Below are positions 1-64,000 of a stretch of 64,000 bases of DNA, piece after piece. The stretch is from Pedobacter metabolipauper (GTDB lineage: Bacteria > Bacteroidota > Bacteroidia > Sphingobacteriales > Sphingobacteriaceae). The notes under the pieces are model-generated. The model made no database searches and was not told the DNA's origin. It saw nothing but the letters and a program-made list of their open reading frames with translations. The stretch covers positions 1,179,601 through 1,243,600 of the forward strand of contig NZ_SNYC01000003.1 in the NCBI RefSeq assembly GCF_004362715.1, read 5' to 3'. The position numbers and the translations under genes are program-made. Every line of letters begins with the position of its first letter. Position 1 is the stretch's first letter.

Positions 1-342
1 TTGTTCCGCTGGTTTTTTAACGATGCTCACCTGGATCTTCTTTCCCTTTACTGCGGTAAAGCGGTAAGCAGCTGCGGGAACTCTTTCTGCAGAAAAATAT
101 CCGGTCTCGCGAAAAGGGATTTTTATAGACAGTGCTTTTTCTAAACTTTGATCTGCCGCCTTGATCCATGCAGTACCCATTGCTGTCCGGTCCAGACCGG
201 CACTAATCAGTTTTCTTTTATACTGTTCATGCAAAGATGCAGGCTTAAATAAATTAACTGCTCCAGAATTGCAAGAAAACAAACTGGCAGTAAATACAAC
301 AGTAAAAAATTTGATTATTTTAATTTTATCAAGTATGCTCAT
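1..342 (-). CDS. Lipoprotein, partial (C-terminus beyond left edge); possible M23-type peptidase
   Basis: This is an open reading frame on the minus strand that runs off the window, with 114 codons visible from an ATG at 342. It begins with a short basic stretch, a hydrophobic segment and a lipobox (SLFSC, Cys at about residue 24), so it should be a lipoprotein. The following region (HEQYKRKLISAGLDRTAMG, then IPFRETGYFSAERVPA) resembles the N-terminal part of Bacteroidota lipoproteins annotated as M23 metallopeptidases, but the catalytic domain lies outside the window, so the peptidase call is a guess from memory of the family. It is divergent from the XRE regulator. Confidence 0.65.
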   Translation of the reverse strand, partial: MSILDKIKIIKFFTVVFTASLFSCNSGAVNLFKPASLHEQYKRKLISAGLDRTAMGTAWIKAADQSLEKALSIKIPFRETGYFSAERVPAAAYRFTAVKGKKIQVSIVKKPAEQ

Positions 343-557
343 TAAGTATAAATTATATCTACATTTAAACAGCGTAATTCCCCATTTCGTTTTGTAACAA
401 CTTAAAGATACTGCAAGAAATAAAAGCTGATTTGTTTAATATTACTATAAATGTTATAACACGAAATCCAAGCCTTTTTTATTTCCGTATGTATAATTTT
501 ATTGCATTTAACCGAAATTAAAAGCAAGTTTATCACACACCTAATTAAACGAACGTC

Positions 558-887
558 ATGAACACAATTGGTAAAAATATCAGACAGATCCGTCAAAAAA
601 ATGGATGGAACCAGGCACATGTTGCAAAAAGACTCAGTATTTCTACGCCTGCGCTTTGTAAGATTGAAACTGGAATAACAGATATCAATTACTCAAGACT
701 TGATCAAATTGCAAACCTTTTTGAAATCTCCATAGTTAATCTTTTGTTTGAAGAAGGTGAAAACCCGCAGTCCGAACGTCAGGAAGAAGTTAATTTGCTT
801 AAAGAAAAATTGATGCAGAGGGAACAAGAGATTAATAAGCTTGAAAAGAAATTGATTGAGCTTTACGAAGAAGCCCGAAGAAAATAA
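558..887 (+). CDS. XRE-family HTH regulator with C-terminal coiled coil
   Basis: This 109-residue protein has an HTH_3 (Cro/C1-type) domain at about residues 6-62, with recognisable helices (IRQIRQKNGWNQAHVAKRL, then STPALCKIETG). A charged, heptad-like segment at about 74-106 (LLKEKLMQREQEINKLEKK) predicts a dimerising coiled coil. No ligand or effector domain is present, so it is probably a small DNA-binding regulator. It stands alone; the next gene starts 57 bases downstream and may be co-transcribed. The target is unknown. Confidence 0.85.
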   Translation: MNTIGKNIRQIRQKNGWNQAHVAKRLSISTPALCKIETGITDINYSRLDQIANLFEISIVNLLFEEGENPQSERQEEVNLLKEKLMQREQEINKLEKKLIELYEEARRK

Positions 888-944
888 GCTCCTGTGCGTT
901 TTTAATTATTGGTTTGGAAATTGCTATTGTAGCTAAAAACCATT

Positions 945-2033
945 ATGCAAAAACTTCAACACAGTGTATATTCCCTTCTATTTTTAGTTCTGGCTTTTAG
1001 CAGCCTATTTTTTGCCCGGGATTTTTTAATCCCGGTTGCAATGGCGGCTATATTCTCCATGCTGTTTATAAAGCTTTGCGGCTGGTTTGAAAAAAAGGGC
1101 AGCAGCAGGGGTATGGCCGCTTTATACTGCGTATTAATTTTTATAGCTGCAATTTCATTGATTGTATTTCTGTTGAGCTGGCAATTGAGCAGCCTGGCAG
1201 AAAACATCGATGAGATGAAACAAAGACTGATCAGTTTTTTTAACCGTGCCCGTGTCTGGATCAATGAAAGTGCAGGCATATCTCTTAAAGCGCAGGAGAA
1301 AATGGTTAAAGAACAAAGTGAAAGTGGTTCTGCAAGTGCAGGAAGCATGGCAGCAAGCTTTGCCGCCAGTATTTTCAGCATGCTGGTTAACACGGTACTT
1401 GTGCTGGTTTACATGTATTTATTTTTAGTTTACCGGTCACACTTAAAAAAGTTCATTCTGAAACTTGTTCCAAGGGACGAGAAGAACACGACTGTGAATG
1501 TGGTTGATGAGGCTGGTAAAGTAGCCCAGCATTACCTAAGTGGCTTGGGTGCTATGATTGCTGTGCTTTGGGTAATGTACGGCATCGGTTTTAGCCTGGT
1601 TGGTGTAGAAAATGCGATCTTTTTTGCTGTGCTTTGCGGACTTCTGGAGATCATCCCTTTTATTGGAAATCTGACCGGCACATCAATTACTGTGCTGGCC
1701 GTACTGGCCCAGGGAGGCAGCGGTAAAATGGTTATTTTAGTAATTGCTACATACCTTGTCGTTCAATTCATACAGACCTATATTCTGGAACCCCTGATCG
1801 TGGGAGAACAAGTAAATATCAATCCCCTTTTTACAATTATGGTACTGGTTTTAGGTGAGATGCTTTGGGGGGTTCCCGGCATGATCCTGGCCATCCCATT
1901 ACTGGGAATAATTAAAATAATCTGTGACCACGTTCCTGATTTACAGCCTTATGGCTTTTTAATAGGTATAGAAAATCAGAAAAGTAAAAGAACAGGTGTC
2001 CTTGATAAAATCAGGAATTTATTTAAACGGTAG
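945..2033 (+). CDS. AI-2E family (PerM/YdiK-type) membrane permease
   Basis: This 362-residue polytopic inner-membrane protein has the length and layout of the AI-2E transporter family (formerly UPF0118). It has a pair of N-terminal TM segments (residues 9-42), a TM at about 60-80, a long extracytoplasmic or peripheral region at about 85-145, then several TMs. The family-typical end is visible around 304-324 (GEMLWGVPGMILAIPLLGI). Members export diverse small substrates, and the family name does not prove transport of autoinducer-2. The tail is basic and cytoplasmic. Confidence 0.85.
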   Translation: MQKLQHSVYSLLFLVLAFSSLFFARDFLIPVAMAAIFSMLFIKLCGWFEKKGSSRGMAALYCVLIFIAAISLIVFLLSWQLSSLAENIDEMKQRLISFFNRARVWINESAGISLKAQEKMVKEQSESGSASAGSMAASFAASIFSMLVNTVLVLVYMYLFLVYRSHLKKFILKLVPRDEKNTTVNVVDEAGKVAQHYLSGLGAMIAVLWVMYGIGFSLVGVENAIFFAVLCGLLEIIPFIGNLTGTSITVLAVLAQGGSGKMVILVIATYLVVQFIQTYILEPLIVGEQVNINPLFTIMVLVLGEMLWGVPGMILAIPLLGIIKIICDHVPDLQPYGFLIGIENQKSKRTGVLDKIRNLFKR

Positions 2034-2152
2034 CATTTATGATACATTAAAATAAAACATAGAGCTATCAGGAATATCAACATATAAGGGCTTGAATTTT
2101 GTAAAATAACAGATAATCCTAATTGTTGATTATGGTAGCTTTAATACTTCCA

Positions 2153-2725
2153 ATGTTTAATAATAATCCCGATTCCAATACAGAAGTAAATATTCCAAGG
2201 CCTGATGAGTCTGATCTTATCAATGGTTTAAAAAATGGAGAAGAACTCGCGTACTCGAAACTTTATAAAATGTATGCTGCTACCCTTTTGGGGATTATTT
2301 GCAGAATTGTAAAAACAGAGGAAATTGCAGAGGATGTGCTTCAGGAAACGTTTATTAAAATCGGAAGGTCAATTGGCCAATATGAGCCGGCTAAAGGGAG
2401 GTTGTTTACGTGGATGGCACGTTTAGCGAGAAATTCAGCAATTGACCACTTAAGAAGCCGTGGCAATTTAAACAGCAACAAAAATAATGACCTTGACATG
2501 GTATCTAATGAAGTTGACAGTTCTTATAACACAACTTATAACCCGGATACCATTGGTATAAAAAAGCTCACCTATACACTCAATGATTCTCAGAAACAAG
2601 TACTGGATCTGATCTATTTTGAGGGCTATACCCATACTGAAGTAGCTGAACGGCTACAAATACCTATTGGAACCGTTAAAACACGGATTCGGATGGCCAT
2701 TCAAAATCTTCGTAAATTCTTTTAA
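2153..2725 (+). CDS. ECF-subfamily RNA polymerase sigma factor
   Basis: This protein has a sigma-70 region 2 (EDVLQETFIKIGRSIGQY, RLFTWMARLARNSAIDHLRS) and a C-terminal sigma-70 region 4 HTH (LDLIYFEGYTHTEVAERL followed by PIGTVKTRIR), which is the compact sigma2-sigma4 layout of ECF factors. I placed the start at the ATG at 2153 (190 residues) because the preceding in-frame codons encode a short hydrophobic stretch unusual for this family; an ATG at 2132 and a TTG at 2123 are alternatives. No anti-sigma gene is adjacent, so control is probably transcriptional or by an unlinked anti-sigma factor. An element close to the -7 consensus (GAATTTTG) lies near 2094. Confidence 0.9.
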   Translation: MFNNNPDSNTEVNIPRPDESDLINGLKNGEELAYSKLYKMYAATLLGIICRIVKTEEIAEDVLQETFIKIGRSIGQYEPAKGRLFTWMARLARNSAIDHLRSRGNLNSNKNNDLDMVSNEVDSSYNTTYNPDTIGIKKLTYTLNDSQKQVLDLIYFEGYTHTEVAERLQIPIGTVKTRIRMAIQNLRKFF

Positions 2726-2742
2726 CCTAAGCTTCACTTAGA

Positions 2743-3996
2743 TCAGCCAATGATCTTAGTTACCATTTGCTGTGCACTTACAATGGCTGCTTCTACCGTG
2801 CCGGGATGTGCACCCGTATACATTCCCTCACCCGCAAAATATAGGGTATCCTGAACCGGCTCATTCAGAATCTTTAAGGCTTCCAGGGTCTGTGGTGTTT
2901 TATAGGTGTATGCTCCGAGTATTGATTTTTGCCTCTGCCAGTTAAATACCTGCCAGGACAGCAACATTTCTTTTATGCGGGTTACCGGAAGGTTAAAAAT
3001 AGATGCAACAGATGAAAGTGCCTGCTCCAGAAGTACTCCTTCTCCATACTTACTCAGTTCGATTGCCTTGTTACCTCCTACCCATCCGGTTAGAATAAAG
3101 GACTTTTCCGGAAGTTGGGTCCACCAGGTGGGAAAAACTTCCTGACTCAGAAAAAAACCGGCGTCTTTTTTCCAAAACCGTTCTTTAAATGACAAAAGTA
3201 CTTTGATCACTCCCCCATAGCCTATATGCTGCGATGCTTCAAAGTAGTCGGTTAGTGCCGGCTTAAAGCTTAGGTCGAGTCCGCCCTTCTTCTGAAGGAT
3301 ACTTACCGGAACAGTAATTACACATTTTTGGGCATGATGTGTTAAATGATCTACCGTACTGACGGTTACACTTCCTTCTTTCCAACTGATTTCTTTTACA
3401 ATTGAATGGTTAATCAATTTACAACCTTTCTTTCTGCATGCTGAAACGAGATACCTAATGAGTTTTCCATATCCGCCTTCTACCCGGTAGTCATCAGTTT
3501 CATTTACCCATTCCAGATGAAGTGATTTTACACTTACCCGATCGGGATCTGCGATATCGAATCCTTCTGCATATGCCCTTGCCTCTGCACGAAGCTCAGT
3601 ATACCCGGTTCCGGGAAAATAATCATGCAAAAAATTATTCAGGGTTATGTCGGTTTCTATTTCTCCCATTTTTCGGATTAACACCTCCCAGCCATCAATC
3701 ATCTCTGGCTGCTGCTGAAGGCTCCTGTTTTTTTTGCGGTACATTTCTCCGGAAACCGGCACATACCCTATTCCCGCTTCTTTGAGCAGTGCGATGGTTT
3801 GTGCGGCATCTCCATGAATAAATTCTGCACCGCCTTCAATTGTTGAATTAAAGCTCTGCTTATTTATAGAACAGATCCTGCCCCCAAATTTGCGGAGGGC
3901 TTCCAGCAGGATCACGTCATATTTACCGGACAATTCTCTTGCTGCGACCAGTCCGGAAATACCGCCTCCGATTACAATTACCGTTTCTCGATTCAT
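2743..3996 (-). CDS. Flavin-dependent amine oxidase (MAO family)
   Basis: This 417-residue FAD oxidoreductase opens with a dinucleotide-binding fold (VIVIGGGISGL at residues 6-16, acidic end of strand 2 in LLEA, then GGRI). It closes with the second FAD-contact motif of the monoamine oxidase family (LYFAGEG at about 385-391, then HPGTVEAAI). It should oxidise a primary or polyamine, or a related CH-NH substrate; the substrate cannot be read from the sequence. No signal peptide is seen, so it is probably cytoplasmic. It is convergent with the ECF sigma gene, with only 17 bases between stops. Confidence 0.87.
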   Translation of the reverse strand: MNRETVIVIGGGISGLVAARELSGKYDVILLEALRKFGGRICSINKQSFNSTIEGGAEFIHGDAAQTIALLKEAGIGYVPVSGEMYRKKNRSLQQQPEMIDGWEVLIRKMGEIETDITLNNFLHDYFPGTGYTELRAEARAYAEGFDIADPDRVSVKSLHLEWVNETDDYRVEGGYGKLIRYLVSACRKKGCKLINHSIVKEISWKEGSVTVSTVDHLTHHAQKCVITVPVSILQKKGGLDLSFKPALTDYFEASQHIGYGGVIKVLLSFKERFWKKDAGFFLSQEVFPTWWTQLPEKSFILTGWVGGNKAIELSKYGEGVLLEQALSSVASIFNLPVTRIKEMLLSWQVFNWQRQKSILGAYTYKTPQTLEALKILNEPVQDTLYFAGEGMYTGAHPGTVEAAIVSAQQMVTKIIG

Positions 3997-4123
3997 TGGG
4001 TTTAATGATTACTTTTTATAAAGTACCTCAGTATTCAAATTGTTTTACAGACCTTATTGAATACCTCCGGCCAGGTCAATTTATGAAACACTTTTGAATT
4101 ACAGGTGTTAACTTTAGAAACCT

Positions 4124-4510
4124 ATGATTATGAAATATAAAAAGTTATTATCCACTCTTCAAGGAAGCAAGGATCACACACTGCCTGCAGTTGCTTTAGT
4201 AGCTGGTTTGGCTATTGGTGCTGCATTGGGAATATTGTTTGCACCTAAAAAAGGAAAAGATACCCGCGATACGATTACTGACGCTACTGCTGAGTTTACA
4301 GATCTGGTCATGAAAAAATTCAAAGAGGCTAAAGACAAGATCTTGAATTCAGAAAAGATAACAGAAATTAAGGAACAGGCAGTGGAAAGTGCCTGGGAGA
4401 AAGCCAGGGACGTCGCAGATCATTTGAAAGGACCGGAAGATCAAGCCATTGATCCCACAATAATCAATGTGTCATCTGCTGGAACTTCTGCCTGGAAAGA
4501 AAACGGTTAA
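4124..4510 (+). CDS. YtxH-domain protein
   Basis: This 128-residue protein has a single membrane or hydrophobic hairpin segment near the N-terminus (LVAGLAIGAALGILFAP, residues about 26-42), followed at once by KKGKDTRDTI and a long amphipathic, charged helix. This is the YtxH family signature. Such proteins are small membrane-associated proteins often linked to general stress; their biochemical role is unknown. ATGs at 4124 and 4130 are both possible starts. It is convergent with the iron-permease-family gene, with a strong hairpin between. Confidence 0.85.
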   Translation: MIMKYKKLLSTLQGSKDHTLPAVALVAGLAIGAALGILFAPKKGKDTRDTITDATAEFTDLVMKKFKEAKDKILNSEKITEIKEQAVESAWEKARDVADHLKGPEDQAIDPTIINVSSAGTSAWKENG

Positions 4511-4612
4511 GCTTAATAAAACCGGTTGACTTCTATAGATTAATCTAAAACTCAGTTTCAGGAAAATAATCAATGGATGCTGTGGGGAATATTGACCTTG
4601 CTATTTAAATTC

Positions 4613-4650
4613 AAAAATAGAACATCTGTTTAAAAATAGAACATCCGTTT
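4613..4650. repeat. 19-bp tandem duplication
   Basis: Two adjacent 19-base copies (4613-4631 and 4632-4650) of AAAAATAGAACATCYGTTT differ at one position (T or C). They lie between the YtxH gene and the terminator hairpin at 4655. It looks like a recent slip duplication in intergenic DNA. Confidence 0.9.
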
Positions 4651-4654
4651 AAAT

Positions 4655-4690
4655 AAAACCAGCAGTTCCACGTTTGAAACTGCTGGTTTT
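4655..4690. terminator. Bidirectional intrinsic terminator
   Basis: A perfect 13-bp inverted repeat (AAAACCAGCAGTT at 4655-4667 and its complement at 4678-4690) encloses a 10-base loop. A- and T-rich ends on both sides supply a U-run in either direction. It sits between convergent genes and should end both. Confidence 0.85.
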
Positions 4691-4720
4691 AATACTTGTA
4701 TTATTTAGTAAGGAGGCAGA

Positions 4721-5188
4721 TCATTCGTCTCCGGGATCTGCTGCCTTTTTATTCCTTTTAGCCATATGCAGATCCTGAGCAGCATCTATAGAGTGTGACT
4801 TATGAATATCATCATCTGCCTCAGATATATCAGATAATTTCTGATAGTACTTATGAAGTACATCCAGCTCAGATTCCGTCAGGTCTTCAATATCTACCAT
4901 GCGGTTACTGGCATGCCTGCTGGCTGCTATCAGTTCATTCAATTTCAGCTGTATTGCTTTAGAGTCTTTGTTCTGTGATTTCTGAATTAAGAATACCATT
5001 AAAAATGTAATGATCGTTGTGCCGGTATTGATCACCAGCTGCCAGGTATCAGAATAATTAAATACAGGTCCGGTAATGATCCAGATCACCACGATCAGTA
5101 CCGCTACGCCAAAAGCTACCGGGCTACCAGTCCAATTGGTAATCTTAGTAGAAACCCTTTCAAAAACATTGTGCTCATTCTTTTTCAT
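4721..5188 (-). CDS. Low-affinity iron permease family protein
   Basis: This is a 155-residue protein when started at the ATG at 5188 (MKKNEHNVFER); an upstream extension to 5260 lacks family-like sequence. Two TM segments (about residues 23-45 and 52-72, including WIITGPVF and TIITFLMVFLIQ) are followed by a conserved cytoplasmic stretch (NKDSKAIQLKLNELI) and an acidic tail. This matches the small bacterial members of the low-affinity iron permease family (PF04120). Their role in iron uptake is unproven in bacteria. Confidence 0.85.
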   Translation of the reverse strand: MKKNEHNVFERVSTKITNWTGSPVAFGVAVLIVVIWIITGPVFNYSDTWQLVINTGTTIITFLMVFLIQKSQNKDSKAIQLKLNELIAASRHASNRMVDIEDLTESELDVLHKYYQKLSDISEADDDIHKSHSIDAAQDLHMAKRNKKAADPGDE

Positions 5189-5323
5189 TTTACAGGTATT
5201 AAACTTATGAATCTCTAATATAGGATTATAACAGCATGTTCTTATATTCCATCTGTTCATTCCTTTTTTCTACAGAACAATGCCTGTTATTTTTTGTTTT
5301 TAACGTACAACACATATATATCT

Positions 5324-5752
5324 ATGGAAACGAACCCTTACTGGATCTTTATTCTTGCCTTACCCGTAGCCTGTATTGCCTGGACAGTTACCAAAGAAGA
5401 AGTATTCAGGGAACCCAGGGAATATTGCGTAGAAAAATCAAAGAGCTGTAAAAACATTTTTAAAAGAAAGCTTTTTTATATGCTTACCTGTGAGTATTGC
5501 TTTAGTCACTATGTGACCTTGTTTCTATTGGTCATCACCAAATACACCTTATTGTACCCGGATTGGAGGGGATATCTGATCGCTGGTTTCTCTATCGTGT
5601 GGATTGCAAACGTATATATGAGCATTTATAACCTGATTCGCATTGATCTTAAGAAAGAGAAACTGATTGTACAAAAAGAAGAAGAAAAGATCAGGAATAA
5701 CTCCGGCTTATCTGATCACCTATCTTCTGAACAACAGGTTCTTTTAAAATAA
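5324..5752 (+). CDS. Cys-containing membrane protein of unknown function
   Basis: I placed the start at the ATG at 5324 (142 residues). The protein has about three TM segments: residues 6-22, about 62-80 and 83-105. A cytoplasmic loop carries C35, C42, C56 and C59 (the last pair in LTCEYCFSHYVT), arranged so that they could bind a metal or form disulfides. The CEYCFSHYV motif recalls membrane proteins of the DUF1360 type, but I do not firmly recognise the family. The C-terminal tail is highly charged (KKEKLIVQKEEEK). The 3' end overlaps the convergent gene at 5691-5975 by 62 bases. Confidence 0.65.
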   Translation: METNPYWIFILALPVACIAWTVTKEEVFREPREYCVEKSKSCKNIFKRKLFYMLTCEYCFSHYVTLFLLVITKYTLLYPDWRGYLIAGFSIVWIANVYMSIYNLIRIDLKKEKLIVQKEEEKIRNNSGLSDHLSSEQQVLLK

Positions 5753-5975
5753 ACCTGATATCGTCCAATGGATCCTGGTACTCATACATTGGATGTGTAC
5801 CAGGATCCAGATCTTCTATAGAAACTGCCTCCCAGTTTTCTCCTGCTGCGCCCATGAAAATTTCGCCTACCAAACCACCATGGTATACGATTTTATAACT
5901 CCCGGCTTCCTGCGGATGTATATTCAGGTCAATTTTCCTACCCTGTTCTTCTATAATGATGTTGAATGGATCCAT
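5691..5975 (-). CDS. Small conserved hypothetical protein
   Basis: This is a 94-residue protein from the ATG at 5975 (MDPFNIIIEEQGRKIDL). It is acidic, with no signal peptide or TM, and has a beta-rich N-terminal half (IDLNIHPQEAGSYKIVYHG). I recognise similar small Bacteroidota proteins of unknown function but no named domain. Its last 62 bases overlap the 3' end of the opposite-strand membrane protein, so either the overlap is real or the true C-terminus of one partner has changed. Confidence 0.55.
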   Translation of the reverse strand: MDPFNIIIEEQGRKIDLNIHPQEAGSYKIVYHGGLVGEIFMGAAGENWEAVSIEDLDPGTHPMYEYQDPLDDIRFILKEPVVQKIGDQISRSYS

Positions 5976-6108
5976 ATATAAAACCAACAATCTGATAAAA
6001 AAATAGTTTGGGCCGAATTCGATTTGTTTAAGGATCATGCAAACCATTTTAGGGGTCATCATGTTCTAGTGCTGAAGCCAATATCTTTAACCTTGAAAGT
6101 ATCAGACC

Positions 6109-7662
6109 ATGAATAACGACAAAAAAAACACCTCTGAAAGGGACAGTTCTACCATTAGCGTATGGCAGGAAGGCCTTGAAAGACCAGCTGCTAACCCGGG
6201 GCAACCTGCCGATCAAACCATTTATGATGTTTTGATCGTTGGTGCTGGCCTTACAGGAATTACTACTGCATTAATGCTTCAGCATGCTGGTAAGCAATGT
6301 ATTTTGATTGAAGGAAATACAATAGGCTATGGCACAACCGGGGGGACTTCTGCCCATTTAAATACCTTCTTTGATGCTACCTATCCGGAAATAGATCAGG
6401 ATTTTGGAACCGATGCATCCAGGCTTGTAGCCGAAGGCGGAAAAGAAGCGTTCTCACTCATTTCTGCATTTGTCAATAAATATAACATCGATTGCGATCT
6501 TGAATATAAAGATGCGTACCTGTTCTCAGAAAATGAGAAGGAAAGCAAACAACTGGCAGACATTCTGAAAGCTTCAAAAAATGCTGGAATAGCTGTTGAT
6601 GAAGCAAATGAAAATGGTGTCCCCATTTCTTTTGACCAGGCTATCCTGTTTAAAGATCAGGGTCAGTTTCATCCATTAAAATACGGCTATGCACTTGTTG
6701 AAGCCTTTAAAAGTGCAGGTGGCAAAGTCCTTGAAAATACGTTCATTGATAAGGCAACATATGAAGATGATGTCCATACGGTTTGGTCCGGGGATACTCT
6801 TTTAAAAGGTAAAAATCTGATCTATGCAACGCATATCCCTCCGGGGATCAATATTTTAAGTCTGAGGTGCGCTCCTTACCGCAGTTACGTACTCGGTATT
6901 AAACTAAAAGATGAGGCTTATCCAGACGCACTTTCCTACGACATGCAGGAACCTTATCATTACTTTCGAAGCCATGTAATTGAAGGACAAAGATACCTGA
7001 TCCTTGGCGGAGAAGATCACAAGACAGGCCATGATGATCCTGAGATGGCATTTAACAACCTGGAAGCTTATGCTAGGAAACATTTTAAGGTTGATGCAGT
7101 TACCTATAAATGGTCTGCCCAATACTATGTTCCTGCCGATGGCTTGCCCTACATTGGCATTCATCCGCAAGGTAATGAGCATACTTTCATAGCTACTGGA
7201 TTTAACGGAAATGGAATGATGTTTGGAACATTATCAGCAAAGATCATCTGCGACCTGATCCTTGGAAACGAATCTAAATATGCAAAATTATTTAGTCCGT
7301 CCAGAATTAAACCAATTGCTGGCTTCATGGACTTTGTAAAAGAAAATGCAGATGTTGCTTACCACTTTGTAGCTGACCGTTTTTCTGCGAAGGAAATAGA
7401 ATCGCTTACTGAAATAAAAGCTGGCGAAGGCCAGATTATTGAATATAAAGATCAAAAACTCGCAGTTTACAAGGATAGTAGTGGAAAGATATCGGCTTTA
7501 GATCCGGTGTGTACGCATGCGGGATGCATCGTAAAATTCAATACCTCAGAAAAAAGCTGGGATTGTCCCTGTCACGGCGGCAGGTTTAGCATTGACGGAA
7601 AAGTATTAAATGGCCCGCCAACACAAGACCTGAAAGCCTATGACCTTACTACTTTGAAATGA
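6109..7662 (+). CDS. FAD-dependent oxidoreductase (DAO type) fused to a Rieske [2Fe-2S] domain
   Basis: This 517-residue fusion has an N-terminal D-amino-acid-oxidase-type FAD domain (YDVLIVGAGLTGITTALML, about 39-57) and a C-terminal Rieske domain. The cluster ligands are visible: C468 and H470 in CTHAGC, C486 and H489 in CPCH. C473 and C488 are the extra cysteines that form the stabilising disulfide in bc1/b6f-type Rieske proteins. Enzymes of this layout are annotated as FAD/Rieske oxidoreductases in many bacteria; the substrate is unknown. It lacks a signal peptide. The 3' end overlaps the next convergent gene by 14 bases. Confidence 0.9.
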   Translation: MNNDKKNTSERDSSTISVWQEGLERPAANPGQPADQTIYDVLIVGAGLTGITTALMLQHAGKQCILIEGNTIGYGTTGGTSAHLNTFFDATYPEIDQDFGTDASRLVAEGGKEAFSLISAFVNKYNIDCDLEYKDAYLFSENEKESKQLADILKASKNAGIAVDEANENGVPISFDQAILFKDQGQFHPLKYGYALVEAFKSAGGKVLENTFIDKATYEDDVHTVWSGDTLLKGKNLIYATHIPPGINILSLRCAPYRSYVLGIKLKDEAYPDALSYDMQEPYHYFRSHVIEGQRYLILGGEDHKTGHDDPEMAFNNLEAYARKHFKVDAVTYKWSAQYYVPADGLPYIGIHPQGNEHTFIATGFNGNGMMFGTLSAKIICDLILGNESKYAKLFSPSRIKPIAGFMDFVKENADVAYHFVADRFSAKEIESLTEIKAGEGQIIEYKDQKLAVYKDSSGKISALDPVCTHAGCIVKFNTSEKSWDCPCHGGRFSIDGKVLNGPPTQDLKAYDLTTLK

Positions 7663-7903
7663 TCCTTTCCTGCTCATCCTCATCCTCATCGCGCTTATTT
7701 CCGAGATGTGTGTTTGGCAAATCTCCATTTTCCCGCTCCTTTTCAAAATCAGTAGGCTGATCATTTAAATTCTCTATTTCGGGTAACTCTGCATCAGTTC
7801 TTTTATCTGTACTGCTATTAAACCTTGGGACATTCAGGTCCTGAGGTTTTTCAACATTATAATCTTCAGATTCGGGTTTTGGGGTTTGCTTATTATTTTC
7901 CAT
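7649..7903 (-). CDS. Small acidic, probably disordered protein
   Basis: This 84-residue protein is very rich in D, E, N, P and K, with no hydrophobic core and no recognised domain; it is probably intrinsically disordered. It ends in an acidic run (DEDEDEQERIISK). The reading frame is convincing because it has a clear ATG at 7903 and sits in the space between convergent genes, overlapping the Rieske fusion by 14 bases. The function is unknown. Confidence 0.6.
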   Translation of the reverse strand: MENNKQTPKPESEDYNVEKPQDLNVPRFNSSTDKRTDAELPEIENLNDQPTDFEKERENGDLPNTHLGNKRDEDEDEQERIISK

Positions 7904-8053
7904 GGCTAATGTGTTTAATTGGTGACTGGTAATTAAACAGAGGGCTGGATTAAAAGTTTGCCATTAGCCATAGATATGTCAAATACCATTAAAAGTTTAA
8001 ACATATAAAATTTATTTATACTTTTGACTAAAATAACCATTTGGTCAAGAATT

Positions 8054-8218
8054 ATGAAAATCATTACACCGTTATTCGCATTGATCCTGTTGCTTACTGC
8101 ATGTGGCGGTAATACAGAAAAAATTCAGCTTAGGGCTCCTGAGCAAAGTACCGCAGACAGCACATCAGCAAAATTATCTACAGACTCCGTTGCTGTGGAT
8201 ACCACTATTATCCCATGA
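8054..8218 (+). CDS. Small lipoprotein
   Basis: Started at the ATG at 8054, this is a 54-residue precursor with a classic lipoprotein signal (MKIITPLFALILLLTACGG, lipobox LTAC) and a short Ser/Thr/Asp-rich mature part. It resembles the many tiny surface or periplasmic lipoproteins of Bacteroidota; no function can be assigned. Its stop overlaps the 3' end of the YceH gene by 11 bases. Confidence 0.7.
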   Translation: MKIITPLFALILLLTACGGNTEKIQLRAPEQSTADSTSAKLSTDSVAVDTTIIP

Positions 8219-8861
8219 GTTCTTTCATTAATTTATCAAAGGCGTCCTTCATTTCAGCCAGTTCTGACTCTACTTTGGTAAGGCGTTCTTCTAAATTTCC
8301 TGAAGTTTTACTGAAGTATTCTTCTGGTGATTCTTCCAGTGTAAGATCCGGGGTTCCGCTCAGCAAATGAATATACCGGGTTTCTTTCTGACCGGCACGT
8401 TTAGGCAGCTGCATAACGTAAGGGATCTCTGGTCCGGAAAGTCCTTCCAACACTTCCTGTACCTCTTCTAAAGATTCAAATTCATACAACCTTCCTGAAT
8501 TGGTATTCAGTTCACCGGGGGTTTGGGCTCCCCTGAGCAAGAGTAAACAAATGATGGCTACTTCTTTGGGTGTTACCGGAAAAACGATTGCAAAATTATG
8601 TTTATACTTAATGCTTCTGCTTGATCCGCCTGTTGCTGTGGAGATCAGTCCTTTTCTTTTTAAAGCATCCAGCGTTAATACCACGATCTGCTCATCATAC
8701 TGCACCACCGGTTTACGTGATGTTTTCTGATTACAAGCTGCTGTAATTGAATTGATGGTCATCGGATAATACTCAGGAGTTGTTTTAGATTTCTCCATCA
8801 ATACACCGAGAATCCTGATTTCTTCTGCGTTTAAAACGGGTAAAGATTGTGCCTGATCCAT
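8208..8861 (-). CDS. YceH family protein (DUF480/UPF0502)
   Basis: This 217-residue protein has the tandem winged-helix layout of the YceH family. It opens with LNAEEIRILGVLMEKSKTTPEYYPM and contains TINSITAACNQKTSRKPV, RGAQTPGELNTNSGRLYEF and LPKRAGQKETRY, all typical of DUF480. A short C-terminal coiled coil follows (LEERLTKVESELAEMKDAF). The molecular function of the family is unknown. It is followed 12 bases upstream on the same strand by the aldo/keto reductase, so the two may be co-transcribed (reductase first). Confidence 0.9.
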   Translation of the reverse strand: MDQAQSLPVLNAEEIRILGVLMEKSKTTPEYYPMTINSITAACNQKTSRKPVVQYDEQIVVLTLDALKRKGLISTATGGSSRSIKYKHNFAIVFPVTPKEVAIICLLLLRGAQTPGELNTNSGRLYEFESLEEVQEVLEGLSGPEIPYVMQLPKRAGQKETRYIHLLSGTPDLTLEESPEEYFSKTSGNLEERLTKVESELAEMKDAFDKLMKELMG

Positions 8862-8873
8862 TCCATAAAAAGG

Positions 8874-9863
8874 TTAACGTAAGATATCTTCAATTTTAAT
8901 CAGCTCTTCCGGACTAAAACTGGTATTATTTAAACAAAGTAAGGAGTCTGCCAATTGTTCTGGTTTACTTGCCCCTACTAAAACAGAGGTAATCCTTTCA
9001 TCCCTAAGGATCCAGGACAAGGCCATTTGAGCAAGCTTTTGTCCACGGTCTGCAGCAATTGCATTCAGCTGGTTTAGCTGGTCAATCCTTGCAGCTGTCA
9101 GCTGGTCTTCCTGCAATGCACCATGCGTTTTCGCAGCACGGGAATCGGACGGGATCCCTTTTAAATATTTATTGGTAAGCATTCCCTGTGCCAGTGGTGA
9201 AAATGGAATACACCCAATTCCTTCTGCTGATAAAAGGTCTAACAGTCCATCCTCTATCCATCGTTCATACATAGAGTACTTTGGCTGATGGATCAGGCAT
9301 GGTGTTCCCAACGCTTTGAGGATCTTTATCGCCGCTGCTGCTTCTGCAGGTTTATAATTGGAGATACCTACATACAATGCCTTTCCCTGGCGAACAATAA
9401 GATCTAATGCAGCCATGGTCTCTTCCAACGGCGTTTCCGGATCGGGACGGTGGTGATAGAATATATCTACGTAATCCAGTTCCATTCTTTTCAGGCTCTG
9501 GTCAAGACTGGAAACCAGGTACTTTTTAGAACCCCAATCTCCATAAGGGCCATCCCACATCGTATAACCTGCTTTTGAAGATATGATCATTTCATCGCGA
9601 TAGCCTGAAAAATCACGCTTCAGCAATTTTCCGAAATTCTCTTCTGCCGATCCTGGAGGGGGGCCATAATTATTGGCAAGGTCAAAATGGGTAATGCCAC
9701 TATCAAAAGCGAGTTTGAGGATGGCACTTGAATTTTCTAACTGATCTACATGGCCGAAATTATGCCATAAGCCAAGGGAAATGGCAGGAAGTTTAACACC
9801 GCTATTGCCGCAACGGCGATACTGCATCTGGCTATATCGGTTAGAATTTGGTAGGTAGGGCAT
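8874..9863 (-). CDS. Aldo/keto reductase (YghZ-like, Kv-beta group)
   Basis: This is a 329-residue (alpha/beta)8 NADPH-dependent reductase. Catalytic residues are in place: D61 and Y66 (FDLANNYG), K97 (ISSKAGY) and the His at about 137-138 (DIFYHHRPD). The N-terminal YRRCGNSGVKLPAISLGLW is typical of the YghZ/L-glyceraldehyde-3-phosphate reductase group, which reduces toxic aldehydes such as methylglyoxal and L-glyceraldehyde 3-phosphate. It probably forms an operon with the downstream YceH gene. Confidence 0.92.
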   Translation of the reverse strand: MPYLPNSNRYSQMQYRRCGNSGVKLPAISLGLWHNFGHVDQLENSSAILKLAFDSGITHFDLANNYGPPPGSAEENFGKLLKRDFSGYRDEMIISSKAGYTMWDGPYGDWGSKKYLVSSLDQSLKRMELDYVDIFYHHRPDPETPLEETMAALDLIVRQGKALYVGISNYKPAEAAAAIKILKALGTPCLIHQPKYSMYERWIEDGLLDLLSAEGIGCIPFSPLAQGMLTNKYLKGIPSDSRAAKTHGALQEDQLTAARIDQLNQLNAIAADRGQKLAQMALSWILRDERITSVLVGASKPEQLADSLLCLNNTSFSPEELIKIEDILR

Positions 9864-9872
9864 ATTTTGAGT

Positions 9873-9905
9873 ATATTCAGCAACAGGAGGCCTGCTGCTG
9901 AATAT
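9873..9905 (-). terminator. Hairpin after the Hc1-like gene
   Basis: A 10-bp inverted repeat (ATATTCAGCA at 9873-9882 with its complement at 9896-9905) extends inward by CAGG/CCTG after one mismatch, with a 3-base loop. It lies between the Hc1-like gene and the reductase start on the minus strand. It lacks a long U-run, so it may be a weak terminator or an mRNA-stabilising hairpin. Confidence 0.5.
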
Positions 9906-9914
9906 GAATTAAAT

Positions 9915-10094
9915 TTATTTATCAGTATTCTTTTTTTCTGTGATTTCAGTACGGATATCCTGAGCAAGAACTTTTAAGTCCTGCATTGCTTTACGTACTC
10001 TTGTTCCTGCAGCACTGTTACCAGCATTATAAAATTTCTCTGCATCTGCTTCTACTGAAGCTAATAGTTCTTTAACTTTTGAAAATTTTTCCAT
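9915..10094 (-). CDS. Histone H1-like (Hc1-type) nucleoid protein
   Basis: Started at the ATG at 10094 (MEKFSKVKELLASVEADAEK) this is a 59-residue, lysine-rich helical protein. The stretch NSAAGTRVRKAMQDLKVLAQ is characteristic of the Hc1-like small histone family found across Bacteroidota. It should bind DNA non-specifically. A longer reading with an ATG at 10121 adds nine residues and is less likely. Confidence 0.85.
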   Translation of the reverse strand: MEKFSKVKELLASVEADAEKFYNAGNSAAGTRVRKAMQDLKVLAQDIRTEITEKKNTDK

Positions 10095-10252
10095 ATTTTG
10101 ATTTTTTAATTTGTAGGCCAAATATATATTATTTTAGAAATAAACGCGCATAACTTATCCTCCATTGCGTTTTTTGTTCTTAAATACTTCTTTTAAAAAA
10201 CATTTTTTATTTCCATTGGTTACTTTTTTTGAAACAAAGCACCTGAAAAAAT

Positions 10253-10615
10253 ATGGATAAAGTTATATATGTAGTTGAGGATGATGATGATATCCGGTTT
10301 ATCATTGAGTATATTCTGATAGAAAACGGTTATTTGGTTCAAACGTTCGCAACGGCTAAAGAATTTCACGATGAAATGGAAAAAGCCCACCCAGACCTCA
10401 TTCTACTCGATGTAATGCTGCCTGATGCGAATGGAATGGACATATGCAGAGCGTTAAAAACAAATGAAAATACCAGGCACATCACGCTTGTGATCATGTC
10501 TGCCCATGCTGCAGAAAAGGCTGTTCTGGAAGAAGCCTGTGCTGATGATTTTATCAGTAAGCCTTTTGATCTGGACGAAATGGTGATGCGGATCCAGAAA
10601 TTAATAGGGCGCTGA
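10253..10615 (+). CDS. Single-domain response regulator (CheY-like receiver)
   Basis: This 120-residue stand-alone receiver domain has acidic pocket residues at 10-12 (VVEDDDD), the phospho-acceptor D53 (LLDVMLPD), S83 (IMSAHA) and K103 (ISKPF). No output domain is present, so it must act by protein contact, as an intermediate in a phosphorelay or on a hybrid kinase that is not in this window. Its stop abuts the stop of the transporter on the other strand with no spacer. Confidence 0.93.
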   Translation: MDKVIYVVEDDDDIRFIIEYILIENGYLVQTFATAKEFHDEMEKAHPDLILLDVMLPDANGMDICRALKTNENTRHITLVIMSAHAAEKAVLEEACADDFISKPFDLDEMVMRIQKLIGR

Positions 10616-11386
10616 TTATCCCCTTCCTGCCATTTTTATTAAACGCTGTGACAGGTCTTTTCCTAAATAGCCATCTATGATGCTATGAACTACATATAGT
10701 ATAGGTGTCATTAGAATGGCCACCACAAATTTGTAGGTATAATTAACGAGCCCGATTGCCGCTACCATCTGCCAGCTCCAGTTGTATTGGGGATTCAGAT
10801 AAAAGGCGATAAAAATAACCACAAAGCTATCTATAAACTGTGAAACGAGCGTTGATCCGGTTGCACGAAGCCACAATGCCCGGTCGCCGGTAATCTTTTT
10901 AATCTTGTGAAAAATAAGCACATCGGCAATCTGTCCGATAATAAAGGCGACAATAGACCCTACAATGATCCACATGCCCTGGCCAAATATTCCGGCAAAT
11001 GCATTATTCATGTTTGTAGATTGTCCGTTTATCTTTTGGTTTATCCAAAAATCAGCTGGTGTAAGATTCATTGCTGCACCTACGATTACAAATGCATAAG
11101 AAATCAGCAATGCAGTAATGATAGATAAAAACCGGACCTGTTTAACCCCAAAATACTCATTGATAATGTCGGTCATGATAAATATAAGCGGCCAGGTGAG
11201 TACGCCGGCAGACATGTTAAAGGAAAGTCCCTTTACCCCCATTAAATTAATGTCAAAATGCTTAATACCTAATGTACCTTCAACAGTAAATATTTTTACA
11301 CCGATAAATTCTGAAAGAATCGCATTGGCGACAAAAAAAGTACCTAAAACGAGCAACAATCTGCTCTCTTTTGTTTTAAAACTCAT
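10616..11386 (-). CDS. yhhQ: Queuosine precursor transporter (YhhQ/VUT family)
   Basis: This 256-residue inner-membrane protein has about six TM segments and the family motifs of PF02592: an N-terminal LLVLGTFFVANAILSEFIGVK, then FIMTDIINEYFG and SQFIDSFVVIFIAFYL. YhhQ imports the 7-deazaguanine precursors preQ0/preQ1 for tRNA queuosine modification. The queE gene at 19.4 kb shows the cell can also make the precursor de novo. Confidence 0.9.
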   Translation of the reverse strand: MSFKTKESRLLLVLGTFFVANAILSEFIGVKIFTVEGTLGIKHFDINLMGVKGLSFNMSAGVLTWPLIFIMTDIINEYFGVKQVRFLSIITALLISYAFVIVGAAMNLTPADFWINQKINGQSTNMNNAFAGIFGQGMWIIVGSIVAFIIGQIADVLIFHKIKKITGDRALWLRATGSTLVSQFIDSFVVIFIAFYLNPQYNWSWQMVAAIGLVNYTYKFVVAILMTPILYVVHSIIDGYLGKDLSQRLIKMAGRG

Positions 11387-11452
11387 AGCAGGTTGAAATT
11401 ATTAAATAATTTTGATATAAGAGGATAAATATTATTTCTATTTTAGCTTTAC

Positions 11453-12598
11453 ATGATCCCTATACAATCTAAACTACCAGGCGTTGGTACCACCATATTC
11501 TCAGTGATGTCTAAATTGGCTGAAGAATATAATGCAATCAATCTTTCTCAGGGTTTTCCTGATTATGAATGTGATCCTAAACTGATCAGTTTGATTACCG
11601 ACTCAATGAAAATGGGTTATAACCAATACGCTCCCATGCCCGGATTGCCTGCATTACGAACCATCCTGGCTGAAAAAGTAAGTACCCTGTACCAGGCTTC
11701 TTATGATCCGGATACAGAAATAACCATTACTGCCGGCGGTACACAAGCTATTTTTACGGCGCTTGCCTGCTGCATTAACCCTGGCGATGAAGTCATCATC
11801 TTTGAGCCTGCTTACGACTCCTACGCTCCTGCCATTAAATTATTGGGTGGTTTGGTAAAACCTGTTGAACTGAGTCCCCCTGATTATGAGATTGATTGGG
11901 AAATGATTAAAAAACTGCTTACTGTAAATACAAAAATGATCATCCTGAACAATCCGCAAAATCCAACGGGTTGTATCTGGTCTGAAAAAGATATGCAGGC
12001 CCTGATCAGGTTAATTAAGGATACGGATATCCTGATCTTAAGTGATGAAGTTTACGAGCACATCACGTTTGACGAACAAGACCACAAAAGTGTGGCTTTA
12101 TATCCGGAGCTTAAGGAACGCAGTTTTATTGTGGCTTCATTTGGCAAACTACTTCATGCTACCGGATGGAAATTAGGTTACTGTATGGCTCCTGATTATT
12201 TAATGAAAGAATTTAGAAAAGTACACCAGTTTAATGTGTTCAGCGTAAATACGCCCATGCAGGTTGGTATTGCCAACTATCTTAAAGATCCGGATACCTA
12301 TACCGGGCTGTCTGCTTTCTTTCAACAAAAGAGGGACCTGTTCCGCGATATGATGGGTAAAACCAAATTTAAATTATTACCTTGTAAGGGCTCTTATTTT
12401 CAATGCGTTACTTACAGTCACCTGGATGATTTGAAAGATACTGACATGGCTGTAAAGCTTATTAAAACCTGTGGCGTGGCTAGTATACCGGTTTCTGCAT
12501 TTTATACTAAAAATACAGACCACCATGTTTTACGCTTTTGTTTTGCTAAAAAGCAAGAAACTTTAGAAAAAGCCGTTGAAAGACTAATGAAACTATAA
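11453..12598 (+). CDS. PLP-dependent methionine/glutamine-keto-acid aminotransferase (YbdL-like)
   Basis: This 381-residue fold-type I aminotransferase has NNPQNPTG at 166-173, the cofactor-binding D198 (SDEVYEH) and the Schiff-base lysine K232 (SFGKLLHATGWK). The opening (LPGVGTTIFSVMSKLA) and the overall sequence fit the YbdL/methionine aminotransferase and kynurenine-oxoglutarate aminotransferase group, which transaminates methionine and aromatic amino acids with keto acids. The next gene, 23 bases on, encodes an omega-amidase, which supports a glutamine-dependent transamination role. Confidence 0.88.
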   Translation: MIPIQSKLPGVGTTIFSVMSKLAEEYNAINLSQGFPDYECDPKLISLITDSMKMGYNQYAPMPGLPALRTILAEKVSTLYQASYDPDTEITITAGGTQAIFTALACCINPGDEVIIFEPAYDSYAPAIKLLGGLVKPVELSPPDYEIDWEMIKKLLTVNTKMIILNNPQNPTGCIWSEKDMQALIRLIKDTDILILSDEVYEHITFDEQDHKSVALYPELKERSFIVASFGKLLHATGWKLGYCMAPDYLMKEFRKVHQFNVFSVNTPMQVGIANYLKDPDTYTGLSAFFQQKRDLFRDMMGKTKFKLLPCKGSYFQCVTYSHLDDLKDTDMAVKLIKTCGVASIPVSAFYTKNTDHHVLRFCFAKKQETLEKAVERLMKL

Positions 12599-12621
12599 TT
12601 TACATCCCCTAAATTAAAATT

Positions 12622-13425
12622 ATGGAGCATTCAGACCAGCTGAATATCAATAACCTTAAGATTACCATATTCCAGGCCTACCTGTTTTGGGAGAACATCG
12701 ATAAAAATCTGCAGAACCTTGCATTAAGGCTTTCTATGGGTATTAAAGAAAAGACTGATCTGATCATTTTGCCTGAAATGTTCAACACTGGTTTTAGCAT
12801 GAATGCTGAAGTCCTTGCTGAAGAAATGAATGGAAAAACGATGACCTGGATGTCTGCAACTGCAAAAAAATATGAATGTGTAGTTACCGGAAGCCTAATC
12901 ATCAAAGAAAACGGACAGTATTACAACCGTCTGATCTGGATGCTGGCAGATGGAAGCTGCAGCTTTTATGATAAACGGCATTTATTCGGACTTGGCGAAG
13001 AGGATCAAAACTATACTCCAGGTACAGATAAGGTTATTGTTTCCCTTAAAGGCTGGAAGATCCGTTTGGCCATTTGCTATGACCTTCGCTTCCCGGTTTG
13101 GCTCCGCAACCAAAATGAAGAATACGATATCCTGCTATTAATCGCCAGCTGGCCGGATAAAAGATCTTCACACTGGAACGCCCTGATCCCTGCACGTGCT
13201 ATAGAAAACCAAAGCTATGTAATTGGAACAAACCGCGTTGGCCATGACGGCAAGGAGGTTTACCATAGCGGACATTCGCAATGCATTGATCCGATGGGTA
13301 AAACCATTTATTACAAACCCGAGGACGAAGACCTGTATACCTTTAGCATCAGTTATGATGAGCTGGTAAAAACACGGAGCAATTTTCCTTTTCTCAAAGA
13401 TGCCGATCACTTTACCTTACTTTAA
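12622..13425 (+). CDS. Omega-amidase / nitrilase-family amidohydrolase (YafV-like)
   Basis: This 267-residue carbon-nitrogen hydrolase has a complete catalytic triad: E52 (LPEMFNTGFSM), K118 (YDKRHLFGLGEE) and C152 (AICYDLRFPVW). The MFNTGFSM and HLFGLGEE motifs are typical of YafV/Nit2-type omega-amidases, which hydrolyse alpha-ketoglutaramate or alpha-ketosuccinamate to the keto acid and ammonia. It is placed directly after the aminotransferase, so the pair can pull glutamine transamination forward, for example in methionine salvage. Confidence 0.9.
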   Translation: MEHSDQLNINNLKITIFQAYLFWENIDKNLQNLALRLSMGIKEKTDLIILPEMFNTGFSMNAEVLAEEMNGKTMTWMSATAKKYECVVTGSLIIKENGQYYNRLIWMLADGSCSFYDKRHLFGLGEEDQNYTPGTDKVIVSLKGWKIRLAICYDLRFPVWLRNQNEEYDILLLIASWPDKRSSHWNALIPARAIENQSYVIGTNRVGHDGKEVYHSGHSQCIDPMGKTIYYKPEDEDLYTFSISYDELVKTRSNFPFLKDADHFTLL

Positions 13426-13440
13426 ATTAAACACGCCATC

Positions 13441-14475
13441 ATGTTTAACCGTAGAAAATTTATAAAAGCAACTGCCCTGTCTGCAACACTACTTGCCGTT
13501 GACCGGAAAAATGCTGCAGGTATGATCCCTCAAAATTCTGGCCATGCAGAGGTAAAGCCCATTGTAATCTCTACCTGGGATTTTGGGATTGCGGCTAACC
13601 AGGCTGCCTGGAAGGTGCTGTCTGCCGGAGGCCGGTCTTTGGACGCTGTTGAACAAGGTGTTCATGTGCCCGAAGCCGATCCTAAAAACCAGTCTGTTGG
13701 TTATGGGGGGCTGCCGGACCGTGATGGTCACGTTACACTGGATGCCTGCATTATGGATGAATCCGGGAATTGCGGCTCCGTAGCCGGACTGGAGCACATC
13801 ATGCATCCAATATCTGTTGCCCGGATGGTGATGGAAAAAACACCGCATGTGATGCTTGTTGGCGATGGTGCCCTGCAATTTGCCCTTGAAAATGGCTTCA
13901 AAAAGGAAAACCTGCTCACAAAAGAAAGTGAGGCTGCCTGGAAAGAATGGCTAAAAACGGCAAAATATGCGCCGGTCATGAACATTGAAAACAAACTTTA
14001 CGATAAAGCATCCCCTACTAAATTACCCGGAAACCAGTACAACCACGATACCATTGGCATGCTTGCCATTGATGCCAAAGGAAATATATCTGGCGCCTGC
14101 ACAACCAGCGGTATGGCATATAAACTGCATGGCCGGGTTGGCGATAGTCCGATAATAGGCGCTGGCTTATATGTTGACAATGAAGTGGGCGGTGCTACCT
14201 CAACCGGTGTTGGTGAAGAAGTAATCCGGAATGTAGGCAGTTTCCTGGTTGTTGAACTGATGCGCCAGGGGTACTCTCCTGAAAATGCCTGTAAGGAAGC
14301 GGTGATGAGAATCATTAAGAAAAAACCAGAAACGGCTAAAAATATCCAGGTAGGCTTTCTTGCTATGAATAAAAAGGGGGAATATGGAGCCTATGCAATC
14401 CAGAAAGGCTTTAGCTTTGCGGTTTGTAATGCTAAAAAGAATGACCTTCTGATTCCCGGCAATAGTTATTACTAA
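13441..14475 (+). CDS. Tat-exported N4-(beta-N-acetylglucosaminyl)-L-asparaginase (glycosylasparaginase)
   Basis: This 344-residue Ntn-hydrolase precursor has a twin-arginine signal (NRRKFIKATALSATLLAV) predicting Tat export to the periplasm. The self-cleavage site and nucleophile are seen at HDT (D203/T204), followed by the family motifs GMLAIDAKGNISGACTTSG and GRVGDSPIIGAGLYVDN. Glycosylasparaginases cleave the GlcNAc-Asn bond of N-glycan stubs, which fits glycoprotein scavenging. It lies 15 bases after the omega-amidase gene and may share its transcript. Confidence 0.92.
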   Translation: MFNRRKFIKATALSATLLAVDRKNAAGMIPQNSGHAEVKPIVISTWDFGIAANQAAWKVLSAGGRSLDAVEQGVHVPEADPKNQSVGYGGLPDRDGHVTLDACIMDESGNCGSVAGLEHIMHPISVARMVMEKTPHVMLVGDGALQFALENGFKKENLLTKESEAAWKEWLKTAKYAPVMNIENKLYDKASPTKLPGNQYNHDTIGMLAIDAKGNISGACTTSGMAYKLHGRVGDSPIIGAGLYVDNEVGGATSTGVGEEVIRNVGSFLVVELMRQGYSPENACKEAVMRIIKKKPETAKNIQVGFLAMNKKGEYGAYAIQKGFSFAVCNAKKNDLLIPGNSYY

Positions 14476-14511
14476 CCTTTAAAATATAATTGGTCTTAAG
14501 ATATCAATGAA

Positions 14512-14596
14512 TTTTAAGTATTTTAATATTTTAAGTATGATTAGCCCTTTAAATATTACTACCCTTTTAAATATAAAAACCTTTTAAATTAACACG
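14512..14596. repeat. AT-rich tandem repeat, five copies of 17-18 bp
   Basis: Five degenerate units start at 14512, 14529, 14547, 14565 and 14582, each beginning TTTTAA (or CTTTAA) and followed by a variable AT-rich or CC-ended part. The last unit abuts the first ATG of cutC. The regular spacing is directly visible; a role in expression or DNA bending is inference. Confidence 0.75.
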
Positions 14597-15337
14597 ATGG
14601 TGAATATGGAAGTCTGCGCCAATTCCGTTCGTTCTGCCCTTGCGGCGCAGGAAGGCGGAGCGATACGCGTAGAACTTTGTGATAATTTACAAGAAGGCGG
14701 TACTACGCCAAGCCATGCCCAGATTGCACTGGCTAAAAAATTATTGTCTATAAAGGTATACCCGATCATCCGTCCGCGTGGTGGTGATTTTTTATACTCT
14801 GACCTGGAATTCAGCATCATGAAAGATGACATTAAGGTCTGCAAATCGCTGAATTGTGATGGTGTTGTGATCGGGATCTTAACTGCCGACGGCAGTGTTG
14901 ATCAGGAAAGGTGTGCTGAGCTTATTAAGATCGCTAAGCCAATGGGCGTTACCTTTCACCGCGCGTTCGACATGACCAATGATCTGGAAAAGGCACTGGA
15001 GGTGATCATTGACCTCGGCTGTGAGCGGGTATTAACATCTGGCGGCGAGGCTACGGCCCTCCAGGGTGCCGGTAGGTTAGCCAGCCTGATTACACAGGCT
15101 AACTGCAGAATTGTCATCATGCCTGGTTCTGGAATATCAATAGCTAACATTTCTGATATTATCGGTACTACCGGTGCCAAAGAATTTCATGCTTCTGCCA
15201 AACAGCCTGTAAACAGTGAAATGCAGTTTAAAAATGCGAGGCTGAGCATGGGTACCGGAACCGATGAATTTACCTTTGAGGTAACCGACAGCAAAACGGT
15301 AAAAAACTTAATTGAACTGGCCAATAGTGCCGAATAA
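14597..15337 (+). CDS. cutC: Copper homeostasis protein CutC
   Basis: This 246-residue TIM-barrel protein opens with MEVCANSVRSALAAQEGGAIRVELC and has the CutC family motifs TPSHAQIALAKKL, PIIRPRGGDFLYS and GVTFHRAFDMTND. CutC is a cytosolic protein with a proposed part in copper tolerance; the enzymatic role is unclear. An ATG three codons in (14606) matches the usual CutC N-terminus and may be the true start. Confidence 0.92.
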   Translation: MVNMEVCANSVRSALAAQEGGAIRVELCDNLQEGGTTPSHAQIALAKKLLSIKVYPIIRPRGGDFLYSDLEFSIMKDDIKVCKSLNCDGVVIGILTADGSVDQERCAELIKIAKPMGVTFHRAFDMTNDLEKALEVIIDLGCERVLTSGGEATALQGAGRLASLITQANCRIVIMPGSGISIANISDIIGTTGAKEFHASAKQPVNSEMQFKNARLSMGTGTDEFTFEVTDSKTVKNLIELANSAE

Positions 15338-15377
15338 TCAGCTGTTAAAATACCGTAAAATAATTCAGCCAAAATCT

Positions 15378-15385
15378 TATCTTTG
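15378..15385 (+). promoter_or_regulatory. -7 promoter element of lepA
   Basis: The sequence TATCTTTG matches the Bacteroidota -7 consensus TAnnTTTG exactly and lies only 8 bases before the lepA ATG, so the transcript should have almost no leader. No clear -33 TTTG was seen. Confidence 0.5.
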
Positions 15386-15393
15386 CGCCACTG

Positions 15394-17181
15394 ATGAAGC
15401 ATATACGTAATTTTTGCATAATTGCACATATTGACCACGGAAAAAGCACCTTGGCTGACCGTTTACTTGAGTATACCAATACGATTACCCAAAGGGAATC
15501 ACAAGCGCAATTGCTTGATGACATGGATCTGGAACGTGAACGTGGGATAACTATTAAAAGCCATGCCATCCAAATGGACTATGTTCAGGATGGGCAGCCT
15601 TATATATTAAACCTTATCGACACACCCGGACACGTAGATTTCTCTTATGAGGTATCCCGTTCCATCGCTGCTTGCGAAGGTGCATTATTGATTGTTGATG
15701 CGTCACAGGGAATTCAGGCACAGACCATTTCAAACCTTTACCTTGCCTTAGAGCATGATCTGGAGATCATTCCTATCTTAAATAAGATGGATCTTCCCGG
15801 TGCAATGCCTGAAGAGGTTAAAGACCAGATCATCGAGCTGATTGGCTGTAAACGGGAAGAGATCATTCCTGCATCGGGTAAGACCGGCCAGGGGGTTTTT
15901 GATATATTACGTGCCATTGTAGAGCGTGTTCCTGCTCCTGTCGGCAATCCCGAAAGTGAGCTTCAGGCATTGATCTTTGATTCTGTATTTAATTCTTTCA
16001 GAGGTATCATTGCTTATTTTAAAGTGCTTAACGGCGAGATCCGTAAGGGTGATAAGGTAAAATTCGTTGCTACAGGCAAAGAGTACATTGCTGAAGAAGT
16101 AGGTACCTTAAAACTTAAACAAGCACCCAAAGACGTCATCAAAACGGGTGATGTTGGTTATATCATTTCTGGTATTAAAGAAGCCAGGGAAGTAAAGGTT
16201 GGAGACACCATTACCCATAAGGACAAACCTAGTTTAGAGCCTATTAAAGGTTTTGAAGAGGTTAAACCGATGGTATTTGCCGGGATCTATCCGGTTGATA
16301 CCGATGAGTTTGAAGAATTAAGGGAAGCCATGCATAAGCTTCAGCTGAATGATGCCTCTATTGTATTTGAGCCTGAATCTTCTGCTGCACTTGGATTTGG
16401 ATTCCGTTGCGGATTTCTTGGCATGCTCCACATGGAGATTATCCAGGAACGTTTGGAGCGCGAATTTGACATGACGGTAATTACTACCGTTCCCAACGTG
16501 TCTTACCAGGCTATGACGACCAAATCTGATTTGATCATTGTAAACAACCCTTCAGACTTACCTGATCCAAGTAAGCTGGAATATGTTGAAGAGCCTTACA
16601 TCAAAGCAAACATCATCACTAAGTCTGAGTTTGTTGGCCCGGTTATGTCACTTTGTATTCAGAAAAGAGGAATCATTGTCAATCAATCTTATCTGACTTC
16701 AGACCGCGTCGAACTGATTTTTGAGATCCCCATGGGTGAAATTGTATTCGATTTCTACGATCGTCTGAAAACAATTTCTAAAGGATATGCTTCATTTGAT
16801 TATCACCAGATCGGCTATCGCAGATCTGACCTGGTAAGATTGGACATCTTACTGAATGCAGAGCCTGTTGATGCGCTTTCTTCATTGATCCACCGGAGCA
16901 ACTCTTATGATTTTGGTAAAAGGATCTGTGAGAAATTACGGGAATTAATTCCGCGCCAGCAGTTTGAGATCATCATACAAGCTTCTATTGGTGCAAAGAT
17001 CATTGCCCGTGAAACGGTAAAAGCGTTGCGTAAAGATGTTACTGCAAAATGTTATGGTGGTGATATTTCCAGAAAGCGCAAGCTCCTGGAAAAACAGAAA
17101 AAAGGTAAAAAACGCATGCGTCAGGTAGGTAATGTGGAAATTCCGCAAACCGCATTTATGGCCGTATTGAAATTAGATTAA
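15394..17181 (+). CDS. lepA: Elongation factor 4 (LepA), translational GTPase
   Basis: This is a 595-residue, full-length LepA. The G1 loop is AHIDHGKST (residues 11-19), with RGITIKSHA in switch [13 protein letters not shown] as G3 and NKMDLPGA as G4. Domain II, domain V and the LepA-specific C-terminal domain ([15 protein letters not shown]-type segment near 555-570) follow, so the order is complete. EF4 is a ribosome-associated GTPase, probably acting in initiation or back-translocation under stress. It is followed 23 bases later by folD. Confidence 0.97.
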
Positions 17182-17204
17182 TTTATAGCACACAACACAA
17201 TATC

Positions 17205-18086
17205 ATGCAGTTATTGGACGGGAAATATGTATCAGAAAAAGTTAAGCTTGAGATTGCCGATGAAGCCGCAGCTTTTTTAGCAGAAAGCGGTAGAAAACCT
17301 CACCTGGTTGCCATCTTAGTTGGTAATGATGGAGGAAGTGAGACTTATGTGGCCAGTAAAATGAAAAACTGTGAGAAGGTTGGTTTTCAATCTTCCCTGG
17401 TTAGATACGATACAAGTGTGACCGAAGCTGAACTGCTTCAGAAAATCGAAGAGATTAACCAGGATGCAGGTGTTGACGGACTAATTGTTCAGCTGCCTCT
17501 TCCAAAACATATTGATCCTGAAAAAGTAACGGAAACCATCGATTACCGTAAAGATGTGGACGGCTTTCATCCTGTAAACTTAGGCCGGATGATGCGTAAC
17601 CTGCCCTGCTTTATTCCTGCTACTCCGTACGGCATCATGATGATGCTGCAAGCCTATCATATTGATACGGTTGGCAAACACTGTGTGGTGGTTGGCCGCA
17701 GCAATATTGTGGGTAGCCCGATGAGTATCTTAATGGCACGCAATGCTAATCCTGGAAACTGTACCGTAACCCTTACCCATAGCAAAACAGCCAATCTGAA
17801 AGAGATGATCTTACAGGCTGATATTGTTATTGCGGCTATTGGAAAGAAAAACTTCATTACTGCTGATATGATCAAGCCTGGTGCGGTGATCATCGACGTG
17901 GGCATGAACCGGGAAACATCTACCCAAACCAAGTCTGGTTATAAGTTGTATGGAGATGTAGATTTTGAAAACGTATCCCCAATAGCATCATGGATTACCC
18001 CGGTTCCCGGTGGCGTAGGATTGATGACCATTGTCGGTTTGCTGAAAAATACACTGGCATCTGCAAAGAAAGAAATCTATTCTTAA
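17205..18086 (+). CDS. folD: FolD, methylenetetrahydrofolate dehydrogenase/cyclohydrolase
   Basis: This 293-residue bifunctional enzyme has the family motifs [14 protein letters not shown] (with the catalytic Lys), [30 protein letters not shown] (NADP site) and a C-terminal PGGVGLMT. It interconverts 5,10-methylene- and 10-formyl-THF in the cytosol for one-carbon metabolism. PGGVGLMT differs from the more common PGGVGPMT by one residue. It is probably co-transcribed with lepA. Confidence 0.96.
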
Positions 18087-18089
18087 GGC

Positions 18090-18419
18090 TTAGCGCCATA
18101 GCTTTTTCAACCAACTTTCTTTAAAGCCGGCATAGATGCCATCTGGCCGGATTTCAACCGGGTACCTATCGATATAATCGCCCTGTCCCTCAGCGCCGCG
18201 TCCGGTTTTAAGGCTGTATTCCCAACGGTGAACCGGGCAGATCAGGTGTCCGTTCTTACACCAGCCACCGCTTAGGGTGCCGCCTGCATGCGGACAGCTA
18301 TTCTGTACGAGGTAAAACTCACCTTCATTTTTAACTAAACATAGTTTTTTACCGCGAACAGTAACCTGAAGCACAAAATCGTGATCAGGAATCTTTTCTT
18401 CTATTTTAACCCAGTTCAA
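18090..18419 (-). CDS. Rieske [2Fe-2S] ferredoxin-type protein
   Basis: This 109-residue single-domain Rieske protein has ligands C42 and H44 (CPHAGG) and C61 and H64 (CPVH). It lacks the disulfide cysteines of bc1-type Rieske proteins, so it is of the soluble ferredoxin kind, similar to the small subunit of nitrite reductase or oxygenase ferredoxins. No partner oxygenase or reductase is adjacent. It is convergent with folD, with 3 bases between stops. Confidence 0.9.
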   Translation of the reverse strand: MNWVKIEEKIPDHDFVLQVTVRGKKLCLVKNEGEFYLVQNSCPHAGGTLSGGWCKNGHLICPVHRWEYSLKTGRGAEGQGDYIDRYPVEIRPDGIYAGFKESWLKKLWR

Positions 18420-18502
18420 AATAAACAGCTTTAGTTTACCTTACAAACAGCTTTTGAATATTAATACGCACAAGCACCCTGTAGTGCATTGGAAAATGCA
18501 AG

Positions 18503-18522
18503 CGTTGAGAACGGAGAGCGCG
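18503..18522. repeat. GTTGAGAAC / GGAGAGCG intergenic repeat, locus A
   Basis: A short degenerate pair of GAGAAC/GAGAGC-type units lies in the space between two minus-strand genes. It resembles the longer arrays at 31228 and 40704 and is listed as a member of the same possible family. Confidence 0.35.
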
Positions 18523-18555
18523 TAATTTTCTAAGCACATATAAACCCGCCTTTGA

Positions 18556-19344
18556 TTAGTAACTAACTTTAAAATTAAGCATTTCAGGATTTTTGATCGC
18601 ATCCATCATGTCTACTTCCAACTTAAATTGTTTTTTATCTGCTGAAAGCACAGCCTTTGGATTGTCAACACTTTTTGCTGCTCTCGGAAGATTAATGATA
18701 ATGGCATAAGGAATTGGCGGCATTTTCATATTCATACCTTCCAGCATCGCAAATGAATCTTTATCCTTTGCTATTTTTTGAGCCATTAACTCTGGTTTTA
18801 TTTTACGTTCAAAAGAATTGGGGGTAATAATAAGATCATACTCCTTATTTGAAATGGGCAATACATCTTTATCTTTATTCGACTCCGCATCCTCCTGGGG
18901 AGCATTTCCAACCGGGATAATATCCGATTTTATTTGCGCCCTTTTAACTATGTTATTAAAATCACGAACAAAATAATTCATGTCATCCAGGTTATCACCG
19001 CTGCTGGTATACCTGATTAGGATGAGCCCTTCTTTCAAATTTATTTTCTGAGAAAGGTTCGTATTGGCAAGTATACGCAACTGCTGCTTGTTTAATGTTT
19101 TCAAAACACTGTCCGGGGTAGCTTTAGCAATATTGATCACCGTATCCTTATTCTTAATGGATGGATTATTTAACAACGAATCCGGGACCATTCCTTTAAA
19201 CGCTTTAAATAACGAACCTACGTTTACCTCATAACTTAATTTATAGGAACCATTGGCATTCAGCGTGTATGTTTCTGTAGTATCAAAACAAGAGCTCAAC
19301 AAAACACAAAAGATGGCAAGGAGCAGTAAACGAGAGATTTTCAT
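18556..19344 (-). CDS. Lipoprotein of unknown function
   Basis: Started at the ATG at 19344, this 262-residue precursor has a lipoprotein signal (MKISRLLLLAIFCVLLSSC). The mature part begins with a beta-rich segment (TETYTLNANGSYKLSYEVNVG) and contains no enzyme motif I recognise. In-frame codons up to 19395 would run into the upstream promoter region and are unlikely. It is divergent from queE with an 80-base gap. Confidence 0.75.
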   Translation of the reverse strand: MKISRLLLLAIFCVLLSSCFDTTETYTLNANGSYKLSYEVNVGSLFKAFKGMVPDSLLNNPSIKNKDTVINIAKATPDSVLKTLNKQQLRILANTNLSQKINLKEGLILIRYTSSGDNLDDMNYFVRDFNNIVKRAQIKSDIIPVGNAPQEDAESNKDKDVLPISNKEYDLIITPNSFERKIKPELMAQKIAKDKDSFAMLEGMNMKMPPIPYAIIINLPRAAKSVDNPKAVLSADKKQFKLEVDMMDAIKNPEMLNFKVSY

Positions 19345-19404
19345 AGATTGGTCATTAAAAGCCCTCAATATAGGGATATTAACTATTGCTTCCATTATTT
19401 TATT

Positions 19405-19412
19405 TAACTTTG
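19405..19412 (+). promoter_or_regulatory. -7 promoter element of queE
   Basis: TAACTTTG matches TAnnTTTG and lies 11 bases before the queE ATG. A TTGC at 19386, about 16 bases upstream, may serve as the -33 element. It supports the internal ATG at 19424 as the start. Confidence 0.5.
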
Positions 19413-19423
19413 TTGAATTATAT

Positions 19424-20047
19424 ATGGCACATCAAATACCAGCAGACGGCACGTTGCTTCCTTTAATGGAAGAGTTTTATACGATACAGGGAGAAGGATT
19501 TAATACCGGGAAAGCAGCTTATTTTATTCGTCTGGGTGGATGTGATGTAGGTTGCCACTGGTGCGATGTTAAAGAAAGCTGGGATGCAGAGCTTCATCCG
19601 CTTACCCATGCTGATGATATTGTTGCTAAAGCAGATGGTTTTCCAGGTAAGGCAGTAGTCATTACAGGTGGTGAGCCACTCATCTATAACCTGGATTATC
19701 TGACTAAAAAACTTCATGAAAGAAAGATCTTAACCTTTATTGAAACCTCAGGTGCCTATCCCCTTTCCGGTGATTGGGACTGGATCTGTTTATCACCTAA
19801 GAAATTTAAGGCACCAAGACCTGACATCACCCCGTTTGCAAATGAACTTAAGGTAATTGTTTTCAATAAAAGTGATTTTGACTGGGCAGAAAAATATGCA
19901 GAAACAGTTTCTGATACCTGCAAACTTTACCTGCAGCCTGAATGGTCAAAATCTAAGGAAATTACCCCTTTGATCATAGACTATGTGATGGCCAATCCGA
20001 AATGGGAGATCTCTTTACAAACGCACAAGTATTTAAACATTCCTTAG
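19424..20047 (+). CDS. queE: 7-carboxy-7-deazaguanine synthase QueE (radical SAM)
   Basis: From the ATG at 19424 the protein has 207 residues, normal for the family. EEFYTIQGEGFNTGKAAYF is the QueE N-terminal signature, and the cluster cysteines C40, C44 and C47 (GGCDVGCHWCD) follow the C-x3-C-x2-C radical SAM pattern; VVITGGEPL binds SAM. It converts 6-carboxytetrahydropterin to 7-carboxy-7-deazaguanine on the route to queuosine. Upstream in-frame codons were rejected because they overlap the divergent lipoprotein gene. Confidence 0.93.
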   Translation: MAHQIPADGTLLPLMEEFYTIQGEGFNTGKAAYFIRLGGCDVGCHWCDVKESWDAELHPLTHADDIVAKADGFPGKAVVITGGEPLIYNLDYLTKKLHERKILTFIETSGAYPLSGDWDWICLSPKKFKAPRPDITPFANELKVIVFNKSDFDWAEKYAETVSDTCKLYLQPEWSKSKEITPLIIDYVMANPKWEISLQTHKYLNIP

Positions 20048-20060
20048 CTTTTATAAGCTA
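20045..20060 (+). terminator. Weak hairpin at the queE stop
   Basis: TAGCTT at 20045-20050 (including the stop) pairs with AAGCTA at 20055-20060 around a TTAT loop, followed by TTTG. It may be a weak intrinsic terminator. Confidence 0.35.
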
Positions 20061-20098
20061 TTTGTGTTAGATTTAATTTAACAGTTAAACCAGCACAC

Positions 20099-21994
20099 AT
20101 GAAGAACCTCTTGTTCGTTTTCTTCTTTTATTTGATGATCCTGAACGTTACGGCGCAAAATGCGGTGAATAAAAAGGCACAGGCTAATTTTGAGAAGGCA
20201 CAGGCTCATTTGTCAGATAACAGCTACGATGCGGCCATTGAAGATCTGAATGAGGCCGTTAAGGCCGATCCCAATTTCCAGCTTGCTTACCTGCAACTCG
20301 GTGATCTGAACCGGAGGGTTAAAAACTTTGAAGCTTCTAAAACAGCCTATAAAAAAGCCATAAGCCTGGCACCTGATGCCGATGTACGTATGTATTACGG
20401 TTTGGCCGAAGCTGAATTAAACACTGGTGAATACAGTAATGCGCTGATCAATATTGGCTTATTCATAAAAAACTATAAAGGTACTGACAAAGTATTCATT
20501 CATAAAGTCCTTAAATATCAAAAGGATTGTGAGTTTGCGATTGAAGCCATTAAACATCCGGTAAAATATGAACCTAAAAATCTGGGGAATGAGATCAACT
20601 CCGTAAACAGGGATTATTTTCCGGCAATAACTGCCGATGGTGAACAAATGATCTTTAGCCGCAACATCAATGGAAATGAGGATTTTTACACGGCTTTAAA
20701 GATCAATAACTCCTGGGCCAAACCAACTCCGCTAAGTACTGCGATCAATACCTCTCAATTTAATGAAGGTGCACAATCAATTACACCTGATGGCCTCTAC
20801 CTGTTTTTTACAGGATGTAACCGCCCGGATGGCCTCGGCCGCTGTGATATCTATGTAAGTCATAAAGGTGGTAAAAATTGGGGCGAACCTTTTAACCTGG
20901 GAGCGCCAATCAATACAACCTATTGGGAATCTCAGCCTGCAATAAGTCCGGATGGCAATACCCTTTATTTTGTAAGCAACCGGCCTGATGGTTTCGGCGG
21001 ACATGACATTTGGAAAAGTACCCTTAAAAGTGATGGTTACTGGTCTGAACCGGAGAACCTCGGCCCGGAGATTAATACCCCATATGATGAACATACCCCT
21101 TTTATTCATCCGGATGGAAAAACGCTATACTTTTCTTCCGATGGATGGCCTGGAATGGGAAATAAGGACATCTTTCTAAGCCGATTAACAGATTCGGGTC
21201 GCTGGGGAAAACCAGAAAACATGGGGTATCCCATCAATACCTTTAATGAAGAAACGGGTTTAATCGTTACACCTGATGGTTCTGAAGGTTTATTTTCATC
21301 TGTGCTAAAAGATGGTTATGGAGATATGGACATCTATAGTTTTCAAATGCCTGAAGATAAAAAACCGCTTCCCATTACCTATGTTAAAGGTATTGTGATT
21401 GATATGGAAACCAAGTCCTTTTTAGAGGCGCAGGTACATGTGGTAAACCTGAATACCGGTAAAACGGAATACAATGACAATACTTCTAAAGAAACCGGCA
21501 GCTTTCTTACCGTAATGCCTGTCGGTTCTGATCATGCATTTAATGTGAGCGCAGATGGTTATCTTTTCTATTCTGAGAATTATCAGCTAAACGTTTCATC
21601 CATAAATAAACCTACGATCATTGAGATCGGGCTCCGCAAACTGAAGGTTGGAGATGATGTGGTCTTAAAGAATATCTTTTTCAATACCAATGAATACCGT
21701 ATTCTGCCGGCTTCAGTAACCGAACTGGCCACTTTAACTGAATTGTTAAAAAACAATCCGAATTTACAAATTGAGATTCAGGGACATACTGACAATGTGG
21801 GTAATGTACTACAGAATGAGAAGCTGTCATTAAATAGGGCTAAAGCTGTTTATGACTACCTGATCCAACAAAAAATTTCAGCAGAACGCCTGATCTATAA
21901 AGGCTATGGTGAAAAAAAACCGATCGTGCCTAATGATTCTGAAGCGCAAAGAAAACAAAATAGAAGAACCTCATTTATAATTACCAGGATCTAG
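20099..21994 (+). CDS. TPR / PD40 propeller / CRD / OmpA-domain protein (PorE-like)
   Basis: This 631-residue exported protein has a signal peptide at 1-20, TPR-like helices at about 25-150, WD40-like PD40 repeats at about 180-420 (repeated TPDGLYLFFTG, SPDGNTLYFVSNR, HPDGKTLYFSSD and TPDGSEGLFSS), a carboxypeptidase-regulatory-like beta domain at about 430-505, and a C-terminal OmpA peptidoglycan-binding domain (IQGHTDNVG, LSLNRAKAVYDYL, NRRTSF). This order is that of PorE, a periplasmic part of the type IX secretion system, and of related Bacteroidota OmpA proteins. It is probably anchored to peptidoglycan. No lipobox is seen, in contrast to some PorE proteins, and no other T9SS gene is in the window. 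Confidence 0.85.
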   Translation: MKNLLFVFFFYLMILNVTAQNAVNKKAQANFEKAQAHLSDNSYDAAIEDLNEAVKADPNFQLAYLQLGDLNRRVKNFEASKTAYKKAISLAPDADVRMYYGLAEAELNTGEYSNALINIGLFIKNYKGTDKVFIHKVLKYQKDCEFAIEAIKHPVKYEPKNLGNEINSVNRDYFPAITADGEQMIFSRNINGNEDFYTALKINNSWAKPTPLSTAINTSQFNEGAQSITPDGLYLFFTGCNRPDGLGRCDIYVSHKGGKNWGEPFNLGAPINTTYWESQPAISPDGNTLYFVSNRPDGFGGHDIWKSTLKSDGYWSEPENLGPEINTPYDEHTPFIHPDGKTLYFSSDGWPGMGNKDIFLSRLTDSGRWGKPENMGYPINTFNEETGLIVTPDGSEGLFSSVLKDGYGDMDIYSFQMPEDKKPLPITYVKGIVIDMETKSFLEAQVHVVNLNTGKTEYNDNTSKETGSFLTVMPVGSDHAFNVSADGYLFYSENYQLNVSSINKPTIIEIGLRKLKVGDDVVLKNIFFNTNEYRILPASVTELATLTELLKNNPNLQIEIQGHTDNVGNVLQNEKLSLNRAKAVYDYLIQQKISAERLIYKGYGEKKPIVPNDSEAQRKQNRRTSFIITRI

Positions 21995-22112
21995 AATTAC
22001 TTGCCGTTCTTCTGGCGATGGTATTAAAAGAAAGTACCAGCTGTAGAAACAAAGAAAGATGTTAACATCTGAAAAGCAGGTAATGTAAGTATTTAAATAA
22101 GAAAGAAGTATT

Positions 22113-22153
22113 TAGAATCAGAAAAGCGTTAAATAACTGCTTTTCTGATTCTA
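22113..22153. terminator. Bidirectional terminator overlapping the kdsA 3' end
   Basis: A perfect 15-bp inverted repeat (22113-22127 with 22139-22153) has an 11-base loop. The right arm lies inside the last codons of kdsA and the loop contains its stop codon. It separates the convergent OmpA-protein and kdsA genes. Confidence 0.7.
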
Positions 22154-22944
22154 ATTAATTTAACAAGCAGCTCTTCCAATAGATCGAGGTGCAGCATGTT
22201 TGCGCCGTCAGACTTTGCATTGGCAGGATCTGGATGGGTTTCTATAAATAAGCCATCTGCTCCTACAGCAATGGCGGCTTTAGCTATTGTTCCAATCAGT
22301 TCAGGTTTACCGCCTGTTACCCCGCTGCTTTGATTGGGTTGCTGCAGGGAATGCGTACAATCCATCACAACAGGCACACCAAAACCTTGCATTTCGGGTA
22401 ATCCGCGGTAATCAACGATCAGATCCTGGTAGCCAAAGGTATTGCCCCGGTCGGTAAGGATTACGCGGTCATTACCTGCTTCTATAATCTTTTCAACTGC
22501 AAACTTCATAGAGCCGGCAGATAAAAATTGTCCTTTTTTAACGTTTACAACCTTATTGGTTTTCGCCGCAGCAACCAGCAGATCTGTCTGTCTGCATAAA
22601 AAAGCAGGGATCTGCAGCACATCTACGTAAGCGGCTGCCATGGCAGCTTCTTCGTGGGCATGAATATCGGTTACCGTTGGAACACCAAAGGTCTTCCCGA
22701 TCTTCTCCAGGATCTTCAGTGCTTTTTCATCGCCAATACCGGCAAAAGAACTGCCTTTAGAACGATTGGCTTTACGGTATGATCCTTTAAAGATATAAGG
22801 GATCTCTAGTTTATCAGTTATGGTAACTATCTTTTCTGCAATGCGCATGGCAATTTCTTCGCCTTCGATGGCACAAGGGCCAGCCATTAAAAAGAAGTTA
22901 TCCGATTGTATGTGCTTTAAATTTTCTAAAGGGAAATTGATCAT
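22129..22944 (-). CDS. kdsA: 3-deoxy-8-phosphooctulonate synthase (KDO-8-P synthase)
   Basis: This 271-residue DAHP/KDO-8-P synthase-family enzyme has the diagnostic motifs MAGPCAIEG, FKGSYRKANRSKGSSFAG, KKGQFLSAGSM, TDRGNTFGYQDLIVD and FIETHPDPANAKSDG. It condenses arabinose-5-phosphate with PEP to make the KDO precursor of LPS. It lies 16 bases after recQ on the same strand, and kdsD, which makes the substrate, is divergent on the far side of recQ. Confidence 0.96.
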   Translation of the reverse strand: MINFPLENLKHIQSDNFFLMAGPCAIEGEEIAMRIAEKIVTITDKLEIPYIFKGSYRKANRSKGSSFAGIGDEKALKILEKIGKTFGVPTVTDIHAHEEAAMAAAYVDVLQIPAFLCRQTDLLVAAAKTNKVVNVKKGQFLSAGSMKFAVEKIIEAGNDRVILTDRGNTFGYQDLIVDYRGLPEMQGFGVPVVMDCTHSLQQPNQSSGVTGGKPELIGTIAKAAIAVGADGLFIETHPDPANAKSDGANMLHLDLLEELLVKLIRIRKAVI

Positions 22945-22960
22945 GTTTATGTTATCTGCT

Positions 22961-25150
22961 TTAATTGCCCAGTTCAGACATGAATTTAATACGCATCAGC
23001 TGTATCTCTTCACGTGAATAATCGGACTCTCCTAGTTCTTTTAGTGCTTCATCAATGGAATCGTTTTCTGCAGACTGGAAATAATCGAATACCTCATCCT
23101 GACGATCTTCATCAATAACCTCATCTACAAAATATCCAAGATTTAGCTTGGTGCCGGAATTTACAATGGCTTCTACTTCTTTTAAAATATCATCGTAAGT
23201 TATTCCCTTCGATTTAGCAATATCTTCAAGGCCTATTTTACGATCAATGTTTTGGATGATCGATACTTTAAGCTGGGATTTATTGGCCTGTGTTTTAATG
23301 ATCAGGTCGATTGGACGCTCTACATCATTGTCTTCCACATATTTCTTGATCAGTTCCAGAAAGGGACCACCAAACTTAAGTGCTTTACCATTCCCTACTC
23401 CGGAGATCTGCTTCAGCTCATCCATTGCAATTGGATAATGGGTGCACATCTCTTCCAGTGATGGATCCTGAAATACCACAAAAGGAGGTACATTTTTTTG
23501 CTTCGCTATTTTCTTTCTCAGATCTTTCAGCAACTGCAGCAGTTGTGTATCTAAAGTTCCGGTACCGTGCTTAACGTCATCTTCATCGTCATCAGCAGCA
23601 CTTTCAATAGGCTCGTTCAGAACAAACTTAAGGGCATATGGATTTTCGATAAAATTATGCCCTAAGGTAGTTAAGCCCAGCAGTCCATAATTATCAATAT
23701 CCTTGGAAAGGAAATTATTTAAAACGGCCTGACGGATCAGTGATTTCCAGTGATTCTCACCTTCTACTATTCCTATTGCAAATTCAGGGATCTTTGAATG
23801 TTCGTAAGCAATGGTCTGGGCAGTTTCTGAGCCCATGATCACGTTTAAAATATGGGTATCGTCAAATTTCTCACCAATTCTGGCAATCAATTTTAAGACT
23901 ACGCTTAGGGATTCTTCGGCCTCAAACAATTTCTTAGGCTTTTTGCAGTTATCGCACATGCAGTTACAGCCTGTCTCATTGAAATTTTCTCCAAAATAAT
24001 GAAGGATCTGCTTTCTCCTGCAAACGCCTGATTCTGCATAATCAATCACTTCTTTCAAGATCTGCGTACCTATTTCACGCTCAGCAACCGGTTTATCTTT
24101 CATAAACTTGGCCAGCTTGTCTACATCTTTTTGTGCATAAAAGGCAATACAGATCCCTTCTCCGCCATCTCTTCCGGCTCTTCCGGTTTCCTGGTAATAG
24201 CCCTCCATGCTTTTTGGAATGTCGTGATGGATTACAAAGCGAACGTCTGGTTTATCAATGCCCATTCCAAATGCAATAGTGGCAACAATAACTTCTACAT
24301 CTTCCATCAGGAACTTATCCTGGGTATCAGCCCTTACCTTAGGCTCCAAACCGGCATGATAAGGTAAGGCCTTTATGCCATTTAGGTTCAGCGTTTCTGC
24401 TACCTCTTCTACCTTTTTACGGCTTAGGCAATAGATAATTCCTGATTTGCCGGTATTGTACTTGATGTAACGGATAATTTCTTTGATTACATCCCGTTTC
24501 GGACGGATCTCATAAAACAGGTTGGGCCGGTTAAAGGACGATTTAAATAAGGTGGCATCAGACATTTGTAAGTTCTTGATGATGTCTTGCTGCACCTTAG
24601 GTGTTGCCGTAGCGGTAAGTGCAATAATTGGAATGTCTTCACCCAATCCCTGGATCACCTGTCTGATCTTTCTGTATTCCGGTCTGAAATCATGTCCCCA
24701 CTCAGAAATACAGTGTGCTTCATCAACTGCAACAAAAGAAATGGTGATCAGTTTAAGAAATTCAATATTCTCCTGTTTGGAGAGAGATTCTGGTGCAACG
24801 TATAATAATTTGGTTTGACCGCTTAGTAAATCACTTTTTACCTGGGCAATTTCGGTTTTATTCAGAGAGGAGTTTAAAAAGTGGGCAATGCTGTCACTTC
24901 CCCCAAAGGCCCTTAACTGATCTACCTGGTTCTTCATCAGCGCAATTAGCGGTGATATGACTATAGCTGTACCTTCCTGCATTAACGCAGGCAACTGGTA
25001 ACAAATAGATTTCCCCCCTCCCGTTGGCATAATAACAAACGTATTCCTTTTTTCAAGGATATTGGTGATGATAGACTCCTGATCACCTTTAAAATTATCA
25101 AAACCAAAAAAGGTTTGTAAGTTGTCAAACAACGACTTTTTCACATCCAT
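22961..25150 (-). CDS. recQ: ATP-dependent DNA helicase RecQ
   Basis: This 729-residue protein has a Walker A lysine at K47 (MPTGGGKS), a DEAH box at 143-146 (AVDEAHCISEWGHDFRP), the arginine finger motif in QETGRAGRDG, a zinc-binding cysteine cluster (CRRKQILHYFG, then CNCMCDNC), a winged-helix RQC domain and an HRDC domain near 535-610. The C-terminal extension with a second helical bundle (about 640-729) makes it longer than E. coli RecQ, as is usual in Bacteroidota. It unwinds DNA in RecF-type recombination and replication restart. Confidence 0.96.
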   Translation of the reverse strand: MDVKKSLFDNLQTFFGFDNFKGDQESIITNILEKRNTFVIMPTGGGKSICYQLPALMQEGTAIVISPLIALMKNQVDQLRAFGGSDSIAHFLNSSLNKTEIAQVKSDLLSGQTKLLYVAPESLSKQENIEFLKLITISFVAVDEAHCISEWGHDFRPEYRKIRQVIQGLGEDIPIIALTATATPKVQQDIIKNLQMSDATLFKSSFNRPNLFYEIRPKRDVIKEIIRYIKYNTGKSGIIYCLSRKKVEEVAETLNLNGIKALPYHAGLEPKVRADTQDKFLMEDVEVIVATIAFGMGIDKPDVRFVIHHDIPKSMEGYYQETGRAGRDGGEGICIAFYAQKDVDKLAKFMKDKPVAEREIGTQILKEVIDYAESGVCRRKQILHYFGENFNETGCNCMCDNCKKPKKLFEAEESLSVVLKLIARIGEKFDDTHILNVIMGSETAQTIAYEHSKIPEFAIGIVEGENHWKSLIRQAVLNNFLSKDIDNYGLLGLTTLGHNFIENPYALKFVLNEPIESAADDDEDDVKHGTGTLDTQLLQLLKDLRKKIAKQKNVPPFVVFQDPSLEEMCTHYPIAMDELKQISGVGNGKALKFGGPFLELIKKYVEDNDVERPIDLIIKTQANKSQLKVSIIQNIDRKIGLEDIAKSKGITYDDILKEVEAIVNSGTKLNLGYFVDEVIDEDRQDEVFDYFQSAENDSIDEALKELGESDYSREEIQLMRIKFMSELGN

Positions 25151-25194
25151 TTCGTGTATAAAATATTCAGTGCTATTTTTACCTCAAAATAACA

Positions 25195-25202
25195 TAATTT
25201 TG
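25195..25202 (+). promoter_or_regulatory. -7 promoter element of kdsD
   Basis: TAATTTTG matches TAnnTTTG exactly and lies 36 bases before the TTG start of kdsD. No convincing -33 element was found at the usual distance. Confidence 0.5.
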
Positions 25203-25238
25203 CACTAATTAAAGCATCAATATACTAATAATTTCTGT

Positions 25239-26204
25239 TTGAAAAGTAAAAAATCCATAATAGGTACGGCTGTTAACACTTTACATTTAGAAGCGCAAGC
25301 AATTTTGGGCTTAATTGACAATATAAACGATGATTTTACAGAAATAATTGACTTGATTATAGAAAGTAAAGGTCGTGTTATTGTGACTGGAATTGGCAAA
25401 AGTGCCATCATTGCACAAAAGATTGTCGCCACTTTTAATTCTACAGGCACCCCTTCTATCTTCATGCATGCTGCAGATGCCGTTCATGGCGACCTTGGAA
25501 TGATCCAAAAGGATGATATTGTGATGTGTTTATCCAAAAGCGGGAACACTCCTGAAATTAAGGTTCTGGCGCCTTTACTAAAACAGTCTGGAAATATTTT
25601 GATTGGAATGGTTGGACAGCTTAATTCTGATCTGGCGATGCAGGCGGATTTTGTGCTGAACACTTTTGTAGAAAAGGAAGCCTGTCCGAATAACCTTGCC
25701 CCTACAACCAGCACAACTGCCCAGTTGGCTATGGGCGATGCCTTAGCAGTTTGCCTGCTTCATGCGCGTGATTTTAATGAAGAAGATTTTGCCAGGTTTC
25801 ATCCCGGAGGTGCGCTGGGCAGAAGATTGTATCTAAAAGCCGGAGATATTGCGTTAAAGAACGCGAAACCGCGCATCCACCCCGCTGCATCTGTTAAAGA
25901 TGTGATCATAGAAATTAGCCAAAACCGTTTAGGTACTGTTGTTGTTATTGAAAACGATACCATTTTGGGTATCATAACGGATGGCGATATCCGCAGAATG
26001 CTTGAGCAATATTCTGATCTTAGTGACATTACGGCCAGGGACCTGATGAATACGAATCCTAAAACCATCGATAGAGATCAGCTTGCTGTTCAGGCACTTG
26101 AACTTATAAAGCAAAATAATATTACACAATTATTGGTAACTGATAAGAAAAGTTATTTTGGAATGATACATTTACACGATCTTCTTCAGGAAGGTATAAT
26201 TTAA
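25239..26204 (+). CDS. kdsD: D-arabinose-5-phosphate isomerase (KdsD/KpsF)
   Basis: This 321-residue protein has a SIS isomerase domain (VTGIGKSAIIAQKIVATFNSTG, HAADAVHGDLGMI, LSKSGNTPEIK, HPGGALGRRL) followed by two CBS domains (about 195-321). It interconverts ribulose-5-P and arabinose-5-P for KDO synthesis. The only plausible start is a TTG at 25239, which matches the expected N-terminal length. It is followed after 11 bases by the mannose-1-phosphate guanylyltransferase, so the two sugar-nucleotide genes form an operon. Confidence 0.95.
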   Translation: MKSKKSIIGTAVNTLHLEAQAILGLIDNINDDFTEIIDLIIESKGRVIVTGIGKSAIIAQKIVATFNSTGTPSIFMHAADAVHGDLGMIQKDDIVMCLSKSGNTPEIKVLAPLLKQSGNILIGMVGQLNSDLAMQADFVLNTFVEKEACPNNLAPTTSTTAQLAMGDALAVCLLHARDFNEEDFARFHPGGALGRRLYLKAGDIALKNAKPRIHPAASVKDVIIEISQNRLGTVVVIENDTILGIITDGDIRRMLEQYSDLSDITARDLMNTNPKTIDRDQLAVQALELIKQNNITQLLVTDKKSYFGMIHLHDLLQEGII

Positions 26205-26215
26205 GAATTGCGCAG

Positions 26216-27307
26216 ATGAATAAAAACAATTACGCCTTGATCATGGCTGGTGGTGTTGGAAGCCGCTTTTGGCCGGTAAGCAGAACTGAATATCCCAAAC
26301 AATTTATCGATTTTTTTGGAGTTGGTAAAACACTGATCCAAAGCACCTACGACCGTTTCCTGAAAATTTGCCCTCCTGAAAATATTTTTATAGTTACCAA
26401 TGAGATCTATACCGATATCATTAAAGAACAACTGCCTGGTATAGGCGATAACCAGATCCTCGCTGAGCCGATCATGCGCAATACAGCACCTTGTGTGTCG
26501 TATGGTTCCATGAAAATTGCTCAGCTGAATCCAAACGCGACCATCGTTGTGGCTCCTTCTGATCATACGATTACCAACCCGGAAGCATTTGTAACTGCCA
26601 TTGAACGGTCTCTTAAAGCCGCCTCTGAAAACGATTGCTTAATTACACTCGGCATAAAACCAAGTCGCCCGGACACCGGATATGGGTACATTCAATACAC
26701 AGAAAGTGTACTGGAAACAGATCCTGAAATCTTTAAAGTAAAGATCTTCACTGAAAAACCCAACCTGGACCTGGCTAAGTCTTTCGTCCAAAGCGGAGAT
26801 TTTCTATGGAATGCAGGTATCTTCATCTGGTCTGCCAAATCTATAAACAAGGCCTTTTTAACGCATTTACCAGACATGCATGAGATCTTCCAGCAAGGAA
26901 ACTCATCGTACAATACAGACACTGAAAAAGAGTTTATAGGCAATGCCTATCAGCAATGTATCAATATATCGATCGACTTTGCCATTATGGAAAAAGCGGA
27001 TAATGTATACGTACTGCCTGCTGACTTTGGCTGGTCTGACCTGGGTACATGGGCTTCTATTTATGACATTGCCGAACACGATTATGTAGGAAATGCCGTC
27101 ATCCCTTCTGAAAAGGTGATGATGTTCAATTCATCAAATTGCATGGTCAATGTTCCTAAAAATAAATTGGTGATCTTACAGGACCTTCACGATTATATCG
27201 TAGTTGAATCCAATGACACCCTATTGATCTGTCCAAGATCTGCAGAGCAAAGCATTAAACAGATTGTGGCTGATGTAAAGTCTAAATTTGGTACAAAATA
27301 CATCTAG
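26216..27307 (+). CDS. manC: Mannose-1-phosphate guanylyltransferase
   Basis: This 363-residue nucleotidyltransferase begins with the GTP-binding signature MAGGVGSRFWPVSRTEYPKQF and has EPIMRNTAPCV, VVAPSDHTI, ITLGIKPSRPDTGYGYI and FTEKPNLDLA. It lacks the C-terminal phosphomannose isomerase domain of bifunctional forms, so it makes only GDP-mannose. It supplies GDP-mannose (and GDP-fucose or rhamnose derivatives) for surface polysaccharide. Confidence 0.95.
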   Translation: MNKNNYALIMAGGVGSRFWPVSRTEYPKQFIDFFGVGKTLIQSTYDRFLKICPPENIFIVTNEIYTDIIKEQLPGIGDNQILAEPIMRNTAPCVSYGSMKIAQLNPNATIVVAPSDHTITNPEAFVTAIERSLKAASENDCLITLGIKPSRPDTGYGYIQYTESVLETDPEIFKVKIFTEKPNLDLAKSFVQSGDFLWNAGIFIWSAKSINKAFLTHLPDMHEIFQQGNSSYNTDTEKEFIGNAYQQCINISIDFAIMEKADNVYVLPADFGWSDLGTWASIYDIAEHDYVGNAVIPSEKVMMFNSSNCMVNVPKNKLVILQDLHDYIVVESNDTLLICPRSAEQSIKQIVADVKSKFGTKYI

Positions 27308-27331
27308 TAGTCTTTTCCTGCATTCTTTAAC

Positions 27332-27375
27332 ACATCCGGACATAGCTGAACAAGCTGGCCCGGATGTATTTTTTT
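27332..27375 (+). terminator. Intrinsic terminator after manC
   Basis: ACATCCGG at 27332-27339 pairs with CCGGATGT at 27360-27367, with a further inner AGCT/AGCT pairing, and is followed by a run of eight T residues interrupted only at its start. It ends the kdsD-manC transcript just before the Hsp70-like gene. Confidence 0.8.
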
Positions 27376-27393
27376 ATTAAATTTTTAACTGTA

Positions 27394-28665
27394 ATGAGTA
27401 AGTTTCTTTATGGGATTGATTTTGGTACTACCAACTCTGCCCTTTCAATTTATGATGAAGAAAAGAAAGAGATCATAAAAACGATTACCGTACCTTCCAT
27501 ACTCTACTTCCTGAATGAACAAAAAGCTACTGAGCCTTTAAAGTATGTAGTTGGTGAAGAAGCCATTGCAGCTTACATCAATGAGGGTATGAAAGGCCGG
27601 TTCATGAAATCGGTAAAACGTATTTTACCGAGAAGCAGTTTTATAGAAACCAGGATACACAACCGTAAATATACGGCCTCAGACCTGGTTACACTGATCT
27701 TAAAGGAACTAAAGACCAAAGCCGATGAAATTATTGGTTATGATTGTGGTAAGGCCATTATTGGCCGGCCTGTATTTTTTGACGATGACAATACGGATAA
27801 GGATGCACTGGCACAACGACGCCTGATGAAAGCTGCTGAAAACGCTGGGTTTACTGACTTTAGATTTCAATTTGAGCCTATTGGAGCAGCCTTTGCCTAT
27901 GAAAAGACAATTACAAAGAAAGAAAAGGTACTTGTAGCCGATCTTGGCGGCGGAACTACGGACTTTACCTTCCTGGAACTGGATCCTGATAAAGTTGGAA
28001 GCAAGAACAGAAGAAAAGACATTATTGCTACGGGCGGTATCTACATTGGTGGTGATAGCTTTGACTCCGCATTTATGTGGGAAAAAGGAACGCCTTATTT
28101 TGGAAAACACACTGTTTATGAAGCTGCACCGGGAAAGATGCTTACGGTACCTGTTTCGTTGTTCGCAAATATCTGTTCATGGGAACAAATGAACTTTTTT
28201 AACGGACTGAAAGTAAAGAACGATATGCAGAATTATTATCACTTTTCTAAAAAAGACAGGAAGTTCAAAAACCTGCTGACCCTTACAGATAATAACCTTG
28301 GATATTCCGTTTTTCAGGCCATTGAGAAAACAAAGATCGATCTTTCAAAGGGAACGCGTTCACAGTTCTTCTATTCCAATATGGAAATTGATATTGATGA
28401 AATGATCACCATTGATCAATATGATACGATCATCAATAAAGACATCCAAAAGATCAGCCAATACCTGGATGTTTTTTTAAGCAAATATCAAATACAGCCT
28501 GAACATATTGACAGTTTATTCCTTACCGGTGGAACCTCTTTGGTATCTGCTGTAAAGAACCTGTTTCAAACCAGGTTTCCGAATACGCCCATACATTCCG
28601 GTGATAATTTTATAAGTGTTGCCAAAGGCCTCGCTTACAGCGGATATTTATTTGAAGAGGAATAA
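27394..28665 (+). CDS. Hsp70-family ATPase (YegD-like, nucleotide-binding domain only)
   Basis: From the ATG at 27394 the protein has 423 residues. Actin-fold motifs are present: phosphate 1 YGIDFGTTNSALSIYD, phosphate 2 LVADLGGGTTDFTFLEL and the adenosine motif LFLTGGTSLVSAVKNLF. The length leaves no room for the usual Hsp70 substrate-binding beta domain and lid, so it fits the YegD/atypical chaperone group, whose role is unclear. No dnaJ or grpE gene is nearby. An earlier in-frame ATG at 27364 falls within the manC terminator and was rejected. Confidence 0.88.
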   Translation: MSKFLYGIDFGTTNSALSIYDEEKKEIIKTITVPSILYFLNEQKATEPLKYVVGEEAIAAYINEGMKGRFMKSVKRILPRSSFIETRIHNRKYTASDLVTLILKELKTKADEIIGYDCGKAIIGRPVFFDDDNTDKDALAQRRLMKAAENAGFTDFRFQFEPIGAAFAYEKTITKKEKVLVADLGGGTTDFTFLELDPDKVGSKNRRKDIIATGGIYIGGDSFDSAFMWEKGTPYFGKHTVYEAAPGKMLTVPVSLFANICSWEQMNFFNGLKVKNDMQNYYHFSKKDRKFKNLLTLTDNNLGYSVFQAIEKTKIDLSKGTRSQFFYSNMEIDIDEMITIDQYDTIINKDIQKISQYLDVFLSKYQIQPEHIDSLFLTGGTSLVSAVKNLFQTRFPNTPIHSGDNFISVAKGLAYSGYLFEEE

Positions 28666-28674
28666 AATATAAGA

Positions 28675-29445
28675 TTAAGCTAAGGTACGCTGGCGGATGG
28701 CTTCATAAAGAATAACACCGGCTGATACAGATACATTTAATGAACTGATCTCTCCAATCATTGGTATTTTAGCCAGGTAATTGGACATCCGCATAATTTC
28801 ATTGGAGATTCCTTCATCTTCAGCTCCCATTACAATGGCTGTCGGTGCGGTGTAATCGGGTGCATAGATCAGATCAGTTGTTTTTTCTGTACAAGCTACA
28901 ATCTGCAGACCACATTCCTGTAAAAATAAAGCCGTTTTATGAAGGTTTGCATGTCTGCATACCGGAATCGTAAATAACGCACCTGCCGATGTTTTAATCG
29001 CATCTGCATTGATCTGCGCAGAATTTTTTGTTGGAACGATGATCGCATGAACTCCTGCACAGGCAGCTGTTCTTGCTATTGCACCCATATTTCTAACGTC
29101 CGTTATTCCATCAAGGATCAGTACCAAAGGTGTTTCTCCTTTTTCATAGATCGCTGGAATGATGTCTTCAATTTTCTGAAAGGTAATGGCAGAGATTACG
29201 GCAATGACACCCTGGTGGTTCTTTTGCGTCATCCGGTTCAATTTCTCTACTGGAACGTTATGTACAGGTGCATCTACATCCTTTAATAAGGCTTTTAACT
29301 CTACAATGATCTCACCGGTCAAACCACGTTGAATATAAATGCTTTCGATATCTTTTCCTGCCTTAATAGCCTCTATTACAGCACGTATACCAAATACAAA
29401 TTCATTATTTTCTTTGGGTCTTGCTGGTCTTCTCGGGTTTTCCAT
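28675..29445 (-). CDS. rlmB: 23S rRNA (guanosine-2'-O-)-methyltransferase RlmB (SpoU family)
   Basis: This 256-residue protein has an N-terminal substrate-binding domain (FVFGIRAVIEAIKAGKDIESIYIQ) and a C-terminal SPOUT domain with the three SpoU motifs: ILDGITDVRNMGAIARTA, IVMGAEDEGI and IPMIGEISSLNVSVSAGVIL. RlmB methylates G2251 of 23S rRNA (E. coli numbering). It is convergent with the Hsp70-like gene and divergent from dnaB. Confidence 0.94.
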   Translation of the reverse strand: MENPRRPARPKENNEFVFGIRAVIEAIKAGKDIESIYIQRGLTGEIIVELKALLKDVDAPVHNVPVEKLNRMTQKNHQGVIAVISAITFQKIEDIIPAIYEKGETPLVLILDGITDVRNMGAIARTAACAGVHAIIVPTKNSAQINADAIKTSAGALFTIPVCRHANLHKTALFLQECGLQIVACTEKTTDLIYAPDYTAPTAIVMGAEDEGISNEIMRMSNYLAKIPMIGEISSLNVSVSAGVILYEAIRQRTLA

Positions 29446-29521
29446 TCTTTATAATTGAAGCGCAAAAGTAGCTGAATTTATGGGAATATGTACAGGTATT
29501 TTTTGGCAGCCTGAATTCTTC

Positions 29522-29608
29522 TTATCCACATCCTGTTGTTAGCAAATTGATGAAAATGATTTATGCGTTGTTAAAACATCTTTATCAGCTCTGTTAAAAT
29601 GTGTATAA
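29522..29608. promoter_or_regulatory. Two DnaA-box matches upstream of dnaB
   Basis: TTATCCACA at 29522-29530 and, in the opposite orientation, TTATACACA at 29600-29608 (read on the minus strand) both match TTATNCACA exactly. They lie in the 205-base gap between rlmB and dnaB, together with a direct repeat TGTTAAAA at 29569 and 29592. Similar 9-mers also occur by chance inside genes in this window, so function is inferred only from position and clustering. Confidence 0.4.
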
Positions 29609-29637
29609 ACAATTTCCGGCAGGACCTAATTTTTGTC

Positions 29638-29645
29638 TATTTTTG
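29638..29645 (+). promoter_or_regulatory. -7 promoter element of dnaB
   Basis: TATTTTTG matches TAnnTTTG and ends five bases before the ATG at 29651, so initiation would fall on or beside the start codon and the mRNA may be leaderless. Confidence 0.45.
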
Positions 29646-29650
29646 TACTT

Positions 29651-31225
29651 ATGAGTATCGATAACGGATCACAGGGACAAGACAAAACAAATTTTACAGC
29701 AAGGAAAAGTAGATTGAATAATTCTATGAATACCCTTGGCAAAATACCGCCGCAAGCTATAGATCTTGAGGAGGCTGTTCTTGGTGCACTCATGCTTGAA
29801 AAAGATGCTTTATCCACCGTAATTGACATTTTAAAACCCGAAGTGTTTTATCATGAAGCTCATAAAAAGATCTTTGAAGCCATCCAGGGCCTGTTCCAAA
29901 AATCTAAACCGGTAGATATTTTAACGGTTACTTCTGAACTGCGTACACTTGGTCTGCTGGAAATGGTTGGTGGTGCCTATTACATTACCAATTTAACCAA
30001 CCGGGTAGCTTCTGCGGCAAATATTGAATACCATGCCCGGATCATCTCCCAAAAATATATCCAGCGCGAATTGATCCGCATCTCCTCAGAGATCATTCAA
30101 AACGCATATGAAGATACCACAGATATCTTTGACCTGCTGGATCACGCTGAAAAGAATCTGTTTGACATTGCCCAGAATAATTTACGCAGGGATACCCAGA
30201 AAATGGACGAGATCATCAAACAATCTCTGGCCACACTGGAAGAACTTCGTGGTAAAAGCGATGGCCTAACCGGTGTTCCATCTGGTTTTACGGATCTGGA
30301 CCGCATTACCGGCGGATGGCAGCCATCCGATCTGGTAATCATTGCTGCACGTCCCGCAATGGGAAAAACGGCATTCGTTCTTACCTGTGCCCGTAATGCT
30401 GCCGTTGATTTCAAAAGACCGGTTGTTGTATTCTCCCTGGAGATGTCGTCCGTTCAGCTCGTTAATCGTTTAATTTCCGGAGAAACCGAGATTGAACAGG
30501 AAAAGATCCGTAAAGGAAACCTTGCAGAATGGGAATGGCAGCAACTGCACAGCAAGATTGGAACATTAACTGAAGCCCCTTTATTAATAGATGATACCCC
30601 TGCCCTGAACATCTTTGAATTTCGTGCAAAATGCAGACGTCTTAAATCTCAGTACGACCTGCAGCTGATCATTATCGATTACCTGCAGCTGATGCATGGT
30701 AAAGGTGAAGGTCAAAGCGGTGGTGGTAACAGGGAGCAGGAGATCGGTAGTATCTCAAGGGCATTAAAATCAGTTGCCAAAGAATTAAACGTACCTGTTT
30801 TAGCACTGTCACAATTGAGTCGTGCCGTAGAAAGCAGACCCGGAGCAAATGGTAAAAGACCTATGCTTTCAGATTTGAGGGAATCTGGCTCTATTGAGCA
30901 GGATGCGGATATGGTATTGTTTCTCTATCGTCCTGAGTATTACGGGATCACTGAAGATGAGCAAGGCCGTTCACAGGCTGGTATTGGTGAGGTGATCATT
31001 GCCAAGCACAGGAATGGTGAAACCGGAATTGTACCACTGCGCTTTATCGGTAAGTATGTGAAGTTTACGGATCTTGAAGAAAGCTTTTCTGCGCCTACTT
31101 CTTTTTCTATGGATAACACCAATGCCGGTATGCATCCATCTCAGGATTTTGATAAACCTGCTGGTAATGTGATCATCAAACCGTCACGCATGGATGACAT
31201 GCACGACGAAGATGCTCCTTTCTAA
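29651..31225 (+). CDS. dnaB: Replicative DNA helicase DnaB
   Basis: From the ATG at 29651 the protein has 524 residues. It has an N-terminal DnaB domain (PPQAIDLEEAVLGALML, VEMVGGAYYITNLTN-type segment) and a C-terminal RecA-like helicase core with Walker A ARPAMGKTAF, Walker B LQLIIIDYLQLM, and LSQLSRAVESRPG, DLRESGSIEQDADMVLFLYRPEYY. It unwinds DNA at the replication fork as a hexamer. The C-terminal 45 residues form a linker-like tail rich in D, P and M. The codon before 29651 in frame is part of the promoter, so a TTG start at 29633 was rejected. Confidence 0.95.
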   Translation: MSIDNGSQGQDKTNFTARKSRLNNSMNTLGKIPPQAIDLEEAVLGALMLEKDALSTVIDILKPEVFYHEAHKKIFEAIQGLFQKSKPVDILTVTSELRTLGLLEMVGGAYYITNLTNRVASAANIEYHARIISQKYIQRELIRISSEIIQNAYEDTTDIFDLLDHAEKNLFDIAQNNLRRDTQKMDEIIKQSLATLEELRGKSDGLTGVPSGFTDLDRITGGWQPSDLVIIAARPAMGKTAFVLTCARNAAVDFKRPVVVFSLEMSSVQLVNRLISGETEIEQEKIRKGNLAEWEWQQLHSKIGTLTEAPLLIDDTPALNIFEFRAKCRRLKSQYDLQLIIIDYLQLMHGKGEGQSGGGNREQEIGSISRALKSVAKELNVPVLALSQLSRAVESRPGANGKRPMLSDLRESGSIEQDADMVLFLYRPEYYGITEDEQGRSQAGIGEVIIAKHRNGETGIVPLRFIGKYVKFTDLEESFSAPTSFSMDNTNAGMHPSQDFDKPAGNVIIKPSRMDDMHDEDAPF

Positions 31226-31227
31226 AC

Positions 31228-31281
31228 TTGAGAATGTGAGAACGTGAGAACGTTGGGAGCAAGTTAAGAGAACGTGAGAAC
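31228..31281. repeat. GTGAGAAC octamer array, locus B
   Basis: Three exact GTGAGAAC units (31236-31243, 31244-31251, 31274-31281) with a related TTGAGAAT unit at 31228-31235 and degenerate copies between. The array fills the gap between the convergent dnaB and chromate-transporter stops. Related repeats occur at 18503 and 40704. Confidence 0.7.
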
Positions 31282-31287
31282 CATTTA

Positions 31288-32490
31288 CTAAAAGAAATAT
31301 CCGATCAGGATTCCAGCCAGAACAATAAATGGCGGACTTATTTTCGTAAAATTCAGGATCAGAAATGTAGCAATCAGGATGCCTATGGCCAAAAAATCCA
31401 GGCCGATCGGTTTAACCAGCAGCATAAATGCGGCGATGATAAAACCCACACTTACCGCATTAATCCCGCCCAGCGAGTATTTAATCCGGGTAATCTTTTT
31501 TAGATCTTCCCAAAACGGCACAATAAACAAGACCAGGATCAGTCCCGGCAAGTTGATTCCAAGCACAGCTACCGTTCCCCCAAGAATCTGCCCCGTTAAC
31601 CCATATCCGAAATTACGCATGCTTAATGCCCCAATATAGCTGGTAAACGAAAAAGTAGGCCCTGGTAATGCTTGCTGAATTGCAAAGCCGGACAAGAAGC
31701 CCGAAGCGTCCAGGTAATGCTTCATCTCCACAAACTCGGTAAACATCAGGGGTACAAGCACCTGACCTCCACCAAATATGAAGATCCCGTTCCGGTAAAA
31801 ATTCTCGAATAAACGAATTGGTAAGCTAAACGGAGATGTTCTGTTGACGATTGCACCCAGCAGGGCCAGGAAAAGCAGAACACCAACAAAATAGATCAGC
31901 TTTTTACGGTTGATATCGGAGAATAACCTTACCCGGATGTCACTTTCTTCTTTGGGCGTTTCCAGGGCAGAAGAAATCATTCCACCAATTAAGATGGCAA
32001 ATGGAAACACATAGGCGTTTCTTAGAACAAAGGTAGAGATAGCTGCTGTAACGGCTAAAAATATGGATACCTGTGACACAAGCACCCGCTTAGACAGGTT
32101 ATAGGCACCAAAGGCAACAATTCCCAGGGCAATTGGCTGAATGTATTCCAGGATATCCGCGAATTTTTTCTGCTGATCGAATTTCGCAAAACTGATTGCC
32201 GCAAAGGTCATTAATGCTGCAGAGGGTAAGATCCAAATGATGAATGTAAGGATTGACAATTTTATTCCGCCAACCTTATAGCCAATCCCAACCAGTGTTT
32301 GCGTAGAAGCCGGCCCCGGAAGGATCTGCGCTAAGGCATTCAGCTCAAGCAATTCCTCCTCAGAAATATACCTGGTGGTTTTTACGAAATATTTGAGAAG
32401 AAGTGCAAGGTGTGCCTGCGCCCCTCCGAAAGCAGTAAATGTGAAAAAAAACACATCCCTGATAAACAAAAGTTCCCGCTTGGTTAACAT
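31288..32490 (-). CDS. chrA: Chromate transporter family protein (ChrA, two-domain form)
   Basis: This 400-residue polytopic membrane protein has two homologous CHR halves. The first has FFFTFTAFGGAQAHLALLL and ILPGPASTQTLVGIGYKVGG; the second has IFIFGGGQVLVPLMFTEF and QQALPGPTFSFTSYIG. The paired FGG and PGP motifs are the family signature. Long CHR proteins export chromate with sulfate-like specificity in characterised cases; the native substrate here is unknown. The next gene on the strand, 5 bases upstream, encodes a TPR protein. Confidence 0.9.
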   Translation of the reverse strand: MLTKRELLFIRDVFFFTFTAFGGAQAHLALLLKYFVKTTRYISEEELLELNALAQILPGPASTQTLVGIGYKVGGIKLSILTFIIWILPSAALMTFAAISFAKFDQQKKFADILEYIQPIALGIVAFGAYNLSKRVLVSQVSIFLAVTAAISTFVLRNAYVFPFAILIGGMISSALETPKEESDIRVRLFSDINRKKLIYFVGVLLFLALLGAIVNRTSPFSLPIRLFENFYRNGIFIFGGGQVLVPLMFTEFVEMKHYLDASGFLSGFAIQQALPGPTFSFTSYIGALSMRNFGYGLTGQILGGTVAVLGINLPGLILVLFIVPFWEDLKKITRIKYSLGGINAVSVGFIIAAFMLLVKPIGLDFLAIGILIATFLILNFTKISPPFIVLAGILIGYFF

Positions 32491-32495
32491 GTTAA

Positions 32496-32831
32496 TTAAT
32501 CGTCTTCGTAATCTAGTCCGGCAGCAGAATTATAAGCACCCTGAAGCTCAGAAAAAGCATGCATATCCCTTTTATTTCTCGTAACAACCATTCCCTTTTG
32601 ATACACTTCAATGGCTTCTACGGTCTTTCCTGTCTTTTCAAGCAATTTACCCAAATGATAATACGTACCCACATAATCCGGATGTTCTGAAGTCAGTTTA
32701 TAATAATATTCAAATGCCTTTTCCTGGTCATTTGAAGAATTATATTCAGTTGCTAATGCGTATAAAACAAAAGGATCATTTGGATCGTTTGTTAAAAACT
32801 CTAATAACTTAGCCAATCGGGTATTTTGCAT
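32496..32831 (-). CDS. Tetratricopeptide repeat protein
   Basis: This 111-residue protein has two to three TPR units (FVLYALATEYNSSNDQEKAFEYYYKL, YVGTYYHLGKLLEKTGKTVEAIEVYQKGM). It has no signal peptide, so it is likely a cytosolic scaffold of unknown partner. It ends 5 bases before the chromate transporter start and probably shares its transcript. Confidence 0.85.
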   Translation of the reverse strand: MQNTRLAKLLEFLTNDPNDPFVLYALATEYNSSNDQEKAFEYYYKLTSEHPDYVGTYYHLGKLLEKTGKTVEAIEVYQKGMVVTRNKRDMHAFSELQGAYNSAAGLDYEDD

Positions 32832-32853
32832 TTTTTATCCCTGCTTTTTTAAT

Positions 32854-32861
32854 TAGATTTG
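32854..32861 (+). promoter_or_regulatory. -7 promoter element of etfB
   Basis: TAGATTTG matches TAnnTTTG and lies 57 bases before the etfB ATG, in the short divergent gap with the TPR gene. A TTTG at 32825-32828 is 25 bases upstream, longer than the usual spacing. Confidence 0.45.
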
Positions 32862-32918
32862 CAAAAAGACAATTTAAGCTTATCAAGCCTTATTACCTTT
32901 AAAAACAAATTTATAAGT

Positions 32919-33656
32919 ATGAAAATATTAGTTTGTATCAGTAACGTGCCCGACACAACCACAAAAATAACCTTTACGAATGATAATACACAATTCAATA
33001 CCGCAGGAGTACAATATATTGTAAATCCATACGATGAGATTGCATTATCGAGGGCTATTGAGCTTTGCGAGGGTGGAAAAGGCACCGTAACTGTATTGAA
33101 TGTTGGCGAGAGTCAAACCGACCCAACCATAAGAAAAGCACTGGCAATCGGCGCAGATGATGCGGTAAGAGTTAATGCTGCACCAAGAGATGCTTACTTT
33201 GTTGCCTATCAAATTGCAGAGTACGTGAAATCAACTGATTTCGATATCATTTTATGCGGACGGGAATCTATTGATTACAATGGATCTCAGGTTGCAGCAA
33301 TGGTTGGCGAATTTTTAGATATCCCATCTATCTCCATCATCAAAAAATTAGATTACGATGGTACCACTGCAACGATAGAACGTGAAATTGAAGGTGGTAA
33401 AGAAGTAATTTCTGTAACCGGAAAATTCATAGCGAGCTGTTCTGAAGGTACAGCAGAACCCAAGATCCCGAATATGCGTGGAATCATGTCTGCCAGAACC
33501 AAGCCGCTACAGGTTATCGAAGCTAAAGAAATTGCACAGGTTACCAAAGTTCAGCAGTTTGAAACCCCTCCTGCACGTGGGGCAGTTAAGCTGATCCCTG
33601 CTGAAGAGACAGAAAAATTAATCGATCTATTACACCAGGAAGCTAAAGTTATCTAA
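32919..33656 (+). CDS. etfB: Electron transfer flavoprotein beta subunit
   Basis: From the ATG at 32919 (MKILVCISNVPDTT) the protein has 245 residues, the family norm. VNPYDEIALSRAIEL and the AMP-binding region (IGADDAVRVN, LCGRESIDYNGSQVAAMVGEFLD) are typical of EtfB/FixA. With EtfA it passes electrons from acyl-CoA and other dehydrogenases to the quinone pool via ETF:quinone oxidoreductase, which is not in this window. The alpha subunit follows after 39 bases. Confidence 0.95.
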   Translation: MKILVCISNVPDTTTKITFTNDNTQFNTAGVQYIVNPYDEIALSRAIELCEGGKGTVTVLNVGESQTDPTIRKALAIGADDAVRVNAAPRDAYFVAYQIAEYVKSTDFDIILCGRESIDYNGSQVAAMVGEFLDIPSISIIKKLDYDGTTATIEREIEGGKEVISVTGKFIASCSEGTAEPKIPNMRGIMSARTKPLQVIEAKEIAQVTKVQQFETPPARGAVKLIPAEETEKLIDLLHQEAKVI

Positions 33657-33695
33657 TTAAAGTATTCCAAATTCAAAATATTTAATAAAGATCCT

Positions 33696-34667
33696 ATGTC
33701 AGTTTTAGTATATGTAGAACAAGTAGATGGTAAGTTTAAGAAATCTGTTTTCGAAGCAGTATCTTATGCTAAAGCCATTGCAGATAAACAAGACGGTAAT
33801 CTAATCGCTATATCTATTGGTAATGTGGAAGAAAGTGAACTCAAAGAACTTGGTAAATACGGAGTTTCTAAGATCCTTAATGTTTCAAATGACCAATTAA
33901 AGAATTTTGTGAATCAGGCTTATGCTTCCATCATCGCAGAGGCTGCAAAAAAAGAAAGTGCAGAAGTAGTGGTATTGTCCAGTTCCTTTTCAGGAAAAGG
34001 CCTGGCCCCGCGCGTTGCCGTTAAACTGGAAGCCGGCCTGGCAGATGGTGCAGTAGAACTGCCTGTTTTGGATGGCGGAAAATTCCTGATTAAAAAAACA
34101 GCATTCTCTGGTAAAGCATTTGCCATATCTGAACTTACCTCTGCAGTAAAGGTCATTGCATTAAATCCCAATGCCTTTGGCGTTAAAGAATCTGCTGTTG
34201 ATGCCGCTATCGAAGCCTTTAGCCCGGAGATCAAATCAACAGACCTGAATGCAATCGTTAAAGAAATTGTACGGGCAACCAATAAGGTCTCTTTACCAGA
34301 TGCTGAATTGGTAGTTTCTGCTGGAAGAGGACTGAAAGGCCCTGAGAACTGGGGAATGATCGAAGAACTTGCCGGCTTACTTGGCGCAGCAACGGCATGT
34401 TCCAAGCCTGTTTCTGATGCAGACTGGAGACCACATTCAGAACATGTTGGTCAGACTGGTATAGCGATCAGCCCGAATTTATACATTGCTATTGGAATTT
34501 CTGGGGCTATCCAGCATTTAGCAGGTGTAAGTTCATCTAAGGTTATTGTTGTAATCAATAAAGACCCTGAAGCTCCTTTCTTTAAGGTAGCTGATTATGG
34601 AATAGTTGGTGATGCCTTTGAGGTTGTCCCTAAATTAATTGAAGCGTTAAAAGCACATAAAGGTTAA
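33696..34667 (+). CDS. etfA: Electron transfer flavoprotein alpha subunit
   Basis: This 323-residue protein has an N-terminal EtfAB-fold domain and the C-terminal FAD-binding domain with GRGLKGPENWGMIEELAGLL, DADWRPHSEHVGQTG, AIGISGAIQHLAG and VVINKDPEAPFFKVADYG. These are the FAD-contact motifs of classical ETF alpha. It pairs with the upstream beta subunit. A strong hairpin follows the stop. Confidence 0.96.
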   Translation: MSVLVYVEQVDGKFKKSVFEAVSYAKAIADKQDGNLIAISIGNVEESELKELGKYGVSKILNVSNDQLKNFVNQAYASIIAEAAKKESAEVVVLSSSFSGKGLAPRVAVKLEAGLADGAVELPVLDGGKFLIKKTAFSGKAFAISELTSAVKVIALNPNAFGVKESAVDAAIEAFSPEIKSTDLNAIVKEIVRATNKVSLPDAELVVSAGRGLKGPENWGMIEELAGLLGAATACSKPVSDADWRPHSEHVGQTGIAISPNLYIAIGISGAIQHLAGVSSSKVIVVINKDPEAPFFKVADYGIVGDAFEVVPKLIEALKAHKG

Positions 34668-34672
34668 TATAT

Positions 34673-34701
34673 GGGGCGTGCTTAAATATTAAGCACGCTC
34701 C
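34673..34701 (+). terminator. Terminator-like hairpin between etfA and the nuclease gene
   Basis: GCGTGCTTAA at 34676-34685 pairs perfectly with TTAAGCACGC at 34689-34698 around a 3-base loop, and flanking G residues extend the stem by a G-T and two G-C pairs. It is followed by TATTATTTAAT. The downstream ATG is only 12 bases on. Confidence 0.75.
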
Positions 34702-34712
34702 TATTATTTAAT

Positions 34713-35327
34713 ATGAAAAAAGTAAAACTTGATATCGTTGGTTTATCCTATAGCCAAACTCAGTCGGGGGCGTATGCCCTTGTTCTTGGAGAAGTAAATG
34801 GCAGGAGACGTTTGCCCATTATTATCGGTGCATTCGAAGCACAGGCTATTGCCATAGAAATTGAGAAAATGACTCCAAGCAGGCCATTAACTCATGATCT
34901 GTTTAAAACATTTGCACAAACGTATAACATTGAGATCAAGGAGGTATTGATATACAACCTGGTTGAAGGTGTATTTTTTGCTAAACTGATCTGCACTGAC
35001 GGTCAGGGCACACAGGAAATTGATGCAAGAACCTCCGATGCAATCGCATTGGCTGTCCGCTTTAATGCGGTGATCTATACTTATGAATTCATTTTATCTT
35101 CTGCAGGAATTGTGATCGAAGGCAACGACTTTCTATTTTTGGAGAATATAGATGCCATCCCTAAAGAACAGGGAACAGAAGATATCAACACTTCTATACC
35201 GGGATCGAGTTATAAGTCATATTCTGCTGAAGAGTTACTGGAAAAATTACAGGATGCCATTTCTAAAGAACTCTATGAAAAGGCCGCAAAGATCCGTGAT
35301 GAGATAAACAAAAGAAATCTTAAATAA
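34713..35327 (+). CDS. Bifunctional nuclease family protein (DUF151) with C-terminal UVR motif
   Basis: This 204-residue protein has an N-terminal DUF151/BFN domain (KKVKLDIVGLSYSQTQSG, RRLPIIIGAFEAQAIAIE, DARTSDAIALAVRFN) and a C-terminal UVR segment (about 171-203, LLEKLQDAISKELYEKAAKIRDEI) of the kind found in UvrB/UvrC. DUF151 proteins have reported DNase and RNase activity in plants; bacterial function is unclear. The UVR tail suggests contact with repair or Clp proteins. It lies 12 bases after the hairpin that closes etfBA. Confidence 0.9.
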   Translation: MKKVKLDIVGLSYSQTQSGAYALVLGEVNGRRRLPIIIGAFEAQAIAIEIEKMTPSRPLTHDLFKTFAQTYNIEIKEVLIYNLVEGVFFAKLICTDGQGTQEIDARTSDAIALAVRFNAVIYTYEFILSSAGIVIEGNDFLFLENIDAIPKEQGTEDINTSIPGSSYKSYSAEELLEKLQDAISKELYEKAAKIRDEINKRNLK

Positions 35328-35476
35328 TTTACCAATAATCGACGGTATTTTTGTTTAAAAAACTAATTTAATACCTAATTTTCGGGTAAAAGCAAACTTT
35401 TTTATCTCATTTTAGAATTTGATTTAAAATTAGTTTTATATTCAGCTTTTACTTTTAAATCAAACAAACTATTGTT

Positions 35477-36742
35477 ATGAATGTTAAGTTCCGCTTAACT
35501 CTGATGAATTTTTTACAATTCTTTATCTGGGGATCATGGTTAATTACGATTGGAGTTTATTGGTTTCAAAACAGGCAATGGTCGGGTGCAGAGTTTGGGG
35601 CAATCTTCTCAACCATGGGAATCTCTTCCATATTTATGCCGGCAATAACCGGAATTATTTCGGACCGTTTTATTAACGCGGAAAAACTTTACGGCATACT
35701 TCATATATTGGGGTCTATTGTGCTCTTCAGCTTACCCATGGTTGATAATCCGACTACTTTTTTTTGGGTGATCCTCCTGAATATGATGTGCTACATGCCA
35801 ACCCTGTCCCTATCCATTACAGTTGCCTTTTCGGCATTAAAAAGTGCTGATAAAGACGTGGTAAAAGACTATCCGCCAATCCGGATCTGGGGAACCATTG
35901 GATTCATTGCTGCACTATGGGTAGTGAGTCTAACCGGAAATGAATCTTCATCAAACCAGTTCTATATTGCTTCTGCAGTTTCTTTGGCTTTAGGCATCTA
36001 TTCATTCACTTTGCCCAAATGCCCGCCATTATCCAATAAGGTAGATACGAAATCATTTGTCGATGCATTCGGCTTAAGGGCCTTTACCTTGTTTAAAGAA
36101 AGTAAATTCGTGGTATTCTTTCTTTTCTCTATGTTCTTAGGAGCTGCTTTACAGCTAACCAATGCCTATGGGGATACGTTTCTTCATGACTTCAAAAATG
36201 TTCCGGAATTTAAAGACCTGCTGGCTGTCAAATATCCAGCGATCATTATGTCGATCTCTCAGATCTCTGAAACCTTGTTTATCCTGGCCATCCCGTTCTT
36301 TTTAAGAAAGTTCGGAATTAAATATGTGATGCTGTTCAGCATGATTGCCTGGGTACTTCGTTTTGGCCTTTTTGCATTTGCAGATCCTGCAGGTGGCCTG
36401 TGGATGATCATCTTATCGTGTATCATTTATGGTATGGCTTTCGATTTCTTTAACATTTCAGGATCTTTATTTGTAGAGACACAGGTTGATGAAAAAATAA
36501 GAGGCAGTGCCCAGGGATTGTTTATGATGATGGTCAATGGATTCGGTGCACTTTTCGGTAGTTTTGCCAGTGGATTGATCATTGAAAAGTTCTTCACTTT
36601 TGCAGACCAAAGTAAGGACTGGCATAGCATCTGGATTACTTTTGCATCCTATACCCTCGTATTGGCTATTGTCTTTCCTTTTATATTTAAATATAAACAT
36701 AACCGTGCAGAAGCACTGGCCATAAAAGCCATGAACCACTAA
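35477..36742 (+). CDS. Nucleoside permease, NupG/XapB-type MFS transporter
   Basis: This 421-residue inner-membrane protein has 12 predicted TM segments and opens with the family signature LTLMNFLQFFIWGSWLITIGVYW. The loop DYPPIRIWGTIGF and the late segment RGSAQGLFMMMVNGFGALFGS are also typical of nucleoside:H+ symporters of the NupG family. It should import nucleosides. The next gene starts 11 bases downstream. Confidence 0.9.
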   Translation: MNVKFRLTLMNFLQFFIWGSWLITIGVYWFQNRQWSGAEFGAIFSTMGISSIFMPAITGIISDRFINAEKLYGILHILGSIVLFSLPMVDNPTTFFWVILLNMMCYMPTLSLSITVAFSALKSADKDVVKDYPPIRIWGTIGFIAALWVVSLTGNESSSNQFYIASAVSLALGIYSFTLPKCPPLSNKVDTKSFVDAFGLRAFTLFKESKFVVFFLFSMFLGAALQLTNAYGDTFLHDFKNVPEFKDLLAVKYPAIIMSISQISETLFILAIPFFLRKFGIKYVMLFSMIAWVLRFGLFAFADPAGGLWMIILSCIIYGMAFDFFNISGSLFVETQVDEKIRGSAQGLFMMMVNGFGALFGSFASGLIIEKFFTFADQSKDWHSIWITFASYTLVLAIVFPFIFKYKHNRAEALAIKAMNH

Positions 36743-36753
36743 TTCGATACGCC

Positions 36754-37893
36754 ATGTCGGGTAAATATAGAAAAGAACACAACTGTCTGAATTGCGGAAG
36801 CCACGTAGAGGCACATTACTGCAGTCAATGCGGACAGCCTAACGTGGAATTAAAAGAGTCTTTCTGGACTTTTATCATCCATAGTATTGGACACTACCTT
36901 CATTTCGATTCTAAGTTTTTTCAAACTTTAAAGCCCCTGCTTACTAAACCAGGACTGGTTACGCTTGATTATATTGCCGGTAAAAGAGCCCGCTATATCA
37001 ACCCGGTAAGCATGTATATCTTTGTCTCGATTGTTTATTTTTTGGTAGTGCCGCATTCCAAAACAAATAGCCACAACACCGAAAAGGATGGCCTGGCAGT
37101 TCCCGGAAAAGAGAAACAATTTACGGCTAAATCTTTAGAAGCAACCAGAAAAGAACTCGACAGCAATGCAGCTGATTTTGGGGGCGTGGTTAAATATTCA
37201 GCAGAAAAAGGATACGATGCACTGGTCAAACAAAGTTTTAAAAACTTGAGCTTCACAGAGCAGCAGATTTATATTGATGACTTAAAAAAACAGAACAAAG
37301 CCTCTCAATCAGATCATTTTGAAGAATTGATCACTTCTTTTCAAAGGATGCATACGCTGAAACAAGACAGTACTTTTGAATCATACAGCAACAGGCAGGC
37401 TAAACTTCCGGAATCGGAAAGAGATAACTGGTTTGAAAGGCAGATTAAAAAGAGGGATATCCGGATTGCTGCTAAATCTGCAAAAGGTGAATGGAGCATT
37501 GAGGCAGAACTGATCAAGTATAAGCCAAAGCAATATTTCTTACTGATGCCCCTTCTGGCATTCTTTATCATGCTCAACTTTAGAAAGAACCACATTTATT
37601 ACCTGGATCACCTGATTTTCACCATCCATGGTATGACGGCCTATTTTATTGTTTCGATCGTATGTGTTCCGTCAATCAAATATATATTTGGTATTGGATC
37701 CTTTATGGGGGAGCTGATCGAATTTGGCATCGTAATCTGGATTTGCTGGTATCTGTATAAAGGGTTAAAAGTATTTTATAATAGAAGCAGAAAGGCTACG
37801 ATCATCAAAATGATCTGGTTGTTCATCCTTTATGGAGCCTCACTTTACATTACCGAATCCATCATCCGGAATACGATCTATTTAATGACCTAA
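36754..37893 (+). CDS. DUF3667 membrane protein with N-terminal zinc ribbon
   Basis: This 379-residue protein begins with a likely zinc ribbon (CLNCG at about 11-15, CSQCGQPN at about 23-30) followed by the DUF3667 signature TLKPLLTKPGLVTLDYIAGKRARYINPVSMYIF. There is a TM at about 87-98, a long charged soluble region at about 100-250, and three to four C-terminal TM segments. The family is common in Bacteroidota and its function is unknown. It is probably co-transcribed with the nucleoside permease. Confidence 0.85.
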   Translation: MSGKYRKEHNCLNCGSHVEAHYCSQCGQPNVELKESFWTFIIHSIGHYLHFDSKFFQTLKPLLTKPGLVTLDYIAGKRARYINPVSMYIFVSIVYFLVVPHSKTNSHNTEKDGLAVPGKEKQFTAKSLEATRKELDSNAADFGGVVKYSAEKGYDALVKQSFKNLSFTEQQIYIDDLKKQNKASQSDHFEELITSFQRMHTLKQDSTFESYSNRQAKLPESERDNWFERQIKKRDIRIAAKSAKGEWSIEAELIKYKPKQYFLLMPLLAFFIMLNFRKNHIYYLDHLIFTIHGMTAYFIVSIVCVPSIKYIFGIGSFMGELIEFGIVIWICWYLYKGLKVFYNRSRKATIIKMIWLFILYGASLYITESIIRNTIYLMT

Positions 37894-37927
37894 GCTTTAA
37901 CAGAACAAGCTATATGAAGCTCATTTT

Positions 37928-37976
37928 ATCACATAAAAAAAACGCAGGATAGCTTCCTGCGTTTTTTTTATGTGAT
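37928..37976. terminator. Strong bidirectional terminator
   Basis: A perfect 22-bp inverted repeat (37928-37949 with 37955-37976) has a 5-base loop. It contains eight A and eight T residues that act as the U-run in either direction. It sits between the convergent DUF3667 and citrate synthase genes. Confidence 0.95.
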
Positions 37977-37985
37977 CTGTAAGAT

Positions 37986-39272
37986 CTATCTTCCTTCCAG
38001 TTCAACAAACTCACGATTGGTATGACCAACATAAATTTGACGCGGGCGGCCAATAGGTTCTTTGTTCTCATGCATTTCTTTCCATTGTGCAATCCATCCC
38101 GGCAGGCGGCCTAACGCAAACAATACGGTAAACATATCAGTTGGGAAACCTAAAGCCCTGTAAATAATGCCGGAGTAAAAGTCAACGTTTGGATATAACT
38201 TGCGTTCCACAAAATAAGGATCACTCAATGCGGCTTCTTCTAATTTCTTGGCAATTTCTAAAACAGGATCATCAATACCTAATTTCTCCAGAATATCATC
38301 ACACGCTTTCTTAATGATCTTGGCTCTTGGATCAAAGTTCTTATAAACCCGGTGACCAAATCCCATCATACGGAAAGGATCATTTTTATCTTTCGCTTTA
38401 TTGATCCATTTTTCTGTATCTCCTCCATCCTCTTTAATGCGCTCCAGCATCTCTATAACTGCCTGGTTTGCTCCGCCATGCAACGGACCCCATAATGCAG
38501 AGATACCAGCTGAAACAGATGCATACAGGTTACAATCAGATGAACCTACCATTCTTACAGTTGATGCCGAACAATTTTGTTCATGGTCAGCATGTAAGAT
38601 CAATAAAGTATTCATGGCGGTAACTACTACCGGATCTATATCTACTTCTTCCGTACGCTGACCGAATATCATATTCAGAAAGTTACTTACATAATCGTAT
38701 TTGTTTTTAGGATAGATTAGCGGGTGTCCTAAAGATTTTTTATAGATGAAAGATACAATCGTTGGAAATTTAGCCAATAACTTAATCATGGTCAGATCCA
38801 TGGTTTCAGGTGATGAATTGGCGTTTAAAGATTCCGGGTAAAAAGTAGACAGAGAACATACCAATGAAGCAAGCTGTGCCATTGGGTGTGACTTAGAAGG
38901 GTATCCGTCCAGAAACTTCTTCATATCCTCATGGATTAAGGTATGCATTCTGATTTCACTTTGAAATCCATCCAGCTCGCTCTGTTTAGGCAGATCGCCA
39001 TATATCAATAAATAGGCAACTTCAAGGAATGTAGATTTTTCAGCCAGTTCTTCAATTGGATAACCCCTGTATTTTAAAATACCTTTTTCACCATCCAGAA
39101 AAGTTATCGCACTTTTTGTAGAACCTGTATTTTTATATCCAAAGTCTAAAGTGATGTGACCGGTTAGGTCCCTTAACTTGGAAATATCTATTGCCCGTTC
39201 CCCTTCGGTACCAGTTATTACGGGGAATTCGTATACTTTCCCATCAATCTTAATTTCTACGATATCTGACAT
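37986..39272 (-). CDS. gltA: Citrate synthase (type II)
   Basis: This 428-residue protein has all citrate synthase motifs: YRGYPIEELAE, NCSASTVRMVGSSDCN (with the catalytic His in LHADHEQNCS), LWGPLHGGANQAVI, MGFGHRVYKNFDPRA and the catalytic Asp in NVDFYSGIIYRALGFP. The length and N-terminal domain fit the NADH-sensitive type II enzyme. It makes citrate in the TCA cycle. The promoter region carries a palindrome (39310-39328). Confidence 0.97.
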   Translation of the reverse strand: MSDIVEIKIDGKVYEFPVITGTEGERAIDISKLRDLTGHITLDFGYKNTGSTKSAITFLDGEKGILKYRGYPIEELAEKSTFLEVAYLLIYGDLPKQSELDGFQSEIRMHTLIHEDMKKFLDGYPSKSHPMAQLASLVCSLSTFYPESLNANSSPETMDLTMIKLLAKFPTIVSFIYKKSLGHPLIYPKNKYDYVSNFLNMIFGQRTEEVDIDPVVVTAMNTLLILHADHEQNCSASTVRMVGSSDCNLYASVSAGISALWGPLHGGANQAVIEMLERIKEDGGDTEKWINKAKDKNDPFRMMGFGHRVYKNFDPRAKIIKKACDDILEKLGIDDPVLEIAKKLEEAALSDPYFVERKLYPNVDFYSGIIYRALGFPTDMFTVLFALGRLPGWIAQWKEMHENKEPIGRPRQIYVGHTNREFVELEGR

Positions 39273-39300
39273 ATATATTTTTATTAAAATTTATAATAAA

Positions 39301-39328
39301 CAAAACTACCTAATCCATTTTGGATTAG
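39301..39328 (-). promoter_or_regulatory. gltA promoter with adjoining palindrome
   Basis: On the minus strand TAGTTTTG (39308 to 39301) matches TAnnTTTG, 28 bases before the gltA ATG. Immediately upstream is a perfect 8-bp inverted repeat, CTAATCCA at 39310-39317 and TGGATTAG at 39321-39328, with a 3-base spacer. It covers the spacer between the -7 and -33 positions and looks like a regulator binding site. Confidence 0.5.
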
Positions 39329-39398
39329 TGTGGACTCCATTATAACAAAACTGTTAAATAATTATTAAAAGCTGGTCACAATGAGGTAAGAATCACAA

Positions 39399-39929
39399 TT
39401 ATTTTGCAGTTTTGATCTCTTCAATTACTGCTCCGCACTCCATCATTTCATCTCCATAGTATGGATTCTGAATATTTTTTTCTGATGCCAGCCAATCGCC
39501 GCCATTACCTTCGTTTGCCATTGGACAATGCTGAACATAGATCGCTCCCTTTTTCAGGTCCGCGTGCTTAAATAAGGCAATCACATCTGAACTTAGCGCA
39601 GTAAATGCGGTACGTTGTGCAATAATGTCTTTTGCAGAAGCAATCTTCCCGGCAGTAACCGAGGTACTTTCACATCCTTTATAATCGGCAAGACTTGTTT
39701 CTAATTTTGCGGCTTCGGCTTTAGCGGCTTCGAACTGTGTTTTAACCAAAGCATCCTTCAGGGAAATATAATCCTCATAGATGCGCTGAACTTTAGCATC
39801 ACTTAACTCAACATGAGCTGCACTCTTGGTTTCTTTGGAAGTACTATCGGAAGAACGCTCCGTCTTTTTTTCTGCATTTGTACAGGAAACAGCGATCATG
39901 ATGATGCAGGCTGCAAAATATTTTTTCAT
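39399..39929 (-). CDS. DUF3347 lipoprotein
   Basis: This 176-residue precursor has a lipobox (IAVSC, Cys near residue 16). A helical DUF3347 domain (YEDYISLKDALVKTQFEAAKAEA) is followed by the conserved tail VQHCPMANEGNGGDWLASE and NPYYGDEMMECG. This domain also occurs fused to CusB-type copper efflux proteins and binds metal through the HCPMA-type motif in characterised relatives, so a copper-related periplasmic role is plausible but unproven here. Confidence 0.85.
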   Translation of the reverse strand: MKKYFAACIIMIAVSCTNAEKKTERSSDSTSKETKSAAHVELSDAKVQRIYEDYISLKDALVKTQFEAAKAEAAKLETSLADYKGCESTSVTAGKIASAKDIIAQRTAFTALSSDVIALFKHADLKKGAIYVQHCPMANEGNGGDWLASEKNIQNPYYGDEMMECGAVIEEIKTAK

Positions 39930-40021
39930 GAATAATAAAGTTTATTTGGTTAAAAAGCTATCCCAGCTCCGTTCAATATTTCATTTCGGCTTAAAATAGC
40001 ATTTTAATTTTAAATAATAAA

Positions 40022-40048
40022 AAAGCCCCTGAAAAAATCAGGGGCTTT
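40022..40048 (-). terminator. Intrinsic terminator after outer-membrane barrel 1
   Basis: An 11-bp perfect stem (AAAGCCCCTGA at 40022-40032 with its complement at 40038-40048) has a loop of five A. On the minus strand it is followed by a T-rich run. It ends the 40074-40613 gene. Confidence 0.9.
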
Positions 40049-40073
40049 AACGATAAGGTATTAAAATTCAATG

Positions 40074-40613
40074 TTATAATTTGAAGCCATAAGCTAAGCG
40101 CAAAGCAAACTGACCATTTTGAGGTCTGTATGTGCTTGAAGCACTATCCTGAGTGTAACCTTCATATCTTGCACTCAGGTCTAAACCACCTGACCATGCA
40201 TATCCTAAACCACCTGAATAGATAAATGACGTTTTAGATCCGTCTTTAATTCCGAAACCAGCACCTGCTTCACCCAATAGATATAAAGCTCCAATTTGCG
40301 GGAATACTTTAACACCACCTTTTACAGGGATAAAATCGTAATCATCGCCAGCATTATCTTTAGCCATCATTCTGGTATAACCACCTGATGCAACAATAGA
40401 TAATTCTCTGGAAAGGTCAAATTGTAAACGTGCATCGGCACCAAGACCGTATTCAAATGGAGAACCTTTAGTTGGAAGACCACCGCTAATTCCGATGCCT
40501 AAACGAACACCTTTAGAGCTGTCCATAGTTTCCATTGTTTGAGCTTTTAGTCCTGTTGAAGCAACAGTTAAGAGAACCGCTGCAGTTGCGAAAAATTTAG
40601 TAATTGTTTTCAT
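40074..40613 (-). CDS. Outer-membrane beta-barrel protein (paralogue 1)
   Basis: This 179-residue precursor has a signal peptide (about 1-24, FFATAAVLLTVASTGLKAQ) and alternating beta strands ending in an aromatic C-terminal strand (ALRLAYGFKL), typical of small eight-strand barrels. It shares layout and strings such as LRLAYGF and GLxxRYEG with the gene at 40824-41333. The function is unknown. Confidence 0.8.
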   Translation of the reverse strand: MKTITKFFATAAVLLTVASTGLKAQTMETMDSSKGVRLGIGISGGLPTKGSPFEYGLGADARLQFDLSRELSIVASGGYTRMMAKDNAGDDYDFIPVKGGVKVFPQIGALYLLGEAGAGFGIKDGSKTSFIYSGGLGYAWSGGLDLSARYEGYTQDSASSTYRPQNGQFALRLAYGFKL

Positions 40614-40703
40614 GATTGTTTTTCTAATTGATGTGTATAAATGTTGATATTAAATACGTTGCAAAATCCAGATCAGTTTTATATTAATTTAACCTAACTG
40701 ATC

Positions 40704-40730
40704 CGCTGAGAGCGGTGAGAGCGGTGAGAA
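40704..40730. repeat. CGGTGAGAG 9-mer array, locus C
   Basis: Three tandem 9-base units (40704-40712, 40713-40721, 40722-40730) with the consensus CGGTGAGAG lie in the gap between the two outer-membrane barrel genes. They resemble the GTGAGAAC units at 31228. Confidence 0.6.
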
Positions 40731-40757
40731 TACATTAACTGAGATTTTGTTAAAAAG

Positions 40758-40796
40758 TAAGGCCCTTGTCTAATCAGACTGGAGACAAGGGCCTTA
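40758..40796 (-). terminator. Intrinsic terminator after outer-membrane barrel 2
   Basis: A perfect 14-bp inverted repeat (TAAGGCCCTTGTCT at 40758-40771, complement at 40783-40796) has an 11-base loop. It is followed on the minus strand by a T-rich stretch. It separates the two barrel genes into independent transcripts. Confidence 0.9.
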
Positions 40797-40823
40797 TTAA
40801 ATTATACTTTAATTGTAATTCGA

Positions 40824-41333
40824 TTATAGTCTGAAACCGTAAGCGATACGTAAGGCAACCTGTCCAACAGATCCGCCATTATATTCAGCACCTTCATAAC
40901 GCAATCCAAGGTCTAAACCGTTATCAAAACCATAACCTACACCCGGAGCCCATAAGAAAGCTGTTTTCTGACCATCTTTAGTACCAAATCCAGCACCTAG
41001 CTCTCCTGAGAAATAAGCACTTTCAGCAAAAAATATTTTTGCTCCTGCTTTAACAGGAATCATTGACAGGTCATCACCTATATAATCATCTTTCAATGAG
41101 AAATTAGTATAACCAGCAGAAAGGATACCTGAAATGTTAGAGCTGAAATCTTTTTGCAATCTCAAATCCCCACCTACTGCGAAGCTATATGCCTTGGTTG
41201 TAGGTACACCTAAGTTTAATCCGATTCCTAAGCGAAGCGCTTTTGAATCTCCAGATTGTGCATTAACATTTGTTGTAAAGAATATAGCTAAAGCAGCTGC
41301 TGCCGTTGCTAGAAATTTTGTAGATTTTTTCAT
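40824..41333 (-). CDS. Outer-membrane beta-barrel protein (paralogue 2)
   Basis: This 169-residue precursor has a signal peptide (about 1-25, FLATAAAALAIFFTTNVNAQ) and the same barrel pattern as the neighbour at 40074-40613, ending VALRIAYGFRL. The two probably arose by local duplication. Each has its own terminator. Confidence 0.8.
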   Translation of the reverse strand: MKKSTKFLATAAAALAIFFTTNVNAQSGDSKALRLGIGLNLGVPTTKAYSFAVGGDLRLQKDFSSNISGILSAGYTNFSLKDDYIGDDLSMIPVKAGAKIFFAESAYFSGELGAGFGTKDGQKTAFLWAPGVGYGFDNGLDLGLRYEGAEYNGGSVGQVALRIAYGFRL

Positions 41334-41477
41334 TTTCTGATCGTTTATTTAAAGTTTAATGAAACCAATTGTTTCTGTACTGTCCACTTTACAAAACGTG
41401 TGCCATACTTAAAAAATAAATAAATATTGACTTAAAAACACTACAGGAAAAATAAACGAATATTTATTTCACAAAAC

Positions 41478-42479
41478 TTAAACAAATGCGTTGAAATGGC
41501 CTTGATATACCGCCAGCGCCTGTTGAACCAATTCTTGTGGATTGTCTGATTTTAGCCAGTGAATATATACCCCGTCTTTTTCCATTTTCCTAAAAAATGT
41601 CATTTGACGTTTAGCATACTGACATATCGCAATGGTCAATTTTTCTTTGAGTTCTGTGAGATCCATTTCTCCAAAAAGATACGCTGCAATAAACTTATAT
41701 TCAAGACCATAGAAAGTGAGCATATCTTTGCTTATACCCCGGTCTAAAAGTGTTTTCACTTCTTCAATCATCCCCGCTTTAAACCTTGCTTCCAATCTAA
41801 CTGCTATTCTGTTTCTCCTAAGTATCACCTCAGATTCAAGACCAATAATCAAAGGATTTATTACCGGCCGTTCTGGCTTAATCAGGGTATTATATTTTAA
41901 ATAATTAGAAATTTCTATAGCACGGATCAATCGCTTATGAGAAGATAGATCTGCATGACCTGTAAATTCATGAGGATACGCTGACAAATGGCTTCTTAAA
42001 TCTTCAATTGTTAATGCTTTTAAGGACAATCGAAGTGTCTCATTTACCGGAATTGCCGTATATTCATGCTGCTGTAAGAGACTATGAATGTACATTCCGG
42101 TACCTCCGCAAAGTATTGGAAGAATATTTTTAGCTGTCAATTCATTAAATACCGCATAAAAATCTTCCTTAAATTCATTTACGTTGTAGTGATCACCGGC
42201 CTGCTTTATATCGATCAGGTGATACGGGATTAGTTTTCCATTGATCTTATATTCATTAAGATCTTTTCCCGTACCTATATCCATGCCTTTAAACACCTGA
42301 CGGCTATCTGCACTAATGATCTCAGCGCGCGCTATGTTACCGGACCTGACTTTATGATTTCTAGTCTGCCTAGCGTTTTCAGTTTGTTGTGTACCGATTG
42401 CATCTGCAAGCTGAACAGCCAGACGGGTTTTACCAGAAGCTGTTGGCCCCAATATTATAAGTAAGGGATTACCGTTCAT
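41478..42479 (-). CDS. miaA: tRNA dimethylallyltransferase MiaA, with an N-terminal insertion
   Basis: This 333-residue enzyme has P-loop GPTASGKT (11-18), AEIISADSRQVFKGMDIGTGK, GGTGMYIHSL, DLSSHKRLIRAIEI and the C-terminal QYAKRQMTFFRK. It adds dimethylallyl to A37 of tRNAs that read UNN codons. About 22 residues (30-51: TQQTENARQTR...) are inserted between the first helix and the AEIISADSRQV strand, where MiaA proteins usually have none. Its start overlaps the upstream stop by one base, so translation is coupled. Confidence 0.94.
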   Translation of the reverse strand: MNGNPLLIILGPTASGKTRLAVQLADAIGTQQTENARQTRNHKVRSGNIARAEIISADSRQVFKGMDIGTGKDLNEYKINGKLIPYHLIDIKQAGDHYNVNEFKEDFYAVFNELTAKNILPILCGGTGMYIHSLLQQHEYTAIPVNETLRLSLKALTIEDLRSHLSAYPHEFTGHADLSSHKRLIRAIEISNYLKYNTLIKPERPVINPLIIGLESEVILRRNRIAVRLEARFKAGMIEEVKTLLDRGISKDMLTFYGLEYKFIAAYLFGEMDLTELKEKLTIAICQYAKRQMTFFRKMEKDGVYIHWLKSDNPQELVQQALAVYQGHFNAFV

Positions 42480-43276
42480 TATAGATATAATATGTATTTT
42501 AAGTTACCGGTATTGAATATTTTAATAAAGTCAGGCTCAGAACGATCATCTGGTAAACGGTGCGGAAAATACCGGATTAGTTCCTTTTTATCCAAATATA
42601 TAACAGATGGCTGGGTAATTTCGGAGCACTCAAATCCAGATTCTTTATAGGCCTGCCCCAGCGACCAATCCCTGTCAGCATAGCTCATGATGTCATTGGG
42701 CTGATATAGCCCAATAAAATGCTTCAGAAGTTTAGTAAAACCACCGGTCACAGTGTATCCCGTTAAGCTTGCAAAACGAATCAGCTCAGCAGACCGATAA
42801 CCAGGATCTGTATTTTTCATTCTCCTTAGGTTGCTAAAACCAGCAACAGCAACAATTTGATCATTATATTTAAGTGCAAATTTATAACGGCACTTAGCAG
42901 ATGCCTGCAAGTGGTTATGGTTAAAGAAATCATCTGCAGTCTGCTGATCTACAGATATCACCTGCGTTTTTCTGCCATGAATTCGCTGATTAAATCCCAG
43001 GATTGAAGTAATTCTGCCCAGCACCTGTTCCTTACGCGTATGCCAGATATCTTGCCAGAGATGTACCAGATAAATCCCATTCTGCTGGTACCTTTCCTGA
43101 AGCGCAATCAATTCAGCAGGATTATCCAGGTCTGCTGATACCAGATGAATACTGAAATTTTTAGGCCCAAAGTGTATCAGCTGAAAGACGCCGTCTGCTG
43201 ATAAACTCAATGTTACCTTAAAAAGAATAGAAAGGCTGTTCCGTACATCTTCCAGCCAGGGTAATTTTATATCCAA
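42479..43276 (-). CDS. Protein related to phage Hef/Vsr-like endonuclease-associated domain
   Basis: This is a 265-residue protein. Residues about 75-105 (IYLVHLWQDIWHTRKEQVL) and 110-260 (RKTQVISV, NHLQASAKCRYKFALKYND, AELIRFASLTGYTVTGG, DIMSYADRDWSLGQAY, GFE) match, block for block as I remember them, the C-terminal half of phage Hef-like homing or Vsr-like endonucleases, where a GNAT-like fold follows a nuclease-like region. I cannot see complete nuclease active-site motifs, so activity is uncertain. It overlaps miaA by one base and the upstream gene by ten. Confidence 0.5.
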   Translation of the reverse strand: MDIKLPWLEDVRNSLSILFKVTLSLSADGVFQLIHFGPKNFSIHLVSADLDNPAELIALQERYQQNGIYLVHLWQDIWHTRKEQVLGRITSILGFNQRIHGRKTQVISVDQQTADDFFNHNHLQASAKCRYKFALKYNDQIVAVAGFSNLRRMKNTDPGYRSAELIRFASLTGYTVTGGFTKLLKHFIGLYQPNDIMSYADRDWSLGQAYKESGFECSEITQPSVIYLDKKELIRYFPHRLPDDRSEPDFIKIFNTGNLKYILYL

Positions 43277-43644
43277 CCGCTTTCTTTATAAATTTTATAG
43301 CCAACGGCTAATGCTTCATCAATTTGGGCCATGAGCAGATCATCCAGTTCTTTTATTTCAAAACATGATCTATCCTTTAACAATTTCAAAAGATCAGCAC
43401 CAACGCTTCCATTAAGATCTGTTGTCCCATTTACTCCCATCAGATTGAAGGCCACATAACCGTCTTCAATAACTACACTGGCAAAAAACACTTCATGTAC
43501 CTGCCGATCTTCAATAACTACATTTTTATCGCTCCACAGATCATAATTGGTTTCGCTGTTTGTACGGTTACTAAAACCCAATGTGGCATAAGGCTGTAAA
43601 GAAGCCCTTATGGTTTGAAAAATCTCAACAAGGTCTGTTTTCAT
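43267..43644 (-). CDS. Conserved hypothetical protein, tentatively DUF1801-like
   Basis: This 125-residue cytosolic protein has a distinctive C-terminal half (DLLKLLKDRSCFEIKELD, then AQIDEALAVGYKIYKESGW) that resembles small proteins annotated DUF1801 in Bacteroidota; this is recollection, not a search. No active-site motif is seen. It overlaps the next gene by ten bases, forming an operon with the endonuclease-like gene and miaA. Confidence 0.6.
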   Translation of the reverse strand: MKTDLVEIFQTIRASLQPYATLGFSNRTNSETNYDLWSDKNVVIEDRQVHEVFFASVVIEDGYVAFNLMGVNGTTDLNGSVGADLLKLLKDRSCFEIKELDDLLMAQIDEALAVGYKIYKESGWI

Positions 43645-43698
43645 TGTCTAAAATTAATGATTCGATATATGTAAACAACAGCTAAATAGGCATATTGT

Positions 43699-45558
43699 TT
43701 ATACTTTGGGCTGTGCCGGCTGTTTATCTGAACTAAATTTTTCAGCCAGCCCTGCTCCGGCTAAAAGCAGTTCATTGGTAATTGTGCGCGTGTAATCGGT
43801 AATCTCAGCTTTAAAATCAATGACAGAAGCTCCTGACCGGATCTCTTCAAGCCGCTTCTCCCATTGTCCGGTTAGTTCTGCCTGCGCTATTTTTTTATCT
43901 TTAACCACATCATAAACAGCAAGCCCCTTATTTGTTGGTACCAGGTTACGCTTTTCACGGATAATGTACTCCCTGTTAATTAATGTTTCAATGATTGCGG
44001 CCCGTGTTGCAGGAGTTCCCAAGCCGCTATCCTTCATGGCATACCTCAGTTCTTCATCCTCAATGTCCTTACCCGAAGTTTCAAGCGCCTTTAAAAGCGA
44101 TGCTTCATTGTATAAAGGCTTAGGCTTGGTTTGCTTTTCCAGTAAAGCTTTATTTACGATAGGCAACTCTTCTCCTTTCTTTACTTTAGGTAAGGAAGGA
44201 TTTTCTTCATCTTTTTTATCCTCATCTGTATCATTAAATACGGATCTCCAGCCTGCAGACCGGATCACGGTACCATTAGCCATAAATACAGATCCGGATT
44301 CAATTGTAATTTTGGTGATCTCTTTAACACATTCCTGATGAAAAGCTTCCAGCATCCTCCCAACAACCATATCATAAATTGCCTGCTTATCGCCAGTCAG
44401 CTGATAAGGAGATTCGCCGGTTGGCAATATGGCATGGTGATCTGTTACTTTCTTCGCATTCACACTTCTTTTGTTCAGTGCGACTGTTTTTAAAAATTCC
44501 GCCTGTTTGCCAAAATCTTTATGTGTGGTTAATTTATCAATAAGATTAGGAACACCTGCAAATACATCATCACCAATATACCTGCTGCCAGTACGCGGAT
44601 AAGTAACCAGCTTGCTCTCATACAAGCCCTGTAAAAGATTTAAAGTCTGATCGGCAGTAAAACCCTTCTTTTTATTTGCTTCTTGCTGCAGGCTGCTCAG
44701 ATCATGCAATAAGGGCGGTGGTTCTTTTCTTGGCTTTGCTTCAACCGTTAAGATCTTTCCGCCATTTGGAAAACCTGAGGCAGCATCTTCGATCCTGGCA
44801 AACAGTTCTTCGGCTTCTTCTTTTTTATCGAAGTTATTTACAGAAACCGCTCTAAATAACTGTCCATCCTTATCAAGTTGTATGGCCAGCTGGTAATACA
44901 ATTGAGGTACAAAGTTTTTGATCTCGAGAAACCTCGAACAGATCATGGCCAATGTTGGCGTTTGAACCCTTCCCAGCGAAAGCACGGAACGTGCCCCTGC
45001 AGAAATACTTAAGGCTTGTGTGGCATTCATACCAACCAACCAATCAGATTCCGACCTGCAGTGTGCAGAGTTGAATAAGGTATCGTAATCTGTACCCGGC
45101 TTAAGATTTCTAAAACCTTCTTTGATGGCTTCATCGGTCTGCGAAGAGATCCAAAGCCGTTTAAAGGGTTTCTTGCATTTTAAAAAATAATAGATATACC
45201 GAAAGATCAATTCACCTTCTCTCCCGGCATCCGTTGCAACAATGATCTCTGTAGCTTCATCAAATAACTTCTTAATGATGTCCAGCTGTTTTCTAACTCC
45301 CGGATCTTCAACCAGGCCATCTTTTGTTTTAATCTTACGGATGCCCAACTTAAACTTAGCGGGCAGCATCGGCAAATGCTGTCTGCGCCAACCGATAAAC
45401 CCATATTCCTGTGGTGGTGCCAATTGCAGAAGATGCCCGAAGGCCCAGGTAAATGAATATCCCTTTCCTTCTATATAACCATCCTTCTTTCCGGTTGCAC
45501 CGAAGACCTTAGCCAACTCACGCGCCACTGAAGGCTTCTCTGCAATTACAATCTTCAT
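43699..45558 (-). CDS. topB: DNA topoisomerase III
   Basis: This 619-residue type IA topoisomerase has E7 (IAEKPS), the toprim acidic motif around D110 (IVATDAGREGELIF), GRVQTPTLAMI (196-206) and the active-site tyrosine Y320 (KLVTYPRTGSRYI). It lacks C-terminal zinc fingers, and is about the length of TopB enzymes. It decatenates DNA, often together with RecQ (encoded at 23-25 kb). The gene sits 2 bases after the HDAC-like gene. Confidence 0.96.
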   Translation of the reverse strand: MKIVIAEKPSVARELAKVFGATGKKDGYIEGKGYSFTWAFGHLLQLAPPQEYGFIGWRRQHLPMLPAKFKLGIRKIKTKDGLVEDPGVRKQLDIIKKLFDEATEIIVATDAGREGELIFRYIYYFLKCKKPFKRLWISSQTDEAIKEGFRNLKPGTDYDTLFNSAHCRSESDWLVGMNATQALSISAGARSVLSLGRVQTPTLAMICSRFLEIKNFVPQLYYQLAIQLDKDGQLFRAVSVNNFDKKEEAEELFARIEDAASGFPNGGKILTVEAKPRKEPPPLLHDLSSLQQEANKKKGFTADQTLNLLQGLYESKLVTYPRTGSRYIGDDVFAGVPNLIDKLTTHKDFGKQAEFLKTVALNKRSVNAKKVTDHHAILPTGESPYQLTGDKQAIYDMVVGRMLEAFHQECVKEITKITIESGSVFMANGTVIRSAGWRSVFNDTDEDKKDEENPSLPKVKKGEELPIVNKALLEKQTKPKPLYNEASLLKALETSGKDIEDEELRYAMKDSGLGTPATRAAIIETLINREYIIREKRNLVPTNKGLAVYDVVKDKKIAQAELTGQWEKRLEEIRSGASVIDFKAEITDYTRTITNELLLAGAGLAEKFSSDKQPAQPKV

Positions 45559-45560
45559 AA

Positions 45561-46460
45561 TTATTCAAAAATATCTAGTCCTACCTTAAAGGTATTACAA
45601 TGTGCATCTACAATATCTTTTATATCGGTAGAATAACCACCACCCATACTTACCTGAACCGGCAGTCCCTGGTCCTTACAAAACTGAAATACGATCCTGT
45701 CCCGTTCCCTGCAGGCGGCTTTGGTTAATGATAGCTTCCCTAATTTATCACTTTCTAAAACATCAACACCCGATAGGTAAAAAACAAAGTCAGGCTTAAA
45801 AGCTAATAAATTTGGAAGAGCATCATTAAGCTCAGCCAAGAACAGATCGTCACCTGTTCCATCCGCTAAGGCAATGTCCAGATCGGACTGCTCTTTCCGA
45901 AATGGAAAATTCTTGTCCCCATGCATAGAAAAGGTGAATACATTTGGTTCCTGAGCAAAGATCTCAGCTGTACCGTTACCCTGATGTACATCTAAATCAA
46001 TTATCAATATACGTTTAGCTAAATTATTATTCAATAAGTAGTTAGCTGCAATAGCCTGATCATTTAACAGGCAAAAACCTTCACCCCAATTGCTCCCTGC
46101 GTGGTGCGTGCCGCCAGCAACATTAAATGCAATACTATGCCGCAAGGCATATAATGCGCCGTCTACTGTACCTTGTGCGATCCGAACTTCCCGCTCAACA
46201 AGTTGGGCAGACAACGGAAAACCAATGCGGCGCTGTTCCTTTTCTGAAAGCGTAAGATCACGAAGCTGTTCCCAATACGTCTGTTCATGAGAAAGCAGAA
46301 TGACTGATTCCTTTAAAGGTTCAGGAGCGAACAAGTTATCTGTAGTGATTACACCTTCATGCAGCAGCTGCTCAGGAATAAGTTCATATTTGAGCATTGG
46401 GAAACGATGCCCTTCAGGCAGCGGATGTGCATAAAGTGAATGCCAGGCAATTTTAATCAT
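45561..46460 (-). CDS. Histone deacetylase/acetylpolyamine amidohydrolase family protein
   Basis: This 299-residue zinc hydrolase of the HDAC superfamily has the catalytic His pair H119-H120 (GGTHHAG) and zinc ligands D155, D157 and H159 (IDLDVHQGNGT). The tail YLSGVDVLESDKLGKL and GGGYS fits class II-like bacterial members. It deacetylates an unknown substrate such as acetylpolyamines or protein lysines. It lies within a compact minus-strand run. Confidence 0.9.
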   Translation of the reverse strand: MIKIAWHSLYAHPLPEGHRFPMLKYELIPEQLLHEGVITTDNLFAPEPLKESVILLSHEQTYWEQLRDLTLSEKEQRRIGFPLSAQLVEREVRIAQGTVDGALYALRHSIAFNVAGGTHHAGSNWGEGFCLLNDQAIAANYLLNNNLAKRILIIDLDVHQGNGTAEIFAQEPNVFTFSMHGDKNFPFRKEQSDLDIALADGTGDDLFLAELNDALPNLLAFKPDFVFYLSGVDVLESDKLGKLSLTKAACRERDRIVFQFCKDQGLPVQVSMGGGYSTDIKDIVDAHCNTFKVGLDIFE

Positions 46461-46461
46461 C

Positions 46462-47322
46462 CTAGTTCAGGATCTCTCCTACGTGTTTTTCAATGTTATT
46501 GCAAATCTCATCAACAGGCAGATCATTGGCATCCATTCCAAAAGGATTTTCAATTTCTTCAGCAATTAATTCTAAACTGGCCAGTACATAGAGGATAAAC
46601 GGAACAATAGGTATCACAAAATAACCGAGGCTGAATACCCATCCAAATGGCAGGGTAATCACATAGATAAAGATAAATTTCTTGATGAAAGCACTGTATG
46701 AATATGGAATAGGTGTTTTCATAATACGCTCACAGCCACCGCATATATCTGTAAACAGATTAACATCTGAATTAAGTATAATTAACTGTTCCTGACTGAT
46801 CTTTCCAGCAGACTGCAGATCAAATACACGCGATGATATGCTGCCTGCTACCTGGTTGGGAATGTGTTTTCCGCCGTCAACTTCGATCAGCAGGCTATTC
46901 TTACCAAAATAAAGCTTTTCCCTCAAATGCTCCTTCAACGCAAAAGCATATTTAGGGATTGCATATTCAAAGAACTCCAGTTCTGTTGAATCTAATTTTA
47001 GTGATCTGAGCTTTATGGCAAAATTACGGCTAACGTTAGTGAGTGATCCGAGCAGTTTGCGGCCTTCCCACCACCTGTCATATGAAGTATTGGTTCTAAA
47101 AACGAGCAGCATGGAAATTACAAAACCCAGCAAACTGTGCATCATGCCAATATTTTTGACGTATGTAGTTTCAGAAAGCCTCAGATAATTCAGTTCCAGG
47201 TAAGCAATGATGCCAGAGAAAATACTCACGCTAATCATTAAAGGCCACAATTTTCTAAAGGTATCTGCCTTATGAATGTGAAAAATGAATGTAAACCAAT
47301 CTTTCGGATTATAATTGATCAT
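46462..47322 (-). CDS. Bestrophin family anion channel-like protein
   Basis: This 286-residue inner-membrane protein has the bestrophin/UPF0187 signature near the N-terminus (FRKLWPLMISVSIFSGIIAYLE and LVFRTNTSYDRWWEGRKLLGS) and four TM segments. The C-terminal segment ENPFGMDANDLPVDEICNNIE is also typical. Bacterial members are pentameric channels conducting cations or anions. It overlaps the kynureninase gene by 4 bases. Confidence 0.9.
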   Translation of the reverse strand: MINYNPKDWFTFIFHIHKADTFRKLWPLMISVSIFSGIIAYLELNYLRLSETTYVKNIGMMHSLLGFVISMLLVFRTNTSYDRWWEGRKLLGSLTNVSRNFAIKLRSLKLDSTELEFFEYAIPKYAFALKEHLREKLYFGKNSLLIEVDGGKHIPNQVAGSISSRVFDLQSAGKISQEQLIILNSDVNLFTDICGGCERIMKTPIPYSYSAFIKKFIFIYVITLPFGWVFSLGYFVIPIVPFILYVLASLELIAEEIENPFGMDANDLPVDEICNNIEKHVGEILN

Positions 47323-48608
47323 GCTAAAACCTCCTTACAAATCTTTAATAATAATACCCCGGTAGTATAAACATCCTCAAAGGAATTGTATAGCGGAACC
47401 GGACTCAACCGGATTACGTTAGGTTCTCTCCAGTCGCCCAATACATTTTGGGCAACCAATTCTTTAAAGATAGCCTTTCCTTCCTGTCTGGCAATGATAG
47501 AAACCTGGGCACCGCGATCCTGCTCTGCAGCAGGAGTGATTATTTTAAACTGCTCCGATCCAAGAGCTTTATTCACCTCATTTATAATGTAAAACAAGTA
47601 ACTGGTTAAATTTTTACTTTTAGATCGAAGTACATCCATATACCCTGCTTTTTCGAAAATCTGCAGGGATGCATGATATAAAGCCATTGGCATAACCTGC
47701 GTACAGCTTACTTGCCATCCATCTGCACCTGCTTCAGGTACAAATCCTTTCTCCATCTTAAAACGCTGTTCTTCCTGGTAACCCCACCATCCTGTAAACC
47801 GGTTTAAACTGGTATCTGAAAAGTGCTTATCATGAACAAAGATACCGCTAATCCCACCAGGACCTGAATTCTGATATTTATAAGAACACCAGCAGGCAAA
47901 GTCAATATCCCAATCGTGAAGTTTTAAAGGAACATTCCCCGCAGCATGAGCAAGATCAAATCCCACTATAGCTCCTGCGGCATGCCCTGCCCGAGTGATT
48001 GCTTCCATATCGAACCATTGCCCTGTAAAGTAGTTGATCCCGCCAAAGAGCACCAACGCAATTTCATCTGCAGAATTATCGATTGCAGCAACAATATCTT
48101 CCGTTCTTAATGTATATGCTCCTGCTCCGGGAGCAACTTCGATAATGGCATCTTTGGGATCATATCCGTGAAAACGAACCTGGCTCTCTATGGCATATTG
48201 ATCTGATGGAAATGCACCGGCTTCCATAATGATCTTAAACCGTTTTGCTGTCGGCCTGTAGAAACTAACGAGCAGTAAATGAAGATTTACAGTCAGTGTA
48301 TTCATCGGACAAACCTCTAAAACACTTGCCCCAACTATTGGTGCCATCAACTTTTTCAGTTCTTTATGGTAAAACATCCATGGACTATCCCCTTCAAACC
48401 AACCCTCAACGGCAAGGTTCTGCCAATTGTTTAACTGAACATCCAGCACCTCTCTCGCCACTTTAGGTTGTAACCCTAATGAATTGCCGCACAAATAAAT
48501 AAAGGGTTTATTATTTTGTTGAGGAAACAGAAATTCCTGCCTCAATCCGCGGAGTGGATCAGCAAGATCCATACGGCGTGCAAAAGTTAGATTGTTGTCA
48601 AAATTCAT
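47319..48608 (-). CDS. kynU: Kynureninase
   Basis: This 429-residue PLP enzyme has the kynureninase motifs YLCGNSLGLQPK, EGWFEGDSPWMFYH, VGFDLAHAAGNVPL (cofactor D218) and CSYKYQNSGPGGISG with Schiff-base K244. It hydrolyses kynurenine or 3-hydroxykynurenine to anthranilate or 3-hydroxyanthranilate. No other kyn genes (kynA, kmo, nadC) are nearby. It heads the run to bestrophin, HDAC and topB. Confidence 0.94.
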   Translation of the reverse strand: MNFDNNLTFARRMDLADPLRGLRQEFLFPQQNNKPFIYLCGNSLGLQPKVAREVLDVQLNNWQNLAVEGWFEGDSPWMFYHKELKKLMAPIVGASVLEVCPMNTLTVNLHLLLVSFYRPTAKRFKIIMEAGAFPSDQYAIESQVRFHGYDPKDAIIEVAPGAGAYTLRTEDIVAAIDNSADEIALVLFGGINYFTGQWFDMEAITRAGHAAGAIVGFDLAHAAGNVPLKLHDWDIDFACWCSYKYQNSGPGGISGIFVHDKHFSDTSLNRFTGWWGYQEEQRFKMEKGFVPEAGADGWQVSCTQVMPMALYHASLQIFEKAGYMDVLRSKSKNLTSYLFYIINEVNKALGSEQFKIITPAAEQDRGAQVSIIARQEGKAIFKELVAQNVLGDWREPNVIRLSPVPLYNSFEDVYTTGVLLLKICKEVLA

Positions 48609-48690
48609 TAATTCAAAAGTACATAATAATGTAACGAATCTGCACAGTGTGCAAAAGTCATGCGATTGGTGCAGACTAATTGTTTTACAA

Positions 48691-49296
48691 CTACTTATTC
48701 GGCTTACTCACAAATTTACTTCCCATGATGTAATATCGCCAGGGTAAAAGTGCATGGTCATCAGCGTATGCAACGCCAACGCGCGGCGACGAAATAACCT
48801 GTTCATCCAAAATCACAGAACCGGCATCGGCAATCCAAATCTCGTCTCCTAACAGATCTTTGGCATTTAAACCTTTATCTATTCCCAACGCCTTGGCAAG
48901 TGCCCCCGGACCAGCAGTTAAATTCGGTTTTAAGCGGTCTGTGTTTCTTCTTTGAAGCATAATATCCAAACCGGCAGTAGGCTCCAGTCCCCGGATTAAA
49001 ACGGCATGAGGAACACCCTTAGGAGCAGTTACCACATTAAACAGGTGATGTATGCCATAACACAGATAAACGTAAGACAAGCCGCCTTCCTCATACATGA
49101 TCTGGGTGCGGCTGGTAAACCTTCCGCCATAAGCATGCGATGCCTTATCTTCAATACCCTTATACGCCTCGGTTTCTACAATCATCCCTCCGGTTAGCTG
49201 ACCATCAATATCTGTAAACAAATACTTGCCCAATAACTGCCTGGCAAGCACATTTACATCTTCACTCTGATAAAAAGAATAAGGCAATTTAGTCAT
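48691..49296 (-). CDS. mpg: DNA-3-methyladenine glycosylase (AAG/MPG family)
   Basis: This 201-residue protein has the AAG fold motifs ARQLLGKYLFTDIDGQ, IVETEAYKGIEDKASHAYGG (catalytic Glu), YVYLCYGIHHLFNVV and AVLIRGLEP. It excises alkylated purines such as 3-methyladenine. It overlaps the preceding msrC stop by 8 bases, so translation is coupled. Confidence 0.93.
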   Translation of the reverse strand: MTKLPYSFYQSEDVNVLARQLLGKYLFTDIDGQLTGGMIVETEAYKGIEDKASHAYGGRFTSRTQIMYEEGGLSYVYLCYGIHHLFNVVTAPKGVPHAVLIRGLEPTAGLDIMLQRRNTDRLKPNLTAGPGALAKALGIDKGLNAKDLLGDEIWIADAGSVILDEQVISSPRVGVAYADDHALLPWRYYIMGSKFVSKPNK

Positions 49297-49765
49297 TTAA
49301 TAAACTAATTATTTTATTTAAGTACAATGCATCAACATCATCGAAATGAGAAAGATATTCACTATCAACATCCAATACCCCAATCACTTCTCCATCCTTA
49401 AAAATTGGCAGGACAATTTCTGACCGGGAAGCAGATGCACAAGCAATATGACCTGGAAAGTCATCCACATCAGGCACAATGATCGTATCAGCCTGCTGCC
49501 AGGATGCACCGCAAACCCCTCGTCCTTTTTTGATTCGGGTACATGCTACAGGCCCCTGAAAAGGACCCAAAACAAGTTCATCTTCTTTAACCAGGTAAAA
49601 GCCGACCCAAAACCAATTGAACTGCTCTTTTAAAGCCGCAGCAATGTTTGCCAGGTTGGCGATTTGATCATGCTCTCCTGTAATCAAGGCTTCTATTTGC
49701 GGAACAATAGAACGGTATTGTTCTTCTTTACCGGCATTAGTTATAATCTGAAGGTCTTCAGCCAT
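49289..49765 (-). CDS. msrC: Free methionine-(R)-sulfoxide reductase (GAF-type, fRMsr)
   Basis: This 158-residue single-GAF protein has C75, C85 and C109. The spacing (10 and 24 residues) is identical to the three catalytic cysteines of E. coli fRMsr (C84, C94, C118). ACTRIKKGRGVCG and GHIACASASRSEIVLP are family motifs. It reduces free methionine-R-sulfoxide. It is coupled to the repair glycosylase mpg, giving a small damage-response pair. Confidence 0.93.
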   Translation of the reverse strand: MAEDLQIITNAGKEEQYRSIVPQIEALITGEHDQIANLANIAAALKEQFNWFWVGFYLVKEDELVLGPFQGPVACTRIKKGRGVCGASWQQADTIIVPDVDDFPGHIACASASRSEIVLPIFKDGEVIGVLDVDSEYLSHFDDVDALYLNKIISLLND

Positions 49766-49847
49766 TGTTGATCTTTTTAGTTACAGCAAAAATACTAAAC
49801 CATCTTCTTAATCCTGCCATGAGCATGTAAAACCCTAATTAAATCAT

Positions 49848-49855
49848 TAAGTTTG
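49848..49855 (+). promoter_or_regulatory. -7 promoter element of the S46 peptidase gene
   Basis: TAAGTTTG matches TAnnTTTG and lies 28 bases before the ATG at 49884. No clear -33 element was found. Confidence 0.45.
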
Positions 49856-49883
49856 GAGTTTTAGAATCCTATTAATTACACCA

Positions 49884-52052
49884 ATGAATAAGAAAACCTT
49901 ATTTTTTACTTCACTATTGGCGCTCGGAATAGTTCAGTCAGGTTATATAGCACGCGAAGAAGGGATGTTTCCTTTAAGCGAGATCAGTAAACTTGATTTA
50001 AAGAAAGCTGGCCTGAAGATCGATCAAAATGAGATCTATAACCCAAATGGTACGAGCCTGGTAGATGCCCTGGTCAATGTGGGCGGCTGTACCGGTTCAT
50101 TCATTTCTGATGCAGGATTAATCATCACCAACCACCATTGTGCATTCAGTGCAGTTCAGCTTGCCAGCACACCTGAACACGACTACCTTAATGATGGTTT
50201 TGTAGCAAATTCTTATGAACAGGAAATTGAAGCAAAGAATTTAACCTGCCGGATTACCGACAGTTATGAAGATGTTTCAGACCGGGTACTTGGTGCTGTA
50301 GCCCAGATTGAAGATCCGGCATCGAGGTTAAAATTAATCAATGATGTGATGAAAAACATAGTTGCTGAAGCGGAGAAAAAGGATCCTGGTATTAAAGCCG
50401 AAGTTTCAGAAATGTTCATTGGAAAGACCTATGTACTGTTTCGGTATAAAACCATCCAGGACGTAAGACTGGTCTATGTTCCAAACCGGCAGATTGGTGA
50501 GTATGGCGGAGAGACCGACAATTGGGTATGGCCGCGTCACACTGGCGACTTCTCTTTTATGCGTGCTTATGTAGCGCCTGATGGATCTCCGGCTAAATTT
50601 TCAAAGAATAACGTACCCTATAAACCTAAGAAATTCTTAAAGGTAAATCCAAAAGGGACCACTGAAGAAGATTTTGTGTTTATACTCGGCTATCCTGGTA
50701 AGACATTCCGCCACCGTCCAGCTGAATTTATTGCCTACCAGCAAAAATATCTATTGCCTTACGTATCCGATCTTTATGAATTCCAGAATACAACTTTTGA
50801 GAATATAGGTAAAAGAAATAAGGCTACGGAACTCAAACTAGCCACCAGAATTAAACGCAATGCAAACACCTTAAAGAACTACAGAGGAAAATTACAAGGT
50901 CTTAAAGGAATAGATCTTATTGCGCAGAAGAAACAGGAAGATGCGGGCTTAGCAGAATTTATCAATAGCAATGTGCCCATAAAAGAAAAATACGGCACAT
51001 TGATGACCGATATTGACAATTTGTATCAAATGATAAATGGAGATGCCCAAAGGGATCTTTGGTTTGCACAGATCTACAATTCAACCAGTTTGCTCACCGT
51101 CTCTAAAAATTTAAACAGCTTTAAAACTGAATTGGACGCACAGCCGATTGCACAGAAGCAGGATTACTTTGATAAGAATATCACCAAATTAAAGCAAACT
51201 TTAAATACTACTTACGAAGCATACGATATTGAGGCAGACCGGCGCATCTTTAAAAGGATGCTTACGGATGCAGCGGCACTCAGTATGAACCAGAAAGTAA
51301 CTGCTGTTAATAAAGTTACCAGTAAAGGATCTAATAGTACTGCTGCAATTGATGAATACATAGAAAATACATTTGGATTAACCCGGCTTAAAGACCCGGA
51401 TTATGTAATGAACACCCTGCTTCAATCACCAAGGTCAATAGCAGCCTATAATGATGGGCTATTGTTATTTGAGAAAGACCTGGCGAAACAGGTATTAGAG
51501 CTTAAACCAGAAAAAGACCGCAGAGAAGGGATATTAAATAAACTGATGGGCGACTATGTAAATGTAAAGGAGAAATTCCTGAAAAAGGATTTCGTTCCGG
51601 ATGCAAACAGCACGCTCAGATTAACCTATGGGTACGTTAGGGGATATTCTCCTGCAGACGCGTCCTACATGCAGCCTTACACCAGCATCAAAGGAATATT
51701 GGAGAAAGGAACTACAGGAAATCCTGATTTCGCCTATCCTGCCCAAATAAAAACATTATGGAATGCAAAGGACTTTGGGACTTTTGCCAAAAAAGAGCTG
51801 AATGATGTTCCAGTATCATTTCTATACAATATGGATACTACCGGAGGCAACTCAGGCTCTCCGATCATGAATGCAAATGGTGAACTGATAGGTGTAAATT
51901 TTGACCGTGCTTACGGTGCTACCATCAATGACTATGCATGGAATGAAAGCTACAGCAGATCTATCGGAGTAGATATCCGTTATATATTATGGGTAGCTTC
52001 TAAAATTGATAAAGCAGATTTCCTGCTTAAAGAAATTGGCATCAAACTTTAA
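49884..52052 (+). CDS. S46 family dipeptidyl peptidase, predicted Asp/Glu-specific (DPP11-like)
   Basis: This 722-residue exported peptidase has a signal-like N-terminus (residues 1-20). The catalytic His is in NHHCAF (H85), the Asp region in TDNWVWPRHTGDFSFMRAY, and the nucleophile S657 in GGNSGSP. R675, 18 residues after the Ser (VNFDRAYG), aligns with Arg673 of P. gingivalis DPP11, which selects acidic P1 residues; DPP7 has Gly there. The enzyme removes dipeptides from peptide N-termini in the periplasm. Confidence 0.92.
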   Translation: MNKKTLFFTSLLALGIVQSGYIAREEGMFPLSEISKLDLKKAGLKIDQNEIYNPNGTSLVDALVNVGGCTGSFISDAGLIITNHHCAFSAVQLASTPEHDYLNDGFVANSYEQEIEAKNLTCRITDSYEDVSDRVLGAVAQIEDPASRLKLINDVMKNIVAEAEKKDPGIKAEVSEMFIGKTYVLFRYKTIQDVRLVYVPNRQIGEYGGETDNWVWPRHTGDFSFMRAYVAPDGSPAKFSKNNVPYKPKKFLKVNPKGTTEEDFVFILGYPGKTFRHRPAEFIAYQQKYLLPYVSDLYEFQNTTFENIGKRNKATELKLATRIKRNANTLKNYRGKLQGLKGIDLIAQKKQEDAGLAEFINSNVPIKEKYGTLMTDIDNLYQMINGDAQRDLWFAQIYNSTSLLTVSKNLNSFKTELDAQPIAQKQDYFDKNITKLKQTLNTTYEAYDIEADRRIFKRMLTDAAALSMNQKVTAVNKVTSKGSNSTAAIDEYIENTFGLTRLKDPDYVMNTLLQSPRSIAAYNDGLLLFEKDLAKQVLELKPEKDRREGILNKLMGDYVNVKEKFLKKDFVPDANSTLRLTYGYVRGYSPADASYMQPYTSIKGILEKGTTGNPDFAYPAQIKTLWNAKDFGTFAKKELNDVPVSFLYNMDTTGGNSGSPIMNANGELIGVNFDRAYGATINDYAWNESYSRSIGVDIRYILWVASKIDKADFLLKEIGIKL

Positions 52053-52061
52053 TCTAAAAAC

Positions 52062-52313
52062 ATGAGAGTACTCGCAGAATTACCACATCCCGAATGCAAG
52101 ATCACCCTGTTTAATATGAACCAAAAATACATCGTTAAATTTGAACAGGGAACATTGGAACAAAGCTATAAATTGTCTGAACTTGACCTCAGTGGAGGAG
52201 GGGCAAATGAGATCTTTCAAATCCTGGATGAAGAATTTATAGCTACTGTTGTCGCTCGCTTTAAGGAGATGAGAACAGATTTTTCTGCAGCTTATAACAG
52301 GCAGCAGTATTAA
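52062..52313 (+). CDS. Small conserved hypothetical protein
   Basis: This 83-residue cytosolic protein (MRVLAELPHPECKITLFNMNQK...) has an alternating beta-type first half and a C-terminal helix. I recall similar short proteins in Sphingobacteriaceae but no named domain. It starts 9 bases after the S46 peptidase stop and is probably on the same transcript. Confidence 0.7.
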   Translation: MRVLAELPHPECKITLFNMNQKYIVKFEQGTLEQSYKLSELDLSGGGANEIFQILDEEFIATVVARFKEMRTDFSAAYNRQQY

Positions 52314-52636
52314 TTGATAAAGATCATGATAAAATGCTGTTATACAGCTTCTTTTATTGTAATTCAGAATAATATTCTGCAATTACGAAGAATTTCAATA
52401 AACAGATCCAGCCACAAAAGAAGTTAAGGTTTATTACAGAGTAAATAAAGATTCTGATAAACAAATGATTATGATATAACACAAAACATTATTTTGAGGC
52501 TTAAAACTGCCAAATAAATGGGAGATTTAAGGGATTAAGGTTCAAAATTGGGTATTTTAAATACCTGCTAAACTAAGGATCTAATAACCGATATTTTATT
52601 GATATTTGCATATGATCCGATCATTAAAATTTTAAC
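52314..52636. other. Intergenic region (323 bases)
   Basis: No gene is seen. It holds a hairpin at 52359-52386 (GTAATT and CAGAATA arms pairing with TATTCTG and AATTAC around one base, with a single bulge), possibly a terminator or RNA structure, and a weak -7-like GATATTTG at 52601-52608, upstream of the lipoprotein start at 52637. Confidence 0.5.
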
Positions 52637-53197
52637 ATGAGACAAAAAATATTTGTACTGCTCCAGCTGACCGCCTTAATCTTACTGACCTTTTCCTCCT
52701 GCAATAAAGTAGAAGATTCATTAACCAGGGATGTGATCGTCAATCCGCAAAGTATAGAATATACCATTCCAATTATCAGTAATACAAATTCAAATGCAGC
52801 AATGGGAGAAGTAAATATTCCTATTGATCTGGACGCATTGATTAAAGATCAGGCACCCGGCTTTGGAACAAATTCGGTAACAAGTGCAAAATTGACCGGC
52901 ATTAAAATTGACCTGGTAGATACCTTGTTAACAGCAAACAACTTTGCCAACCTGGAGAACATTTCGGTAAAAATTGAAACCGCTTCGCAAACGCTCAATA
53001 ACGCAGCCACCTTAAGTAACCCGGATGTAAAAAACGGCACACTAAGAATACCTGTAATGGTAACAGATACTGATGTAAAAAATGTACTGAAGGAAGCACC
53101 GGTAAAATTCATTTTAACTGGTAAGGCAAGAAGAGTAACCACAGTAACGCTAAAGGCAAAGATCAGTACTACGTTTACTGTTACTGTTGAACGGTAG
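52637..53197 (+). CDS. Lipoprotein of unknown function
   Basis: This 186-residue precursor has a signal peptide ending in a lipobox (LLTFSSC, Cys about 22). The mature part is beta-rich with regular Val/Thr/Asn spacing (VKIETASQTLNNAATL). No domain is recognised. It may be a surface-exposed lipoprotein. Confidence 0.75.
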   Translation: MRQKIFVLLQLTALILLTFSSCNKVEDSLTRDVIVNPQSIEYTIPIISNTNSNAAMGEVNIPIDLDALIKDQAPGFGTNSVTSAKLTGIKIDLVDTLLTANNFANLENISVKIETASQTLNNAATLSNPDVKNGTLRIPVMVTDTDVKNVLKEAPVKFILTGKARRVTTVTLKAKISTTFTVTVER

Positions 53198-53205
53198 TGC
53201 TTACA

Positions 53206-53236
53206 TTTGATTTTTGGCTAAATTTTAGTATATTTG
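53206..53236 (+). promoter_or_regulatory. Promoter of the 61-residue protein gene
   Basis: TTTG at 53206-53209 and TATATTTG at 53229-53236 are separated by 19 bases, matching both Bacteroidota elements. Transcription would start near 53241, leaving a leader of about 200 bases before the ATG at 53443. Confidence 0.65.
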
Positions 53237-53280
53237 CATAAAACGGGGTATCATTATACTATTTCTCTTATAATTACTTG

Positions 53281-53301
53281 CCAGCCAATATATATGGCTG
53301 G
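53281..53301 (+). promoter_or_regulatory. Leader hairpin
   Basis: CCAGCC (53281-53286) pairs with GGCTGG (53296-53301) around an AT-only loop in the long leader. A 27-codon reading frame (53294-53377) begins in the loop. It may be a temperature- or protein-responsive element; this is inference. Confidence 0.4.
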
Positions 53302-53442
53302 GTTCATTTTCTCCTGGTTGCTGATCCGTTGCCACCCGAGAATTATTATATTCAGACACATCAATGCAGCACATTGAACTTATAAAGACTGAACAGGTAA
53401 AAGCAGAGAAAAGTTATTTATTTAACTAAATACATTGAACTT

Positions 53443-53628
53443 ATGGCTAAATCTCAGGCTACCTTCATGAAGAAGCAACTAGAAAAAAACCGACAAAAGA
53501 AAAAAGAAGATAAAGAACAACGCAAGCAGGAACGTCAGCAAAACTCATCAGGAGGAGACCTGGAAAGCATGATGGCTTACGTAAACGAATTTGGGGAGAT
53601 TGTCTCTACCCCGCCAGAAAAAAAATAA
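53443..53628 (+). CDS. Small basic conserved protein
   Basis: This 61-residue protein is rich in Lys, Gln, Glu and Arg (MKKQLEKNRQKKKEDKEQRKQ) and ends with a conserved acidic segment (MMAYVNEFGEIVSTPP). I recognise it as a short Bacteroidota protein usually encoded beside cold-shock proteins; no csp gene is adjacent here. It is likely to bind nucleic acid or ribosomes. It has its own promoter and terminator. Confidence 0.75.
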   Translation: MAKSQATFMKKQLEKNRQKKKEDKEQRKQERQQNSSGGDLESMMAYVNEFGEIVSTPPEKK

Positions 53629-53659
53629 TAAAAGCCGCCCCCGAGCGGCTTTTATTATT
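53624..53659 (+). terminator. Intrinsic terminator
   Basis: A perfect 15-bp stem (AATAATAAAAGCCGC at 53624-53638 with complement at 53645-53659) has a 6-base loop and a T-rich 3' arm. It overlaps the stop of the 61-residue protein gene. Confidence 0.92.
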
Positions 53660-53730
53660 TAAATCTGTTTTGTAGCTATTGGAATATCTATATCATCCGG
53701 ATAGCTATAAATCTATATGCATTATACACC

Positions 53731-54897
53731 TTACTTTCTAACTGCTTTTTCCCAGATTACAGACTGTTCTCCAAAAAAGTACCTGTGTAATCCGGCAAGG
53801 ACGGCATAGTTCATCATACAAAAATAGTAGGGGACAAAAAGCAGCTTTACACGAACCTTTTTATCCTCCAGTACTTTACCTAACCAGGCGGATAGATAAA
53901 ACAGGATCTGTCCGCCAAAAATACATCCGTACACAATAGAAGGATTGTTCAATACAATGATCAGGTTAAGTATAAAAGCGGCAATCATTAAGAACGGTGT
54001 AATGGTCCATCTTAATACGCGGTGACTAACGTATTGAAAGGATAATACCGGAAACTGAAATGGGTTAAGCAATGATTTTAGCCAGATTACAGACTGGATC
54101 CCTCCTGCTGCAATTCTTACTTTGCGCTTTAATTCTTCTTTAATATTTGCAGATGAGGTTTCCTGTGCATAAGCCTCAGGTTCATAAACGATCACATACC
54201 CCTTTTCTGCAATCCGCATAGAGATCATAAAATCATCCAGGACACTATTAACAGGCACTGGCACATACAAGCTTTTGCGGATACTGAATAATTCTCCCGC
54301 GGCACCAACAACGGAATAAAGCTCCGAATCCCAGGCTTTAAGCTTCGATTCATATTTCCAGTAAAACCCCTCTCCGGCAGTAGCATCTGCTGATGCATCA
54401 ACCATTACCCGCTTTTCTCCGGCAATAGCACCAACATTTTCATCCGCATAATGACGGCAGATCAAGACCAATGCATCTGCATTTAAAAATGTATTGGCAT
54501 CTGTAAACACAATAACTTCTGAAGTTACCTGTTCAATAGCCCGGTGAACGGCCGAGATCTTACCCTTCCGCTCAGGGGCATGAAGCAATTTGATCTCCGG
54601 ATATTTCGCAACCAGCTCATTGGTCCCATCAGATGAGCCATCTGTTACAAAGACCAATTCCAGCTTTCCTGCAGGATAATTCAGCTCCAAAGTGTTTTTA
54701 ATTTTCTCATCAATGAAATCAGCTTCATTGTATGCAGCAACAATGAGTGTACATGATGGCAGGCTATTAAAATCATATTGCTTTCTTTTTGAGGTTTTAA
54801 TGATCCTTTTGATCCGAACCATAAGATACAACAAGATACCGTAACCGAAAAAAGTATAAAAAACGAGGAATATTGCTATCCAGAATGAAATGATCAT
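53731..54897 (-). CDS. Glycosyltransferase family 2, membrane-bound
   Basis: This 388-residue protein has an N-terminal TM (FWIAIFLVFYTFFGYGILLYLMV), a GT-A catalytic domain (LIVAAYNEADFIDEKI, FVTDGSSDGTNEL, FTDANTFLN, with VLDDFMISMRIAEKG and later QVRRW-like substrate loop) and C-terminal TM segments. This is the processive or undecaprenyl-linked GT2 layout of exopolysaccharide synthases. The start of the next gene lies 2 bases before its own start on the minus strand. It should act at the inner membrane. Confidence 0.88.
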   Translation of the reverse strand: MIISFWIAIFLVFYTFFGYGILLYLMVRIKRIIKTSKRKQYDFNSLPSCTLIVAAYNEADFIDEKIKNTLELNYPAGKLELVFVTDGSSDGTNELVAKYPEIKLLHAPERKGKISAVHRAIEQVTSEVIVFTDANTFLNADALVLICRHYADENVGAIAGEKRVMVDASADATAGEGFYWKYESKLKAWDSELYSVVGAAGELFSIRKSLYVPVPVNSVLDDFMISMRIAEKGYVIVYEPEAYAQETSSANIKEELKRKVRIAAGGIQSVIWLKSLLNPFQFPVLSFQYVSHRVLRWTITPFLMIAAFILNLIIVLNNPSIVYGCIFGGQILFYLSAWLGKVLEDKKVRVKLLFVPYYFCMMNYAVLAGLHRYFFGEQSVIWEKAVRK

Positions 54898-54899
54898 AA

Positions 54900-55814
54900 T
54901 TATTTTAAAGTAAAGCCTAAATGTTTGCTGTTTATCGGATTTTTAATGTTCCAGCCAATTGCACGGAAAAGTACCGGGATAAAAGAAGATGTCCGGTCTG
55001 CAAGGTATTTCAGAATATTGCGGGGAGTTACAAAGCATAAAAAGTAACTGTAAAAAAATAGTTTATGGTGCAGATCTGCATTGCGCCGTATAAATAAGAT
55101 CCGGTTACGGTTCATAAAATACTCCTTTAATGCGCTGTTCTTTCCTACTGCCAGCGATTCTTTGTGATAAATCAGCGCATTGGTATTGATCCAGATCTCA
55201 AAACCGGCACGTTTTATTTTTTCACACCAGTCCATCTCTTCATAATATAGAAAATAATTCTCTTCCATCAGCCCTGCCTGCTCCAAAGCCTTTCTCGTAA
55301 TCATCATGGCTGCACCATGTATATATCCTGTGGGCTCCGCTTTACCGGCATACTGTCCTTTGTCGGTCTCAAATTGACCAATGCAGGCATTGCGGCAGGT
55401 ATAATAGTTCATCGGTGTAAAACCAGCATATTGAATGGTGGCTTTGCTGTCGTAATAATTTATTTGAGGAGAAACAATCCCAATCGTGGGATTATGATCC
55501 AGCGTAGCAGATAACTCTTCTAAAATACCAGCTGTAAACTCAGTATCATTATTCACCAGAAACAGGTATTCTCCGTTCGCCTGTGTAATCCCTAAATTGT
55601 TCCCTCCTGCAAAACCCAGATTCTTTTCTGAACGTATGTAGTTTACCCGGTGTATATTACTTGTAAAATAAGTTTTGTTATCTGCAGCACTTCCATTATC
55701 AACTAAAATAATCTCTATATTAGCTTTTGGATAATACAGATCAATGGATTTAAGCAATGCCAGTGTAGCCTCAGGCTGGTTAAAATTTACAGTTACAATT
55801 GATATTAAACCCAT
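54900..55814 (-). CDS. Glycosyltransferase family 2 (rhamnosyltransferase-like)
   Basis: This 304-residue GT-A enzyme opens with ISIVTVNFNQPEATLALLKS and has the family-typical ILVDNGSAADN, RSEKNLGFAGGNNLGI, LFLVNNDTEF and YEEMDWCEKIKRAG. It resembles the soluble rhamnosyl- or other hexosyltransferases of O-antigen clusters. It lies 42 bases from the divergent signalling operon and is paired with the membrane GT2. Confidence 0.9.
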   Translation of the reverse strand: MGLISIVTVNFNQPEATLALLKSIDLYYPKANIEIILVDNGSAADNKTYFTSNIHRVNYIRSEKNLGFAGGNNLGITQANGEYLFLVNNDTEFTAGILEELSATLDHNPTIGIVSPQINYYDSKATIQYAGFTPMNYYTCRNACIGQFETDKGQYAGKAEPTGYIHGAAMMITRKALEQAGLMEENYFLYYEEMDWCEKIKRAGFEIWINTNALIYHKESLAVGKNSALKEYFMNRNRILFIRRNADLHHKLFFYSYFLCFVTPRNILKYLADRTSSFIPVLFRAIGWNIKNPINSKHLGFTLK

Positions 55815-55856
55815 TTATTAGTTAAACTTTTACAAACACCATCAAAATAGCATATT

Positions 55857-56399
55857 TTGACCGACAAAAAGAAACTTACTGACGATTTAAAAAGTTTTGA
55901 ATCCCTTGACGTTAAGGATGAGGTCTTGATGGAAAAGCTTCAGGAATTTATCATTTTGCTTGAAAAGAGCGAGTTAGACTCCCAAAATGTAAAAGGAATT
56001 AAGACCAGGATTGATAAAGTATTAGACGAAAAATTAGAAGGAAAAGAACTCATCAGGAACATTCGCGAAGTCAGTTCCGCATCCATGAATAAGCTCGACC
56101 AGCTGGACCAGCTGGAGATCTTATTGGCCAACAACCATTTTGATTCAGCAAATGCCAAAAGCAACCGTTTCAAATTAGGAATGTATAAAGGGATAAAAAT
56201 TGTAATTGGCTTTTTATTTATTACCTTGGGTTTTGCAATGATTATAATGCCTGCCCCTCCTTATTTTGAAATGTTTGTTATTTTCAACTTTAACTGGGAC
56301 GATGGCTTTACATTAATGGATCTGATTTCTTTAATTATAATTGCGGTAGGGATATATATTATTATTAAATCTGTATTTAACATAAAAACTGATGAATAG
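55857..56399 (+). CDS. Two-TM coiled-coil membrane protein, first gene of the signalling operon
   Basis: This is a 180-residue protein if started at the TTG at 55857; ATG at 55929 is the alternative. A cytoplasmic, acidic/Lys-rich helical region (about 1-110, coiled-coil-like) is followed by two TM segments (about 112-133 and 150-172) and a very short tail. It overlaps the next gene by 8 bases, so it belongs to the relay operon. It may anchor or sense for the module; no known domain is recognised. Confidence 0.7.
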   Translation: MTDKKKLTDDLKSFESLDVKDEVLMEKLQEFIILLEKSELDSQNVKGIKTRIDKVLDEKLEGKELIRNIREVSSASMNKLDQLDQLEILLANNHFDSANAKSNRFKLGMYKGIKIVIGFLFITLGFAMIIMPAPPYFEMFVIFNFNWDDGFTLMDLISLIIIAVGIYIIIKSVFNIKTDE

Positions 56400-57516
56400 A
56401 ACCATCTTGTTGGTAGATGATGACATTATTCAACTGAGACTGTTTGAAAAATTACTCACATCTAATGGCTATTCGTGCAGAATCGCATTATCAGTTGATG
56501 AAGCTGAGCTGATCCTGAAAGAAGAAACCCCGGATCTGATCATCTCTGATTATGAAATGCCCGTAAGGAATGGCTTTGAATTCAGAAGGCACCTGCTTAC
56601 TGAAGAAACGTATAAGAACATTCCATTCTTATTTCTAACATCAGTCAACGACCATGACTTTGTACAGCAAGGGCTGGATTTAAAAGCGATTGATTACATC
56701 ACAAAGAATACCCCTCCTACACATGTATTGTCAAAAATAGATAACCTGCTCCAGGCAGTACGCGAACACTATGAACGCTCACTCGGTGAAATTAAGGGAA
56801 TAGCGGAGAAATTAAACTTAAGGAATATTCCTAAAAAGGCGCCAGTACTAAAGAATTTTTCTATTAGCTATTTCAACCAGTCCTTTCAAAACCAGCCGGG
56901 CGGAGATTTCATAGACTTTATTAAGGTCAATGACCGGTATACATTTATTGTACTTGGTGATGTAATGGGTAAAAAATGGGGTGCCTGGTTTTTTTCTTTT
57001 AGTTTCTTAAGCTATATTAGGTCTGCCATTAGATTGTGTGTATTTGATGAAAATTATTCACTATCACAGATTATGAATAAGCTGAACCGGGTAATCTATG
57101 CAGACGAGCTTTTAGGCGAAATATTTTCAACACTCAGCATCGTCCTTGTAGATGATGAACTTGGAACTATAAAATATGCAGGTGCCGGAGATCTTCCGCT
57201 CCTGAAGTTTGAGAAGGACAGTGAAGGATTAAAACCTTTTAAATCTGATGGTATATTACTGGGATTTGCGGAACATGGAAATTACAACGAAATAGACATA
57301 GCGATGGGTGAGGAAGAAGAGATCTATTTAATTTCTGACGGCATGATCGATTTTGAGGTAGATGGAAAAAAACGATCTGATCTTAAATTATTCGAAGAAA
57401 AGCTGTTTAACCTTAAAAAAAATAAGGTAACAGCAGATGAGATAAAGAACAATTTATTCAACAAGCACGTTTCTCAGGTAGACGACTGCAGCATTATTAT
57501 ATTAAAAAAAATCTAA
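56392..57516 (+). CDS. Receiver-PP2C (SpoIIE-type) phosphatase, HsbR/RsbU-like
   Basis: This 374-residue protein has an N-terminal receiver domain (D53 phospho-acceptor in IISDYEMPV, T83, K105), a linker helix at about 120-145, and a PP2C/SpoIIE phosphatase domain with metal-binding residues D172 (PGGDFIDF), D190 (VLGDVMG) and a later Asp in YLISDGMIDF and VDDCSIII. Such proteins dephosphorylate a STAS antagonist when their receiver is phosphorylated, as RsbU and HsbR do. The downstream gene supplies the STAS protein. Confidence 0.93.
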   Translation: MNRTILLVDDDIIQLRLFEKLLTSNGYSCRIALSVDEAELILKEETPDLIISDYEMPVRNGFEFRRHLLTEETYKNIPFLFLTSVNDHDFVQQGLDLKAIDYITKNTPPTHVLSKIDNLLQAVREHYERSLGEIKGIAEKLNLRNIPKKAPVLKNFSISYFNQSFQNQPGGDFIDFIKVNDRYTFIVLGDVMGKKWGAWFFSFSFLSYIRSAIRLCVFDENYSLSQIMNKLNRVIYADELLGEIFSTLSIVLVDDELGTIKYAGAGDLPLLKFEKDSEGLKPFKSDGILLGFAEHGNYNEIDIAMGEEEEIYLISDGMIDFEVDGKKRSDLKLFEEKLFNLKKNKVTADEIKNNLFNKHVSQVDDCSIIILKKI

Positions 57517-57851
57517 TGGACATTACAAAACAAAACATCAATGATGTTTTATTAATTACTATTGAAGATAAAGATGCCAACCTATCCAAATCAGAACATT
57601 TTAAGGAGCAGGTACTCAATGAAATTACCCTTGGTGCAAGAAAATTGATCGTATCCTTTGAACGGGTAGAATATATTGACAGTTCATTTCTGGGCGCCAT
57701 GGTTGCCATATTGAAGAACTTACTGCCACAGGATGGTAAACTAGTACTTATAGAACTTAATAGTGATATCAATAACTTATTTGAACTTACCCGGCTTGAC
57801 AAGATCTTTGATCTAAAAGATTCTCTTGAAACAGCCCTAAAAGAATTTTAG
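57516..57851 (+). CDS. STAS-domain anti-sigma-factor antagonist
   Basis: This 111-residue STAS protein (LLITIEDKDANLSKSEHFK, VEYIDSSFLGAMV) carries the conserved DSS motif; S56 aligns with the phosphorylated Ser58 of SpoIIAA. The start overlaps the upstream stop by one base. It should be the switch partner of the following ATPase-like protein. Confidence 0.9.
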   Translation: MDITKQNINDVLLITIEDKDANLSKSEHFKEQVLNEITLGARKLIVSFERVEYIDSSFLGAMVAILKNLLPQDGKLVLIELNSDINNLFELTRLDKIFDLKDSLETALKEF

Positions 57852-58379
57852 ATGAAATTCCTGCCTGTAACTATAGATCTGGAGATCCCGAACGACATTG
57901 ATAAGCTATATGATTATGCAAAAAGGGTATTGGCAAATATCCTTGAGCATGTTGAATTGGATGTATCACAGCAGCAAAGAATTAAACTTATACTTGTTGA
58001 ACTGGTAACCAATTCAATCAAACATACTTCAGATCCAAATACCCAGCTTCAACTGATCATTGATCATCCGCATTTAAGTATCCAAAAAATGGAGAAAGGC
58101 CTTCAAATACAGTTTAGTGCCTCTTCACCGCAAATTCCATTTGAAAATATAGACCATATCCTGAAAATTAGTTTCTCACAGGAAAATAAACACCAGATCC
58201 AGCCCTTAGATCAATATCGGTTCAGATTTCTAAATCCATTCAAAGATGAAGGTCTCAGTATAGATCACATGCCAGAACATTTTGGATTGTACATTATTAC
58301 CCTTGCATCGGATAGTTTCATTTATCAATACGACCCTCAATTAAAGGAAAACAGGTATATTGTAAATATTGACCTGTAA
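57852..58379 (+). CDS. RsbW/SpoIIAB-like serine kinase (ATP-binding region ATPase)
   Basis: This 175-residue GHKL-type protein shows the N-box (LILVELVTNSIKH, E50/N54) used by anti-sigma kinases. The later motifs are degenerate and the region between the N-box and the C-terminal HFGLYII segment is long, so kinase activity is not certain. It abuts the STAS gene with no gap. In the partner-switch model it would hold a target (unknown here) unless bound by the unphosphorylated STAS protein. Confidence 0.75.
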   Translation: MKFLPVTIDLEIPNDIDKLYDYAKRVLANILEHVELDVSQQQRIKLILVELVTNSIKHTSDPNTQLQLIIDHPHLSIQKMEKGLQIQFSASSPQIPFENIDHILKISFSQENKHQIQPLDQYRFRFLNPFKDEGLSIDHMPEHFGLYIITLASDSFIYQYDPQLKENRYIVNIDL

Positions 58380-58414
58380 TTACAATTTTTGGCACAGCAC
58401 TCACTACGTAGAAA

Positions 58415-58436
58415 ATATTCCCCAATAGGGGAATAT
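58415..58436. promoter_or_regulatory. Palindrome ATATTCCCC-AATA-GGGGAATAT
   Basis: A perfect 9-bp inverted repeat (58415-58423 and 58428-58436) with a 4-base loop lies 36 bases after the relay operon and 132 bases before the LruC gene. There is no U-run after it, so it looks more like an operator or RNA element than a terminator. Confidence 0.5.
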
Positions 58437-58567
58437 GACCCTACTAAAAAAGAACATTAAAACCAGAAATCCCCATTCTTTTACAGCATATGCCCCCTTT
58501 TATTCTGGCATTATTTTCAAGTACATAAGCTGATACTTAATCATTATTTAATTTCCCGCTCAGCTTT

Positions 58568-60646
58568 ATGAACAAGAACTTACTCTTAATTACACTCAGC
58601 ACTGCCTTCCTTTTTCTTATCGGATGTAAAAAAGAAATATCCGGAACTGAAGATCCATCTAAAGTAGCAGGAGAAAAAGTAGCTCCTGATGGCTTTGCAT
58701 ATCAAACCACTAAAAAGGTTGATATTGATGTTAGGCTATTGAGCCGTAATGATAAACCGGTTACCGGAGTATTGGTTTCTTTATACGATCCTGCCAATCC
58801 GATTATTGGAAAAGAGATCACTAAGGTTATGAGTGATAAAAATGGATATATCAGAACAAGTATCGTGGTCCCTTCATCATTAGATACCATAATTATAGAT
58901 CCTGCTTATGTAGGGTTAATCCGTAATGCAAAAGCTTACATACAAAACAATAGCCTATCTGCTATTATTGGTGGTCAGCAGGGATTTAGCGGAAATATCG
59001 TCATACAGAAATCAGTTGCAGAATCAAAGAAATTAAGTTATGTAATGAGTTCGGGCATAAGTTCAATTGGTAAAAACGCAGATAATGCAGCAGCATATAT
59101 GTACAGCACTGGTGATTATGATGCACTAGGCAGGCCAAAAAACTTAGAACCGGTAGATAATATTGATTTTTCTGAATTGATGAAACAAATCAATCATGCA
59201 CTTCCTGAAAGACAAGCCGTAAAAGAAAAATACATCGCTACACAAGTTCCTTCAGACCTTAGAATTGAAAAATTAGCAGACGTATGGATCACCTTCGTAC
59301 ATGAAGGTGCAGATTACAGAAACTCTTTTGCCTATTATACCTACCCTACCGCTCAAAAACCTACCAAACCAGAAGACATTAACGATATCCATTTAATATT
59401 CCCCAATGCATCCCTTAAAGGTGCTGTTGGTGAAGGCAACATGCTGCAAGGAGATAAAGTTAAGATTGGAAGATTTCCAGCAGGAACCTCTATAGGATTC
59501 GTGTTACTGCAGGATGCTTACAGGGGATCTGGCGTTATAAATTATGGCGCAACCAAATTCTTCTCAACAGAAGGCCTTAACCCTGAAACCGACAACCGCT
59601 TAAAAAGACATAACGTTGTTTTAAACAATGTTGCTCAAAAAACATTCCTGATTGGTTTTGAAGACATCAACAGAATGCCAAACCAGGGAAGTGATCAGGA
59701 TTTTAACGATCTTGTGGTATATGCACAGTCTAATCCGGTTGAAGCAATTTCACCAGTTGATGTTCCTTTCCTGGATGAAGACATTGTTGATACAGATTCA
59801 GATGGTGTACCAGACTACTTAGACAAATATCCGAAAGATCCTGAAAGAGCTTATGATCGTTATTACCCAAGTGAAGATGTATGGGGAACTACAGGTTTTG
59901 AAGACATGTGGCCATTAGAAGGTGATTACGATCTGAATGACCTGGTAATAAGCTACCGCTATAAGTTTGCAATGAATTCAACAAACTTTGTAGTAGACAT
60001 GACCGCTGAATACAAACCACTTGCTGCCGGTGCTGAATTTCAGAATGGATTTGGTGTTCAATTACCGATCCTTCCCGGACAAATAAAAAATGTTACCGGG
60101 ATGAATATATCCGGCAATTACATCAAACTTGACAGTAAAGGTTTGGAAAGCAATCAGCGTAATGCGGTTATAATACCTTTTGACAACTACAGGAATCTAT
60201 TTGGAGCAGGTACAGGATATATAAATACACGCCCAAATACCGCTAAAATCGAAAGTGACGCAGTAACACTTCTACTTACATTTAACAGTCCTATTGATGA
60301 TGAATTTACCGCATCGGCACCATTTAACCCGTTTATGATCAGTAACCTGGAACGTGGCAAAGAAGTCCATTTGGTAAATCATCAACCAACAGATCTTGCA
60401 AATATTAAATTGCTGAAATCTGCAGCAGACGATTCTGATGCAGGTTCCGGACGGTATTACATCACCAGGGAGAACAGGCCATTTGCACTCGACTTCTTCG
60501 GACCTTTTAACTACCCGCAAGAAAGTGTATCAATTACAGACGTTTATCTTCATTTTTCAGAATGGGCAAGATCAGGCGGATTAAAATATCCGGACTGGTA
60601 TGAAAACTATAACGGCTATATCAACACCAAACTTATTTATAAATAA
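58568..60646 (+). CDS. LruC-domain lipoprotein
   Basis: This 692-residue precursor has a lipobox (FLFLIGC, Cys near 20). It contains an N-terminal region (about 60-190) with a CRD-like beta fold, then DINRMPNQGSDQDFNDLVVYA and, after about residue 395, a calcium-type thrombospondin-3-like repeat (DTDSDGVPDYLDKYPKDP) and the LruC core (GTTGFEDMWPLEGDYDLNDLVISYRY). LruC proteins are surface lipoproteins in Leptospira and Bacteroidota; the function is unclear. It precedes the O-acylation locus by 8 bases and may share its transcript. Confidence 0.88.
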   Translation: MNKNLLLITLSTAFLFLIGCKKEISGTEDPSKVAGEKVAPDGFAYQTTKKVDIDVRLLSRNDKPVTGVLVSLYDPANPIIGKEITKVMSDKNGYIRTSIVVPSSLDTIIIDPAYVGLIRNAKAYIQNNSLSAIIGGQQGFSGNIVIQKSVAESKKLSYVMSSGISSIGKNADNAAAYMYSTGDYDALGRPKNLEPVDNIDFSELMKQINHALPERQAVKEKYIATQVPSDLRIEKLADVWITFVHEGADYRNSFAYYTYPTAQKPTKPEDINDIHLIFPNASLKGAVGEGNMLQGDKVKIGRFPAGTSIGFVLLQDAYRGSGVINYGATKFFSTEGLNPETDNRLKRHNVVLNNVAQKTFLIGFEDINRMPNQGSDQDFNDLVVYAQSNPVEAISPVDVPFLDEDIVDTDSDGVPDYLDKYPKDPERAYDRYYPSEDVWGTTGFEDMWPLEGDYDLNDLVISYRYKFAMNSTNFVVDMTAEYKPLAAGAEFQNGFGVQLPILPGQIKNVTGMNISGNYIKLDSKGLESNQRNAVIIPFDNYRNLFGAGTGYINTRPNTAKIESDAVTLLLTFNSPIDDEFTASAPFNPFMISNLERGKEVHLVNHQPTDLANIKLLKSAADDSDAGSGRYYITRENRPFALDFFGPFNYPQESVSITDVYLHFSEWARSGGLKYPDWYENYNGYINTKLIYK

Positions 60647-60654
60647 CGCGTACC

Positions 60655-62091
60655 GTGTTATTTAACTCTCTCAGTTTTGCCTTTTTTTTACCAACAGTAT
60701 TAATTCTTTACTGGCATTTTACGAAAAGTAACTTGAAGCTACAGAACATCCTTCTGTTGATTTCAAGTTACTTTTTTTATGCCTGCTGGGATTACAGGTT
60801 TTTATTCCTTCTTATCTTTTCTACCCTTCTTGATTATTTTACGGGTATTAAAATGAGTGAAGCAAAGAGCCAAACATCAAAAAAAATATGGTTCTGGATC
60901 AGTATTGTAATTAACCTTGGCTTTTTAGGCGCGTTCAAATATTTCAATTTCTTTGTAAGCTCATTTTCTGAAGCGATCTCCATGCTGGGTTTCCAGATCA
61001 ACCTGGAAACACTTAAATTCATTCTGCCGGTTGGCATTTCCTTTTACACGTTTCATGGATTATCCTATGTTATCGACATTTATAAGAACAGGATAGAGCC
61101 GGAAAGAAACTTTGTCACCTATTCTCTCTTTGTTAGCTTTTTCCCGCTCCTGGTTGCCGGGCCTATAGAACGGGCCACCCACCTGTTGCCTCAAATTAAA
61201 AGGCAAAGAACATTTAACTATGCTAAAACGATTGACGGACTCCGGCAGATCCTCTGGGGACTATTTAAAAAAATAGTGATCGCTGATAATTGCAGTGAGT
61301 ATGCCAATTATATCTTCAATGACAGCGGCCACCATTCAGGAAGCACCTTAGTTTTGGGTGCACTCCTTTTCACTTTTCAGATTTACTGTGATTTTTCAGG
61401 GTATTCAGATATTGCATTGGGTACGGCCAGGCTTTTTGGGATCGAATTGTTAAAGAACTTTTCCTTTCCCTACTTCTCAAGAGATATCGCAGAATTTTGG
61501 CGTCGCTGGCACATTTCCTTATCTACCTGGTTTAGAGACTATCTATACATCCCATTGGGTGGAAGCAGAGGTGGGATACCAATGAAGGTTAGAAATACAT
61601 TCATCATATTTATCGTAAGCGGTTTTTGGCACGGAGCCAACTGGACCTTTTTGTGCTGGGGGTTTTTAAACGCCCTTTACATCATGCCATCCATCCTGTT
61701 CAGCACGAACAGAAGCAATCTTGATACGGTTGCCCAGGGTAAATACTTACCCTCTTTCAGAGAGCTGACAGCGATGCTCCTTACATTTGGATTAACGGTG
61801 TTTGCATGGATTATTTTCAGGGCAGAGAACATCAGCCATGCCTATCAGTATATCAAAGGAATTTTTTCCAGGTCGCTATTTACAGTACCAGACATCCTGC
61901 CTAAAACAGTATTGATCTTAACAGGAGTATTCATGCTGATGGAATGGTTTGGCAGGGAGCAGCAGTTTGCCATTGCACGTGCTGGCGCAGGATGGCCAAG
62001 ACCATTAAGGTGGGTATTCTACCTGGTTCTGGTTCAATTCATCATTTTCTATGCCGGTAAAGAACAACAGTTTATTTATTTTGAATTCTAG
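60655..62091 (+). CDS. MBOAT family O-acyltransferase (AlgI/DltB-like)
   Basis: This 478-residue inner-membrane enzyme has about 11-12 TM segments. The family motifs are WRRWHISLSTWFRDYLYIPLGG (residues 282-303) and SGFWHGANWTFLCWG with the catalytic His H326. The N-terminal MLFNSLSFAFFLPTVLILYW is typical of AlgI homologues. It transfers acyl (usually acetyl) groups across the membrane onto exported polysaccharide. It is followed 3 bases later by an SGNH protein, matching the AlgI-AlgX/AlgJ pairing. Confidence 0.93.
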   Translation: MLFNSLSFAFFLPTVLILYWHFTKSNLKLQNILLLISSYFFYACWDYRFLFLLIFSTLLDYFTGIKMSEAKSQTSKKIWFWISIVINLGFLGAFKYFNFFVSSFSEAISMLGFQINLETLKFILPVGISFYTFHGLSYVIDIYKNRIEPERNFVTYSLFVSFFPLLVAGPIERATHLLPQIKRQRTFNYAKTIDGLRQILWGLFKKIVIADNCSEYANYIFNDSGHHSGSTLVLGALLFTFQIYCDFSGYSDIALGTARLFGIELLKNFSFPYFSRDIAEFWRRWHISLSTWFRDYLYIPLGGSRGGIPMKVRNTFIIFIVSGFWHGANWTFLCWGFLNALYIMPSILFSTNRSNLDTVAQGKYLPSFRELTAMLLTFGLTVFAWIIFRAENISHAYQYIKGIFSRSLFTVPDILPKTVLILTGVFMLMEWFGREQQFAIARAGAGWPRPLRWVFYLVLVQFIIFYAGKEQQFIYFEF

Positions 62092-62094
62092 CCT

Positions 62095-62922
62095 GTGAAA
62101 GATCTATATATTAAATTGTCCTTTTTCATCTTATTATCCGCGATCATTTATCACATTAAGCCTTTATACTTGTTTTATAATGACAGGTATATGGAAACCG
62201 TGGCAGGAAAAGAAATTTATCACGCCATCCATAAAAGTAAGTCTAAGAATAAGTGTAAAAAACTATTGTTAGGTGATAGTGTTGCAGAGCAATTATTTAG
62301 TAACGAAACCGATCATGGAAACACAACCTCATTAGCTACCAATGCGGCAGTTACCATGGCAGGGCAATTCTTTCTTTTAAATAATTATCTGAATGCAGGC
62401 AATAAAATTGACACGGTATACCTGCTTTTCAGACCTTTAAGCTTCGGAAAGAATTTGGATGAGCAATTCACTTATCATTATTTCTTAAAACCATTTTACA
62501 ATCAGGAATACATTCCTTTATTTACTAAAACAGCAATACAGCAAGCTGAAAAAATACCTTATGCCCAGTTCTGCAGTTACCCAACTTTTTTAACCACAAA
62601 CTGGGCACCCGATTTTGTGTCGAAAGACAAAAACAAGTTCACATTCCTGTCACCGATATCTGTTGAATATTTACAAAAGATCCAGCAGCTGGCCAGCCTT
62701 AAACATTTTAAGTTTATCATACTTTCTACACCAATGAGCCATATTTTCAAACGGAAAATAGCAGCAATGAATCAGCAAGAGATCACAGAATATGGCCTTC
62801 AAAATGAATTTGGAGACTATTTCAAATCAATCACCTATCTTAACGACAGTAACTTTGTGGATAATATTCATTTGAAAGACCCGGTAGCCTATCGGACACA
62901 TTACAAACAAGAAATCAATTAA
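62095..62922 (+). CDS. SGNH-like acyltransferase/hydrolase (partner of the MBOAT)
   Basis: This 275-residue protein starts with GTG at 62095. An N-terminal hydrophobic segment (KLSFFILLSAIIYHI) anchors it; the catalytic Ser is S62 (LLLGDSVAEQLF), and D256-x2-H259 (DNIHLKD) gives the other two residues of the SGNH triad. It probably completes polysaccharide O-acetylation in the periplasm, like AlgJ/AlgX. The next gene starts 39 bases later. Confidence 0.8.
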   Translation: MKDLYIKLSFFILLSAIIYHIKPLYLFYNDRYMETVAGKEIYHAIHKSKSKNKCKKLLLGDSVAEQLFSNETDHGNTTSLATNAAVTMAGQFFLLNNYLNAGNKIDTVYLLFRPLSFGKNLDEQFTYHYFLKPFYNQEYIPLFTKTAIQQAEKIPYAQFCSYPTFLTTNWAPDFVSKDKNKFTFLSPISVEYLQKIQQLASLKHFKFIILSTPMSHIFKRKIAAMNQQEITEYGLQNEFGDYFKSITYLNDSNFVDNIHLKDPVAYRTHYKQEIN

Positions 62923-62961
62923 ATAATATACAGAAGCGGGAAATACTGATCATTATTTGCT

Positions 62962-64000
62962 ATGAAATACATTAAACAATTAAACAGCCTAAGGGCAATT
63001 GCTGTGATCCTCGTGATCGCATCTCATTGGCTTGCGGCAACCCATATTTTAAATACATTGCCCTTAGGGCAAATGGGTGTTGATATATTTTTTGTTCTAA
63101 GCGGATTTCTGATCACCTCCATATTACTTCAAAATAAGGAACTGGCAGAACAGGAACAGTTATCAAAAGTCAAAGTGCTAAAAGTTTTTTACTGGCGCAG
63201 AACACTACGGATCTTTCCAATTTATTATCTTACCATTACGATCCTCTACCTGATCGGAGAAAATACAGGTACAGATATCCGTTCTTCTATCGGCTATTTT
63301 TTAACTTACACATCTAATTTCTATTTCTTTAATATTTCAGCCTGGGACGGTCTTTTGTCTCATCTATGGTCACTTGCCGTAGAAGAACAATTCTACCTGT
63401 TCTGGCCGTTTCTCATGCTGTATATCAACAGTAAATACCTTAGACCAATGATCTTTATCTTTATTGCCGTTGGGATTGGAAGCCAGTACCTCTTGCAGGA
63501 TGTACCCATGAACAGGATCTTAACCATAACCTGCTTTGATGGATTTGGACTTGGCGCATTGCTTGCCTGGCAAATCAGATATAGATCAATCAGCAAGCTT
63601 TATATGGTACTCAGTGTGGCCTGCATGGTTGCCGTCGCCGTTTTCTGTTTCGGCGTATATCAAAAGCAATGGACATTTATTCCATTGAGAACATTGATAT
63701 CGATTATCTCCCTGTGGATAATTCTATACATATACCGGTATGAATCCTCAGATCAGTTGCGATTTAAATTTATCCTGAACAATAAGGTCTTAATCTTTCT
63801 TGGAAAGATCAGCTATGGATTGTATCTGTATCACAACATGATCCCGGTATTCCACAACCGGTTTTTAATCGGATACCTGGGGATTAATATCCCCGGTTAT
63901 TTTGGAAGCTATGAAGGCAAGATCTTCCAATTGGAAAACATTTGTCTGTTGATCGGAATATCCTGGCTGTCATTCGTGCTGATTGAAAACCCATTTCTAA
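62962..64000 (+). CDS. Acyltransferase 3 family protein, partial at right edge
   Basis: The frame opens at an ATG at 62962 and stays open for the last 1039 bases, so the C-terminus is cut. QLNSLRAIAVILVIASHW (catalytic His region), GVDIFFVLSGFLIT, RRTLRIFPIYYL and SHLWSLAVEEQFYLFWP are the OafA/YrhL signatures, with about ten TM segments. It should O-acylate surface sugars, and ends the locus that begins with the MBOAT gene. Confidence 0.92.
   Translation, partial: MKYIKQLNSLRAIAVILVIASHWLAATHILNTLPLGQMGVDIFFVLSGFLITSILLQNKELAEQEQLSKVKVLKVFYWRRTLRIFPIYYLTITILYLIGENTGTDIRSSIGYFLTYTSNFYFFNISAWDGLLSHLWSLAVEEQFYLFWPFLMLYINSKYLRPMIFIFIAVGIGSQYLLQDVPMNRILTITCFDGFGLGALLAWQIRYRSISKLYMVLSVACMVAVAVFCFGVYQKQWTFIPLRTLISIISLWIILYIYRYESSDQLRFKFILNNKVLIFLGKISYGLYLYHNMIPVFHNRFLIGYLGINIPGYFGSYEGKIFQLENICLLIGISWLSFVLIENPFL

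What the first reader, a model, noticed from the sequence alone, without database searches (positions are those of the whole stretch)
55857..58379. Compact four-gene membrane / receiver-PP2C / STAS / RsbW-like relay next to surface glycosyltransferase genes
Four genes overlap or abut at every junction (8, 1 and 0 bases), so they act as one unit. They encode a two-TM coiled-coil protein, a receiver-PP2C phosphatase, a STAS antagonist with a switch serine (S56) and an ATPase of the anti-sigma kinase class. This is the parts list of a partner-switching system like RsbUVW or HsbRDA, but no sigma factor or diguanylate cyclase is adjacent and the ATPase looks degenerate after the N-box. Two GT2 genes are divergent 42 bases away, which suggests, as inference, that the target controls surface polysaccharide. 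The leading membrane protein has no family I recognise.
Basis: partly seen in the sequence, partly recalled or inferred. Interest (0 to 1): 0.65.

Follow-up and report, generated by a model that had tools for sequence, protein, structure and literature searches.

The report
Partner-switch cassette tied to polysaccharide locus
In Pedobacter and related soil bacteria, four genes forming a protein on/off switch travel as a block with two sugar-transferase genes, and an unusual membrane protein is the likely point where the switch controls building of a surface polysaccharide.

Summary
g1 (two-TM protein), g2 (receiver-PP2C), g3 (STAS, Ser56) and g4 (RsbW-type ATPase) lie at 55857-58379 with 8, 1 and 0 bp junctions. 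They form a real module: with the divergent GT2 pair they make a six-gene block, intact in 71 of 80 named genome loci from Sphingobacteriaceae, Chitinophagaceae and Dyadobacter. Of 201 family genomes, all 53 with full-length g2 also have g1, and 61 of 62 g1 copies sit beside the larger GT2 (the other is on a broken contig). The GT pair also occurs without g1 (48 genomes). Relatives place the block inside Wzx/Wzy-type polysaccharide clusters. Catalytic residues are conserved; g4 folds like SpoIIAB, so 'degenerate' is too strong. Two Mucilaginibacter genomes lost g2-g4 but kept g1 and the GTs: g1's membrane hairpin stayed about 82% identical while its cytosolic domain fell to 43-55% with a deletion (controls: median 72%, minimum 61%). 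I infer that the STAS protein acts on g1's cytosolic part, and g1 relays this to the glycosyltransferases without a sigma factor. Closest known: Vibrio SypE/SypA, whose STAS target is unknown. New variant of a known kind. The g1 step is inferred, not shown.

The parts
55857..56399 (+). g1: 180-aa protein; cytosolic helical domain (about 1-110) plus two-TM hairpin (about 113-172) with a strongly conserved loop 'MIIMPAPPYFEMF.IF.FN.DDG.TLMDLISL'
   Evidence: no Pfam/NCBIfam family above cut-off, no PDB fold match
56392..57516 (+). g2: receiver (Asp53) + PP2C/SpoIIE-type phosphatase, 374 aa
   Evidence: D53, D172, D190, D316 invariant in 94 of 94 orthologues
57516..57851 (+). g3: single-domain STAS protein, 111 aa, switch Ser56
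   Evidence: D55-S56 invariant in 95 of 95
57852..58379 (+). g4: RsbW/SpoIIAB-type serine-kinase/ATPase, 175 aa
   Evidence: E50/N54/H58/G145 invariant in 88 of 88
54900..55814 (-). GT305: GT2-family glycosyltransferase (rhamnosyltransferase-like), divergent, 42 bp from g1
53731..54897 (-). GT390: membrane GT2-family glycosyltransferase with weak resemblance to PgaC/IcaA
   Evidence: (PgaC_IcaA 4.5e-27, far below its equivalog cut-off)

Best explanation
This is a polysaccharide-locus partner switch with a dedicated membrane effector. A histidine kinase (not identified) phosphorylates the receiver of g2 at Asp53. This switches on its PP2C domain, which removes phosphate from Ser56 of the STAS protein g3; g4 is the opposing serine kinase. 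The free, unphosphorylated STAS protein leaves g4 and binds the cytosolic helical domain of g1. The membrane hairpin of g1 then changes the activity or assembly of the adjacent GT2 pair, and through it the output of a Wzx/Wzy-type surface polysaccharide. Shown here: the parts, the intact catalytic residues, co-inheritance, the polysaccharide context, and the erosion of g1's cytosolic domain where the switch was lost. Inferred: phosphotransfer, STAS-g1 binding, g1-GT contact, and the sign of control. I favour relief of inhibition, because lineages without the switch have lost part of the same g1 region and kept the rest.
For: Co-inheritance across 201 family genomes: g2 implies g1 53/53 (52 adjacent), and g1 lies beside GT390 in 61/62, the exception being a contig break. 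The six-gene block is kept in Chitinophagaceae and Dyadobacter, and a rearranged form in a distant family keeps g1, g3, g2 and a GT305 homologue together in a Wzx/Wzy-like cluster. Catalytic residues of g2, g3 and g4 are conserved, and g4 has the SpoIIAB fold. Loss of the switch: Mucilaginibacter G229 and G121 (L097, L098) and six genomes of genus g44 keep g1 and the GTs but have no full-length g2, no orthologous g3 and no g4 anywhere. In L097/L098, GT390 is 89-91% identical to switch-bearing sisters and the g1 hairpin 78-85%, but the cytosolic part is only 43-55% with deletions around the 'SIEAFKELD' segment. The 14 control pairs at 87-93% GT390 identity have a median of 72% and a minimum of 61%. 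G240 keeps g1+g3 beside the GTs while a g2-g3-g4 set lies elsewhere. No sigma factor is regularly nearby.
Against: No direct evidence of binding or phosphorylation. The clear erosion case is two close species, possibly a single event; in g44 the cytosolic identities fall within the background for that divergence. The GT pair occurs without g1 in 48 family genomes, so it does not need g1. The g1 model is only moderately confident (pLDDT 72.5, pTM 0.40) and matches no known structure. A sigma factor or other target elsewhere in the genome is not excluded.
Confidence: 0.5

Rival explanations
1. Canonical RsbUVW-type switch: g4 sequesters a sigma factor (or other transcription factor) encoded elsewhere, g3 releases it, and the block's polysaccharide genes are in the regulon. 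g1 is an accessory protein.
For: g4 has the anti-sigma-factor fold and g3 scores just above the anti_ant_sig superfamily cut-off. The genome holds about 60 sigma-70 region-2 matches, so a distant partner is possible.
Against: The nearest sigma factor is 53 kb away in the window and none recurs near the block. It does not explain why g1 is so tightly linked to g2-g4, nor why g1's cytosolic domain erodes when the switch is lost.
Confidence: 0.2
2. g1 is the input: a membrane sensor that passes an envelope signal to the receiver-PP2C g2, with the output elsewhere.
For: g1 is first in the operon and is a membrane protein with a conserved loop on one side of the membrane.
Against: g1 is kept next to the GT pair in 8 genomes with no g2, g3 or g4. 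A pure sensor for the switch would have no reason to stay, and g2 has its own receiver, which implies a histidine kinase as input.
Confidence: 0.2
3. The switch output acts directly on the glycosyltransferases or other assembly proteins, and g1 is a separate GT accessory subunit (PgaD-like) that is not the STAS partner.
For: g1 stays with the GTs without the switch; g1 and GT390 are both membrane proteins encoded close together.
Against: Cytosolic erosion and deletion in g1, but not in the GTs, after loss of the switch. g2 never occurs without g1 in the 201 genomes, although GT390 often occurs without either.
Confidence: 0.1

Closest known systems
SypE/SypA of Vibrio fischeri (syp polysaccharide locus)
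   Same: Receiver, PP2C and RsbW-type kinase activities act on a single-domain STAS protein with Ser56, inside a polysaccharide locus. The STAS protein is the downstream output and acts below transcription on an unidentified target (PMC10120452, PMC8256260).
   Different: SypE is one protein, whereas here Rec-PP2C (g2) and kinase (g4) are separate genes. A tightly linked membrane protein g1 and a GT2 pair are part of the unit. The passages read in those papers name no g1-like protein.
HsbR-HsbA-HsbD (Pseudomonas aeruginosa)
   Same: Receiver-PP2C-kinase acting on a STAS protein at Ser56, with a non-sigma output partner among its targets (PMC6482189). g2's best full-length PDB match is a two-component response regulator matched over both domains, 3eq2.
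   Different: HsbR is one polypeptide; its outputs are FlgM/FliA, RpoS and the diguanylate cyclase HsbD, none of which is encoded next to this block.
RsbU-RsbV-RsbW / SpoIIAA-SpoIIAB (Bacillus)
   Same: Phosphatase, STAS antagonist and GHKL serine kinase; fold and key residues match.
   Different: No sigma factor in the operon or nearby; different first gene; polysaccharide context.
PgaC/PgaD (poly-GlcNAc synthase)
   Same: A GT2 synthase controlled through a small inner-membrane protein (PMC8461298).
   Different: g1 has no sequence match to PgaD and has a large cytosolic helical domain; GT390 scores far below the PgaC cut-off; in PgaCD the control is by c-di-GMP.
HmpU/HmpV/HmpW (Nostoc punctiforme)
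   Same: Partner switch in a motility-and-polysaccharide locus with an unknown STAS target (PMC8256260).
   Different: Cyanobacterial. The locus layout was not compared here.

Membership tests
Partner-switching module (RsbU/V/W type) | PP2C phosphatase with metal-binding aspartates | tested here: met
   SpoIIE Pfam 1.6e-19; D172, D190, D316 in 94/94 and D364/D365 in 93/94 with one gap
Partner-switching module (RsbU/V/W type) | Single-domain STAS protein with phosphorylatable Ser after Asp | tested here: met
   D55-S56 in 95/95; STAS 8.1e-13
Partner-switching module (RsbU/V/W type) | GHKL serine kinase with RsbW/SpoIIAB fold and ATP-site motifs | tested here: met
   SpoIIAB E 1.7e-05, RsbW E about 3e-4; N-box and G2 glycine invariant; G1 Asp is Glu in the window clade
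Partner-switching module (RsbU/V/W type) | Phosphorylation of STAS by the kinase and removal by PP2C | not testable with these tools
   needs biochemistry
Sigma-factor partner switch (RsbW/SpoIIAB anti-sigma system) | Cognate sigma factor in the operon or conserved neighbourhood | tested here: not met
   nearest sigma factor 53 kb away; none recurrent in the fetched flanks of 140 g1 loci, sporadic cases only
HsbR/SypE/CrsR family | Receiver, PP2C and kinase on one polypeptide | tested here: not met
   g2 lacks the kinase domain and g4 is a separate gene in the 119 loci where all four were measured (domains)
HsbD / SiaD type output | Diguanylate cyclase gene in the unit | tested here: not met
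   none recognised among the ORFs at window 50000-64000 or among the recurring neighbours that were identified
SiaABCD | SiaB- and SiaC-family proteins | tested here: not met
   g3 and g4 hit classic STAS and HATPase models and no Sia-family model at E<=1
PgaD/IcaD | Sequence match to the PgaD family | tested here: not met
   window g1 has no such hit at E<=1; not among the 25 of 29 weakly matching families shown for 94 members
PgaD/IcaD | Physical complex with a GT2 synthase | not testable with these tools
   only single chains could be modelled

The most novel reading that the evidence does not exclude
g1 is the first identified effector of a STAS output in a polysaccharide locus: a membrane hairpin subunit that lets a serine-phosphorylation partner switch directly gate a glycosyltransferase complex, a protein-based counterpart to c-di-GMP control of PgaCD, spread as a six-gene block through Bacteroidota.
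Probability: 0.35. Interest if true: 0.8.

Novelty: new variant of a known kind. Interest (0 to 1): 0.58.

Why it matters
The direct targets of STAS outputs in polysaccharide systems (SypA, HmpV) are unknown (PMC10120452, PMC8256260). Here evolution supplies a named candidate target, a compact genetic unit, and natural loss cases that point to the contact region. If true, it shows a direct, non-transcriptional and c-di-GMP-independent way for bacteria to switch a surface polysaccharide on or off. I found no paper describing this module, within an open-access library only.

Tried and rejected
1) 'ATPase is degenerate': rejected as stated. Fold and most motifs are kept; only the G1 Asp is replaced by Glu in the window's clade. 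2) 'GT pair is inseparable from g1': rejected; GT390 occurs without g1 in 48 of 201 genomes. 3) 'G240 has a STAS without kinase or phosphatase': first read that way from the locus, then rejected, because a g2-g3-g4 set lies elsewhere in that genome. 4) Decayed remnants of g2-g4 in switchless loci: none found in the seven scanned. 5) PDB sequence and fold searches for g1: only coiled-coil noise and no fold match. 6) Weak Pfam hits of g1 relatives (Pox_I5, DUF2207_C, PGPGW) are treated as coiled-coil or TM noise; for the window protein DUF2207_C scores 15.8 against a cut-off of 33, for the others only E-values were seen. 7) Distance correlations show g1-g4 more tightly co-inherited (0.76-0.83) than with the GTs (0.60-0.70), but phylogeny confounds them, so they are not used as proof of contact.

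Full report
WHAT IS THERE. The four genes are at the stated places with the stated junctions. Pfam gives receiver + SpoIIE/PP2C for g2, STAS for g3 and HATPase for g4, and nothing above cut-off for g1. The window lies in a 5.25 Mb genome whose nearest named relatives are Pedobacter. The genus name is read from those relatives, because the window's own record is unnamed.

IT IS A REAL, CONSERVED UNIT. Relatives of g1 were found in 62 of 201 family genomes. In 38 of the first 41 loci read, the order g1-g2-g3-g4 is unchanged. Clustering of neighbours showed that the divergent GT2 pair is next to g1 in all 41. A named collection gave 80 further loci, 71 with all six genes in the same layout (many are the same genomes seen under names). 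These include Filimonas, Taibaiella, Parafilimonas and Dyadobacter; several of the nine exceptions are contig ends. Median spacing is 59 bp between g1 and GT305, and 2, 0 and 1 bp inside the operon. Across the 201 genomes, full-length g2 occurs in 53, always with g1 (52 adjacent). GT390 occurs in 110, including all 62 with g1; 61 of the 62 g1 copies are adjacent to it and the other is on a broken contig. So the implication runs one way: switch implies g1, and g1 implies GT pair, but the GT pair can stand alone.

CONTEXT. Recurring neighbours in relatives are a flippase (Polysacc_synt), Wzy_C polymerase/ligase, initiating sugar transferase (Bac_transf), hexapeptide transferase, GT1, GT11 and Branch glycosyltransferases. 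The window itself has an LruC-domain protein and an MBOAT acyltransferase downstream. Outside the family, one genus (G271, G357, G367) carries g1, g3, g2 and a GT305 homologue within about 11 kb in a Wzx/Wzy-like cluster in a different order. One genome (G544) has a 115-aa g1 with little more than the hairpin, in a cluster with polymerase, flippase and LruC-like protein. Functions of genes in these two distant clusters were read from sequence and were not run against a family library.

CHEMISTRY LOOKS INTACT. g2: D53 (receiver) and D172, D190, D316 (PP2C) are invariant in 94 of 94. g3: D55-S56 in 95 of 95. g4: E50, N54, K57, H58 and G145 in 88 of 88; the G1-box Asp is D in 74 and E in 9, including the window. 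That these positions are the metal ligands and kinase motifs is established knowledge of the families. AlphaFold of g4: pLDDT 90.5, pTM 0.87; best PDB matches are SpoIIAB and RsbW. g1: pLDDT 72.5, helices plus a hairpin whose loop is modelled as a short beta element, no PDB match.

NATURAL LOSS EXPERIMENT. Eight genomes keep g1 and the GTs with no g2-g4 orthologues: two Mucilaginibacter (G121, G229) and six genomes of genus g44; a ninth, G202, is a contig end. No decayed remnants were found in the seven of these loci that were scanned. In the two Mucilaginibacter, GT390 is 89-91% identical to close switch-bearing relatives and the g1 hairpin 78-85%, but the cytosolic part is 43-55% with 16-30 gap positions; in L097 a 14-residue deletion falls on the stretch around SIEAFKELD of the sister protein. 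Fourteen control pairs of switch-bearing loci at 87-93% GT390 identity have a cytosolic median of 72% and a minimum of 61%. In g44 two of five sequences have large deletions of the same region, but overall identities are within background there, so this supports rather than proves. I read this as: the cytosolic domain of g1 is what the switch touches, and the hairpin is what serves the glycosyltransferases. G240 fits: g1 and a STAS gene stay beside the GTs while a g2-g3-g4 set lies elsewhere.

EVOLUTION. On a GT390+GT305 tree the block's presence changes many times, at least 8 for the full switch on starred branches. The window's GT pair does not group with the GT-only pairs of its own genus (AU p 7e-55, quick LG+G4 tree, group chosen after the tree was seen). 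The block therefore seems to move or be lost as a unit; horizontal transfer or old paralogy both fit.

MECHANISM AND RIVALS. The most likely reading is a partner switch whose STAS output acts on g1 and so on the glycosyltransferases. The main rivals are a sigma factor elsewhere (nearest in this genome 53 kb away; none recurrent near the block) and g1 as sensor (disfavoured because g1 outlives the switch). Precedents from the literature: SypA is an output STAS protein with an unknown target that acts below transcription (PMC10120452); HmpV likewise has an unknown target (PMC8256260); HsbA binds FlgM, HsbR and the cyclase HsbD (PMC6482189); PgaD is a small membrane protein through which a GT2 synthase is controlled (PMC8461298).

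LIMITS. No interaction, phosphorylation or polysaccharide was measured. The paper library is open-access only. The best erosion case may be one event. The sign of control is a guess.

Noticed in passing
window 58568-60646: LruC-domain (DUF4842 + DUF4114) gene directly downstream of g4. Homologues recur near the block in 6 of 41 first loci (cluster 12), and a similar protein lies in the distant G544 cluster (L093 13761-15800).
   Followed up: partly
window 60655-62922: MBOAT acyltransferase (PF03062) followed by a 275-aa protein, an apparent polysaccharide O-acylation pair, next to the block.
   Followed up: partly
L205 8336-10407 (G240, Mucilaginibacter): A g2-g3-g4 set without g1 on a different contig from the g1-g3-GT locus of the same genome: a split system with two STAS paralogues.
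   Followed up: yes
L056 7507-8774 (Arcticibacter): g2 is broken into two frames (344 + 88 aa; stops inside the match) while the rest of the block is intact: sequencing error or recent inactivation.
   Followed up: no
L046, L049, L056, L068, L109 beside GT390: Large hybrid-kinase-like genes (about 500 and 1200 aa with receiver matches) sit beyond GT390 in Arcticibacter and Desertivirga: candidate input kinases.
   Followed up: no
L094-L096 g1 N-terminal regions: g1's cytosolic domain looks by eye like two copies of a roughly 40-residue helical motif (..LDE.L.LLE...L.SDDA..), clearest in the distant genus; the short G544 g1 has one copy.
   Followed up: partly
window 53731-55814: The window's GT pair falls in a different clade from the GT-only pairs of other genomes of its genus (AU p 7e-55), suggesting transfer or old paralogy of the block.
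   Followed up: partly
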